Source: Acidobacteriota bacterium (GTDB taxonomy: Bacteria; Acidobacteriota; Terriglobia; Acidiferrales; UBA7541). From it: a stretch of 37,390 bases of DNA. A program made the position numbers and the translations under genes. The DNA is taken from contig JABDEK010000038.1 in NCBI GenBank assembly GCA_013287135.1, forward strand, positions 1-37,390. The letters are read 5' to 3'. This document shows, one piece after another, positions 1-37,390 of the stretch. Position 1 is the first letter of the stretch, and every line of letters begins with the position of its first letter. The notes beneath the pieces were generated by a model. It was not told where the DNA came from. It worked only from the letters and a program-made list of their open reading frames with translations, and ran no database searches.

Positions 1-12
1 CGGAGTGAGGAA

Positions 13-864
13 ATGCCTGCCAATCGCTTTAACGGCCACACGGATTACGGAATCGGGATCGGTTTGCGCTCCCCGCATTACCACCATATTCTTACGCGCA
101 AGCCCGTCGTGGATTGGTTCGAAATCATCTCCGAAAATTCCATGATTGACGGCGGGCGCCCGCTGCGCATCCTCGATCAGATTCTGGAACAGTACAAGGT
201 GGTGCAGCACGGCGTCTCAATGTACTTTGGTTCGGCCGAGCGCCCGAACCGGGAGCATCTGCGGCGCCTGAAAACTCTAGTCCAGCGCACCAAGACCCCT
301 TGGCTTTCGGACCACCTCTGCTGGGGAAGCGTGGATGGCCGCTACACCCACGACCTGCTGCCCATGCCCTACACGTTCGAAGCCGCGCGCATCACCTCGC
401 AGAAGATCCGCGAAGTGCGCGATTTCATCGAAATTCCAGTCGCGGTCGAGAACGTCAGCAGCTACGCGGAATTTCACGTTTCGGAAATGACCGAGTGGGA
501 ATTCCTGAACGAAGTCGCCGAGCGCGCCGATTGCGGTATTCTTCTCGACGTAAACAATATTTACGTCTCGTCGCAGAATCACAGCTTCGACCCCTTCACG
601 TACGTCAATAGCGTCCCCGCGGAACGCGTCGCGCAAATCCATATCGCCGGACACTCGAAATATCGCAAGTACATTCTCGATACCCACGATCATCCTGTAA
701 TCGATCCCGTGTGGAAGCTCTACGCGCGCGTCATTGAACGCGTGGGCCACACTGCCACGCTTCTCGAGTGGGACGACAGCATCCCTTCGTTCGACGAAGT
801 GCACGACGAAGCCCTGAAGGCCAACCGTTTCCTCGCGAGCGCTTCGCTCGCCACCGCCGTATGA
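13..864 (+). CDS. bufB: MNIO-family (DUF692) multinuclear iron oxidase, BufB/MbnB-like
   Basis: A 283-residue DUF692 protein, full family length. Enzymes of this family (MbnB, BufB, TglH) use two or three iron atoms to oxidise cysteine residues of ribosomally made peptides. Visible ligand-type residues in the expected order: H66 (HGVS), D100-H101 (LSDHLCW), E146-N147, D179 and N181 (LLDVNN), H190, H210 and H214 (HIAGH), D223/H225/H227 (DTHDH) and E252 (LLEWDD). A GAGTGAGG ribosome site lies just before the ATG. It overlaps the DUF2063 gene by 4 bases (ATGA), and DoxX follows, the arrangement of bufferin operons for copper or other metal stress. The precursor peptide gene (DUF2282 type in known cases) would lie upstream of base 1 and is not visible. 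Family assignment is strong; the peptide substrate and metal are inferred. Confidence 0.9.
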   Translation: MPANRFNGHTDYGIGIGLRSPHYHHILTRKPVVDWFEIISENSMIDGGRPLRILDQILEQYKVVQHGVSMYFGSAERPNREHLRRLKTLVQRTKTPWLSDHLCWGSVDGRYTHDLLPMPYTFEAARITSQKIREVRDFIEIPVAVENVSSYAEFHVSEMTEWEFLNEVAERADCGILLDVNNIYVSSQNHSFDPFTYVNSVPAERVAQIHIAGHSKYRKYILDTHDHPVIDPVWKLYARVIERVGHTATLLEWDDSIPSFDEVHDEALKANRFLASASLATAV

Positions 865-1802
865 AACTCCTTAACCTGCAACGCCGCATGGCTCGCGCCG
901 TCATGACGCCGCTTACGGGCTCCGAACGCATGCGCCCGGTCTCGCCCGATGGACGCTCGATGCGTGCCGTGGCGTCGCAAATCATCAAGCCCAACGACCG
1001 ATTGACTTCCTTCGATCGTCTGGAAATTTACAATCGTCAATACTGGTTCCGCGTGCTCTCCGCATTTGCCGAGGATTTTCCGGGTGTGCGCGCGGTATTG
1101 GGAGGCCGCCGCTTCGACGCCATGGCCAAAGCGTATCTGATCGATTGCCCGTCGCAATCTTTCACGCTGCGCAATCTCGGTTCGTGCCTGGTGAACTGGC
1201 TGGAAAAGCATCCTACGTGGGGCGGTGAACGACAGAATCTGGCAGTGGATATGGCTCGACTGGAGTGGGCCGACATTGAAGCGTTCGACGGCAAACGAGA
1301 ACCATCACTGAAGCCTGAGGATCTCGCGGGCGCGACTCCCGCCAAGCTGCGCCTGCGTTTGCAGCCCTACGTCACGCTTCTCGCTCTGCGCTATCCGGTA
1401 GATGATTTGCTGCTCGAGGTCCGCAGGGATTCGGACGATCTCGATGTCGCGAGCAATACTTTCAGCGAACGCCACAAGCGCAAACGCGTCAGCGCAGTCG
1501 CAAAACTAAAGCCCAGCCCCATTTTTCTCGCCGTGCATCGCCTGGACGAAGATGTCTATTTCCGCCGCCTCGACCGCGAGGAATTCGCCATCCTTTCTGC
1601 GCTGCATGCCGGGAAATCATTGAACGCTGCGATCGAGTCCGCTCTGCGCAGTTCATCGATCGCTGCTGCAGACCGCGCGGCTCGCGTTGAAAAATGGTTT
1701 CACACCTGGTCGGCGCTCGGCTGGTTCTGCCGGCCACAGAAGTATGTTGTTACATTCCACACCCAAACTGAATCATTCGGGAGAGCGAAAATTTATGAAT
1801 AG
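861..1802 (+). CDS. bufC: DUF2063 protein, BufC/HvfC-like partner of the MNIO enzyme
   Basis: 313 residues starting at the ATG that overlaps the stop of the MNIO gene (ATGA), so translation is probably coupled; an open frame further upstream only runs inside the previous gene. The N-terminal 110 residues have the DUF2063 pattern: an LQRRM start, a DRLEIYNRQYWFRVL segment, then DFPGVRAVLGG and PSQSFTLRNLG. A later MARLEWADIEAFD segment is also typical. In MNIO pathways this protein binds the precursor leader peptide and delivers it to the oxidase, despite the old 'putative DNA-binding' label. The C-terminal third is more variable. The stop overlaps the start of the DoxX gene by 8 bases, so three genes form one transcript. 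Role inferred from context and family. Confidence 0.85.
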   Translation: MKLLNLQRRMARAVMTPLTGSERMRPVSPDGRSMRAVASQIIKPNDRLTSFDRLEIYNRQYWFRVLSAFAEDFPGVRAVLGGRRFDAMAKAYLIDCPSQSFTLRNLGSCLVNWLEKHPTWGGERQNLAVDMARLEWADIEAFDGKREPSLKPEDLAGATPAKLRLRLQPYVTLLALRYPVDDLLLEVRRDSDDLDVASNTFSERHKRKRVSAVAKLKPSPIFLAVHRLDEDVYFRRLDREEFAILSALHAGKSLNAAIESALRSSSIAAADRAARVEKWFHTWSALGWFCRPQKYVVTFHTQTESFGRAKIYE

Positions 1803-2298
1803 CATATTGGCTCCCATGCAAAAGCTGTATGGCCTACTCGTTCGAGTTGCTTCCGAACTGCAGTCCCCTTTTCTTGCGATCGTCCGCCTCTACTGGGGCT
1901 GGCAAATCGCTCAGAACGGCTGGGGGAAACTTCACAATCTCGCGCACGTGACCGAGTTCTTCGCAAGCCTGGGGTTGCCTGCACCAGGGCCGACGGCCAC
2001 ATTCGTCGCCACCTTCGAATTCGTGGGCGGTGTCCTGCTCGCTGTCGGATTGCTCTCACGCATTGCTGCGCTGGGTCTGGTGATCGACATGACGACGGCC
2101 TACATCACGGCAGACCGGGAAGCGTTCTTTTCGTTCTTCACGGACCCGGGCAAGTTCTATAACGCCGATCCGTTTATCTTTCTTTTTGTGGGAATGGTGA
2201 TTCTGATTTTTGGACCGGGAAAGTTTTCTCTCGACGCACTGGTGCGGGGATTCGTCAGCCATCCGAAAGTCCGAGAGGCGACGATGTCCAGGAGCTGA
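1795..2298 (+). CDS. DoxX family membrane protein
   Basis: 167 residues. The ATG at 1795 is chosen because GGGAGAG lies 9 bases upstream and it overlaps the end of the DUF2063 gene. Four hydrophobic segments can be seen, roughly residues 25-42, 64-86, 88-105 and 130-150, with the DoxX-type first helix (LYWGWQIAQNGWGKL) and the motif FEFVGGVLLAVGLLSR. DoxX proteins are small inner-membrane proteins often found with bufferin or MNIO operons and with redox stress genes; their biochemical role here is unknown. The C-terminus is a short basic cytoplasmic tail. It closes the operon: the next gene starts 123 bases later without an obvious ribosome site. Confidence 0.85.
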   Translation: MNSILAPMQKLYGLLVRVASELQSPFLAIVRLYWGWQIAQNGWGKLHNLAHVTEFFASLGLPAPGPTATFVATFEFVGGVLLAVGLLSRIAALGLVIDMTTAYITADREAFFSFFTDPGKFYNADPFIFLFVGMVILIFGPGKFSLDALVRGFVSHPKVREATMSRS

Positions 2299-2421
2299 GT
2301 TGCCCGCGGCCGTATGTGCATTCAGCGCTTCGACTGCAGATTCGATTTAGACCGAGAGGCACCGCAGCTTCATTTCTCCTAGCCGGCAAACCGCGCGACC
2401 ATGACGCGCGTATCTAAATAG

Positions 2422-4122
2422 ATGCACCCACTATTCAGGAAAAGTCTAATTGGGATACTGGCGGGCGCAACCGCCAGCTTGGCGTTGGCGCCCGCCCTCG
2501 GCCGTCCGCTATTGAGTGTTGTCTGGGGCATCGCTGTAGGCGGAATCTATTCTGCGAGCCTGCGCCCTACGCCTCGCGCGTATGTAGATTACCTTTTAAC
2601 GGGCGCCGCTTTGGGAATCCCGCTGTGGGGATTGATCAGTGTAATCGCAGTTCCGCTACTTTCCGGACAGATGCCGGAATGGAGCGCCGAACAGATGCGC
2701 TCGCATTTTCCCGCGCTGGTTGCGTGGGTGCTGTATGGCGCTGTGCTGGGCCTGATCACCCAGGGTTTGACCGATATTGCCGAGAGAGTGCTCGGTCCCG
2801 AGATTGCGAACATATCGCCCGCGCCTCGAGAAAAGAAACAGATCGTAATACTTGGTGGTGGCTTCGCGGGCATGCGGACGGCAGAGTGCTTAGAGAAGCA
2901 GCTGCAGCGTGACCCCGCAGTTTCGATTGCTTTGGTGAGCGAGACGAACGCGCTTCTATTTACACCCATGCTCGCCGAAGTCGCTGGTGGCAGCCTGGAA
3001 CCCAGTCATATCAGCACACCGTTGCGTAGCAGCCTGCATCGTACAGAGTTCATCCGTGGACGGGTCGGCGCGATTGATCTGGAAGCCCGCCGTGTGATTT
3101 TGGACACGGATCACCCTCCCGGCGAAAGCAGCTCGCGGCGTGAGATTCCTTATGACCAATTGGTCCTAGCTGTTGGCTCCGTTTCAAATTATTTGGGTAT
3201 GGCGAATATCGAGAAGCTCGCTTTCAACTTCAAGAGTCTGCTGGACGCCATCCGAATCCGCAATCACGTCATCGAGATGTTTGAACGCGCCGACCGCGAG
3301 CCCGAATTCATCCGTGCACAGACTCTTCTTACCTTTGTAATCGCGGGCGGAGGTTTCGCGGGCGTCGAACTCGCGGGGGCTTTGAACGACTTTGCGCATG
3401 GGATTCTGGCCGATTATCCCAACTTGCGTCGAGAGGACCTGAGCGTGGTGCTGGTTCATGCGGGCGGCCGCATCCTGCCAGAACTAAGCGAGTCATTGGC
3501 ACGTTATGCACAGGGCAGGATGGAAGCGCGCGGAGTTACTTTCCGCCTGAATACGCGTCTGACCGATGTGAATCCCGGAGTCGTGTCCGTAAGCAACGGT
3601 GAGATCCGCGCGCAGACTCTCGTGTGGACGGCAGGAACAGGTCCGAATCCGCTGCTGAAGTCGCTTCCTGTGGAAAAAGACAAGCGCGGCGCCCTGGTTG
3701 TTGGGAACACGCTCGAGTTGCGCGGTTGTCCAGGGGTGTGGGCCCTGGGTGATTGTGCCGCACTTACCGATGCGAGCTCGGGAAAGCCCTGTCCGCCCAC
3801 TGCTCAATTTGCCGTGCGGGAGGCGGAAGTGCTCGCGAAAAATATTTGCGCGGAACTTCGGGGCGGATCCAAAGAGAGCTTTCATTTCGACTCACTGGGA
3901 GCGCTTTGCGTCGTGGGGCACCAGTCGGCTTGTGCTGAACTGGCAATTCCGTTCGTGAGGAACAAGTCCGTGCGCTTTTCCGGACTGTTCGCATGGCTCC
4001 TATGGAGAGGAATATACCTTTCGAAATTGCCAGGTCTGGAAAGAAAGATTCGGGTGCTGATCGATTGGACGATCGAGCTTTTCTTCCCGCGCGATATCGT
4101 TCAAACCATCGATTTACAGTGA
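2422..4122 (+). CDS. Type II NADH dehydrogenase with extra N-terminal membrane module
   Basis: 566 residues. Residues about 138-566 form a FAD-dependent NADH:quinone oxidoreductase (NDH-2): GGGFAG at 145-150 for FAD, a second GGGFAG at 309-314 for NADH, a WALGDCA flavin motif, and a C-terminal amphipathic end of the kind that holds NDH-2 on the membrane. It would pass electrons from NADH to quinone without pumping. Usual NDH-2 length is about 400-450 residues. The first 125 residues are additional and hydrophobic (about 7-25, 33-46, 60-80, 97-117) and resemble one repeat unit of the protein encoded directly downstream ([16 protein letters not shown] compares with SLVGHILYGLILGI there). The next gene's ribosome site overlaps this stop codon, so the two are co-translated. 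NDH-2 assignment is strong; the role of the module is unknown. Confidence 0.88.
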
Positions 4123-4132
4123 GGAGAGATCG

Positions 4133-5584
4133 ATGTTTTCGGTTTCAGGAGTAGCCACGCAGCGGGATGACCGCGGCAGATCGTTCCATTGGGTAGACTC
4201 CCTGTGGGGTCTCGCGGTCGGGGGTGCGGGCGGCGCACTCGGAAGTGCGCTTCTTGCTACATCACCCGCTCGTGGGATGATGCTTGGCTCCCTCTTCGGG
4301 CTTGCCTTTGGCCTTCTCTTCGCGTATCGCGCTACGAGCTCGGGTGCGGGATTGATCTGGGGACTTGGCGCCGCTTTTCTCCTGTGGTTGGTTCTTCCGG
4401 TTGGGATTTTGCCCTTGTTGGCTGGTTCTGGAGGCACCATGGCCAAGCTCGCGGATGCCCGCGACCAATTTCCCGAACTCGTTGCCTATTTGATCTTTCT
4501 GGGAATGCCCGTGGGCGTGACGCTGGGATTTCGCGGTAGTCTGCGGAGGAAAAGAGAAATGCCGCCGTTCCTCTGGTGGCGCGCGATCATCGTTGGCGGA
4601 TTTGCAGGCGTGCTTGGTGGAATGATTTTTGGACGCTGGTCGTCTGCAGGCGACTTCTTCCCTTTGATCGCTGGGCTGGGCGAGTTTCACTCTCGCATGG
4701 CGACTGTGGGCCTGCAGTTTGGCGTGGCCACGATCATTGGTTCCAGCTTTGGGCTGCTCTTCCAGCGTGACGTGCGGGGCTACGGTTCGTCCATGGGCTG
4801 GGGGCTGGGCTTTGGGATTTTCTGGTGGTTCCTGGGGCCACTCACTCTTTTCCCGCTCATCGCCCGAACGCCTCTGGACTGGTCGGCAGATCATGGAGGC
4901 GAACTATTCGGTTCGCTGGTAGGGCATATCCTCTATGGATTGATTCTGGGCATTGCGTACGCCGCGATCGATCGCTCGTGGGTAAAGTTGTTCATCGAGT
5001 CCGATCCGCTGAATCGGGAACCCGAAGGCCCTGGCCTGCTGGTGTTGCATTCTCTTGGGTGGGGAGCGCTTGGCGGTCTCGCCGGGGGACTTGTTTCGAG
5101 CCCGGTGATGATCGCTACAGGTGTATTGCCCAAAATTGCTGGCCTTGACACTCCTCTGTCTATTTTTCGCGCGCTGCTTCTGCATCTCTTGGTGAGCGCA
5201 CTGATCGGCATGACATTTGGTGTGCTCTTTCGACGCGAATCCTCGAGCATCGGGCTCGGCGTGATGTGGGGATGGCTGTTCGGAGTCATCTGGTGGTATC
5301 TCGGACCGATGACGTTTCTGCCGCTGCTGCTCACTGGCGAGATTGACTGGCGCGCGAGCACAGCGTCCGCATTGCTTCCCTCGCTGATGGCGCACTTGAT
5401 TTATGGCGCTACGACGGCGCTTGTATTTCTGCTTCTCGAACGCCGCTATACTCAAGAACTGCTCCTCAATCCGCGCACCGCCGCGTCCGAACTTCGCCGC
5501 GTCCGCCCTGTGGGAACTCCAGCGCCTGCGCTGTGGTTTTTCGCGCTCGGTATGGGTGTGTTGCTGCCCATTCTCCTCGGATAG
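4133..5584 (+). CDS. Polytopic membrane protein of three tandem repeats, partner of NDH-2
   Basis: 483 residues, mostly hydrophobic and glycine-rich. I do not recognise a named family. Three internal repeats of about 150 residues are visible: FGLLF/FGLLF/FGVLF at 59, 206 and 362; LLWLVLPVGILPLL at 83, WWFLGPLTLFPL at 231 and WWYLGPMTFLPLL at 387; and a last helix FPELVAYLIFLGMPVG at 113, SLVGHILYGLILGI at 261 and SLMAHLIYGATTAL at 417. Each unit starts with a glycine-zipper-like GxxGGxxG helix. The same unit occurs once at the N-terminus of the NDH-2 encoded just upstream. The ribosome site GAGGAG overlaps the NDH-2 stop, with 10 bases between the genes. A membrane anchor or quinone-related partner for NDH-2 is a reasonable guess, nothing more. 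Confidence 0.8.
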   Translation: MFSVSGVATQRDDRGRSFHWVDSLWGLAVGGAGGALGSALLATSPARGMMLGSLFGLAFGLLFAYRATSSGAGLIWGLGAAFLLWLVLPVGILPLLAGSGGTMAKLADARDQFPELVAYLIFLGMPVGVTLGFRGSLRRKREMPPFLWWRAIIVGGFAGVLGGMIFGRWSSAGDFFPLIAGLGEFHSRMATVGLQFGVATIIGSSFGLLFQRDVRGYGSSMGWGLGFGIFWWFLGPLTLFPLIARTPLDWSADHGGELFGSLVGHILYGLILGIAYAAIDRSWVKLFIESDPLNREPEGPGLLVLHSLGWGALGGLAGGLVSSPVMIATGVLPKIAGLDTPLSIFRALLLHLLVSALIGMTFGVLFRRESSSIGLGVMWGWLFGVIWWYLGPMTFLPLLLTGEIDWRASTASALLPSLMAHLIYGATTALVFLLLERRYTQELLLNPRTAASELRRVRPVGTPAPALWFFALGMGVLLPILLG

Positions 5585-5903
5585 TGGGACAGACCCAGTG
5601 CGCGCCACTGCCGCGCGTGCCGAACCCGCATGATTGAGAGGCTTCTGACGCACTTGAGACAGAAAAAGCACGACCTGTATTCTTGCAAGCCGGTTCAAAA
5701 CAATTCCAGAAATTCCTGACCTTCATGGAACCTTGCTCTTCTTTCGTCATCACACCTGCAGCTAGATGGCGGTTTTCAAGTACGCGGAGTGCCGAGCAGA
5801 CCGTTCAAAAGCGAGCTTTGAATGCCGTAGGCAGTGATACGGGGCGGGGATGGCCACATTCGAGGAGATGGAACTCGGGAATCTAGCCCAGAGGAGGGCA
5901 CCT
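5585..5903 (+). other. Intergenic region, no gene seen
   Basis: 319 bases between the membrane protein and the DUF2934 gene. Only short overlapping open frames are present and none has a family motif or ribosome site. The last part, GAGGAGGG at 5891-5898, is the ribosome site of the DUF2934 gene. A promoter for that gene is expected here but none stands out. Confidence 0.5.
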
Positions 5904-6153
5904 ATGAGCACGCGGGCAAAAAGCAAGGCAAATAATCAACCTGCTCCGGAGGGAATCGAAAAACAGTCTGGATCTGTCAATTCATCCGCAGGCGACGCGC
6001 CGGCGCAAGACGAGATTCAGCTACGCGCCTACTGCATTCATGTGGAACGCGGGGGGGCGGCACGGCTGCGACCTTGAGGATTGGCTCCAGGCAGAACGAG
6101 AGCTAACGGAGGAGCACCGTGGAGGTCCGAGTGGTAAGGATGGAGCTCGATGA
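5904..6153 (+). pseudogene. DUF2934 small protein, frameshifted at a 7-G run
   Basis: The start at 5904 has a strong GAGGAGGG ribosome site 5 bases upstream. The first frame encodes a low-complexity N-terminus (MSTRAKSKANNQPAPEG...) and then the first half of the DUF2934 motif (RAYCIHVERGG), but runs out of frame at seven G residues (6051-6057) and stops at about 6077. Dropping one G joins it to HGCDLEDWLQAERELTEE, the second half of the same motif, ending at 6153. DUF2934 proteins are small (roughly 70-120 residues), common in Acidobacteriota and of unknown function. The broken frame may be a sequencing error in a homopolymer, a real inactivating insertion, or slippage-based on/off control. 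Family match is clear from the two halves. Confidence 0.75.
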
Positions 6154-6547
6154 GGTTGGATTACGAGTTTGGATGGCGACGATTGGCTGGGAAGAACCAC
6201 GGTGTTGCCCAGGACGAGCGGCTTCGGCGACAACAAGGATTGCCTCCTAACTCGGTAGGCGACTTGGTTGCGGCGAGGTCCAAGAGCTGTATGAATTGTT
6301 TTCCGAGGAACTTATGAGAGCACCACAGTACAGAGTACCGGCCTCCGCCAAATCGCCGGCCGGCCTTCTAAGTACATTCGTGACCAGGATGCGATCCGTT
6401 TCTTGCGCGGATGTGATCCAGGCTGGAGTCATTATCCTTAATCAAACGGTCATTCTCGCGTCGAGTATCTTCGGTCGCTAGAGTCTCTTCGTGCGTGCCG
6501 CCTTCCGGCATGTACTCGAGTTGAAAAGTCCTATAACGGAGGATGCG
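6154..6547 (+). other. Intergenic region, no gene seen
   Basis: 394 bases without a convincing gene. Small open frames at 6296-6481 (+) and 6247-6432 (-) overlap each other and show no family motif. The end of the region (GGAGG at 6538-6542) is the ribosome site for the receiver-like gene. Confidence 0.5.
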
Positions 6548-7075
6548 ATGGGCCCGATGGATTCGGTCAAGGTCCTTGTGGTGGATGAAAAACTTCAGGA
6601 GCCAGGCGCCTATCGTCGAATTCTGGAGCGAAACGACTGCCAATGCTTTTTCGCGAGTTCTCAAAAGGACGTCGCGCTAATGCCGGACCTTGGCACCGTC
6701 GACATCGTGCTCAGTTCGCTCAAGATCCCGGGCAAGAGCACTCATTGGTTAATCGCTCTATTATCGGGTTCACGCGCCAGCGCGTTTTACTCATTGCGGC
6801 TCGAAGAGAGTTACTGGTGGGTGCCTGTTCTCAAACTCGGAAAGGAGTGCCTTGGAACACCGGCCTTCCCGGCGAGCGGCTTCGCTGGTGTGTTTGACCA
6901 ACTGGTGAAGGAGATCCGGAGAAAAACGATGGCGCTGTCGCAGGTCAACTGTGAAACCTTTGACTTCCTTCCGACTCCGACAAACGTGAAGTTGCTGTTC
7001 GATAGGGAGGGGATCCGTGATTTCAAGCGTAAATCCGTTGAGAACTCGGCCGGGCGACCGTTGCGCCTTTTGTAA
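6548..7075 (+). CDS. Degenerate receiver-like protein lacking the phospho-acceptor Asp
   Basis: 175 residues from the ATG at 6548, which follows GGAGG by 5 bases. The N-terminal 110 residues fold like a response-regulator receiver by pattern: VKVLVVDEK (first strand and acidic residue), then VDIVLSSLKIPG at 51-62. In a normal receiver the second S (S57) would be the phosphorylated aspartate, so phosphorylation is unlikely. The following segment ALLSGSRASAFYSLRLEESYWW is unlike CheY and resembles a set of receiver-derived proteins I associate with Acidobacteriota. No output domain is visible in the remaining 60 residues. It sits directly before an ECF sigma gene and its end overlaps a possible upstream start of that gene (GTG at 7017), so it may share its transcript. 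Function unknown. Confidence 0.7.
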   Translation: MGPMDSVKVLVVDEKLQEPGAYRRILERNDCQCFFASSQKDVALMPDLGTVDIVLSSLKIPGKSTHWLIALLSGSRASAFYSLRLEESYWWVPVLKLGKECLGTPAFPASGFAGVFDQLVKEIRRKTMALSQVNCETFDFLPTPTNVKLLFDREGIRDFKRKSVENSAGRPLRLL

Positions 7076-7104
7076 CTTTCTCCGGGTGCCGGCATCACAC
7101 AGCC

Positions 7105-7130
7105 GGGAACATCATTTTCTTCTTGTTGTC
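7105..7130 (+). promoter_or_regulatory. Candidate ECF-type promoter
   Basis: GGGAAC (7105-7110) and GTC (7128-7130) are separated by 17 bases, matching the general GGAAC-N16/17-GTC layout of ECF sigma promoters. It lies immediately before the sigma gene start at 7134/7140, so a transcript from it would have almost no leader. Autoregulation is an inference; the short motif may also be chance. Confidence 0.35.
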
Positions 7131-7133
7131 GGG

Positions 7134-7775
7134 ATGAACATGGCGCAGCCGCAATTGGAATCCACCGAGGCAGAGCTAATCAAGCGTGTTTGCGGAGGGG
7201 AACCGCAGGCGTTTGAAGAATTGCTTCGCCCCTATGAGCGCTTGGTCTATGCGACTGCGATTTCGATATTGCGAAACCCAGCCGACGCGGAGGAAGTCGC
7301 CCAGGAGGCGGTGCTGAAGGCATTCTCGAAGCTCTCAAGCTTCCGCGGAGAATCTAGATTTAGCACTTGGCTCGTGCAAATCACCTACAACGAAGCCAGG
7401 ATGAAGTTGCGAAGGGAGCGTCAGCATCTTTACGAGTCGATTGACCGCGAGCAGCAAGACCAAGAAGGCGAGTATTGGCCGAGGGACTTTGCGGATTGGC
7501 GACCCATCCCTTCCGAGCTGCTCGAAAAGAAAGAGGTTCGCGAGGCTTTGCAGAATGGAATCAATTCTCTCAGCCCGATGTATCGGGAGATCGTAATCTT
7601 GAGGGATGTCCAGAATTTGAATCTCAAGGACACAGCGGCAGTTCTTGGAATTCCGGAAGGAAGCGTGAAAACGCGGCTTCATCGCGCGAGGTTGCAATTG
7701 AGAGACTTTCTAGCGCCAGGCATCGATGGTAGCTGGAGCTCGGGGCAGAATTACCGGAAAGTCAGGGCCTGGTAA
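7134..7775 (+). CDS. ECF sigma factor (RpoE-like)
   Basis: 213 residues from ATG 7134. Region 2 covers about residues 25-95 with the core-binding helix (NPADAEEVAQEAVLKAFSKL) and the -10 recognition part (FRGESRFSTWLVQITYNEA). A linker of about 45 acidic residues follows, and region 4 (about 140-200) has the helix-turn-helix TAAVLGIPEGSVKTRLHRAR. It directs RNA polymerase to a set of stress promoters. No ribosome site precedes 7134 or 7140; a GTG at 7017 does have one (GGGAGGGG), giving a 252-residue alternative that overlaps the previous gene. A zinc-finger anti-sigma gene follows 15 bases later, so the pair is very likely a sigma/anti-sigma switch. Its regions are clearly related to the sigma part of the gene at 8895. 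Confidence 0.92.
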   Translation: MNMAQPQLESTEAELIKRVCGGEPQAFEELLRPYERLVYATAISILRNPADAEEVAQEAVLKAFSKLSSFRGESRFSTWLVQITYNEARMKLRRERQHLYESIDREQQDQEGEYWPRDFADWRPIPSELLEKKEVREALQNGINSLSPMYREIVILRDVQNLNLKDTAAVLGIPEGSVKTRLHRARLQLRDFLAPGIDGSWSSGQNYRKVRAW

Positions 7776-7790
7776 AAAGGGAAGGTTGCT

Positions 7791-8036
7791 ATGAGCACCG
7801 TTGAAATCAGTTGCGTCGAAGTCTGGCGGGAAATTTCCAATTATCTTGACGGGGAAATTTCGGTCGAACTACGCGAAAGGATGCGCACTCACTTTGAGGT
7901 CTGCGACCACTGTACCGCGGTGCTTGATGGGACGCGGAACATCGTACAACTTGTCGGAGATGGGAGGATCTTTCCAATGCCGGATGGATTCAGTGAACGG
8001 TTGTACAAGAAGATTCGCGAGCGCCTGTCGCCGTAG
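7791..8036 (+). CDS. Zinc-finger (zf-HC2) anti-sigma factor
   Basis: 81 residues, with a GGGAAGG ribosome site. It has the anti-sigma zinc-binding pattern: an early Cys (SCVEVWREISNYLDGEI) followed by H-x3-C-x2-C (HFEVCDHC, about residues 35-42). There is no transmembrane segment, so it is a soluble anti-sigma protein that would hold the upstream sigma factor and may release it when zinc or cysteine chemistry changes. Its length and layout match the anti-sigma protein at 10718. Its last 47 bases overlap the end of the SnoaL-like gene on the other strand. Confidence 0.85.
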   Translation: MSTVEISCVEVWREISNYLDGEISVELRERMRTHFEVCDHCTAVLDGTRNIVQLVGDGRIFPMPDGFSERLYKKIRERLSP

Positions 8037-8466
8037 GCTGATTCGACGGAACCCGGTCGGGCTGGAACGGATCACGGACATCCTGGTTATCCATGTACAT
8101 CCATAATTTCCAGTTCCCCTGTGGATTCTTCCGCCAGATATCCACGTAGCGGTCCCGACGATGAATGGGTGCACCTCCGTTCTTGGGCGTGAGCGTCAAA
8201 TCATGCCACCCATAGTCATAGGCGACATCTCCTTGAATGCGGATCTCGACCACAATCACCGCCAACTTCACCGCAAATTGCTCGAAAAGGCTCTGCAAGC
8301 GAATTGCGAGACGATCCAAACCGGTCTTGCCAAAGCCGCTCGGCTGCTCGCTCGAGAAGTTCACGAGGTCCGGATCCGCAATCGCCAGGATCCGCGCCGC
8401 GTCGCCAAGATTGAAACCCTCCCGAAATTCGGTCTTGCCAACATTGATCGCATACAAATTGTCCAT
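7990..8466 (-). CDS. SnoaL-like / NTF2-fold protein (DUF4440 type)
   Basis: 158 residues on the minus strand, with GGAG just upstream of the ATG. The pattern is that of the NTF2-like fold: MDNLYAINVGKTEFREGFNLGD at the start, a DVAYDYGWHDLTLTPK strand, then RRDRYVDIWRKNPQGNWKLWMYMDN near the end. Proteins of this type are ketosteroid-isomerase-like; many bind small molecules and some are fused to ECF41-type sigma factors. Here the gene is separate, lies between two sigma operons and overlaps the end of the first anti-sigma gene by 47 bases in antisense. Substrate unknown. The last 15 residues lie in the overlap and look poorly conserved, so the true end may be less important. Confidence 0.8.
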   Translation of the reverse strand: MDNLYAINVGKTEFREGFNLGDAARILAIADPDLVNFSSEQPSGFGKTGLDRLAIRLQSLFEQFAVKLAVIVVEIRIQGDVAYDYGWHDLTLTPKNGGAPIHRRDRYVDIWRKNPQGNWKLWMYMDNQDVRDPFQPDRVPSNQPTATGARESSCTTVH

Positions 8467-8894
8467 GTCAACTCCATCTGAATTGGAAGCCGTATTGCAT
8501 CTCTCGAGGCCTAGGAGTCGTCAGATCAAACCGGCGGCAGGTAGCCTCGGAACAGACTCGATTTCAAGACTAGTCGCCACCAGTGCGGCATTTCGCTTCG
8601 CACTTTTTATCGGATGATTACGCGCACGATGTGAAAGTCAACATCCGTACGTGTGATGTGATTGAAATAGTTAGTTCCTTTCAGATTTCAGATGAACAGA
8701 CCAGCATTCCTACCGGCGGACTGTTTCAGATGCCGGCCGCTTTCGATACGGACTTCGCGAGATGAGACGGTGGGGAAACGAAAAAGATGCGAAAAATCTG
8801 CTTGGCCGGCGGGGAGGCGCCCTAAGGTTGCGCGCAGGCAAACCAGAGACGTAAACTTGGCGATCGTGGATCAGCGCCATCTGACGGTGGGCGA
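8467..8894 (+). other. Divergent intergenic region, no gene seen
   Basis: 428 bases between the SnoaL-like gene (leftward) and the AhpD-sigma fusion gene (rightward). Short frames at 8583-8765 and 8692-8898 show no family pattern. Both promoters must lie here, but no clear -35/-10 pair was identified. Confidence 0.5.
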
Positions 8895-10721
8895 ATGAGC
8901 TTTCTCAGCGAAGTTCGACTCAAAGACAAATTCGGGCCCTTTGTTGAGTTTCAAGCGGGGCTGGGATTCGTCCCGAATCTTGTTCTAGCACAAAGCTTGC
9001 TGCCTCGGCTCATCGAGGCCCAGGCGATGCTTGAAAGTGCCGTGCGCTTGCGGGAAGGAGCGATTCCCCGAGTCCAGAAGGAACGAATCCTTCTAATTGT
9101 TGCAGCGGAGCGACAAGACACGTATTGCGTAGCCTTGGATAGCAAGATCTTGTCTTCGCTTGGCCTTCTGGAAGTTCAAATCGATAGTCTCTTGGCCGAC
9201 TACCGGAACGTGGATCTCTCGGGATCTGAGTTAGCCTGTCTGCAATTTTGTCTCAAACTAAGCCACCATGCCCCCTCCGTGTGTTCGGAAGACATTGATG
9301 CGTTGCGGGCGTGCGGATTCGGGGACGAATCAATATTCGAAGCCGTCGTCGTAACGGCCTTAGCCGTTTACCGCTGCACGCTGTCGCTGGGGTTGGGCCC
9401 GGAGCCGGATTTCGGAGCGCGAAAGCTCCCGTCGACGAGAATCGTTCAGCAACATGGCCCAGCGTCCCACGGCTTGTTGTCCGGCTCTCATGAGGCGGGA
9501 CAACGAAACGGGCCCTATGTGCGCGCTCCCTACCTGAGCCCCAAGACATTTTCACCTTTTGCCATCGTTCAGAAGAGTCATGGATTCATACCGAACTTTT
9601 TCCGCGCTCAGAGTTTACGACCCGACTTGCTCGAAGCGGAGCTAGAAGCAGTGGGCAGGATCCTGCTTCCCGAGGAAGCTCTGACCCGGGTGCAAAAGGA
9701 ATCCATTTTGCTCGCGGTGTCGGCAGCGAATCTCAACTCCTATTGTGTTGCCATGCATTGCAACCTGTTACGCGGCTTGGGTAAGCCCTCGGAGGAGGGC
9801 GACCAGATCGCGGTGGACTATCATGAGGCGAACCTGTCGGTCGCCGACGAGGCGCTGCTTGACTTCGCTGTCAAATTGGGAACGCGCGGTCCGGAGTTTT
9901 CTGGTCGGGACGTTGTCAAGCTCCAAGCGCTTGGTTTCACTGAAGAACAGATTTTGGAATGCGTGGTGGTAACCGCTCTCAATAATTTCGCAAACACACT
10001 GCAAATGGGGCTCGGAATCGAACCGGATTTTGCGCCTCCTCCGGCCTTTGAAGAAAATAAAGTGCATCTTGCGGACGCAGTCGCCACTCCTATTGGTCGC
10101 GAGGGCGGAGTGTATCGCGGCGACGTAATCCAGGACCTAGACGCTGGACTAGTCGCCCAGGCGCAGGATGGGAAGCTGGAGGCCTTCGAAGAGTTGGTTC
10201 GCCGTCATACCCAGTTGATTTATCGCACCCTGATGGCGATGTTGGGAAAGCCTCCCGATGCGCAGGACGCCCTGCAGGATACGCTCTTGAACGCGTTCAA
10301 GCACATCGGCGGATTTCAGGGGCGGTCGAAGTTTTCCACTTGGCTGGTCAGTATTGCCAGGAATACGGCGCTGCAGCGGTTACGGGCCAGAAAAGACGTA
10401 GAGAGCCTGGATGAGCCTGAGCGCGGGGAAGAGGGCGACTTTCGCCCTCGTCAAGTGCGGTCTTGGGCGGACAACCCCGAACAGTTGCATTCTAAATCGG
10501 AAATCCAGCAACTCGTTGAGGCGGGGATCTTGGGGCTCCCCGCCAAGTACCGCGTGGTAGTCGTCCTCCGCGATATCGAGCAGCTTTCAACGGACGAAGT
10601 TGCCCGGGAGCTGGGCCTAGGCGTGCCTGCTGTGAAGACGCGTCTGCTCAGGGGACGGCTCATGCTGCGAGAGTGGCTTTCGCCTCACTTCACAGCCAGT
10701 ACCAAGGGAGCAGTAAAATGA
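8895..10721 (+). CDS. Fusion of two AhpD-like (peroxidase-related) domains with an ECF sigma factor
   Basis: 608 residues. Residues about 10-175 and 215-380 are two related AhpD/carboxymuconolactone-decarboxylase-fold domains: 'GFVPNLVLAQSLLP' pairs with 'GFIPNFFRAQSLRP', and 'RVQKERILLIVAAERQDTYC' with 'RVQKESILLAVSAANLNSYC'. The second keeps C284, H288 and C289; the first keeps only C78, so it looks inactive as a peroxidase. Residues 420-600 are an ECF sigma factor: region 2 (DAQDALQDTLLNAFKHIGGF, then KFSTWLVSIARNTALQRL) and region 4 (TDEVARELGLGVPAVKTRLLRG). The stop overlaps the anti-sigma start (ATGA). A plausible reading is a sigma factor whose release is set by a thiol redox state in its own N-terminus. 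The fusion is continuous in one frame with no sign of a stop or shift. Confidence 0.9.
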   Translation: MSFLSEVRLKDKFGPFVEFQAGLGFVPNLVLAQSLLPRLIEAQAMLESAVRLREGAIPRVQKERILLIVAAERQDTYCVALDSKILSSLGLLEVQIDSLLADYRNVDLSGSELACLQFCLKLSHHAPSVCSEDIDALRACGFGDESIFEAVVVTALAVYRCTLSLGLGPEPDFGARKLPSTRIVQQHGPASHGLLSGSHEAGQRNGPYVRAPYLSPKTFSPFAIVQKSHGFIPNFFRAQSLRPDLLEAELEAVGRILLPEEALTRVQKESILLAVSAANLNSYCVAMHCNLLRGLGKPSEEGDQIAVDYHEANLSVADEALLDFAVKLGTRGPEFSGRDVVKLQALGFTEEQILECVVVTALNNFANTLQMGLGIEPDFAPPPAFEENKVHLADAVATPIGREGGVYRGDVIQDLDAGLVAQAQDGKLEAFEELVRRHTQLIYRTLMAMLGKPPDAQDALQDTLLNAFKHIGGFQGRSKFSTWLVSIARNTALQRLRARKDVESLDEPERGEEGDFRPRQVRSWADNPEQLHSKSEIQQLVEAGILGLPAKYRVVVVLRDIEQLSTDEVARELGLGVPAVKTRLLRGRLMLREWLSPHFTASTKGAVK

Positions 10722-10960
10722 TCACATGTGAGGAATTCTTCGCGGAGTTCGCCGACTACATGGAGAACCAGGTGTCACCGGAGATCCGCAAGGAACTCAA
10801 TCTGCACTTGTCCCAGTGCCGCGCTTGCCGAGTACTCTACGATACCAGCCTCAAGACCGTCAAAATCGTAACTGAAAGTGGTTCGTTCGAATTACCTCAC
10901 AGTGTCTCCGACCCAATCATCGACTGTGTCATGGCGAAGCTGCGAAAAGACCGCAGTTAA
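10718..10960 (+). CDS. Zinc-finger anti-sigma factor for the AhpD-sigma fusion
   Basis: 80 residues from ATG 10718, which overlaps the sigma stop by 4 bases; AGGGAG lies 7 bases upstream. The zinc pattern is ITCEEF then H-x3-C-x2-C (HLSQCRAC). No membrane segment. It shares length and layout with the anti-sigma at 7791, including the ending (SDPIIDCVMAKLRKDRS compares with SERLYKKIRERLSP), so the two sigma/anti-sigma pairs probably arose by duplication, after or before one sigma gained AhpD domains. It should inhibit the sigma part of the upstream fusion. Its last 69 bases overlap an open frame on the other strand. Confidence 0.85.
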   Translation: MITCEEFFAEFADYMENQVSPEIRKELNLHLSQCRACRVLYDTSLKTVKIVTESGSFELPHSVSDPIIDCVMAKLRKDRS

Positions 10961-11194
10961 CACGAGAGCTGGAACCGCTCCAGCAGGCTGCGCTTTGCAC
11001 CACCTGTCGCAGGCTGAATCGATCGTTGACGAGTGCGACTCCTTCAGCGTTACAAGGTTCACTTCGCAGTGTTCGGCGATGGCTCCGTGGACACTGAAAA
11101 TCACTGGCTGAGACTCACCCGGCAAATGCGCAATGCGGATGGGCCCCTCCTTCCGTTCAATACGCGACTTGGAGATGTACACGACATCGCTCAT
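10892..11194 (-). pseudogene. Gene fragment with strong start, possibly OsmC-like N-terminus
   Basis: The start is convincing: AAGGAGGAG lies directly before the ATG at 11194 on the minus strand. The first 60 residues (MSDVVYISKSRIERKEGPIR, then PGESQPVIFSVHGAIAEH and HSSTID) look like the beginning of OsmC-like proteins, as I remember them, where an ATGG stretch would follow. Here that stretch (ATGG) appears only in another frame, and the open frame then runs into the end of the anti-sigma gene and stops at 10892 with about 100 residues. Most likely a gene decayed by frameshift and truncation. The family name is uncertain. Confidence 0.4.
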
Positions 11195-11390
11195 GCTCTC
11201 CTCCTTTATGGCTTGGTTCGGCTACTTCATCTCTCCATTCCGGGGACTCTCCGGCCAAGAGACGGGAGTGACGGAACGCGCTTGCAAAGCAGGAGCTCTC
11301 GCCAAGTAAGCGCGGAACGCCTGCCGTTTGCAATTTGAGTCTAAAGAGTAAGAGCCGAACTGCTCGTTATGGTTCGGAGCAACGTTGGAG

Positions 11391-11444
11391 CAATCTAAGT
11401 ATGCCCGAAGGTGATAAGCGCATCCAAAGCGACGACTTAGATTG
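11391..11444. repeat. Perfect 10-bp inverted repeat next to tRNA fragment
   Basis: CAATCTAAGT at 11391-11400 is the exact reverse complement of ACTTAGATTG at 11435-11444, with a 34-base loop. It lies 12 bases before the tRNA-Ala fragment. The position suggests an integrase arm or hairpin at an island end, but no protein in the window can be matched to it. The rest of the 11195-11455 stretch holds no gene that I can see. Confidence 0.45.
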
Positions 11445-11455
11445 ATATTACCCTA

Positions 11456-11502
11456 GCTTTGCAAGCAGGGGGTCACCGGTTCGATCCCGGTCACGTCCAC
11501 CA
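11456..11502 (+). repeat. 3' half of tRNA-Ala(TGC), attachment-site-like
   Basis: 47 bases equal to the 3' part of a tRNA: anticodon loop TTTGCAA with anticodon TGC (alanine), the 3' side of the anticodon stem, a variable loop, an intact T-arm (ACCGG TTCGATC CCGGT) and the acceptor 3' strand ending in CCACCA. The D-arm and 5' acceptor strand are absent upstream, so it is not a working tRNA. Fragments like this are left when an element integrates in a tRNA gene. Related copies lie at 21270, 24958 and 26207. Confidence 0.75.
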
Positions 11503-11573
11503 ACTTTTTCTCTGATTGCAAAACACTTACTGAATTCATCTCTTCTCCAACCCCTCGTTTTTCGTGCACTGGA

Positions 11574-11611
11574 GTGAACCCCTAAAGTGAGACAGTTTCA
11601 TGATGCACACT
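11574..11611 (+). repeat. Left terminal inverted repeat (outer) of the IS3-type element
   Basis: Begins GTGAACCCCT, contains GTGAGACAG and ends TGCACACT. Pairs with the reverse complement of 13111-13147 over most positions with a few mismatches. A partial third copy is at 21056. Confidence 0.6.
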
Positions 11612-11719
11612 TTGCGAAATTGACCCGACCCCCTTTTTGAGACATTTTCTGGGTTGAATTCGAGAGCCTGGTGATGCTCCATGGTCCGGTTTTTCTGGCC
11701 TTCGGCGGCCTAAAGTAAC

Positions 11720-12562
11720 TCACTTCAACTCCTCAACACAAACAGCATCTTGGGTGGACTCATTCGTCCTTTCCGCTGCGGAAAGGACGAATGACCGTTG
11801 CATCACCGCCTGCGCAAATTCCTGCGGCGTTCGATCGGCCAGTGAGCTGTGTGGGCGCTGCTGATTGTAGTCACGCTTCCATCTCTGAATCTTTGACCGT
11901 GCAGCGGCCAGATCGAGGAACACTTCGACGTTCAAGCACTCGTCCCGCAGTCGGCCATTGAAGCTCTCGATATAGCCATTCTCAGCCGGCTTTCCAGACC
12001 GAATGAAATCTAGCTTCACGCCGGTCTGATGAGCCCAGTAATCCATTGCCTGACCAGCGAACTCCGAGCCGTTATCTGAAGTGATCGATTGGGGTGCTCC
12101 TCGCAGCGCAATCACACGCTCCAACTGTTCGGAAACTTTCTCTCCGGTCTGCGATCGATCGGCATGAGCGCACAAGCATTCGCGCGTGTACTGATCAACC
12201 ACCGTCAGGATTCTGAACCATCGCCCGTCCACCAGGCGGTCACTCACGAAGTCCATGCTCCACCTTTGGTTCGGATAACTCGCTTCTGCAAGCCTGATCC
12301 GTGCATGGGCTACTCTCTTGGCTCTCTTCTTCATCCGTAGCTCCAGCCCTTCTTCTCGGTAGAGTCGGTACACACGCTTCGTGTTCACGTGCCAACCTTC
12401 TCGCCGCAACAGGACCGTCAGTCTCCGATAACCGTAGCGGAGTCGCGTCGAAGCTAGATCCCGCAATCGTACTCGCAGTTCCCTCTGAGGATCGCGCCGG
12501 CTCTGGTAGCGATTCGTCCAACGCGTAATTCCGATCAGCCCGCAAGCGCGCAATTCATTCAA
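11720..12562 (-). CDS. IS3-family transposase orfB (DDE integrase core)
   Basis: 280 residues as an independent frame from a TTG at 12562; in life it is more likely read as a fusion with orfA by -1 frameshifting at 12619-12625. The N-terminal part is the HTH_21-like region (RLRYGYRRLTVLLRREGW), followed by the DDE core: RWSMDFVSD (first D), ITSDNGSEFAG (second D) and YIESFNGRLRDECL (E). The end PHSSLADRTPQEFA is typical of IS3. All catalytic residues are present, so the enzyme could be active. Close in type to the IS407-like group. It interrupts the start of the accessory region just after the tRNA fragment. Confidence 0.9.
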   Translation of the reverse strand: MNELRACGLIGITRWTNRYQSRRDPQRELRVRLRDLASTRLRYGYRRLTVLLRREGWHVNTKRVYRLYREEGLELRMKKRAKRVAHARIRLAEASYPNQRWSMDFVSDRLVDGRWFRILTVVDQYTRECLCAHADRSQTGEKVSEQLERVIALRGAPQSITSDNGSEFAGQAMDYWAHQTGVKLDFIRSGKPAENGYIESFNGRLRDECLNVEVFLDLAAARSKIQRWKRDYNQQRPHSSLADRTPQEFAQAVMQRSFVLSAAERTNESTQDAVCVEELK

Positions 12563-12612
12563 CTGGTACGCCTGTCGTATTTCGCGTACGAGTTCACGGC
12601 GCTTGGCGGGCT

Positions 12613-12879
12613 TCAGTGCTTTTTTGAGAGTACCTCCTGCAGGATGTGCTTATCCAACGTGAGGTCCGCCACGATCCCCTTCAGCTTGCGATTTTCTTCT
12701 CGCAGTTGCCTCAGCTCTCGCACCTCGTTCAATCCCAATCCTCCGTATCGACGCCTCCACCTGTAGACCGCCTGCGGCGTTACTCCCATCTCCCGGCAAA
12801 CCTCGATGACCTTCTTGCCTCCCTCGATCTGCCGTAAGGCATAGACGATTTGCTCCTCCGTGTGTCCCTTCCTCGGCAT
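12613..12879 (-). CDS. IS3-family transposase orfA (helix-turn-helix)
   Basis: 88 residues. A helix-turn-helix at residues about 20-45 (IEVCREMGVTPQAVYRWRRR) binds the element's ends; a leucine-zipper-like stretch follows (LRQLREENRKLKGIVADLTL) and the IS407-type ending DKHILQEVLSKK. Its frame runs through the slippery AAAAAAG and stops 4 bases later, so the normal product is orfA alone while a fraction of ribosomes shift into orfB. Start by ATG at 12879. Length is normal for the family. Confidence 0.9.
   Translation of the reverse strand: MPRKGHTEEQIVYALRQIEGGKKVIEVCREMGVTPQAVYRWRRRYGGLGLNEVRELRQLREENRKLKGIVADLTLDKHILQEVLSKKH
12619..12625 (-). promoter_or_regulatory. Programmed -1 frameshift heptamer (A6G) of the IS3 element
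   Basis: On the minus strand the orfA codons read TCA AAA AAG CAC TGA, giving the slippery heptamer A-AAA-AAG. A shift of one base back enters the orfB frame (AAA AAA GCA CTG AAG), which is open up to the DDE core. The position, four bases before the orfA stop, is typical for IS3 elements making OrfAB. Confidence 0.8.
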
Positions 12880-13110
12880 GGCTCCTCCTCCGTGCCCGTC
12901 CAGAGAAGCACACCCACCTCGCCGCTTTCAACTTTCCGACTGTCTCGTTTTTGGGTTTTGGGTCAAAATCGCAAAAACAGGCCGGAAAGGCGCGCGGCGG
13001 CGTTTCACAGCACCACGGCGCACATCCCAGACGGCAGTTTATCCGGATATCGAAGGCGCGACTCGGGACTCGAATGCAAGTTTCCAGGCCTTTGTGGGCT
13101 TCAAAACCAG

Positions 13111-13147
13111 AGTGTGATGCACACATTTGTCTCAACTTGGGGTTCAC
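13111..13147 (-). repeat. Right terminal inverted repeat (outer) of the IS3-type element
   Basis: Reads AGTGTGATGCACA, TTTGTCTCAAC and TTGGGGTTCAC on the plus strand, the counterpart of 11574-11611. Confidence 0.6.
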
Positions 13148-13523
13148 GTCCCAGAATTTTCGGTTAACCCAAGTATCCGCACATGTGTGCTACTTCTGGT
13201 CGTCGCCCTTCCGAATAGACGAAGGGAACACCCTGCCTGGTGTGCTCTGACAGGTGTTTGGCAGATGGTCTGGACCCGGTGCGTATGCCTCCCAAGCAGG
13301 TGAACCAGCTAGGCTGCTACTGTCCTGCATATCGCTCGAAACGTAACAAAACAAGGGATAAGTCATCGGGCTGATGTCGCTCGGCAGATTCTATGGATGA
13401 CATCTCAAAGCCGCAGTCGTCCCGTTCCGCTGTGGATATTTCTAGTAATTAAGAGTCGTGGCGTTTGCACGGCACCGTTCCATGAATCTTCATCTTGTAC
13501 CGGGGCATGCTGCTGCGATCCAG
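13148..13523. other. Intergenic region after the IS element, no clear gene
   Basis: 376 bases. On the minus strand a short frame ends here (reading PGRVFPSSIRKGDDQK and a stop), which may be the remnant tail of a gene cut by the insertion, but I cannot name it. Nothing else was recognised. Confidence 0.35.
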
Positions 13524-13985
13524 TTACTCGTATACCTCCCATGGCTTAATGGAATGTTCGAAATGTTCCATGTCTACCCTCTTCCGGTTAAATCGAACTC
13601 CCTCCAACTTCAAGCGTGCTCGTTGCTCGTGTGCACCGGCGCCGCGCAGTCTTATCTCGCCGCCGGCACCTACGACGCGATGCCACGGCAATTGATCTAC
13701 AGGATCGGTGCGTAACAGGCGTGCGACGGCACGATGGTACCGTGGATAGCCGGCTGCCGCAGCAACTCCTCCATAGGTACTTACTCTCCCGGGCGGAATG
13801 GAAAGGATCATGCGCCGAAACGCAAGGTCACGCTCCTCGTTCGGCCGTAGAGCATCAAGTAATAGCCTCCGTTTAGATCGCTCAACTGAGAGTTGATCCA
13901 AGACAAAGCTCTTCGAGAGAGCCCGTTGTTTCGATTTGGATTTCTTGCCCATTTGTCTGTAAACGACAAACACCAAACGGGGCAT
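13524..13985 (-). CDS. Alkyltransferase-like DNA-binding protein (ATL, MGMT-related)
   Basis: 153 residues. The C-terminal 90 residues match the DNA-binding domain of O6-methylguanine methyltransferases: FRRMILSIPPGRVSTYGGVAAAAGYP (helix-turn-helix, arginine finger) and RTDPVDQLPWHRVVGAGGEI. The reactive cysteine of MGMT (PCHRV) is replaced by tryptophan (PWHRV), the mark of ATL proteins, which bind O6-alkylguanine and pass it to nucleotide excision repair. A basic extension of about 50 residues precedes the domain; ATG at 13952 is an alternative start. It lies 14 bases after the PEP mutase-like gene on the same strand, so it is the last gene of a three-gene leftward unit. Confidence 0.85.
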   Translation of the reverse strand: MPRLVFVVYRQMGKKSKSKQRALSKSFVLDQLSVERSKRRLLLDALRPNEERDLAFRRMILSIPPGRVSTYGGVAAAAGYPRYHRAVARLLRTDPVDQLPWHRVVGAGGEIRLRGAGAHEQRARLKLEGVRFNRKRVDMEHFEHSIKPWEVYE

Positions 13986-13999
13986 CACGGAATGATCTT

Positions 14000-14767
14000 C
14001 TATTGGGGGATCGCTTTGCGCGCTGCCTCTTGAAGAGCGCTGATCGTTATGACGTAGGGGTCAGCTCCGAAGCTCACTCGGGCGACGCCTCGCTTTGCGA
14101 GTGCACTTATGTTTGCGCCCTGGCTGACCATGATATTGACCGGCAAGGGCGACGCCTTCGTTAGCTCTGCGATCAAAGCCAGGTCGGCCAACCCAGGGAC
14201 GAATAGGCCATCCGCACCAGCCCCTGCATAGGCTTCAGCCCGCTCAAGCGCCTTTGCAACGAGGGATGCGTTGTGTTCGTCTTGCGATACCTGGATGAAG
14301 ACGTCGGTTCTTGCGTTTATAAAGAAAGAAACGTTTGTCTCATCAGCCTTTTGGCGAGCATGCCGTATCCGATCAACCTGGTGCTTTGTTTCCCGAAGGG
14401 AACCGTTCTCCGGAAAGCTGTCTTCCAGGTTGCAACCGATAGCACCAGCCTTGATGACCAGAGCGATCGTTTGACCCACTTTCCTGGGCGTGTCTCCATA
14501 ACCGCTCTCCACATCCACTGTCACCGGCAACTCCGTCGCTTCGGTGATCCGGCGAAGGTTATCGATCGCAAAGGTGAGCGGCGTGTGTTCACCGTCCGCA
14601 TAACCACTCGCCTCTGAAACTGCCCAACTGCTGGTAGCGAGAGCTTTAGCGCCTGTCTCCGCCACGGCCTTGGCACTTCCCGGATCCCAGATGTTAAAGA
14701 GCATGAGCGGCTCGCCCGGAACATGCAGCTTGTGAAAGCGCTTGGCCTTTTGTAGTTGGGTCGTCAT
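14000..14767 (-). CDS. Isocitrate lyase/PEP mutase superfamily protein
   Basis: 255 residues, starting at ATG 14767 with AGGAGAAG upstream. Motifs of the PEP mutase/isocitrate lyase barrel: FNIWDPGSAKAVAETGAKAL, TSSWAVSEASGYADG, the metal-site strand VTVDVESGYGD, GCNLEDS and FFINARTDVF. Relatives include 2-methylisocitrate lyase, oxaloacetate hydrolase and phosphonopyruvate hydrolase; this group is usually annotated only at superfamily level, and the substrate cannot be told from sequence. It would cleave or form a C-C or C-P bond next to a carboxylate using Mg2+. It follows the hydrolase gene by 103 bases and precedes the ATL gene by 14, on the same strand. Confidence 0.85.
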   Translation of the reverse strand: MTTQLQKAKRFHKLHVPGEPLMLFNIWDPGSAKAVAETGAKALATSSWAVSEASGYADGEHTPLTFAIDNLRRITEATELPVTVDVESGYGDTPRKVGQTIALVIKAGAIGCNLEDSFPENGSLRETKHQVDRIRHARQKADETNVSFFINARTDVFIQVSQDEHNASLVAKALERAEAYAGAGADGLFVPGLADLALIAELTKASPLPVNIMVSQGANISALAKRGVARVSFGADPYVITISALQEAARKAIPQ

Positions 14768-14870
14768 CTCTTCTCCTAAGTGGTTTGTGAGGAATTTGAA
14801 CTGTGAATCAGAAGACAGGCCGCCATCGCTTGCGTTCTGCCAGAAGAGGAACGGCAGTGCGGCCTTGTCA

Positions 14871-15756
14871 TTATTCAGTCTGTTTCCAAAACCCGCGCAG
14901 TTCACGGTTGAATTCTTCCGGGCGCTCTTCGGGAAAAAAGATTCTTGCGCCTTTAAACTCCACGCGACGTTGTGTTCCCGGAATCGCATCGGCCAACCAG
15001 TGAGACCATTTGACATCGAAGTAGATGTCGTCGGTTCCCCAGACGATCAGAGTGGGAGCCTTCAACCGCTTTAACTTCGGTTCAATCGCAACGGTGTGCT
15101 TGTTGTCGAAAGCCCCCGACAAAGCGCTCCAGGTCACGGGTACGCTCGTTCGAAGCAAGGAAGGGACGGAGGTAGTTTTCGATCGTTTCATCGGTCACGT
15201 TTTCTGGGTGCTCATACGCCGGACCCAACGCATCTGGAGAACGGTATATCGACTTGTCCGAGAGCATCGCTTCGAGCGTGCCGCGCAAACCTCCGGCTTT
15301 CACCATCGCAACAAAGGGCTTGAATGCCTCGGGCGGCCAGTTGTCGTGCGTGTCGCAGTTCGTGAGCGTGATAGTTCGAACGCGTTCCGGGTAGAGAGCC
15401 GAGAATATCTGCGAGATACCGCCGCCACTATCGTTTCCGACAAGATCCACCTTATCGATGTTCAACGCATCGAGAAATTCGCTGAGCATCTTGGCATTCG
15501 CGGTGACCGATACGTTCTGGTCCGGCGCGACTTCCGTGTCGCCGTGCGCAAGTAGGTCGACCGCGATCGTGCGGCGAAGATTGGAGAGTCCCGTCTGTTG
15601 GTGACGCCAAAGATGTCCGTTTAGCAAAACGCCGTGCACGAACAGTGCAACCGGACCAGATCCTTGGTCGGAATAGCTGATGCGCCCAGAAGGTGTCGAT
15701 ACACTGCGTTTCACCGATTGTGACTTATTTGCTGTTGCGCGACTGACGGTAAACAC
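14871..15756 (-). pseudogene. Alpha/beta hydrolase, frameshifted
   Basis: Two overlapping frames on the minus strand together make one hydrolase of about 295 residues. The first (15756 to about 15113) holds SYSDQGSGPVALFVHGVLLN (oxyanion region) and the nucleophile elbow VGNDSGGG, with Asp in the nucleophile position as in haloalkane dehalogenase or epoxide hydrolase relatives. The second (to 14871) holds APTLIVWGTDD (acid residue) and FFPEERPEEF. They join at RFVGGF/GAFDNK if one G is removed from the five-G run at 15113-15117. The usual catalytic His before FFPEER appears to be replaced (KGARIFF). Start: GTG at 15756 with GGAGGAAC upstream. Divergent from the regulator gene across a shared operator. 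Confidence 0.7.
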
Positions 15757-15805
15757 GTGAGGAGTTCCTCCAGCCCCAGTTTCGGACTCATCGATTTGGC
15801 AGAAC

Positions 15806-15831
15806 TGCCATATTTAGCGCAAAATCTGCCA
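15806..15831 (+). promoter_or_regulatory. Candidate GlxA-type regulator operator, copy 1
   Basis: A 26-base site bounded by TGCCA at both ends (TGCCATATTT at the left, AATCTGCCA at the right) with GCGCAAA in the middle. It matches the site at 19047-19072 in 23 of 26 positions. It lies between the hydrolase and regulator genes, ending 15 bases before the regulator ATG, where it would cover the -35 region of that gene. Likely bound by the regulator at 15847 (inference). Confidence 0.65.
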
Positions 15832-15846
15832 TACTAAAATTACGAT

Positions 15847-16833
15847 ATGCCTCCGCGCTCTCCGATCATCGCTTTTCTGGCGGCGTCTCCTTTTGAACTG
15901 CTTGATCTGACGGGTCCTGCTGCTGTTTTTGCGTATCCGACACTCAAGGACAAACTTTATTATTCGTTTCGAATCCTATCGACCGCTTCTGGAGATACCG
16001 TCAAAAGCATGGGAGGGCTCTCGATTGGCGACACCTCAAGATTTTCCGAGTACGCAGGTCCGATCGACACGTTAATCGTGGTGGGAGGGCTCGGCTCGAT
16101 TGGATATCAGTCGCCTGAGCTCCTGGAATGGCTTCGAAAGCATGTTTCTCGTATCCGCCGCGTTGCATCTGTTTGCACCGGAGCGTTTATCCTCGCCGCT
16201 TCCGGCTTGCTCGATGGCAGACGCGTAGCCACGCACTGGCGGTATGCTGACCTGTTCGCCAGCCGCTTCAGACATCTAAAGGTGGAGCGAGACCCGATTT
16301 TCATCAAAGACGGGAAGTTCTACACCACGGCGGGAGTTAGCGCCGGCATCGATCTGGCTCTCGCGCTAGTCGAGGAGGATCTTGGACACTCGGTGGCAGC
16401 CACAGTCGCGCGGGAGCTAGTGCTCTTCCTGAGACGTCCCGGCAGCCAAGCGCAATACAGCGCGCTACTCGCTCAACAAGAGGAGGTAGACGACAAGCGC
16501 ATGCGGGATCTCCCCTCGTGGGCAAGATCGAGTCTTACTCGCAAACTGGATGTGAACACACTGGCAAGAGTCGTAGCCATGAGCCCGCGCACCTTCGCGC
16601 GCCAGTTTCAATCGGAGTTTGGCACGACACCAGCCAAGTGGGTCCAATCCCTAAGGGTAGAGGCGGCGCGGCAACACCTGGAAGCCGATCATATGCCCCT
16701 TAAGCGGATCGCCGCGCTCACCGGTTTTCGTGACGAGCAGGCTTTGCGCAGGGCCTTTATTCAGCAGATGTCGGTGACTCCGAAAGAATATCGAGAACGC
16801 TTTGGTGTCAGAGAGTCGACCGATGTCATCTGA
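15847..16833 (+). CDS. GlxA-family AraC-type regulator with DJ-1/PfpI domain
   Basis: 328 residues. Residues 1-190 form a DJ-1/PfpI-like domain with C110 in VASVCTGAFILAASGLLDG, the nucleophile-elbow position; in this regulator family the domain senses small molecules instead of acting as an amidase. Residues about 225-325 are an AraC double helix-turn-helix (VNTLARVVAMSPRTFARQFQ and PLKRIAALTGFRDEQALRRAF, ending SVTPKEYRERF). No ribosome site precedes the ATG, so the mRNA may be nearly leaderless. Its 3' end overlaps the old yellow enzyme gene by 8 bases (convergent). Probably controls its own cluster through the two 26-base sites. Confidence 0.92.
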   Translation: MPPRSPIIAFLAASPFELLDLTGPAAVFAYPTLKDKLYYSFRILSTASGDTVKSMGGLSIGDTSRFSEYAGPIDTLIVVGGLGSIGYQSPELLEWLRKHVSRIRRVASVCTGAFILAASGLLDGRRVATHWRYADLFASRFRHLKVERDPIFIKDGKFYTTAGVSAGIDLALALVEEDLGHSVAATVARELVLFLRRPGSQAQYSALLAQQEEVDDKRMRDLPSWARSSLTRKLDVNTLARVVAMSPRTFARQFQSEFGTTPAKWVQSLRVEAARQHLEADHMPLKRIAALTGFRDEQALRRAFIQQMSVTPKEYRERFGVRESTDVI

Positions 16834-17992
16834 ACGCTAGCGAGTCTTCGCGACTAGGTATTAGGCTTTGACCGCCGTTGTAAGAGGGATAATCCGTGTA
16901 GCCCTTCGCCTGGAAAGTGTAGAAGGTGTCGCGATCATAAGAAGCGAGTGGAAGTTCTTCCCGGATGCGCCTTGGAAGATCGGGATTCGAAATGAAGTAA
17001 CGACCAAACGATATTGCGTCGGCATCTCCCTGGTCGATGGCTGCTGCTGCGCTCGCCGGTTCAAAGCCACCGTTGGCGACGATTTTCCCTTTGAAGATCT
17101 TTCGTGCCCGCTCGGTGGCCACCGGAGGCTGGTCCTCCTTAATCACGAGAGATCCGCTCATGCGCGGCTCGATGATATGCAGATATGCAGGGCCGAATCG
17201 ATTCAAACCTTCAGCGACATGGGCATGCAATGCTTCTGGGTCGGAGTCGGACATCGCGTTGAACGTTCCACTTGGAGTGATGCGCACGCCCACGCGGTCA
17301 TGGGTCCACGCGGAAACCATTGCTTCGACGACCTCAAACAGGAGACGGGCTCGGTTTTCGATCGAACCACCATATTCATCCGTTCGTTTATTGCTGCCGT
17401 CCTGAAGAAACTGGTCAATGAGATAGCCGTTCCCCGCATGAACCTCGACCCCATCGAAGCCGGCCGATTTCGCACGTTCGACTGCCTTGCCATAGTCTTC
17501 CACCACGCCGGTAATCTCCGACTTCTCAAGAGCGCGATGGGGGGAGGGCTGTATCCAACCACTAGGCGTAGAAATGAGTCGTGATGGGTTTTGCCAGTAT
17601 TCGGGGTCCACGGAAGCTGAAACCGGCACTGCTCCACCCGTCAGAGACACGTGCGAGAAACGTCCGGGGTGCCACAGTTGCGCGAAGATATGACCGCCCT
17701 TCGCATGAACGGCATCGATGATCTTCTTCCATCCGTCGACTTGGGCGTCGGAGTACATACCAGGCGCACCATGCCAACCGCGAGTGGCGATACTAAGTTG
17801 TGCCGCCTCGGAAATGATGAGTCCGCCATCCGAGGCGCGTTGGGTGTAGTACTCCAGCATCAGATCGCCAGGGACACCATCTGGTTGCACCGATCGTGAG
17901 CGCGTGAGTGGAGCCATCACGACTCGATGTTTCAGACGAGTTGAGCCGAGTTCTACCGGACTGAACAATTGACTGGTCTTTGTTGCATTCAT
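16826..17992 (-). CDS. Old yellow enzyme family NAD(P)H:flavin oxidoreductase
   Basis: 388 residues, with AAGGAG 7 bases before the ATG. FMN-dependent TIM barrel: LKHRVVMAPLTRSR at the start, the catalytic GVEVHAGNGYLIDQFLQ (His/Asn pair that holds the carbonyl of the substrate), DEYGGSIENRARL, and the FMN phosphate segment KIVANGGF with FGRYFISNPDLPRRI. Reduces the C=C bond of enals, enones, nitro-esters and nitroaromatics with NAD(P)H. Full length with no missing motif. Close in pattern to NemA/alkene reductases. It follows the SDR gene on the same strand, with a small hairpin at 18048-18069 between them. Confidence 0.93.
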   Translation of the reverse strand: MNATKTSQLFSPVELGSTRLKHRVVMAPLTRSRSVQPDGVPGDLMLEYYTQRASDGGLIISEAAQLSIATRGWHGAPGMYSDAQVDGWKKIIDAVHAKGGHIFAQLWHPGRFSHVSLTGGAVPVSASVDPEYWQNPSRLISTPSGWIQPSPHRALEKSEITGVVEDYGKAVERAKSAGFDGVEVHAGNGYLIDQFLQDGSNKRTDEYGGSIENRARLLFEVVEAMVSAWTHDRVGVRITPSGTFNAMSDSDPEALHAHVAEGLNRFGPAYLHIIEPRMSGSLVIKEDQPPVATERARKIFKGKIVANGGFEPASAAAAIDQGDADAISFGRYFISNPDLPRRIREELPLASYDRDTFYTFQAKGYTDYPSYNGGQSLIPSREDSLAFR

Positions 17993-18047
17993 CGCAGATC
18001 TCCTTTGTCCTTTGTGGTATCTGAATGTTGTCCAAGAGCACTAGTGT

Positions 18048-18069
18048 GGCCGACCAACGGGTGTCGGCC
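18048..18069. terminator. Small hairpin between the SDR and old yellow enzyme genes
   Basis: GGCCGAC and GTCGGCC pair exactly across 8 bases. No run of T residues follows on the minus strand, so it is not a standard intrinsic terminator; it may only modulate read-through from the SDR gene into the next gene. Confidence 0.3.
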
Positions 18070-18090
18070 GGAATCTTCACTCCACGTCAA

Positions 18091-18960
18091 CTAAGAAGTC
18101 TTCAGCTTCGTCAGGTCTCCCAGACCCAGATTCTCGATCACGCCGCGCTGGATTGGAGCAACCGCCTTATTGACGGCATCGGATCCGAACGGCAAGCCGA
18201 CTACGACGCGATCCGGACGGCTACCTGCAGGCGTGGACACAATTTTGTCGATGGCTGTGGCGACGTCTTGTGGATTTGGCCCATTCTCGCCTTGAAAGAG
18301 GGTGACGAAAGTCTTGAGAATCTTGTCTGGAACCTCAGCGACCTCTCCATACGTCTTTCGAAGCTCTTCATCAGCCGACTGCTGCGCGGCAGCGTACATG
18401 TTCGTGGGATAAGCGCTTGGCTGGACAAGCACGACATCTACTCCCAACTGGGACAACTCATAGCGATAGCTATCGCTCATTGCCTCTACTGCGTACTTCG
18501 AGGCTCCATAGAGCCCGAAGAACGGCAACGTTATCCGGCCAAGGATCGATCCCACATTGATCACGAGGCCTCGGCGCTTCGCTCGGAGTACAGGCAGCGT
18601 CGCGCGAAGGACACGCTGGACGCCGAAGACATTAACCTCAAACAGTTGGCGTATTTGCTCGGGCGTGAACGCCTCCGAGATGCCCGCTGACGCCATGCCT
18701 GCGTTGTTAACCACGACATCGAGCTCGTTGTTCGATTTCTCGAGAAGCTGCGCGATGGCGCTGTCAACGCTACCCTGATCAGTGACATCGAGCTTGAGAA
18801 TCTCTATGTTTTTTTCTCTGAGCTCGTCAGCGACCTGCTTCTTTGCAGCGTCAGTTGAACGAAAACCTGCGAATACCTTGTGCCCAGAGTCTTGGAGGGT
18901 TTCTGCAGTCAAACGACCGAAGCCACTCGATGCGCCTGTAATCAGAATCGTCTTTCCCAT
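18091..18960 (-). CDS. Short-chain dehydrogenase/reductase
   Basis: 289 residues, AAGGACG upstream of the ATG. Classical SDR: TGASSGFG (cofactor loop, residues 8-15), LDVTD, NNAG (VVNNAGMAS), catalytic Ser in INVGSILGR and Tyr/Lys in YGASKYAVEA. The FRSTD after the second strand points to NADP preference, as a basic residue follows the cofactor strand. Substrate unknown. Divergent from the CNB/thioredoxin-reductase-like gene; operator copy 2 sits between them. Old yellow enzyme follows on the same strand. An aldehyde/ketone reductase role beside an ene-reductase would suit clearance of reactive carbonyls (inference). Confidence 0.93.
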   Translation of the reverse strand: MGKTILITGASSGFGRLTAETLQDSGHKVFAGFRSTDAAKKQVADELREKNIEILKLDVTDQGSVDSAIAQLLEKSNNELDVVVNNAGMASAGISEAFTPEQIRQLFEVNVFGVQRVLRATLPVLRAKRRGLVINVGSILGRITLPFFGLYGASKYAVEAMSDSYRYELSQLGVDVVLVQPSAYPTNMYAAAQQSADEELRKTYGEVAEVPDKILKTFVTLFQGENGPNPQDVATAIDKIVSTPAGSRPDRVVVGLPFGSDAVNKAVAPIQRGVIENLGLGDLTKLKTS

Positions 18961-19046
18961 CTTTTTTCGTCCTTTTGGATCTCCACGAATTTAGCCGATG
19001 AGCTGCTCATCCAGGCGCAGTATGAACTGCCGCGAAATCGGGAAAA

Positions 19047-19072
19047 TGCCAAATTTGGCGCAAATTCTGCCA
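19047..19072 (+). promoter_or_regulatory. Candidate GlxA-type regulator operator, copy 2
   Basis: 26 bases starting TGCCAAATTTGGCG and ending AATTCTGCCA; it contains the perfect 12-base palindrome GCCAAATTTGGC (19048-19059). 23 of 26 positions agree with copy 1 at 15806. It lies 87 bases from the SDR start and about 100 from the start of the CNB-reductase gene, in the divergent promoter region of both. Confidence 0.65.
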
Positions 19073-19173
19073 GAGTCCAAAGTTGCTGTTCCATAAGCAC
19101 TACGCACAGCATCTGATAACGCGTAAGGAGTTCAGTTTTGGTGTCTTAGGCTGTGCTGGCAGAAGAGAATTTC

Positions 19174-20955
19174 ATGGACGTGAGTCAAGCATGGGGTGCT
19201 GATATGGAAAATAACAACGACCAAATCGCATTCGGTAAGGCCGTTGAAACAGTAGCGGATACACTTCTTAAGTCGCTCGGATCCGACTTTCGTTGGGAAC
19301 TGGCGTTCCCAGATTTGACCGAAGATATAGTCGCGAGACTTCAAGCCTATGGGAACCAGGAATCGTTTCCTGCAGGCGCAGTGCTGTACACCCACGGCGA
19401 CCGCAAGATCGATATGTTCGTTGTTCTTGAGGGCGAAGTTGAGATCTACCTTCCTTCAACAGAGGATGACGCCAAAGTCTTTGCCCGCTATCGCAAGCAT
19501 AACTTCACCGGGGAATTTAACCTCCTTAACTCTCAGGGTGCACTAGTTGAAGCGCGAACTATCGCGCCGAGCACGTTGCTCCGCATATCACGCACACGAT
19601 TCGAACGATTGATGCGCACGGAGGGAGACATCGCAAATGTGATCGTGGCAGCATGCATCTGGCGTCGGATTGGGATTGTCAAGGCAGCATCAGGCGGGGT
19701 GATTCTGCAAGGCAGATCCGGTGACGACCAGATGATGCTTCTTCAGCGTTTCTTCGTACGCAACAACTATCCGCACAGAATCGTAAACGTATCTGCAGAG
19801 GACGCCGCAAACGATTGCGGACCGCTGCCGGCAGTCATACTTTCTGACGGGCGGACCATGCGACGCCCGTCCATTCCCGAGCTGGCGGATGAGTTGGGCA
19901 TCACCGAATTGCCGGATTCCGCAATGACCTGCGATGTAGCTGTCGTCGGAGCAGGTCCTGCAGGTCTCGCGGCTGCGGTCTATGCAGCCTCCGAAGGACT
20001 CTGCACGACAGTTATCGAGGGGATGGCGCCTGGGGGGCAAGCAGGTGCGAGTTCAAAGATAGAAAATTATCTGGGATTTCCTGCAGGCATCAGTGGGCAA
20101 CAACTTGCAACTCGTGCACAGCTACAGGCTTTGAAATTCGGCGTACATTTCGCTATCTCGCGAGAAGTCATAACGGTCGAGCAACTAGATGGCATTCACA
20201 GGCTAACGTTGCAGGGCGGTCACCAAATATGTGCGCGCACAGTTGTAGTGGCGTCTGGTGCTCAGTATCGCAAGCTCGGTGTCGAAAATTACCTGAAATA
20301 CGAAAATCGCGGACTTTATTACGCCGCCACCGCGATGGAGTCGGAGTTATGTCGAGACCATGAGGTTATCATTGTAGGCGGTGGCAACTCCGCTGGGCAG
20401 GCATCGTTGTTTCTCTCCGGTATCGCAAAGCATGTGCATCACCTTGTGCGTGGACCATCCTTCGCGGAAACGATGTCGCAGTATCTGATTTCCCGCGTCG
20501 AGAACTCGAGCCATATAACCGTCCACACCAAATCTGAAATTGTTGAACTGGATGGAGAGCCGTCCCTTGAGAGAGTGACATGGGCCAACTTGAACACAGG
20601 GGAGCGCACAGTAAGGAATATCTCCACCGTCTTCGTGATGGTCGGCGCCGAGCCGAACACCGGTTGGTTATTTGGTACGGTCCGGCTCGACAAGAAAGGC
20701 TTCATCCTTACCGGAGGCACAGATGGCTTCGATAAAAGCCCATACGCGACCAGTATGCCGGGCATCTATGCGGTCGGTGATGCGCGCGCAAACTCAGTCA
20801 AGCGCGTTGCATCAGCTGTTGGCGAGGGCTCCGTGGTCATATCGTACATTCATCGCTACCTCGCCGATCACAGAAACCAACTTTCGGCTCGACCAAATTC
20901 CACTCTGGCCGCGTTCCGATCGGTAGACGCTGCATCTGTAGAAGCGAATGCGTGA
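19174..20955 (+). CDS. Cyclic-nucleotide-binding domain fused to thioredoxin-reductase-like flavoprotein
   Basis: 593 residues. Residues about 35-150 are a CNB-type beta-barrel (FPAGAVLYTHGDRKIDMFVV, then GEFNLL); about 180-250 a thioredoxin/glutaredoxin-like segment without its CxxC; from about 255 a two-dinucleotide-fold flavoprotein: VVGAGPAGLAAAVYAA for FAD, VIIVGGGNSAGQAS for NADPH, and GIYAVGDARA. At the place of the CATC redox pair of thioredoxin reductase it reads YYAATAMESELC, so it cannot reduce thioredoxin in the normal way. Proteins with this layout are often labelled thioredoxin-disulfide reductase but are probably NAD(P)H oxidoreductases with another partner. Start uncertain: ATG 19174 has a weak AGAAGAG; GTG 19153 is also possible. 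Confidence 0.88.
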   Translation: MDVSQAWGADMENNNDQIAFGKAVETVADTLLKSLGSDFRWELAFPDLTEDIVARLQAYGNQESFPAGAVLYTHGDRKIDMFVVLEGEVEIYLPSTEDDAKVFARYRKHNFTGEFNLLNSQGALVEARTIAPSTLLRISRTRFERLMRTEGDIANVIVAACIWRRIGIVKAASGGVILQGRSGDDQMMLLQRFFVRNNYPHRIVNVSAEDAANDCGPLPAVILSDGRTMRRPSIPELADELGITELPDSAMTCDVAVVGAGPAGLAAAVYAASEGLCTTVIEGMAPGGQAGASSKIENYLGFPAGISGQQLATRAQLQALKFGVHFAISREVITVEQLDGIHRLTLQGGHQICARTVVVASGAQYRKLGVENYLKYENRGLYYAATAMESELCRDHEVIIVGGGNSAGQASLFLSGIAKHVHHLVRGPSFAETMSQYLISRVENSSHITVHTKSEIVELDGEPSLERVTWANLNTGERTVRNISTVFVMVGAEPNTGWLFGTVRLDKKGFILTGGTDGFDKSPYATSMPGIYAVGDARANSVKRVASAVGEGSVVISYIHRYLADHRNQLSARPNSTLAAFRSVDAASVEANA

Positions 20956-21055
20956 TCTTTGGATATTGGCGGTTGCAATCCACCCGAAAATCAACTGCAG
21001 CACGTAGTGATTTTATGGTGATGGGGTTCAGGCCTGCGGTTCGCGAGTCCATGGA

Positions 21056-21077
21056 GTGAACCGCAATTTTGAGACAG
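21056..21077 (+). repeat. Solo copy of the IS-end-like repeat
   Basis: TGGAGTGAACC followed by GCAA and TTGAGACAG closely resembles the outer left end of the IS3 element at 11574 (which also begins TGGAGTGAACC and contains TGAGACAG). No transposase is next to it. Probably the scar of a lost copy, or a repeat into which the IS3 element inserted. Confidence 0.45.
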
Positions 21078-21134
21078 TGTTTGGTGGCCCCACCGATTTC
21101 TGACCGGGCACTGCCCAAAAAGCAGGCGCGTCAG

Positions 21135-21282
21135 CTGTGCACCGACTGTGCAAAAATGCATCGTTTTCAAAAGATTCGAGTTACCTTTGAGCGAAAAGCA
21201 GGTTCCCCGATTTGTTGGAAACGTTAGTAGTTGCTAGTAATTGATGGAGCGGATGGAATCAAGTCCGATGCTTTGCAAGCAG
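21135..21282 (+). repeat. 148-bp direct repeat, copy A (ends in tRNA fragment)
   Basis: Same length as 26072-26219 with no net insertion. Shared blocks: CTGTGCACCGACTGTGCA (copy B has one change), AAGCAGGTTCCCCGATTTG, GAGCGGATGGAATCAAGTCC and GCTTTGCAAGCAG. Both copies are open in one frame, reading LCTDCA near the start and AGSPICWK then a stop, which suggests the tail of a lost protein, possibly an integrase, next to its attachment site. The stretch 20956-21604 holds no other gene. Confidence 0.7.
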
Positions 21283-21316
21283 GGGGTCGCAGGTTCGAAC
21301 CCTGTCACGTCCACCA
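21270..21316 (+). repeat. 3' half of tRNA-Ala(TGC), second copy
   Basis: GCTTTGCAAGCAGG (anticodon TGC), variable loop, T-arm CAGG TTCGAAC CCTG and 3' acceptor strand ending TCACGTCCACCA. The acceptor end is the same as at 11456, while the T-arm differs but is fully paired, so the two come from diverged versions of the same tRNA. No 5' half upstream: the bases before it belong to the 148-bp repeat. Confidence 0.75.
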
Positions 21317-21569
21317 ATGACTTACGGATCCTTGTCATCAGTTCACTCTCCCGAGTGCAGTGACTTTTGTAGTGAGACCCTCATCCACCGCAACCGCAAG
21401 CGGCTTCCTTCAAACGGAACTATCGAACGCGCGCAGAGCATCCCGCCACACTTCACGCTTTCCTGACAACGCGCCTCCGATAGATCACTGGCGTGGATCT
21501 CATCGGGAATAATACCTCCGACGCGAACTTGCATTTCGGATTCACGCGCCGACCAAGCCGACGCAATAA

Positions 21570-21597
21570 TTGATGCAGGCGAGAAGCGAAGTATAAT
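21570..21597 (+). promoter_or_regulatory. Sigma-70-type promoter, probably giving a leaderless mRNA
   Basis: TTGATG (21570-21575) and a perfect TATAAT (21592-21597) are 16 bases apart. The -10 box ends 7 bases before the ATG at 21605, so transcription would start at or next to the start codon; no ribosome site is present. Confidence 0.6.
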
Positions 21598-21604
21598 CCC
21601 TGCC

Positions 21605-22111
21605 ATGCCACGACACGACCTCAGCAAACTCTGGGAAGAACACACCGCAGACGAATTCGTCACGCGCGACACCGAAGCCACGCTGGCCACTATGACCGAG
21701 GACGCTTACGTCAACCACATCCCCGTCATGACGGGCGGTTACGGCAAGGCCGCCTTGCGCCACTTCTATGCGCACGAGTTCATACCTGTGATGCCACCCG
21801 ACACTTCACTTACTCCCGTCTCCCGCACTGTCGGCGAAGATCAGCTCGTTGATGAAATGATCTTTTCCTTCACTCACACGCAGGAAATGCCCTGGATGCT
21901 GCCCGGAATTCCGCCCACCAATCGCCGCGTCGAAGTGCCTCTGGTAGCTATTGTTCGTTTCCGCGACGGCAAACTCGCCCACGAGCACATCTATTGGGAC
22001 CAAGCATCCGTCTTGAAACAGCTCGGGCTTTTGAACGACCCGTCGTTGCCCGTCGTTGGCTTGGAAAGTGCCCGCAAAGTCCTCGACCCAAAATTCGAAC
22101 GGAAATATTAG
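21605..22111 (+). CDS. SnoaL-like NTF2-fold protein
   Basis: 168 residues. Pattern of the polyketide-cyclase-like SnoaL family: WEEHTADEFVTRDTEATLATM in the first helix, YVNHIPVMTGGYGKAALRHFY, and the strand VPLVAIVRFRDGKLAHEHIYWDQASVLKQLGLL, which is typical for the version often found beside dienelactone hydrolases. Such proteins bind small hydrophobic molecules; enzyme activity is unknown here. It is not closely similar to the SnoaL-like protein at 7990. Start by ATG directly behind a TATAAT box, so probably leaderless. It faces the aminotransferase gene (convergent), with 81 bases between their ends. Confidence 0.85.
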   Translation: MPRHDLSKLWEEHTADEFVTRDTEATLATMTEDAYVNHIPVMTGGYGKAALRHFYAHEFIPVMPPDTSLTPVSRTVGEDQLVDEMIFSFTHTQEMPWMLPGIPPTNRRVEVPLVAIVRFRDGKLAHEHIYWDQASVLKQLGLLNDPSLPVVGLESARKVLDPKFERKY

Positions 22112-22192
22112 ACAATGCGTAATCTGAAGAGGTCCCGCGTAGAGAGCCGCTTTTCCTTCGATATTCCGAGCTGGCCCATGTGGTCCGTTGGG

Positions 22193-23350
22193 TCACTGCA
22201 TGGTGCGAAGGATCTCGTCGGCTGCCGCCATCGCGAAATCTATTTCCTCATCCTTATTGTAGAAGTGTGGCGACATCCTCACCCCGCCGCCCGGCCGCCA
22301 GTCAACCAGAATGTCGCGCTTGAGCAACTCGGCGCACACTGCCTTTGCCTTGGGCATATTCACTGCGACTGTGCCGCCGCGGCGCGCCGGATTGCGCGGC
22401 GCGTTGACGTGCCAGCCGCGTTGCTCTGCCAGCGAGACGATCCGGGCCGTGAGGCGTTGCGATTTTTCGCGCACCTGAAGCATGTCCAGTTCGCCTAGAA
22501 TCTTCAGTCCGGGAAGAGCAGCGTACAGAGCCGGAATGTTCGGCGTTCCGTTAATGAACCGATAAGCCCCGTGCGCGTAGCGCGTCGCGCCGGTTTCAAA
22601 ACCGAAGGGATTCTCGTGCGCGAGCCATCCCGTGAACTTCGGCGCTAGCGCGCGGGCCAAATCCGGGCGTACGTAGAGATAAGCGGCTCCGGGACCGCCG
22701 CAGAGCCACTTCATCAGTCCTCCGCAGGCAAAGTCCACGTTGAGCTCTCGCACGTCCACGGGAACGCCAGAGCCGAGCGATTGAAAGGTGTCTAGAATCA
22801 CGTGCGCACCCACCCTGTGCGCCTTCTCGCAGATCGCCTTGGCATCATTGATATACGAGCTGCGGAAGATCACGTGCGACACCGGAACGAGCAGCGTGGT
22901 TTCGTCAATCGCATCGAACAGCCGTTCGGTCGGAACCTCGATCCCATCATCCGTCTTCACCATGTGGACGCGCGCGCCGCACTGCCGCTGCGCTTCCCAG
23001 AAATACATAACGGAAGGAAAGTCCAAATCCGTATAAACCACCTTATTGCGCTCGTCGCTGAAATCAAAGCAGGAAGCGACCACTGCCTGGCACTGGGTAA
23101 CATTGCCGTGGATGGCCACTGAATTCATCGGCGCGTTCATCAGCTCACCGATTTGGTTGCCAATCTCCAGTGGCAGCGTCCACCAGTATTCCTCCCACGC
23201 ACGCACTCCGCGCGCAGCCCAAACCCCGGCATAGTCGTGGAGTGCGTCAAAGACTCCACGCGGCATCGCACCCAGTGAATTGCTGATGAGATAAGTCGTC
23301 TTCTCCAGGATTGGAAACTCCTGGCGATAGCGCAAGAGAGGGTCAGTCAT
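22193..23350 (-). CDS. Kynureninase-like class V PLP-dependent enzyme
   Basis: 385 residues from ATG 23350. Fold type I PLP enzyme: TYLISNSLGAMPRGVFDAL at the start, HGNVTQC for the phosphate-binding loop, ILDTFQSLGSGVPVDVRELN (D187 for the pyridine nitrogen) and K214 in GGLMKWLCGGPG as the Schiff-base lysine. The GGPGAAYLYVRPDL segment and the ending resemble kynureninase more than cysteine desulfurase. It may cleave kynurenine or a related amino acid; the substrate is not fixed by sequence. Starts 8 bases after the stop of the amino acid permease gene, so both are one operon and probably handle the same amino acid. Confidence 0.85.
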   Translation of the reverse strand: MTDPLLRYRQEFPILEKTTYLISNSLGAMPRGVFDALHDYAGVWAARGVRAWEEYWWTLPLEIGNQIGELMNAPMNSVAIHGNVTQCQAVVASCFDFSDERNKVVYTDLDFPSVMYFWEAQRQCGARVHMVKTDDGIEVPTERLFDAIDETTLLVPVSHVIFRSSYINDAKAICEKAHRVGAHVILDTFQSLGSGVPVDVRELNVDFACGGLMKWLCGGPGAAYLYVRPDLARALAPKFTGWLAHENPFGFETGATRYAHGAYRFINGTPNIPALYAALPGLKILGELDMLQVREKSQRLTARIVSLAEQRGWHVNAPRNPARRGGTVAVNMPKAKAVCAELLKRDILVDWRPGGGVRMSPHFYNKDEEIDFAMAAADEILRTMQ

Positions 23351-23358
23351 GCCGGCAC

Positions 23359-24699
23359 TTAATTCCGCGAGCGTGTTTTTTTCGCCATGAGATAGAAGAT
23401 GGTCAAGAGAAACAGATACGGACTTGCACTGACAATGGTAATGCGAGCCTGCGGTGTCCACCACGTGCACAGCACGATCACCACAATTGCCGCGAACGCG
23501 ACCTTGGATGCCGCTGCTCCGCCGGGAGCGCGCATCGGCAGCGCTGCCACTTGCTCTGGCAACAGCCTTTTGCGCATGGCCACGTGCGAGGCGAGCGCGA
23601 TGCACCACGCCAGCATTCCGCCGACCAGCGAAGCACCGATGATATACAGGAAAGCATTTTGCGGTGCGACGTACTGCACGACCAGAGCGACCACGATTCC
23701 CGACGCCGATAACAGCACGGCGTTGCGCGGCGAGCCCTTTGCCGATAGCTGCGCGAGTCTCGCAGGCGCATATCCAGACTCAGCCAGCGAGTACAGCATG
23801 CGCGAAGTCACATACAAGGCGGCGTTCGCACCGGAGAGCGCGGCTGTCAGCACCACGAAGTTCATCACCAGTGAAATGGCCGGCACGTGCGCCACCTCGA
23901 ACACCGTCACGAAGGGACTCTGCCCCACGCCAACCAGGTTCCACGGCACGACTCCTACGAGTACTGCGGACGCGCATAAGTAAACGAAGGTGAGAACGCT
24001 CAACGATATGTAAGTTGCGCGCACGATGTCCGAAGTGGAACGTGCTTCGCCCGAAGAGATGGCCACCATCTCGGTTCCAAGAAAATTGAACAGAACAAAC
24101 GGGAGCGCCAGCAACGGACCTGCGGCGCCATGCGGCAGGAAACCGCCATCGGTGGTGTAGTGCGCTTGCGCCCTTCCGCCTAGCAACAATCCGGCACCGA
24201 TCAGAATGAAAGCCGCAATCGCTACGACCTTGATCATCGCGAACCAGTATTCAAAACTGCCGACGGTGTGTACCGCCCCCAAATTAATCATTAGCAAGAG
24301 CGTCGCGAATCCCGCAATCCAGGCCGCGGCGGGAATATGTGGAAACCAGTAACGCATGTACGTGGCGGCTGCCACGAGTTCACCGCTGATGGCGATTACC
24401 AGTGAAAACCAGTATCCATAACGCGAAATGAAGCCTGCCCAGCGGTTCAGGTACTTATCGGCGTAGACTCCAAACGAGCCGGCGGCTGGATGCAGGCTCG
24501 ACATCTCGCCCAGTGCCGTCGTCACGGTGAAAGCAATCAACGCGCCCAGGATGTAGGAGAGGATGACTCCCGGCCCGGCAATCTGGACGGCCGCGCCCGA
24601 TCCCAGCAGAAGACCGGTGCCGATCGAGCCGCCGATCGCGACCATGGCCATTTGTCCTGCGCGGAGCTCGTGGCGAAGTTGGGGGGATTTTTGCTCCAT
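23359..24699 (-). CDS. APC-superfamily amino acid permease
   Basis: 446 residues from ATG 24699 (an upstream start at 24795 would add about 32 residues). Twelve hydrophobic segments; the first contains the APC signature MVAIGGSIGTGLLLGSG, and LGEMSSLHPAAGSFGVYADK after helix 2-3 is typical of the AAT/GABA-permease group. FLGTEMVAISSGEARS in helix 6-7 is the substrate-side region. A proton-coupled uptake carrier in the inner membrane. Directly upstream of the kynureninase-like gene (8-base gap), so an aromatic or related amino acid is a reasonable guess for the substrate. Confidence 0.92.
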   Translation of the reverse strand: MEQKSPQLRHELRAGQMAMVAIGGSIGTGLLLGSGAAVQIAGPGVILSYILGALIAFTVTTALGEMSSLHPAAGSFGVYADKYLNRWAGFISRYGYWFSLVIAISGELVAAATYMRYWFPHIPAAAWIAGFATLLLMINLGAVHTVGSFEYWFAMIKVVAIAAFILIGAGLLLGGRAQAHYTTDGGFLPHGAAGPLLALPFVLFNFLGTEMVAISSGEARSTSDIVRATYISLSVLTFVYLCASAVLVGVVPWNLVGVGQSPFVTVFEVAHVPAISLVMNFVVLTAALSGANAALYVTSRMLYSLAESGYAPARLAQLSAKGSPRNAVLLSASGIVVALVVQYVAPQNAFLYIIGASLVGGMLAWCIALASHVAMRKRLLPEQVAALPMRAPGGAAASKVAFAAIVVIVLCTWWTPQARITIVSASPYLFLLTIFYLMAKKTRSRN

Positions 24700-25294
24700 G
24701 AAGTTGACGAGAGAAGAGTAGCCCGCCACCGCGCTTCGGCCGCCGCTGCTGTTTCCTTGGATTGATCTCCTTCTCGCTTCAAAAACAGGCGCCATTCTAT
24801 ACCGGTCTTGAAAGTTCGCAACGCGCAATCGGATTAGCCACATCCTCGACAGTTCGAAATATGGGAGCATCTTTGGAGCAACAAGAGGGGTGGCGCTCGG
24901 GCGGATTCGTCGTGTTAAGCGCAGCCTGAACAATGACTTGGATTTAATCCCCCCACTCGCTTGCAAGCCGGGTTCACCGGTTCGATCTCGATCATCTTAG
25001 CTGGGTTTTTCCAAGACTCAGGGCAGCATGCGGCTTTAATGGCACGAATCCGTCTCATCGACAGACTCGACGATGTGCGAGGAACTGTGCGACTGCCCAC
25101 AAACACGCGTTTGTGAGCAACAAGAATTGCGACTTTCAGACACCCGAGTCTAAGCACTTACGGGACACTTGGTATTAGGTTTTTGGGCTATACCAGGTGC
25201 ACCGAGGGACCTAGCAGGAATTCGCCGTTACGCAATCTAAAACGTATGTTTGTGCGGACCCTAGCAGATTCATCTCGCCTTCAATCACGTACTT
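24700..25294. other. Long intergenic region with decayed tRNA fragment
   Basis: 595 bases. It includes the possible upstream extension of the permease (to 24795), a degraded tRNA-Ala fragment near 24958 and sequence with only short meaningless frames. No other gene was seen. Confidence 0.5.
24958..24998 (+). repeat. Decayed 3' fragment of tRNA-Ala
   Basis: CGCTTGCAAG then CGGGTTCACCGGTTCGAT resembles the fragment at 11456 (CTTTGCAAGCAGG, GGTCACCGGTTCGATCCCGG), but the 3' side of the T-stem and the acceptor strand are lost. An older scar of the same type. Confidence 0.5.
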
Positions 25295-25309
25295 TTGTGT
25301 GATACACAA
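25295..25309. promoter_or_regulatory. Palindromic operator of the VapBC pair
   Basis: TTGTGT and ACACAA flank GAT, a perfect 6-base inverted repeat. TTGTGT may also be a -35 box, with TATCCT at 25319 as a -10 box 18 bases later. Antitoxins of this type usually bind such palindromes in their own promoter. Confidence 0.55.
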
Positions 25310-25346
25310 GAATGTGGTATCCTTACACATAAGAGGTGTAGAAGGG

Positions 25347-25550
25347 ATGCGTACCAACATCGACATCGATGATCGTTTGATGCGACAGGCCATGCGGAGC
25401 AGTCGCTCACGGACAAAGCGGGCCGTAGTCGAGGAAGGATTGCGCCTTCTGATTCAAACTCGGGCGCAGGCCACCATTCGGCGGCTTCGCGGCAAGATCC
25501 ATTGGACTGGAGATCTCCACAAGTCTCGGCTCGCGCGACTTGCCGAGTAG
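25347..25550 (+). CDS. vapB: VapB-type antitoxin
   Basis: 67 residues from ATG 25347, which has GAAGGG just upstream. MRTNIDIDDRLMRQAM is the typical start of the VapB family with a short DNA-binding strand-helix-helix; the rest (KRAVVEEGLRLLIQTRAQ, then IRRLRGKIHWTGDL) would wrap round the toxin. It neutralises the VapC RNase encoded 6 bases downstream and should repress the operon by binding the palindrome at 25295. Size normal for the family. Confidence 0.88.
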   Translation: MRTNIDIDDRLMRQAMRSSRSRTKRAVVEEGLRLLIQTRAQATIRRLRGKIHWTGDLHKSRLARLAE

Positions 25551-25556
25551 AGATCT

Positions 25557-25952
25557 ATGGTCATCATTGATACCACGGTTTGGATCGACTATCTGCGCGG
25601 TCTGCAGAACAACGAGACCGATTACTTTGATCGCGAGCTCGGTCGGCAACGCTTTGGACTGACGGACTTGATTCTCTGCGAGACTCTGCAAGGTGTCGGA
25701 GATGAGAATACATTTACACGAGTGCAGCGCGAACTTCGTAAGTTCGAGGTTTTCGAAACGGGTGGCCAGGAGCTGGCCATCGAAGCCGCCAGAAATTTCG
25801 GGAAGCTCCGCCGGCGGGGACGCACCGTCCGCAAGACGATCGACTGTTTGATTGCCACGTTTTGCCTCCGTTACGGGCATGCGCTGTTACACCGCGATCG
25901 CGACTACGATCATTTCGAAGAATTTCTGGGTCTAACGGTAATTCATCCCTGA
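25557..25952 (+). CDS. vapC: VapC-type PIN-domain RNase toxin
   Basis: 131 residues. PIN domain with the acidic residues D5 (MVIIDTTVWIDYL), E42 (LILCETLQG), D96 (VRKTIDCLIATFCL) and D114/D116 (LLHRDRDYDHF), a complete Mg2+ site. VapC toxins cut specific tRNAs or rRNA and stop translation. The start is 6 bases behind the vapB stop. All active-site residues are present, so it should be functional. In this place the pair could stabilise the surrounding mobile segment, which lies between the 148-bp repeats. Confidence 0.9.
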   Translation: MVIIDTTVWIDYLRGLQNNETDYFDRELGRQRFGLTDLILCETLQGVGDENTFTRVQRELRKFEVFETGGQELAIEAARNFGKLRRRGRTVRKTIDCLIATFCLRYGHALLHRDRDYDHFEEFLGLTVIHP

Positions 25953-26071
25953 AGTTGATCGTAGCAGCACCGGTTCGACAGCTCTTCTGCGAAATCACCT
26001 GATGAATCTCTGTATCAATCGCTTTTTGCTCGACAAACGCCAATCGTTTCAGTTTTCACTTTTGTAGGCGA

Positions 26072-26219
26072 CTGTGCACGGACTGTGCACGAATCGAACA
26101 TCTTCATGCCATTGGGGATAGCGTTGCGCGAGAAGCAGGTTCCCCGATTTGTTGGAAATGTTAATAGTTGGAACTGACGTATAGAGCGGATGGAATCAAG
26201 TCCGATGCTTTGCAAGCAG
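26072..26219 (+). repeat. 148-bp direct repeat, copy B
   Basis: Counterpart of 21135-21282 with the same length and the same ordered blocks; the last 13 bases (26207-26219, GCTTTGCAAGCAG) are the anticodon-loop part of tRNA-Ala, but the T-arm and acceptor end are missing here. The frame reading LCTDCA...AGSPICWK and a stop is also kept. Copies A and B bound about 4.9 kb with the SnoaL, kynureninase, permease and VapBC genes. Confidence 0.7.
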
Positions 26220-26267
26220 AATATTCGTCAAACTCGTGCAAGCATGGAAGTGTGGGGTTCAGGTCGC

Positions 26268-26654
26268 CTAACCCATAGACTTCAACGCATCCGCGATCGA
26301 GAGCGCCGCATCGGGATATCCCAGCGCCGAGCCAGCCTGACCTACAGTTGTCAGTCCAGTACGTATCGGTAATTCCCCAGTGATGAAGTTGGCGCGACCT
26401 GCTGTGCAGCTTGCTTCGGCGTAATAATCAGTGAGTCTCATTCCTTCTGTCGCCAACTTCTCGAGATTTGGCGTGGCGTTCAGCATGATGCCGCCGTGGT
26501 ATGCGCCCAGGTTGAACCAGCCAATGTGATCGCCCATCATGATCACGAGGATATTGGGCTTCTTTTCTTGTGCTGAAGCCGAAGGCGCTGCCAGGAGCCC
26601 TAGAACGACGAAAAACGCAGCCACAACCACACCAATTCTTTCAACACGCCTCAT
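26268..26654 (-). pseudogene. Sulfatase, N-terminal remnant cut off at the island edge
   Basis: 128 residues of a type I sulfatase that would normally exceed 450. Start at ATG 26654 with AGGAGA. A signal peptide (VVVAAFFVVLGLLAAPSASA) is followed by KKPNILVIMMGDHIGWFNLG (metal-binding Asp) and the modification site SCTAGRANFITG, whose Cys would become formylglycine. Homology ends after DALKSMG at a TAG where the family has a Tyr codon (TAC); the next two codons still fit (A, T), then a TGA and unrelated sequence follow. So there is both a point stop and a truncation a few bases later, next to repeat copy B. It cannot make a working sulfatase. Confidence 0.8.
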
Positions 26655-26918
26655 AGAATTTCTCCTGTAGCTGTTTTGTGATTCGAAGTCAGGGGTCGAT
26701 GCTTTGAGGAATCGCCACTCAAATCCTGTTCGCGCGAAAATGTACTTTCTAAAGGTCTTTAAAGCTATTGACAGTCCAGCCGTTCTGGTGAGGTTGAGAT
26801 ATGGCCGCGTACGGACAGAGCCAAAAATAAGTAGATCCCTCTTCCCTGTCATTTCTGACAATACCGCGATCCTACCCTCTTCACGTAAGGTGTGGTCCTC
26901 GTAAAAGGGAGGTCGCTG

Positions 26919-27686
26919 ATGAGACTGACTCACTTCATTCTCCGATTCCGCTTGAAGTCACCCACGAACGAAAAAACATTGGTATCCCGGCACTGCATTT
27001 CGGTGAACACGTTGTCGATGGCGGCTTTGACTGCGATGTTTATGTTGGCCGCGCTTCAGACCCGGGCACAGGATGGAGAACTGCAGAAACGCGTGACGGA
27101 AATTAAGGAATATCTGGCGCTAAACAAAATGGTCCTGGCCCAATACAGGTGGCAGGAGTCGCAGACAGTGAGCGTAAAGGGAGAAGTTAAGAAGGAAGAA
27201 CTTTTCCAGGTACAAATGGGGCCAGATGGCCAACCGCAGAAGACGAATCTCAGTCCAGACGAATCTTCTGGAGGCCGCAAACACGGCATCAAACACAGAA
27301 TCAAGGAGGATTACGAAAACTACGGAAAGGAGGTCGCAGCACTGGCGCAAAGTTATGGACAGCCCGAGCCTGGAAGAGTGCAGCAGCTTTTTGAACAGGG
27401 AAGCGTCCTCCTCGGATCTGCCGGAGCGCCCAACGAAGTGAAGCTGGTAATTAACGGCTATAAAAAGCCAGGGGATTCGGTCACGATTGTTTTTAACAAA
27501 ACGCAGAAGACGATCCAGAGTCTGCACATTGCGACCTACTTGAACGATCCGCAGGACGCAGTCACCATCTCCGAGCAGTACGCCCAGTTGCCCAATGGCC
27601 CCAACCATGTTGCGAGCACCATCGTTGACGGGGTCAGTAGACAGCTCACCGTTCAAATGCAGAATTCCAATTATCAGAAAATGTGA
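26919..27686 (+). CDS. Exported protein of unknown function
   Basis: 255 residues from ATG 26919, with GGGAGG 6 bases upstream. A hydrophobic stretch at about residues 37-50 (AALTAMFMLAALQTRAQ) looks like a signal peptide with an unusually long N-terminal part of about 35 residues; an internal ATG just before it may be the real start. The mature part is soluble and polar (YLALNKMVLAQYRWQESQTV, EVKKEELFQVQMGPDGQPQK). I do not know a named domain, though I associate similar proteins with Acidobacteriota. Transcribed away from the sulfatase remnant across 264 bases. Confidence 0.75.
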   Translation: MRLTHFILRFRLKSPTNEKTLVSRHCISVNTLSMAALTAMFMLAALQTRAQDGELQKRVTEIKEYLALNKMVLAQYRWQESQTVSVKGEVKKEELFQVQMGPDGQPQKTNLSPDESSGGRKHGIKHRIKEDYENYGKEVAALAQSYGQPEPGRVQQLFEQGSVLLGSAGAPNEVKLVINGYKKPGDSVTIVFNKTQKTIQSLHIATYLNDPQDAVTISEQYAQLPNGPNHVASTIVDGVSRQLTVQMQNSNYQKM

Positions 27687-27768
27687 CGACGCGCGAAAAA
27701 GAAGGGATTGCGGATTTCGCGAATCGTATTGAGTGTCTATCCCGGTGATTTCGAAGAAGTCGCTCAGG

Positions 27769-28035
27769 CTAACGAATAGAATCGATTGTGGTCGATTCGT
27801 GGCGCACAGCAAGCGCACCAGACGCGCGGCCTACCAGCAGTTCAAAGCAGCGCACGATCCCTTTAACCAAAATAAATGACACAAGAATCGCTATTGCAAA
27901 CGCACTGAGTAAGGCGCAGAAGATGAGAAATGCGGCGAGCAACTCACGTACAAGATAGAGTCGCGTTCCTGCGACTCCGATCAGTGTAATGAGGACAACT
28001 GCAATGAGAATTCCCCGTGATCGCTTCCGGCTCAT
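27769..28035 (-). CDS. Small membrane protein, unknown function
   Basis: 88 residues with two hydrophobic segments (about 8-25 and 32-58) and a basic N-terminus (MSRKRSRG). No family recognised. It is on the same strand as the DUF2950 gene, 110 bases after it, so it may be transcribed with it. Confidence 0.5.
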   Translation of the reverse strand: MSRKRSRGILIAVVLITLIGVAGTRLYLVRELLAAFLIFCALLSAFAIAILVSFILVKGIVRCFELLVGRASGALAVRHESTTIDSIR

Positions 28036-28145
28036 ATCAACTTAATCCTTCTATCCGTACGTAAGGAAGACTTCACCCACCTCATCTGTGGACTCTACCA
28101 AGGCACCGTGCAGGGTTGCTCGGCGCGGTGGAACAAAAGCCCGCG

Positions 28146-29087
28146 CTATTGTTGCGCCGGTGTCCAACTGGGATCGGGATCGAATTCAGTCATTGCGGCG
28201 GCTGTTTGGGTTGTGGCGCTACCCAGATCCTTCTGAAGCAGGACGCCATCCTGATTGATGATGAATGTCATCACGCCAGAGTTGCGGTATTCAGCGGGAT
28301 AAGCAACGAAAGCGAATCCGACTGTCATCTTTCCATTTACCACGTAGTCTTTCGCGCCGCCGGGTGCGTGACTGCCTTGGCGCGTGAGCATATGAAAGTA
28401 GTAGCCATGGAAAGGCACGTGTGAATCCGGCTTGACGCTATAACCTTCGTTGGTGGCGAAGGCCGCCAACGGACCAAGCGGGCTTTTGGCCTGACCTTCC
28501 GGCGAATCCCAATACAAACCGTTCTGTTTGCCTGTGTCACTGATGAACTTCACAGCGTATTGCTGCGTGCTTCCGTCACCGAGACGCTGTGAGTAGTACT
28601 GAGACTGAGCGTCAGCCAGCGCCATACAAACGTCTATGACCGCCAGTTCATTTCGGCCGATACGGCGGGCCAGAATTTCTTCTCTGCCCTCAGCCACGTC
28701 AAAGTACCACTGTCCTGCTGTATTTTTTTTCAGGGGGATCGGGAAGGGAAAATTGTCCGCTCCGATCAGCAGGACCTGCGATTCGTCAGGCATCTTGCGC
28801 CATCGGTGCATCACGTCGTAGGCGGCTATAAATTTGTCGTCGGTATTCTTATCCTGCACGGGATCGCCGGAAAGAATGATGTCTTTTGAGTCCGGACCAA
28901 ACACTGCGATTATTGTATTTGCATCGCCTGATCTTGCCGCGTTAAACAGATCATTCCCTGCGTCATCGGGTGAAGCAAATACTCGGTACGAAGGCTTGGC
29001 GGACTTGTTGCATCCGACAAACAGAATGAGTATCTCCAGAAGAATGAGACGACTCATAATGACGGTTGTGCGTGTTGCTGGCGACAT
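28146..29087 (-). CDS. DUF2950 lipoprotein
   Basis: 313 residues from ATG 29087, with GGAGG upstream. The N-terminus ends in a lipobox-like FVGC (LLEILILFVGCNKS), so it is probably a lipoprotein. DUF2950 features: PDDAGNDLFNAARSGDANTIIAVFG, KNTAGQWYFDVAEGREEILARRIGRNE, and GYYFHMLTRQGSHAPGGAKDY. Family function is unknown, but it is commonly found beside DUF3300 genes, as here, and such pairs occur in many Proteobacteria and Acidobacteria. Follows the DUF3300 gene by 82 bases on the same strand. Confidence 0.9.
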   Translation of the reverse strand: MSPATRTTVIMSRLILLEILILFVGCNKSAKPSYRVFASPDDAGNDLFNAARSGDANTIIAVFGPDSKDIILSGDPVQDKNTDDKFIAAYDVMHRWRKMPDESQVLLIGADNFPFPIPLKKNTAGQWYFDVAEGREEILARRIGRNELAVIDVCMALADAQSQYYSQRLGDGSTQQYAVKFISDTGKQNGLYWDSPEGQAKSPLGPLAAFATNEGYSVKPDSHVPFHGYYFHMLTRQGSHAPGGAKDYVVNGKMTVGFAFVAYPAEYRNSGVMTFIINQDGVLLQKDLGSATTQTAAAMTEFDPDPSWTPAQQ

Positions 29088-29169
29088 AGCAATCCTCCAA
29101 AACTTTGACCCTAAAGGCTTCATCAATACACCAGAGCTAAGTTCGTTCGCAGTTAGGCTGGCGTTGGAA

Positions 29170-30552
29170 TCACCGGCGACCGCCACGACCCATGCTTGAC
29201 GAACCGCGGGAACTGGACGCTCTGGAGTTCCACCCGCCGCCTCCACTATTCATGGCCGATGACCCACCGCTCTTTTCCTGCCCGCCCCAACCGCTGGAAC
29301 TGGATTTGTTATAGCTGGACGGGCTGCCGCTCTTCTGGTCCCAACCGCTGCCGGTATTGCTGTAGGTTTTGCCGTTTGCCGCGGCGTACTTGTTGCCGTT
29401 TGCGGTTTCGCCCACGGCCGCGCTGTTGCCGTTCTTGCCCGTCGCGCCATAAGCCGAGGCGCCGCTCGAGCTATGCATCTGCCCAGTGGTTCCGTTAGCG
29501 TTGGTTTGGTGCTGGCTGTTTACGGTCGTGCCATTTTTCGAAGCTGTCGAGGCCCCATAGCTGCCATACGCATTGGACCCTTGCACAGTCGAGGCAGAGG
29601 CCCCGGTCCTCGGGTTGTACGCTTGACCCGCACTTACGCTGCCGTAGCCGTTTGAGACACTGCCGCCACGCGCGTAAGTCCCCGTGGATGGATTGTAGCC
29701 ATTGCTATAGTGTGCGGATCCATTGGGGCCGTACGCGGATCCGCTGGAGCCGTAGTATCCGCCATGCCACGCGTTGTTTCCGTAGTAGGCTCCGCCGTGA
29801 TAAACCACGGCAGTGGTTCCATGCCAGCCACAATTCCAGCTCGAATATCCCCAGGCGTAAGAGCCGCCAGCCATCATGGCCCCGACGGCAACGCCAACTC
29901 CAAACGCCACCACCGCGGTCGCTGCAACGGGAGGCGCGACGTATGCAGGAGTGACGTAGGGATAGCCATAAACCACTGCCGGGTTGTACATGGGAACGTA
30001 AACCACCTGCGGGTTCACGGGTTGAATTACGATCACCTGCGGTGACTGTTGCACCACCGTGAGTTGTTGCCCTGATTTCAAGTTGCCGGCAGCCAATGCT
30101 TTCGCACGTAAGACCTGTACCGCCACCATCACGTCGGCAGCCTGCGTGTGATAGGCCTCTCCCAGCGACGAAGTCCAAGCAAGGTTCTTCGCCAGGTTGT
30201 CGAGCACGGAGGGAAATTGCGTGAGAGCCTTCACGCTGGGATCCCACGGTTGCGTATCAACCGCCTGCATTAGAAGTGGTCCAGTAACGGAGCTGTACTG
30301 TTGGAGCCAGTTGGAAGCGGCAGCAACCTGGTCTGGAAAGGTCGCAGCCCCAAGGATCTGGGCTACCAGGGAATCCGGGTAGAGCGCGATGGGCGCTACC
30401 AGTTGTTGCAACTCCTGAGCAGACAGCGGCGCGCCTTGTCCGGAATACCCCGATTGACCAGTTTGAGCTCGAGCCCCCAAGGGTAAAGCGCCAACGATAA
30501 GTAAAACGGATAACGTCGTTGACAAAAACCGTTTCATGAAGCTCTTGATCAT
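29170..30552 (-). CDS. DUF3300 exported protein with Gly/Ser/Tyr-rich tail
   Basis: 460 residues from ATG 30552 (GGAGAGAAG upstream). A signal peptide (FLSTTLSVLLIVGALPLGARA) comes first. DUF3300 domain at about 40-240: LQQLVAPIALYPDSLVAQIL, ATFPDQVAAASNWLQQ and PQVVYVPMYNPAVVYG. The rest is low-complexity: glycine/serine/asparagine/tyrosine-rich with YNPSTG and YNPRTG motifs and an RGG-type end (SMGRGGRR). The tail may be surface-exposed or bind polymers; no enzyme motif is visible. Pairs with the DUF2950 gene downstream. Confidence 0.9.
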   Translation of the reverse strand: MIKSFMKRFLSTTLSVLLIVGALPLGARAQTGQSGYSGQGAPLSAQELQQLVAPIALYPDSLVAQILGAATFPDQVAAASNWLQQYSSVTGPLLMQAVDTQPWDPSVKALTQFPSVLDNLAKNLAWTSSLGEAYHTQAADVMVAVQVLRAKALAAGNLKSGQQLTVVQQSPQVIVIQPVNPQVVYVPMYNPAVVYGYPYVTPAYVAPPVAATAVVAFGVGVAVGAMMAGGSYAWGYSSWNCGWHGTTAVVYHGGAYYGNNAWHGGYYGSSGSAYGPNGSAHYSNGYNPSTGTYARGGSVSNGYGSVSAGQAYNPRTGASASTVQGSNAYGSYGASTASKNGTTVNSQHQTNANGTTGQMHSSSGASAYGATGKNGNSAAVGETANGNKYAAANGKTYSNTGSGWDQKSGSPSSYNKSSSSGWGGQEKSGGSSAMNSGGGGWNSRASSSRGSSSMGRGGRR

Positions 30553-30644
30553 TTTCTTCTCTCCATCGAACCGACCTGGTCCGGTGCAGTCCGCCCCTGC
30601 AGCTCTTCCGAAGGTCGTTCTACTCAGAACAAACGCCACCACAG

Positions 30645-30700
30645 GAACGTTAAAGGTCCGAAAAGTGCCGGGTCAGGTGTCGTCCCAGGCCTTAACGTTC
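30645..30700. repeat. Inverted repeat in the DUF3300 promoter region
   Basis: GAACGTTAAAGG (30645-30656) and CCTTAACGTTC (30690-30700) are inverted copies with one A extra, separated by 33 bases. May be a pair of regulator half-sites or an mRNA hairpin of the divergent leader. Confidence 0.4.
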
Positions 30701-30741
30701 AATACTCAGCGACCATACGATCACCGATGCGTGAAGTTAAT

Positions 30742-30755
30742 TGTCAATATTGACA
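30742..30755. promoter_or_regulatory. Perfect 14-bp palindrome TGTCAATATTGACA
   Basis: Exactly self-complementary, with no mismatch, about 190 bases from the DUF3300 start and 207 from the start of the rightward gene. Such AT-centred palindromes with TGTCA arms are typical of dimeric helix-turn-helix repressors; the regulator is unknown. Confidence 0.5.
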
Positions 30756-30962
30756 GTCACAGAAGATTTTTTGGGCGAATGTGCAGTATTGGCGTGGAAA
30801 CGGTGCAGGCGTCTTGGTTTTGAGAATTAGTGCCTTGTAAGCTCAATAACATCGAAATTGTAAGTTCTAACAATACAAGCCTCTGACCAAAATATCTAAG
30901 ATCGGGGGCATCGACGAATGCGTGCGACTTTCATATGGAGACTCGTATAGGAGGGAGACGAA

Positions 30963-31574
30963 ATGCGACGAATCGAACACGTAATTCCGAATATTCGCAG
31001 GGCTATTGTCTGTAGTTTGCTGTTGATTGGGCTCATTACGCTGAGAAGCAAACCCGTTTTCGCACAGAAAGCGGAAACGATAGAAGCCCAAGCGATGGGC
31101 ACGGGGACCCAGCTCGGGCAGAATATCGGCATAACGCTCATTATCCAGGATTTCTCCACCATGGCGGAGAGACAGACTCTCGTGGACGCGTTCCAGAAGG
31201 GACAGAATCAGGGCTTGGTCAACGCGCTTAAGAAGATGAGAGCCGTTGGTCGCATCTCAATCACCGGTACCCTCGGCTATGACGTGAGCTATATCCGATT
31301 GATCACGACTCCAACTGGGAGAAAGATCCGTTTCATCACCAACAGGCAGATTAGTTTCGCCGAAGTTTGGACCGATTCGCCATCTCAGGCTTTTGACTTG
31401 AGTGGGGGCGAAATCGATATAAACGATCAAGATAAGAACAAGAGCACAGGTGTCTTGTTTCCTGCGGCACAACTCGTAATTGACAAGCAAGGCCAGTTGC
31501 AAATCGATCTTACTCAAAACTCGTGGAAGCTTGTGGACGTGCTCGATTGGAAAGGAACACCGGGCGTAAATTAG
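30963..31574 (+). CDS. Exported protein of unknown function
   Basis: 203 residues, with a strong AGGAGGGAG ribosome site. Signal peptide: basic start, then AIVCSLLLIGLITL and a likely cut after VFAQ. The mature part (AEAQAMGTGTQLGQNIGITL region, then MRAVGRISITGTLGYDVSYI) is beta-rich. No known domain was recognised; probably periplasmic. Divergent from the DUF3300 gene. Confidence 0.75.
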   Translation: MRRIEHVIPNIRRAIVCSLLLIGLITLRSKPVFAQKAETIEAQAMGTGTQLGQNIGITLIIQDFSTMAERQTLVDAFQKGQNQGLVNALKKMRAVGRISITGTLGYDVSYIRLITTPTGRKIRFITNRQISFAEVWTDSPSQAFDLSGGEIDINDQDKNKSTGVLFPAAQLVIDKQGQLQIDLTQNSWKLVDVLDWKGTPGVN

Positions 31575-31687
31575 CATTTAGAGTCGGATTGAGAGCATTC
31601 GGATTGAATCTCGCGTTTTAGAACACACAATTGCTACTGGTGATCTGTTAGGTCTTAACCGATGCCGAGCACCTCGGGCTCCGGCTA

Positions 31688-32122
31688 CTATTTCTTCCCC
31701 GATGAATCGGCCGACTCATCAATTTGCGATAAGCTTGGACTTACAAATTGCTTCCCTGAGAGAACAGTTTCTATACCTTCTAACAGTCCTGATTCTGCAT
31801 CCGACTTAAGTACGTAGCCACGTCCGCCAGCGCTGAAGGCCGCTTGCACCACATCAGGATCACGCGCGTCACTCACAAAAAGTATCTGGGATCCAGGTGA
31901 AGCTATCCGGATTCGCCGAGCAGCCTCTATGCCACTCAGCTTCGGAAGGCAGAGATCCAGAAGAATCAAATCTGGTTGTAACTCCATTGCTTTCTGCACG
32001 GCCTCTGAGCCATCTGACGCCATGCCAATTATGCGGAAGCCAGGGACTTTCTGGAGTCTGTTGGCGAGAAACTGCCGCCAGGGTTCAAAATCATCTACAA
32101 CCAGAATTTGGACGAGTGACAT
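31688..32122 (-). CDS. Stand-alone NarL-type receiver protein
   Basis: 144 residues from ATG 32122 (a start at 32152 would add 10). Complete receiver: the acidic pair in LVQILVVDDFEPWR, phospho-acceptor Asp in PDLILLDLCLPKLSG, Ser/Thr position in ILFVSDA, and Lys in GYVLKSD. The NarL-like sequence would normally be followed by a LuxR helix-turn-helix, but the protein ends soon after the receiver (SPSLSQIDESADSSGKK), so it must act on another protein. No histidine kinase is nearby. Confidence 0.88.
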   Translation of the reverse strand: MSLVQILVVDDFEPWRQFLANRLQKVPGFRIIGMASDGSEAVQKAMELQPDLILLDLCLPKLSGIEAARRIRIASPGSQILFVSDARDPDVVQAAFSAGGRGYVLKSDAESGLLEGIETVLSGKQFVSPSLSQIDESADSSGKK

Positions 32123-32302
32123 CTGCAATACCTCTGCCTGCACGACCCTCATAAACTAAGGTCTCCGTCAGGAAATTTGTCCGACCATGACCAAGAACTT
32201 ACATGCTTCGAGCGATTCAGTCGTTGCGTTCGCGCAATGTTGAACTTGCTTAAGAGCAATTAGGGAAGGAGCCGAGGCGGGGAAAAAGCGTGGCATTTGC
32301 CG

Positions 32303-32995
32303 TCATACTACGTGCAGGAAAAGCCGCTCACTTGCGCGGAGCACGACCTTTCCGCGATGTTTCACAATGGCACGGTTTCTTTGCCACTCGCTCAACAACC
32401 GGCTTGCGGTAAAAAGAGTGATGTTTGCGGCACTGGCAAGCTCTTCGTTTGTGACATCGAACTCAACGCCACCGTGGACTCTTTGACCAATAACTTCGGA
32501 CAGGCAGATCAAGATGTGAGCCAGTCTTTGGCGAGCTGTTTGACCTGTCAGAGCGGCGTGGGTAGCAACATACCAACTCAAATAATCCGCCGAGATCAAT
32601 AATGCATTTTCGAGTAGCCTGGGATACCGCGCTGCCATTCGTTGGATCGTGGCACCGTGCCACTCTATTACCGAGCTATCTCTCACCGCCTCCGTACTCA
32701 CCAAATACTGAGAAGGTTTGGACAAAAGCGCCGCACTTCCGAATGTCTCTCCGGGCGTGAGCCAATAAAGAAGATTCTTTTGGCCCTCTTGGGTGGTGAA
32801 GGAGTACCTGGCACGGCCCTTTGTTAGCAGATAAAAATAGCCGGCCGGGTCGCCCTGATCTGTGATCACAGAATTGGCGGGGAAGCGCCGCTCTACACCC
32901 GCCGCCAGGATGATCTCGATTTCGGGGCGAGTTAGTCCATCCAGAAATCGTGATCTCGCACCTACGCATCCACTAGAAATCCCGATAGCAGGCAT
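32303..32995 (-). CDS. Crp/Fnr-family transcription regulator
   Basis: 230 residues. Residues about 18-130 form the cyclic-nucleotide-like effector barrel (FPANSVITDQGDPAGYFYLLTKGRARYSF, then LTPGETFGSAALL), followed by the dimer helix and a winged helix-turn-helix at about 175-215 (VTNEELASAANITLFTASRLLSEWQR). The Fnr iron-sulfur cysteines are missing, so it is not an oxygen sensor of that kind. Effector and target genes unknown. Transcribed away from the kinase gene. Confidence 0.9.
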   Translation of the reverse strand: MPAIGISSGCVGARSRFLDGLTRPEIEIILAAGVERRFPANSVITDQGDPAGYFYLLTKGRARYSFTTQEGQKNLLYWLTPGETFGSAALLSKPSQYLVSTEAVRDSSVIEWHGATIQRMAARYPRLLENALLISADYLSWYVATHAALTGQTARQRLAHILICLSEVIGQRVHGGVEFDVTNEELASAANITLFTASRLLSEWQRNRAIVKHRGKVVLRASERLFLHVV

Positions 32996-33523
32996 ATCTG
33001 GTTCTCCGTAAAAAGAATCCGAATTTCGACTGCCCCAGTGGTCGCAGGTTCGCTTTCGGATCCGGGATGGTCACTGTTGCGTTAGGGTATCTTGTTTGCC
33101 ATGTACCTGGGACTTGTCAAAAGTGACAGCCGTCTTCTGAAGAGAGGCATCGCTTCTAACCACGCTTCAGTTAGAATTGGCCGGTCCGACAGATCGGGAA
33201 ACGGCGTATTCAGAAATAATCCACATGATAAACAAACGTCAGTGAGTCGGATTACGGACAAGTCAAATTTTCCGGTAAGACATCATGCGCCCTCGGTGCG
33301 CACCACCAGGGCATGAAAATAATCAGTTATCAAAGATCGATGCCAGCGGCGTACGAGCCGGTCTACCCGATGGGTATGCGGGTGCGGCAACTTTCGTTAA
33401 AATTTGAGGAAACCGAAAATCAGGCCCTCACTGCTCATAATACCTGTTCGCGACCCCGTAGCACCCAACCCCACTGGCAGTATTACCAATAGGCGCGGGA
33501 GAGCCCACGGCATAGCATGGAGT
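32996..33523. other. Divergent intergenic region, no gene seen
   Basis: 528 bases between the Crp/Fnr gene and the kinase gene. A small frame at 33092-33316 shows no family pattern. If the kinase uses the TTG start at 33404 the region is 408 bases. No promoter was singled out. Confidence 0.45.
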
Positions 33524-35956
33524 GTGGATCAAAACTACTCTACCGGGCAAACCATCTCGCGCTACCGTGTCCTGGAGGAGCTGGGAAGCGGTGGAATGGG
33601 TGTAGTCTACAAAGCCCAGGACAATGAACTTGGGCGTCTTGTCGCTTTGAAGTTTCTGCCTGAGAGCGCGGCCCGGGACCCCATTGCCCTAGAACGTTTT
33701 CGTCGCGAAGCACGCGGTGCCTCTGCGCTCAATCACCCCAACATCTGCACCATCTACGAAATTGGGAACCACGAAGGCCGTGCGTTCATCGCTATGGAGT
33801 ACCTGGATGGCGTGACCCTGAAATACTGGATAGCCGCAGGCACCATGGATACGGCACGTATTGTTTCGATTGCCATCGAGGTCGCCGAAGCCCTAGATGC
33901 TGCTCACAGCGAAGGCATCATTCATCGTGATATCAAACCCGCCAACATTTTCGTCACGACACGCGGGCGCGTCAAGATTCTCGACTTCGGCCTCGCGAAA
34001 AGTATGCGCGCAGAGACCGTCGCCACCCAGATCGCGGCGCAGCCAACGCAGGCTCTGGCCTATACCGCCGCAGAACATCTCACCAGTCCGGGCACGGCTC
34101 TGGGAACCGTGGCCTACATGTCTCCGGAGCAGGTTCGGGCTGAAGAGTTAGACGGTCGCACGGATCTGTTCTCTTTCGGTATCGTTCTCTACGAACTGGC
34201 CACGGGGAGGCTTCCCTTTCAAGGAGCTAGTTCGGGTCTCATCGCGGAAGCTATACTCAACCGCAACCCGGTGGCTCCCATGCGAGTAAATCCCATCGTC
34301 CCCCTGGCGCTCCAAGAGGTGATTATCAGAGCCTTGGAGAAGGACAGCAACCTGCGTTATCAGAACGCGGGGGACATTCGGTCTGAGCTCAAACGGATAA
34401 AGCGAGACATCGGATCGGGCGGAAGGGCCGCGGAGGAAGAAACAGAACCAGCCGCGTTATCAATTACAAGTCGTTTATCGTCGAGCGGGAAGCGCATGGC
34501 GCCGACTTCCGCTTCGCAAAGAACTACTCTTCGCGCATCGCGAGTCTCGAAGAACATTGACTCACTGGCGGTCTTGCCATTCGAAAATGCGAGTGGCGAC
34601 CCCGAGCGCGAATACCTCAGTGACGGGATCACGGGGAGCCTGATTAATGTGTTGGCGACGATACCGAAGCTGCGAGTAATCGCGCAGAGCACGGTATCTC
34701 GGTATAAAGGCCGGGAAATTGACCCTCAAGCCATCGGTCGCGAGCTGAATGTGCGTGCAGTACTCACTGGAAAAATAGTGCAAGGTCGTGGCTCTTTGCG
34801 CATAGGGAGCGAATTGGTCGATGTTGCCACGGGCTCTCGACTATGGGGCGAACTATACGATCGAAAGCCCGGCGACATCTTCGTGATCCAAGACGAAATT
34901 TCGACGGAGATATCGGGAAAATTGTTGTTACAGCTGACACGGGCTGAAAAGAAGCGACTAACAAAACATCACACGGAGAATGCAGAAGCGTACCGTCTGT
35001 ACCTAAAAGGCCGTCATTACTGGAACATGTGGACCGAAGAAGGGTTCTACAAGGCGATTGAATACTTTCAACATGCGGTCGAAAAAGACTCCAGGTACGC
35101 CCTCGCCTACGCTGGTTTGGCCGATTCCTACGTGCTGCTGGGATGGAACAGTTATCTGCCGCCGAAGCAAGCATTCCCTAAAGGAATGGCTGCGGCGATC
35201 ACGGCCCTGGGGATCGACATGGAACTGGCTGAGGCCCGTACGTCTTTGGCGGCGCTGTTGTGGCTTCACGATTGGCGGTGGGAAGAGGCTCAGACAGAAT
35301 TCAAACATAGCCTCGAACGATCTCCCACATACGCAACTGCCAACCACTGGTACGCCGAGTATTTGATGACCATGGGAAAACACGCAGAAGCTTTGGCTGT
35401 GATGAAGACTAGCCAGGATTCCGATCCATTGTCACTGATTATCAACGTCGCAGCGGGATGGCAATTGTACTGTGCCCGCCGATACGATGAAGCCATCGAA
35501 CAACTCCGCCGAACTGTTGAATTGGATCCGAACTACCCCGTCACATACTGGATCCTCGGCCTTTTGTTAAGGAAAACGGGTCGTTGCGGACTGGCCATCA
35601 CCGAGGGTGAGAAAGCGGTGAAACTGTCGGGCGGCAGTCCTCTGATGCGCGCGGCACTGGCGCACACCTTTGCGACGGCTGGTAGGACCGAGGAAGCACT
35701 TCAGATGCTCGATGATTTGACCAAACTAGCAAAGCGAAAGTATGTCGCGGCACATTTCTTCGCTGGAATTCACATCGGTTTGGGAGAAAACGGCCGCGCG
35801 ATTGATTACTTGGAGAAATCTTACGAAGAGCACTCTCACTGGCTTATCTATCTCCACATAGATCCAAGCATGGACGCTTTGCGGGATGACTCACGATTCG
35901 AAAACTTGTTGCAGCGTGTCGGCCTTCCCGCACTAACGTCCGCGAACCCGGCCTGA
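33524..35956 (+). CDS. Ser/Thr protein kinase with TolB-like domain and TPR repeats
   Basis: 810 residues from GTG 33524; a TTG at 33404 would add 40 unrelated residues. Pkn-type kinase at about 10-285: G-loop 21-26 (GSGGMG), K43 (VALKFL), E62, HRDIKPAN at 134-141, DFG at 154-156 and an activation segment ending YMSPEQ, so it should be active. Residues about 345-490 are a TolB/FlgO-like domain of the kind found in Acidobacterial kinases ([20 protein letters not shown], then [13 protein letters not shown]). The last 320 residues are TPR-like repeats ([40 protein letters not shown]). No membrane segment is visible, so it is probably cytosolic. Confidence 0.92.
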
Positions 35957-36299
35957 AGCAAGTCTGGGCGGCGTACGCAAAGTTGCGGTATCCGTCAGCA
36001 GCAGAAATGCTCCTTCCACCTCGCTCACTGTTCAATTGGTGCAAACGGCAGCAAGTGCCCAAGAACAGTTAACACGCTTCCGTCTGTTTACCTGCTTTAT
36101 GACTTCTAGCGTATAAAATTGGACATCTCGTACAGCAAATAAAAGGGAAATGCTGAAATTTCGGGAAGTGAGGTCCATCGCCCCACGCCTCCGACCCTCG
36201 CCGCAGTGCATAGCAATTTGAGAAATAGTATTGAGATAGTTGTTTATTACAGGCAATCCGGTATGCCGAACGAGCGCAAAAATTGCTAGGCTTACCGAA
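35957..36299. other. Intergenic region, no gene seen
   Basis: 343 bases between the kinase and the CheY-like gene. Only out-of-frame shadows of the next gene reach into it. No clear promoter or hairpin. Confidence 0.5.
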
Positions 36300-36671
36300 A
36301 TGTCCAGAAAACGTATCCTTATTGCAGACGACAATCCCGCTATACGGGCGGCCCTTTGCCGGATGTTCGCCGAACATCCGAGCTTGGAGGTGTGTGGCGA
36401 GGCTGTGGATGGCCAGGATGCTGTGGACAAAGCTGCTGCCCTTCGACCGGAATTAATTATCTTAGATCTCGATATGCCAATGATGAACGGACTGCAGGCC
36501 GCGAAAGAAATCTCCAAAATCCTGCCGAATGTACCCATTATTCTTCTTACGTTGCACGCCCGGGCTTTCAGCCATTACGGAATAGAACATCCCTGCATCT
36601 CAAGGATTGTCCCCAAGGGCGAAGTACACACGCTCGTAGCACATGCCGAGGATCTAGTACAAGCCGCTTAA
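36300..36671 (+). CDS. CheY-like single-domain receiver
   Basis: 123 residues from ATG 36300; an earlier in-frame ATG at 36240 would add 20 residues without a receiver-like start. All key residues are present: the acidic pair in KRILIADDNPAIR, phospho-acceptor Asp in PELIILDLDMPMMNG, Thr in IILLTLHA and Lys in RIVPKGE. No output domain. Likely phosphorylated by an orphan histidine kinase elsewhere. No kinase of the His type is in the window; the neighbouring Ser/Thr kinase is of another class. Confidence 0.88.
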   Translation: MSRKRILIADDNPAIRAALCRMFAEHPSLEVCGEAVDGQDAVDKAAALRPELIILDLDMPMMNGLQAAKEISKILPNVPIILLTLHARAFSHYGIEHPCISRIVPKGEVHTLVAHAEDLVQAA

Positions 36672-36743
36672 CCATCAGATTGACCTCGTATAACAAAAGA
36701 AAGATTGGCGATGCACAACGCTTAGTGGACAGTAACTTTCACC

Positions 36744-37014
36744 TTAGCGACTGAGCGGCCGTATTCGTTGGTTGAGTTCAGCTCGCAGGTTGTAGTCGCC
36801 GATGGAAAGCCTTCGTCGCGCCGCAGAGCGCACCAGCGCTTCGACCGCATGAAAACTCGATTGGCGAAGGATTTGACCGATCAGCAGAGCCCAGAGCAGA
36901 GCCTGCCGAAATCTGGGGCTGTCGCCGACCGTCTCCCGGAGCCTCGAGATAGGGCCGCAGTCGAAGACGCCGCGTCACATAGTGGAACAGATGACGTGGG
37001 GTCGGTCCCCTCAT
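36744..37014 (-). pseudogene. Transposase N-terminal fragment, frameshifted
   Basis: On the minus strand it starts at ATG 37014, which overlaps the DUF6788 stop (ATGA). The first frame reads RLRPYLEAPGDGRRQPQISAG, then the pattern continues only in another frame as LLWALLIGQILRQSSFHAVE and ALVRSAARRRL, so there is a frame change near 36900. The frame ends at 36744 after about 90 codons where a transposase would continue for several hundred, so it is also cut. No catalytic residues are included. I recall this sequence from transposases preceded by DUF6788 genes, but not the IS family name. Confidence 0.6.
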
Positions 37015-37376
37015 TTCTTCTTTTTCTTCTGCTTCTTCTCTTGCTTCCGTGCCAGAACGAAGAGTTGCGCGTTGGCCGCCAGCACTTCGCGGACGGCATC
37101 TTGAAACTCACGCCCGGCCTCAACCCGGCGCCGTACCTGCTCGACCCATTCCTTAGGGATGTGCTGGACCTGCTTTTTCCCCTGGACCATAAAGGTCAGC
37201 GACCACACCGGATGGCCGCGGTCCTCGGCGCAATGACAGGTCGGCTTGCCGAAGCGCAGATGGGTGAGGGAGAGGGATCCCGGGAGAGCATCCTCGGGGA
37301 TGTGGAAACGGCGCACGAGTTGGAACGTGCGCTGACGCAGCTGAGAAGCGCGCGGGCCTTGGGCTTCCTGGCTCAT
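37011..37376 (-). CDS. DUF6788 small protein associated with a transposase
   Basis: 121 residues, probably complete, near the right edge. Typical pattern: PGSLSLTHLRFGKPTCHCA with a Cys pair, then HPVWSLTFMVQGKKQVQHIPKEWVEQVRRRVE, ending in a lysine-rich tail (KQEKKQKKKKK). Such proteins are encoded immediately before a transposase and are thought to help the element; their activity is unknown. The stop overlaps the start of the broken transposase by 4 bases, so the two were once translated together. The right end of the element lies outside the window. Confidence 0.7.
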   Translation of the reverse strand: MSQEAQGPRASQLRQRTFQLVRRFHIPEDALPGSLSLTHLRFGKPTCHCAEDRGHPVWSLTFMVQGKKQVQHIPKEWVEQVRRRVEAGREFQDAVREVLAANAQLFVLARKQEKKQKKKKK

Positions 37377-37390
37377 CTTACTGTATACAT

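Follow-up and report, generated by a model that had tools for sequence, protein, structure and literature searches.

An acidobacterial ECF sigma factor fused to two CMD/AhpD-family domains and paired with a zf-HC2 anti-sigma factor: a possible redox or electrophile switch

Does a sigma factor that carries a peroxidase-like fold within its own polypeptide sense a chemical signal directly, or does the added part serve another function? The question is raised by a gene from a soil bacterium, located at 8895..10721 on the plus strand of the window, that is, the whole 37,390-nucleotide stretch of acidobacterial DNA analysed here. A sequence-only reading had described a single 608-residue protein joining two peroxidase-fold domains to sigma regions 2 and 4, and this architecture (CMD1-CMD2-sigma2-sigma4) was confirmed by the open reading frame, by Pfam and NCBIfam and by the relatives of the protein. 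Pfam returned the CMD family in two stretches (1.1e-09), Sigma70_r2 at residues 434-500 (3.6e-17; 10194..10394, plus strand) and Sigma70_r4_2 at residues 542-591 (2.4e-12; 10518..10667, plus strand), and the ECF superfamily profile TIGR02937 scored 98.7 bits versus a cut-off of 42.9. The SigR/SigH model TIGR02947 was absent among the best 25 of the 94 NCBIfam matches for the fused protein. The peroxidase-related family TIGR01926 matched in two stretches with 171 bits over the whole protein, the cut-off being 81.8. When the domains were scanned singly, CMD2 (residues 206-390; 9510..10064, plus strand) exceeded this value with 113 bits, and CMD1 (residues 1-184; 8895..9446, plus strand), a degenerate domain of the same type, fell below it with 64.8 bits. 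The cysteines of the protein occupy positions 78, 115, 119, 130, 140, 161, 284, 289 and 356.

The fused gene is coupled to a small gene at 10718..10960 on the plus strand, encoding an 80-residue anti-sigma factor (ZAS) assigned to zf-HC2 by Pfam (1.8e-05). The ATG of the anti-sigma gene at 10718 overlaps the sigma TGA within the sequence ATGA (10718-10721), confirming the coupling previously proposed, and a ZAS gene is present at the 3' end of all 11 fused genes. No membrane helix was seen in the ZAS on inspection by eye. An alignment of 17 ZAS proteins shows C4, H30, C34 and C37 in every one of them; because six of the 17 do not belong to a fused sigma, the C-H-C-C pattern is not specific to the fusion. 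The ZAS shows the RsrA-type ligand pattern (HxxxCxxC and an N-terminal Cys), with a spacing that we take to be that of RsrA, and the RsrA model TIGR03988 returned 27.6 bits, below its cut-off of 62.5. SigR-RsrA of Streptomyces is a redox sigma factor with a soluble ZAS, and the pair described here resembles it in the small ZAS partner. It differs in the score of the RsrA model and in having CMD domains on the sigma factor, which to our knowledge are lacking in SigR.

The sequence-only reading had named an assembly artefact as one way in which its proposal might fail. The same fused frame was found in ten other acidobacterial genomes, two of the copies being incomplete (G167 and G136), and the fusion is therefore due neither to chance nor to an assembly error. 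One of these fused proteins, encoded by contig L039 of the MAG Acidobacteriaceae bacterium BP_10, is 76% identical to that of the window. A contig scan by exact short peptides, from which absence elsewhere is not to be deduced, returned one locus. The genome samples were all taken within the phylum of the window, Acidobacteriota. In the order sample (95 genomes) G066 alone gave a further full-length match, with 67% identity. At 1e-55, 9 of the 399 genomes in the class sample matched, eight of them with fusions (the window's own genome G000, G066, G190, G173, G160, G394, G136 and G167) and one, G043, with a sigma factor devoid of CMD. Matches at 1e-52 were obtained for 5 of the 396 phylum-sample genomes, comprising three fusions (G000 again, G515 and G537) and the unfused sigma factors of G551 and G591. 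Plasmids yielded 874 matching records; in no record did a single place span 80% of the query. The tandem CMD pair is clear in 9 of the 11 fusions, including G160, which shows a gap inside domain 2; in the G167 protein the core of domain 2 is missing, and the frame of G136, which opens within a CMD domain behind a stop, is incomplete.

The patchy spread of the fusion (8/399 class-sample and 3/396 phylum-sample genomes, the window's own counted in both), the decay of CMD1 in the window's lineage and the two incomplete copies might be expected if the fusion were a decaying accident, generated by read-through of neighbouring genes and without regulatory consequence. This explanation is very improbable, however, as the architecture is common to different classes at 49% identity (G515) and purifying selection is acting on all three domains. 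A Nei-Gojobori count performed with our own script returned dN/dS values, for the window versus L039, of 0.28 for CMD1, 0.08 for CMD2, the lowest, and 0.16 for the sigma part. The comparison with G066, in which synonymous sites are nearly saturated, gave 0.16, 0.16 and 0.12 respectively, CMD2 not being the most constrained domain there. The linkers (26 and 18 codons) are much less constrained than the domains.

The relationships among the CMD domains were examined in a tree of 40 domains, from which aligned spans of 130 residues or fewer, domain E-values of 1e-13 or higher and six duplicate loci were excluded. A single clade (support 0.97) contained the fused first domains, the fused second domains and four linked CMDs, and stood apart from the other sampled acidobacterial CMDs. 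In G551 and at the second G515 locus, the sigma and ZAS genes are followed by a CMD encoded on its own; the first G515 locus shows the fused gene, its ZAS, then another ECF, another ZAS and a CMD, and in G167 a separate CMD comes after the ZAS that accompanies the fused gene. The CMD of G136 groups with the standalone CMD of G167 (0.99). In the sigma tree three unfused sigma factors (G551, G591 and the second locus of G515) branch among the fused ones (support 0.78). Among 28 ordinary ECF-ZAS loci (L041-L068), spanning at most about 1.5 kb per side, a CMD occurs at one, the sigma-ZAS-CMD row of G074, and it falls outside the clade. Matches to the linked-CMD profile below 1e-50 were confined, within the class sample, to the eight fusion genomes; in the class of G515, 3 of 41 genomes matched at 1e-42. 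Also in G515, a 670-residue frame (L083 8166-10178, minus strand) has a sigma match at residues 469-660 and a front part that by eye resembles a gene separate in L085. The link of one CMD clade to ECF-ZAS pairs, in fused and unfused form and with Glu, Cys and His kept, argues that the CMD would act on the signal or on the sigma factor.

The active site was read with residue roles that we assume to be those of AhpD. In domain 2, residues E269, Y283, C284 and H288 correspond to site residues of solved relatives, C284 being taken as the reactive cysteine; the codons of C284, H288 and C289 lie at 9744-9746, 9756-9758 and 9759-9761, plus strand. In domain 1 the codon of C78 is at 9126-9128, plus strand, and the His position is occupied by Asp. 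The residues listed in the sequence-only reading were thus all correct. The contrast it drew between a domain with C284/H288/C289 and one with only C78 holds in the window and fails as a general rule, as Glu, Cys and His are all retained in five of ten fused first domains; Glu is lost in G160, His in the window, L039, G190 and G394, and Cys also in G394. Among second domains, the ten that hold this region all retain Glu, Cys and His, and each of the 11 fused proteins has at least one domain with the complete site. C289 is retained in nine of ten second domains, with Gly in G190, and in two of the four linked CMDs, with Ser in the other two.

The catalytic AhpD signature (CxxC with Glu and His) was not found in domain 2 of the window, where E269, C284 and H288 are present and the first Cys is replaced by Asn. 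This first Cys is missing from 24 of 24 clade domains, which have Asn, Asp, Ser or Glu instead, making ordinary AhpD turnover doubtful. Its loss is neither tied to sensing nor special to the fusion, since 11 of the 16 non-clade rows of the site table are devoid of it too; the three solved relatives 2prr, 6k40 and 2oyo have it. Simple peroxidase chemistry in the fused CMD domains therefore seems doubtful, and without CxxC the domains may instead be sensors with a single Cys, sites for an electrophile or ligand, or altered enzymes.

These data bear on the possibility that the CMD is an output enzyme of the sigma factor's own regulon that was later fused, the ZAS alone sensing the signal and the fusion only guaranteeing co-production. 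Precedent comes from the ECF41 group, where, according to PMC3426412, separate CMD genes are the sole detected targets of two sigma factors and no signal-transduction role was observed for the linked proteins. The CMD is likewise last in the unfused sigma-ZAS-CMD rows, and G537 has a further clade CMD standing alone (L116 1486-2349, minus strand), the 3.5 kb read there containing neither a sigma nor a ZAS match. We regard an output role as unlikely, because CxxC is absent here, in contrast to the ECF41-linked CMDs, and because Glu, Cys or His has been lost from CMD1 in five of ten proteins though the fusion persists, which would be odd for a pure enzyme.

The genes surrounding the fusion were then considered. 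In the window, a separate ordinary ECF sigma gene (7122..7775, plus strand, with a start codon of our choosing) and its zf-HC2 anti-sigma gene (7791..8036, plus strand), both recognised by Pfam and NCBIfam, form a pair (7122-8036) just 5' of the fused gene, between it and an NDH-2-like oxidoreductase gene (2422..4122, plus strand). Bufferin-type genes encoding BufB (MNIO), DUF2063 and DoxX occupy the contig start (13..2298, plus strand), BufB scoring above its cut-off; a bufferin precursor gene, if any, would fall past the contig end. The fused genes of G173 and G394 have NDH-2 and DM13 genes nearby; that of G190 has an NDH-2 gene, together with DM13-like frames identified by eye only. MsrP and MsrQ, each above cut-off, are encoded 5' of the fused gene in G394. 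Three genomes have a sigma gene of SigR/SigH type (TIGR02947 as best model, though under its cut-off) right beside the fused gene or its ZAS, namely G160 (L089 2467-3021), G167 (L092 9144-9785) and G394 (L090 7302-7823). A comparison of the G160 copy with ten fusion genomes returned five matches at 1e-60 or better, corresponding to the three adjoining copies and to two others on the same contigs, about 22 kb away in G167 and about 10 kb away in G394; weaker matches (4e-29 or worse) occurred in G190 and G000. Some of these neighbours, read at fusion loci alone, suggest thiol, methionine-sulfoxide or copper stress. Elsewhere in the window, a 600-residue frame at 19153-20955 combines a cyclic-nucleotide-binding domain with a pyridine nucleotide-disulfide oxidoreductase according to Pfam, and two adjoining frames at 11720-12879 on the minus strand look by eye like an IS3-type transposase pair.

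Structural comparisons were directed to the CMD domains. The nearest solved structures by sequence were 2prr, 6k40 and 2oyo (3.5e-20 to 2.7e-18), via domain 2, and the same entries were among the best structural matches of a predicted model of this domain. The AlphaFold model of domain 2, obtained from four alignment rows, had a mean pLDDT of 62.8, with residues 1-54 and 171-189 below 50, and was used for the fold match only; the whole-protein model, from two alignment rows, had a mean pLDDT of 38.7 and was set aside. Domain 2 thus shares with these TIGR01926 proteins the fold and the Glu/Tyr/Cys/His site. It differs from them in being a single-Cys domain joined to a sigma factor, the solved proteins being stand-alone and endowed with CxxC. 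Single-Cys relatives of this fold use other substrates; among the structural matches was the Bmp8 debrominase with substrate in its C82A variant (6ohj, E 3.0e-03). In addition, between 6 and 12 chains are present in several of the solved relatives. Instead of sensing redox state, the CMD pair might accordingly bind a ligand, such as a small molecule, or an electrophile, or assemble the sigma factor into a multimer, and in this way control access to RNA polymerase or to the ZAS. This role also appears unlikely to us, as the Glu, Cys and His kept in every fused protein, the ZAS pattern and the redox-related neighbours fit a redox function better.

Upstream of the fused gene we recognised a promoter-like element, TGAGACGG-N15-GATGC, at 8763..8790 on the plus strand, 132 nt 5' of the start codon, which is a candidate for an autoregulated promoter. 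Fourteen upstream stretches were scored and four of them (window, G190, G173 and G167) fit the pattern TGNGACGG-N15-GATRC, which starts 74 to 132 nt 5' of the start codon; the pattern is weak or missing before the other ten, namely the fused genes of L039, G066, G515, G537, G160 and G394 and four unfused ones. The window's genome, G173 and G167 each contain only this match, and four of seven strict matches lie directly before a fused gene. Genome-wide the pattern is not enriched, as eight genomes gave seven strict matches and the reversed control gave 12. There is some circularity in this test because the element was spotted by eye in the upstream stretches and tested afterwards, and common descent of the stretch is possible, G167 and G173 belonging to one genus and G190 lying near the window in the sigma tree. 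Other sigma-70-like boxes were seen by eye only. At the BP_10 locus, a short frame (L039 4143-4478) that by eye looks like the start of a sigma-54 AAA+ activator overlaps the start of the fused gene, and the upstream region there therefore seems rearranged.

Our preferred reading, to which we assign a probability of roughly 0.4, is a redox or electrophile switch in which the CMD domain and the ZAS jointly gate the ECF sigma factor as a two-part off-switch. In unstressed cells the zinc-bound ZAS would keep the sigma factor inactive, with the N-terminal CMD pair beside it as an attached sensor. The CMD2 site (E269, C284 and H288) would then meet an oxidant or electrophile, such as an organic hydroperoxide, hypochlorous acid or a quinone-like compound, and once modified would promote opening of the ZAS through thiol exchange or altered contact. 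Zinc would leave the ZAS, and the freed sigma factor would transcribe its own operon, perhaps via the pattern described above, together with nearby redox-repair genes. CMD1 may serve as a scaffold or pseudo-dimer partner, its own site having been lost in the window's lineage, and in unfused relatives the same CMD, encoded by the third gene after sigma and ZAS, would act in trans. The two-part switch is favoured by the clade linkage (0.97), the kept Glu, Cys and His, the dN/dS values below 0.3 versus L039, the invariant ZAS residues and the redox neighbours. It is opposed by the absence of the first Cys of CxxC, the loss of the CMD2 core in G167, the variability of C289, the occurrence of the C-H-C-C pattern beyond the fusion and a promoter pattern that is not enriched and is weak or missing at six fused genes.

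The direct sensing of peroxide or thiol state by the fused protein, suggested by the sequence-only reading, is plausible; the ZAS alone could also be the sensor. A more specific proposal, which we advance tentatively and consider somewhat unlikely, is that of a sensor and sigma factor in one protein, where a single-Cys AhpD-fold domain would take the hit of peroxide, HOCl or an electrophile and relay it to the ZAS, and where some loci would command the adjoining SigR-like sigma factor in a two-sigma circuit.

Finally, the fusion was compared with known systems. ECF41 sigma factors, as described in PMC3426412, carry a regulatory extension at the C-terminus, lack an obvious anti-sigma gene and are linked to separate CMDs that contain CxxC. 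The fused protein is similarly an ECF sigma factor tied to the CMD/AhpD family and has an extension with a proposed regulatory role; unlike ECF41, its CMD domains are N-terminal, fused and without CxxC, and a ZAS gene overlaps the sigma gene. Membership in ECF41 was rejected on three grounds: region 4 ends at residue 591 of 608 with no further domain after it, the ZAS gene overlaps by ATGA, and CxxC lacks its first Cys throughout the 24 clade domains. The contrast with ECF41 proposed beforehand was thus borne out. Among ECF sigma factors with N-terminal extensions, which likewise have an added part before sigma region 2, an example detailed in the reviews PMC8103513 and PMC8999054 is ECF36, with membrane helices and DUF2275; neither review names AhpD or CMD, and the former, dated 2021, states that no mechanistic information exists on N-terminal extensions. 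Our full-text literature search, based in part on incomplete texts, found no description of a CMD-sigma fusion; the claim that a fusion with a zf-HC2 partner was not known as described therefore stands for the literature covered and not for the 2021 NAR reclassification of ECF sigma factors, which lay outside the search and where a prior listing is possible.

The fusion is a new form of ECF sigma factor with a regulatory extension, distinct from ECF41. If the one-protein sensor proposed above is true, a former peroxidase fold serves as the receptor of a sigma factor, and a fold known as an output beside ECF41 can be built into the sigma factor itself. In this family the three parts occur both joined and separate, the site residues are conserved and a candidate promoter element is present, which makes sensing in cis by an enzyme-derived domain directly testable. 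A single protein may thus detect chemical damage and also activate genes.
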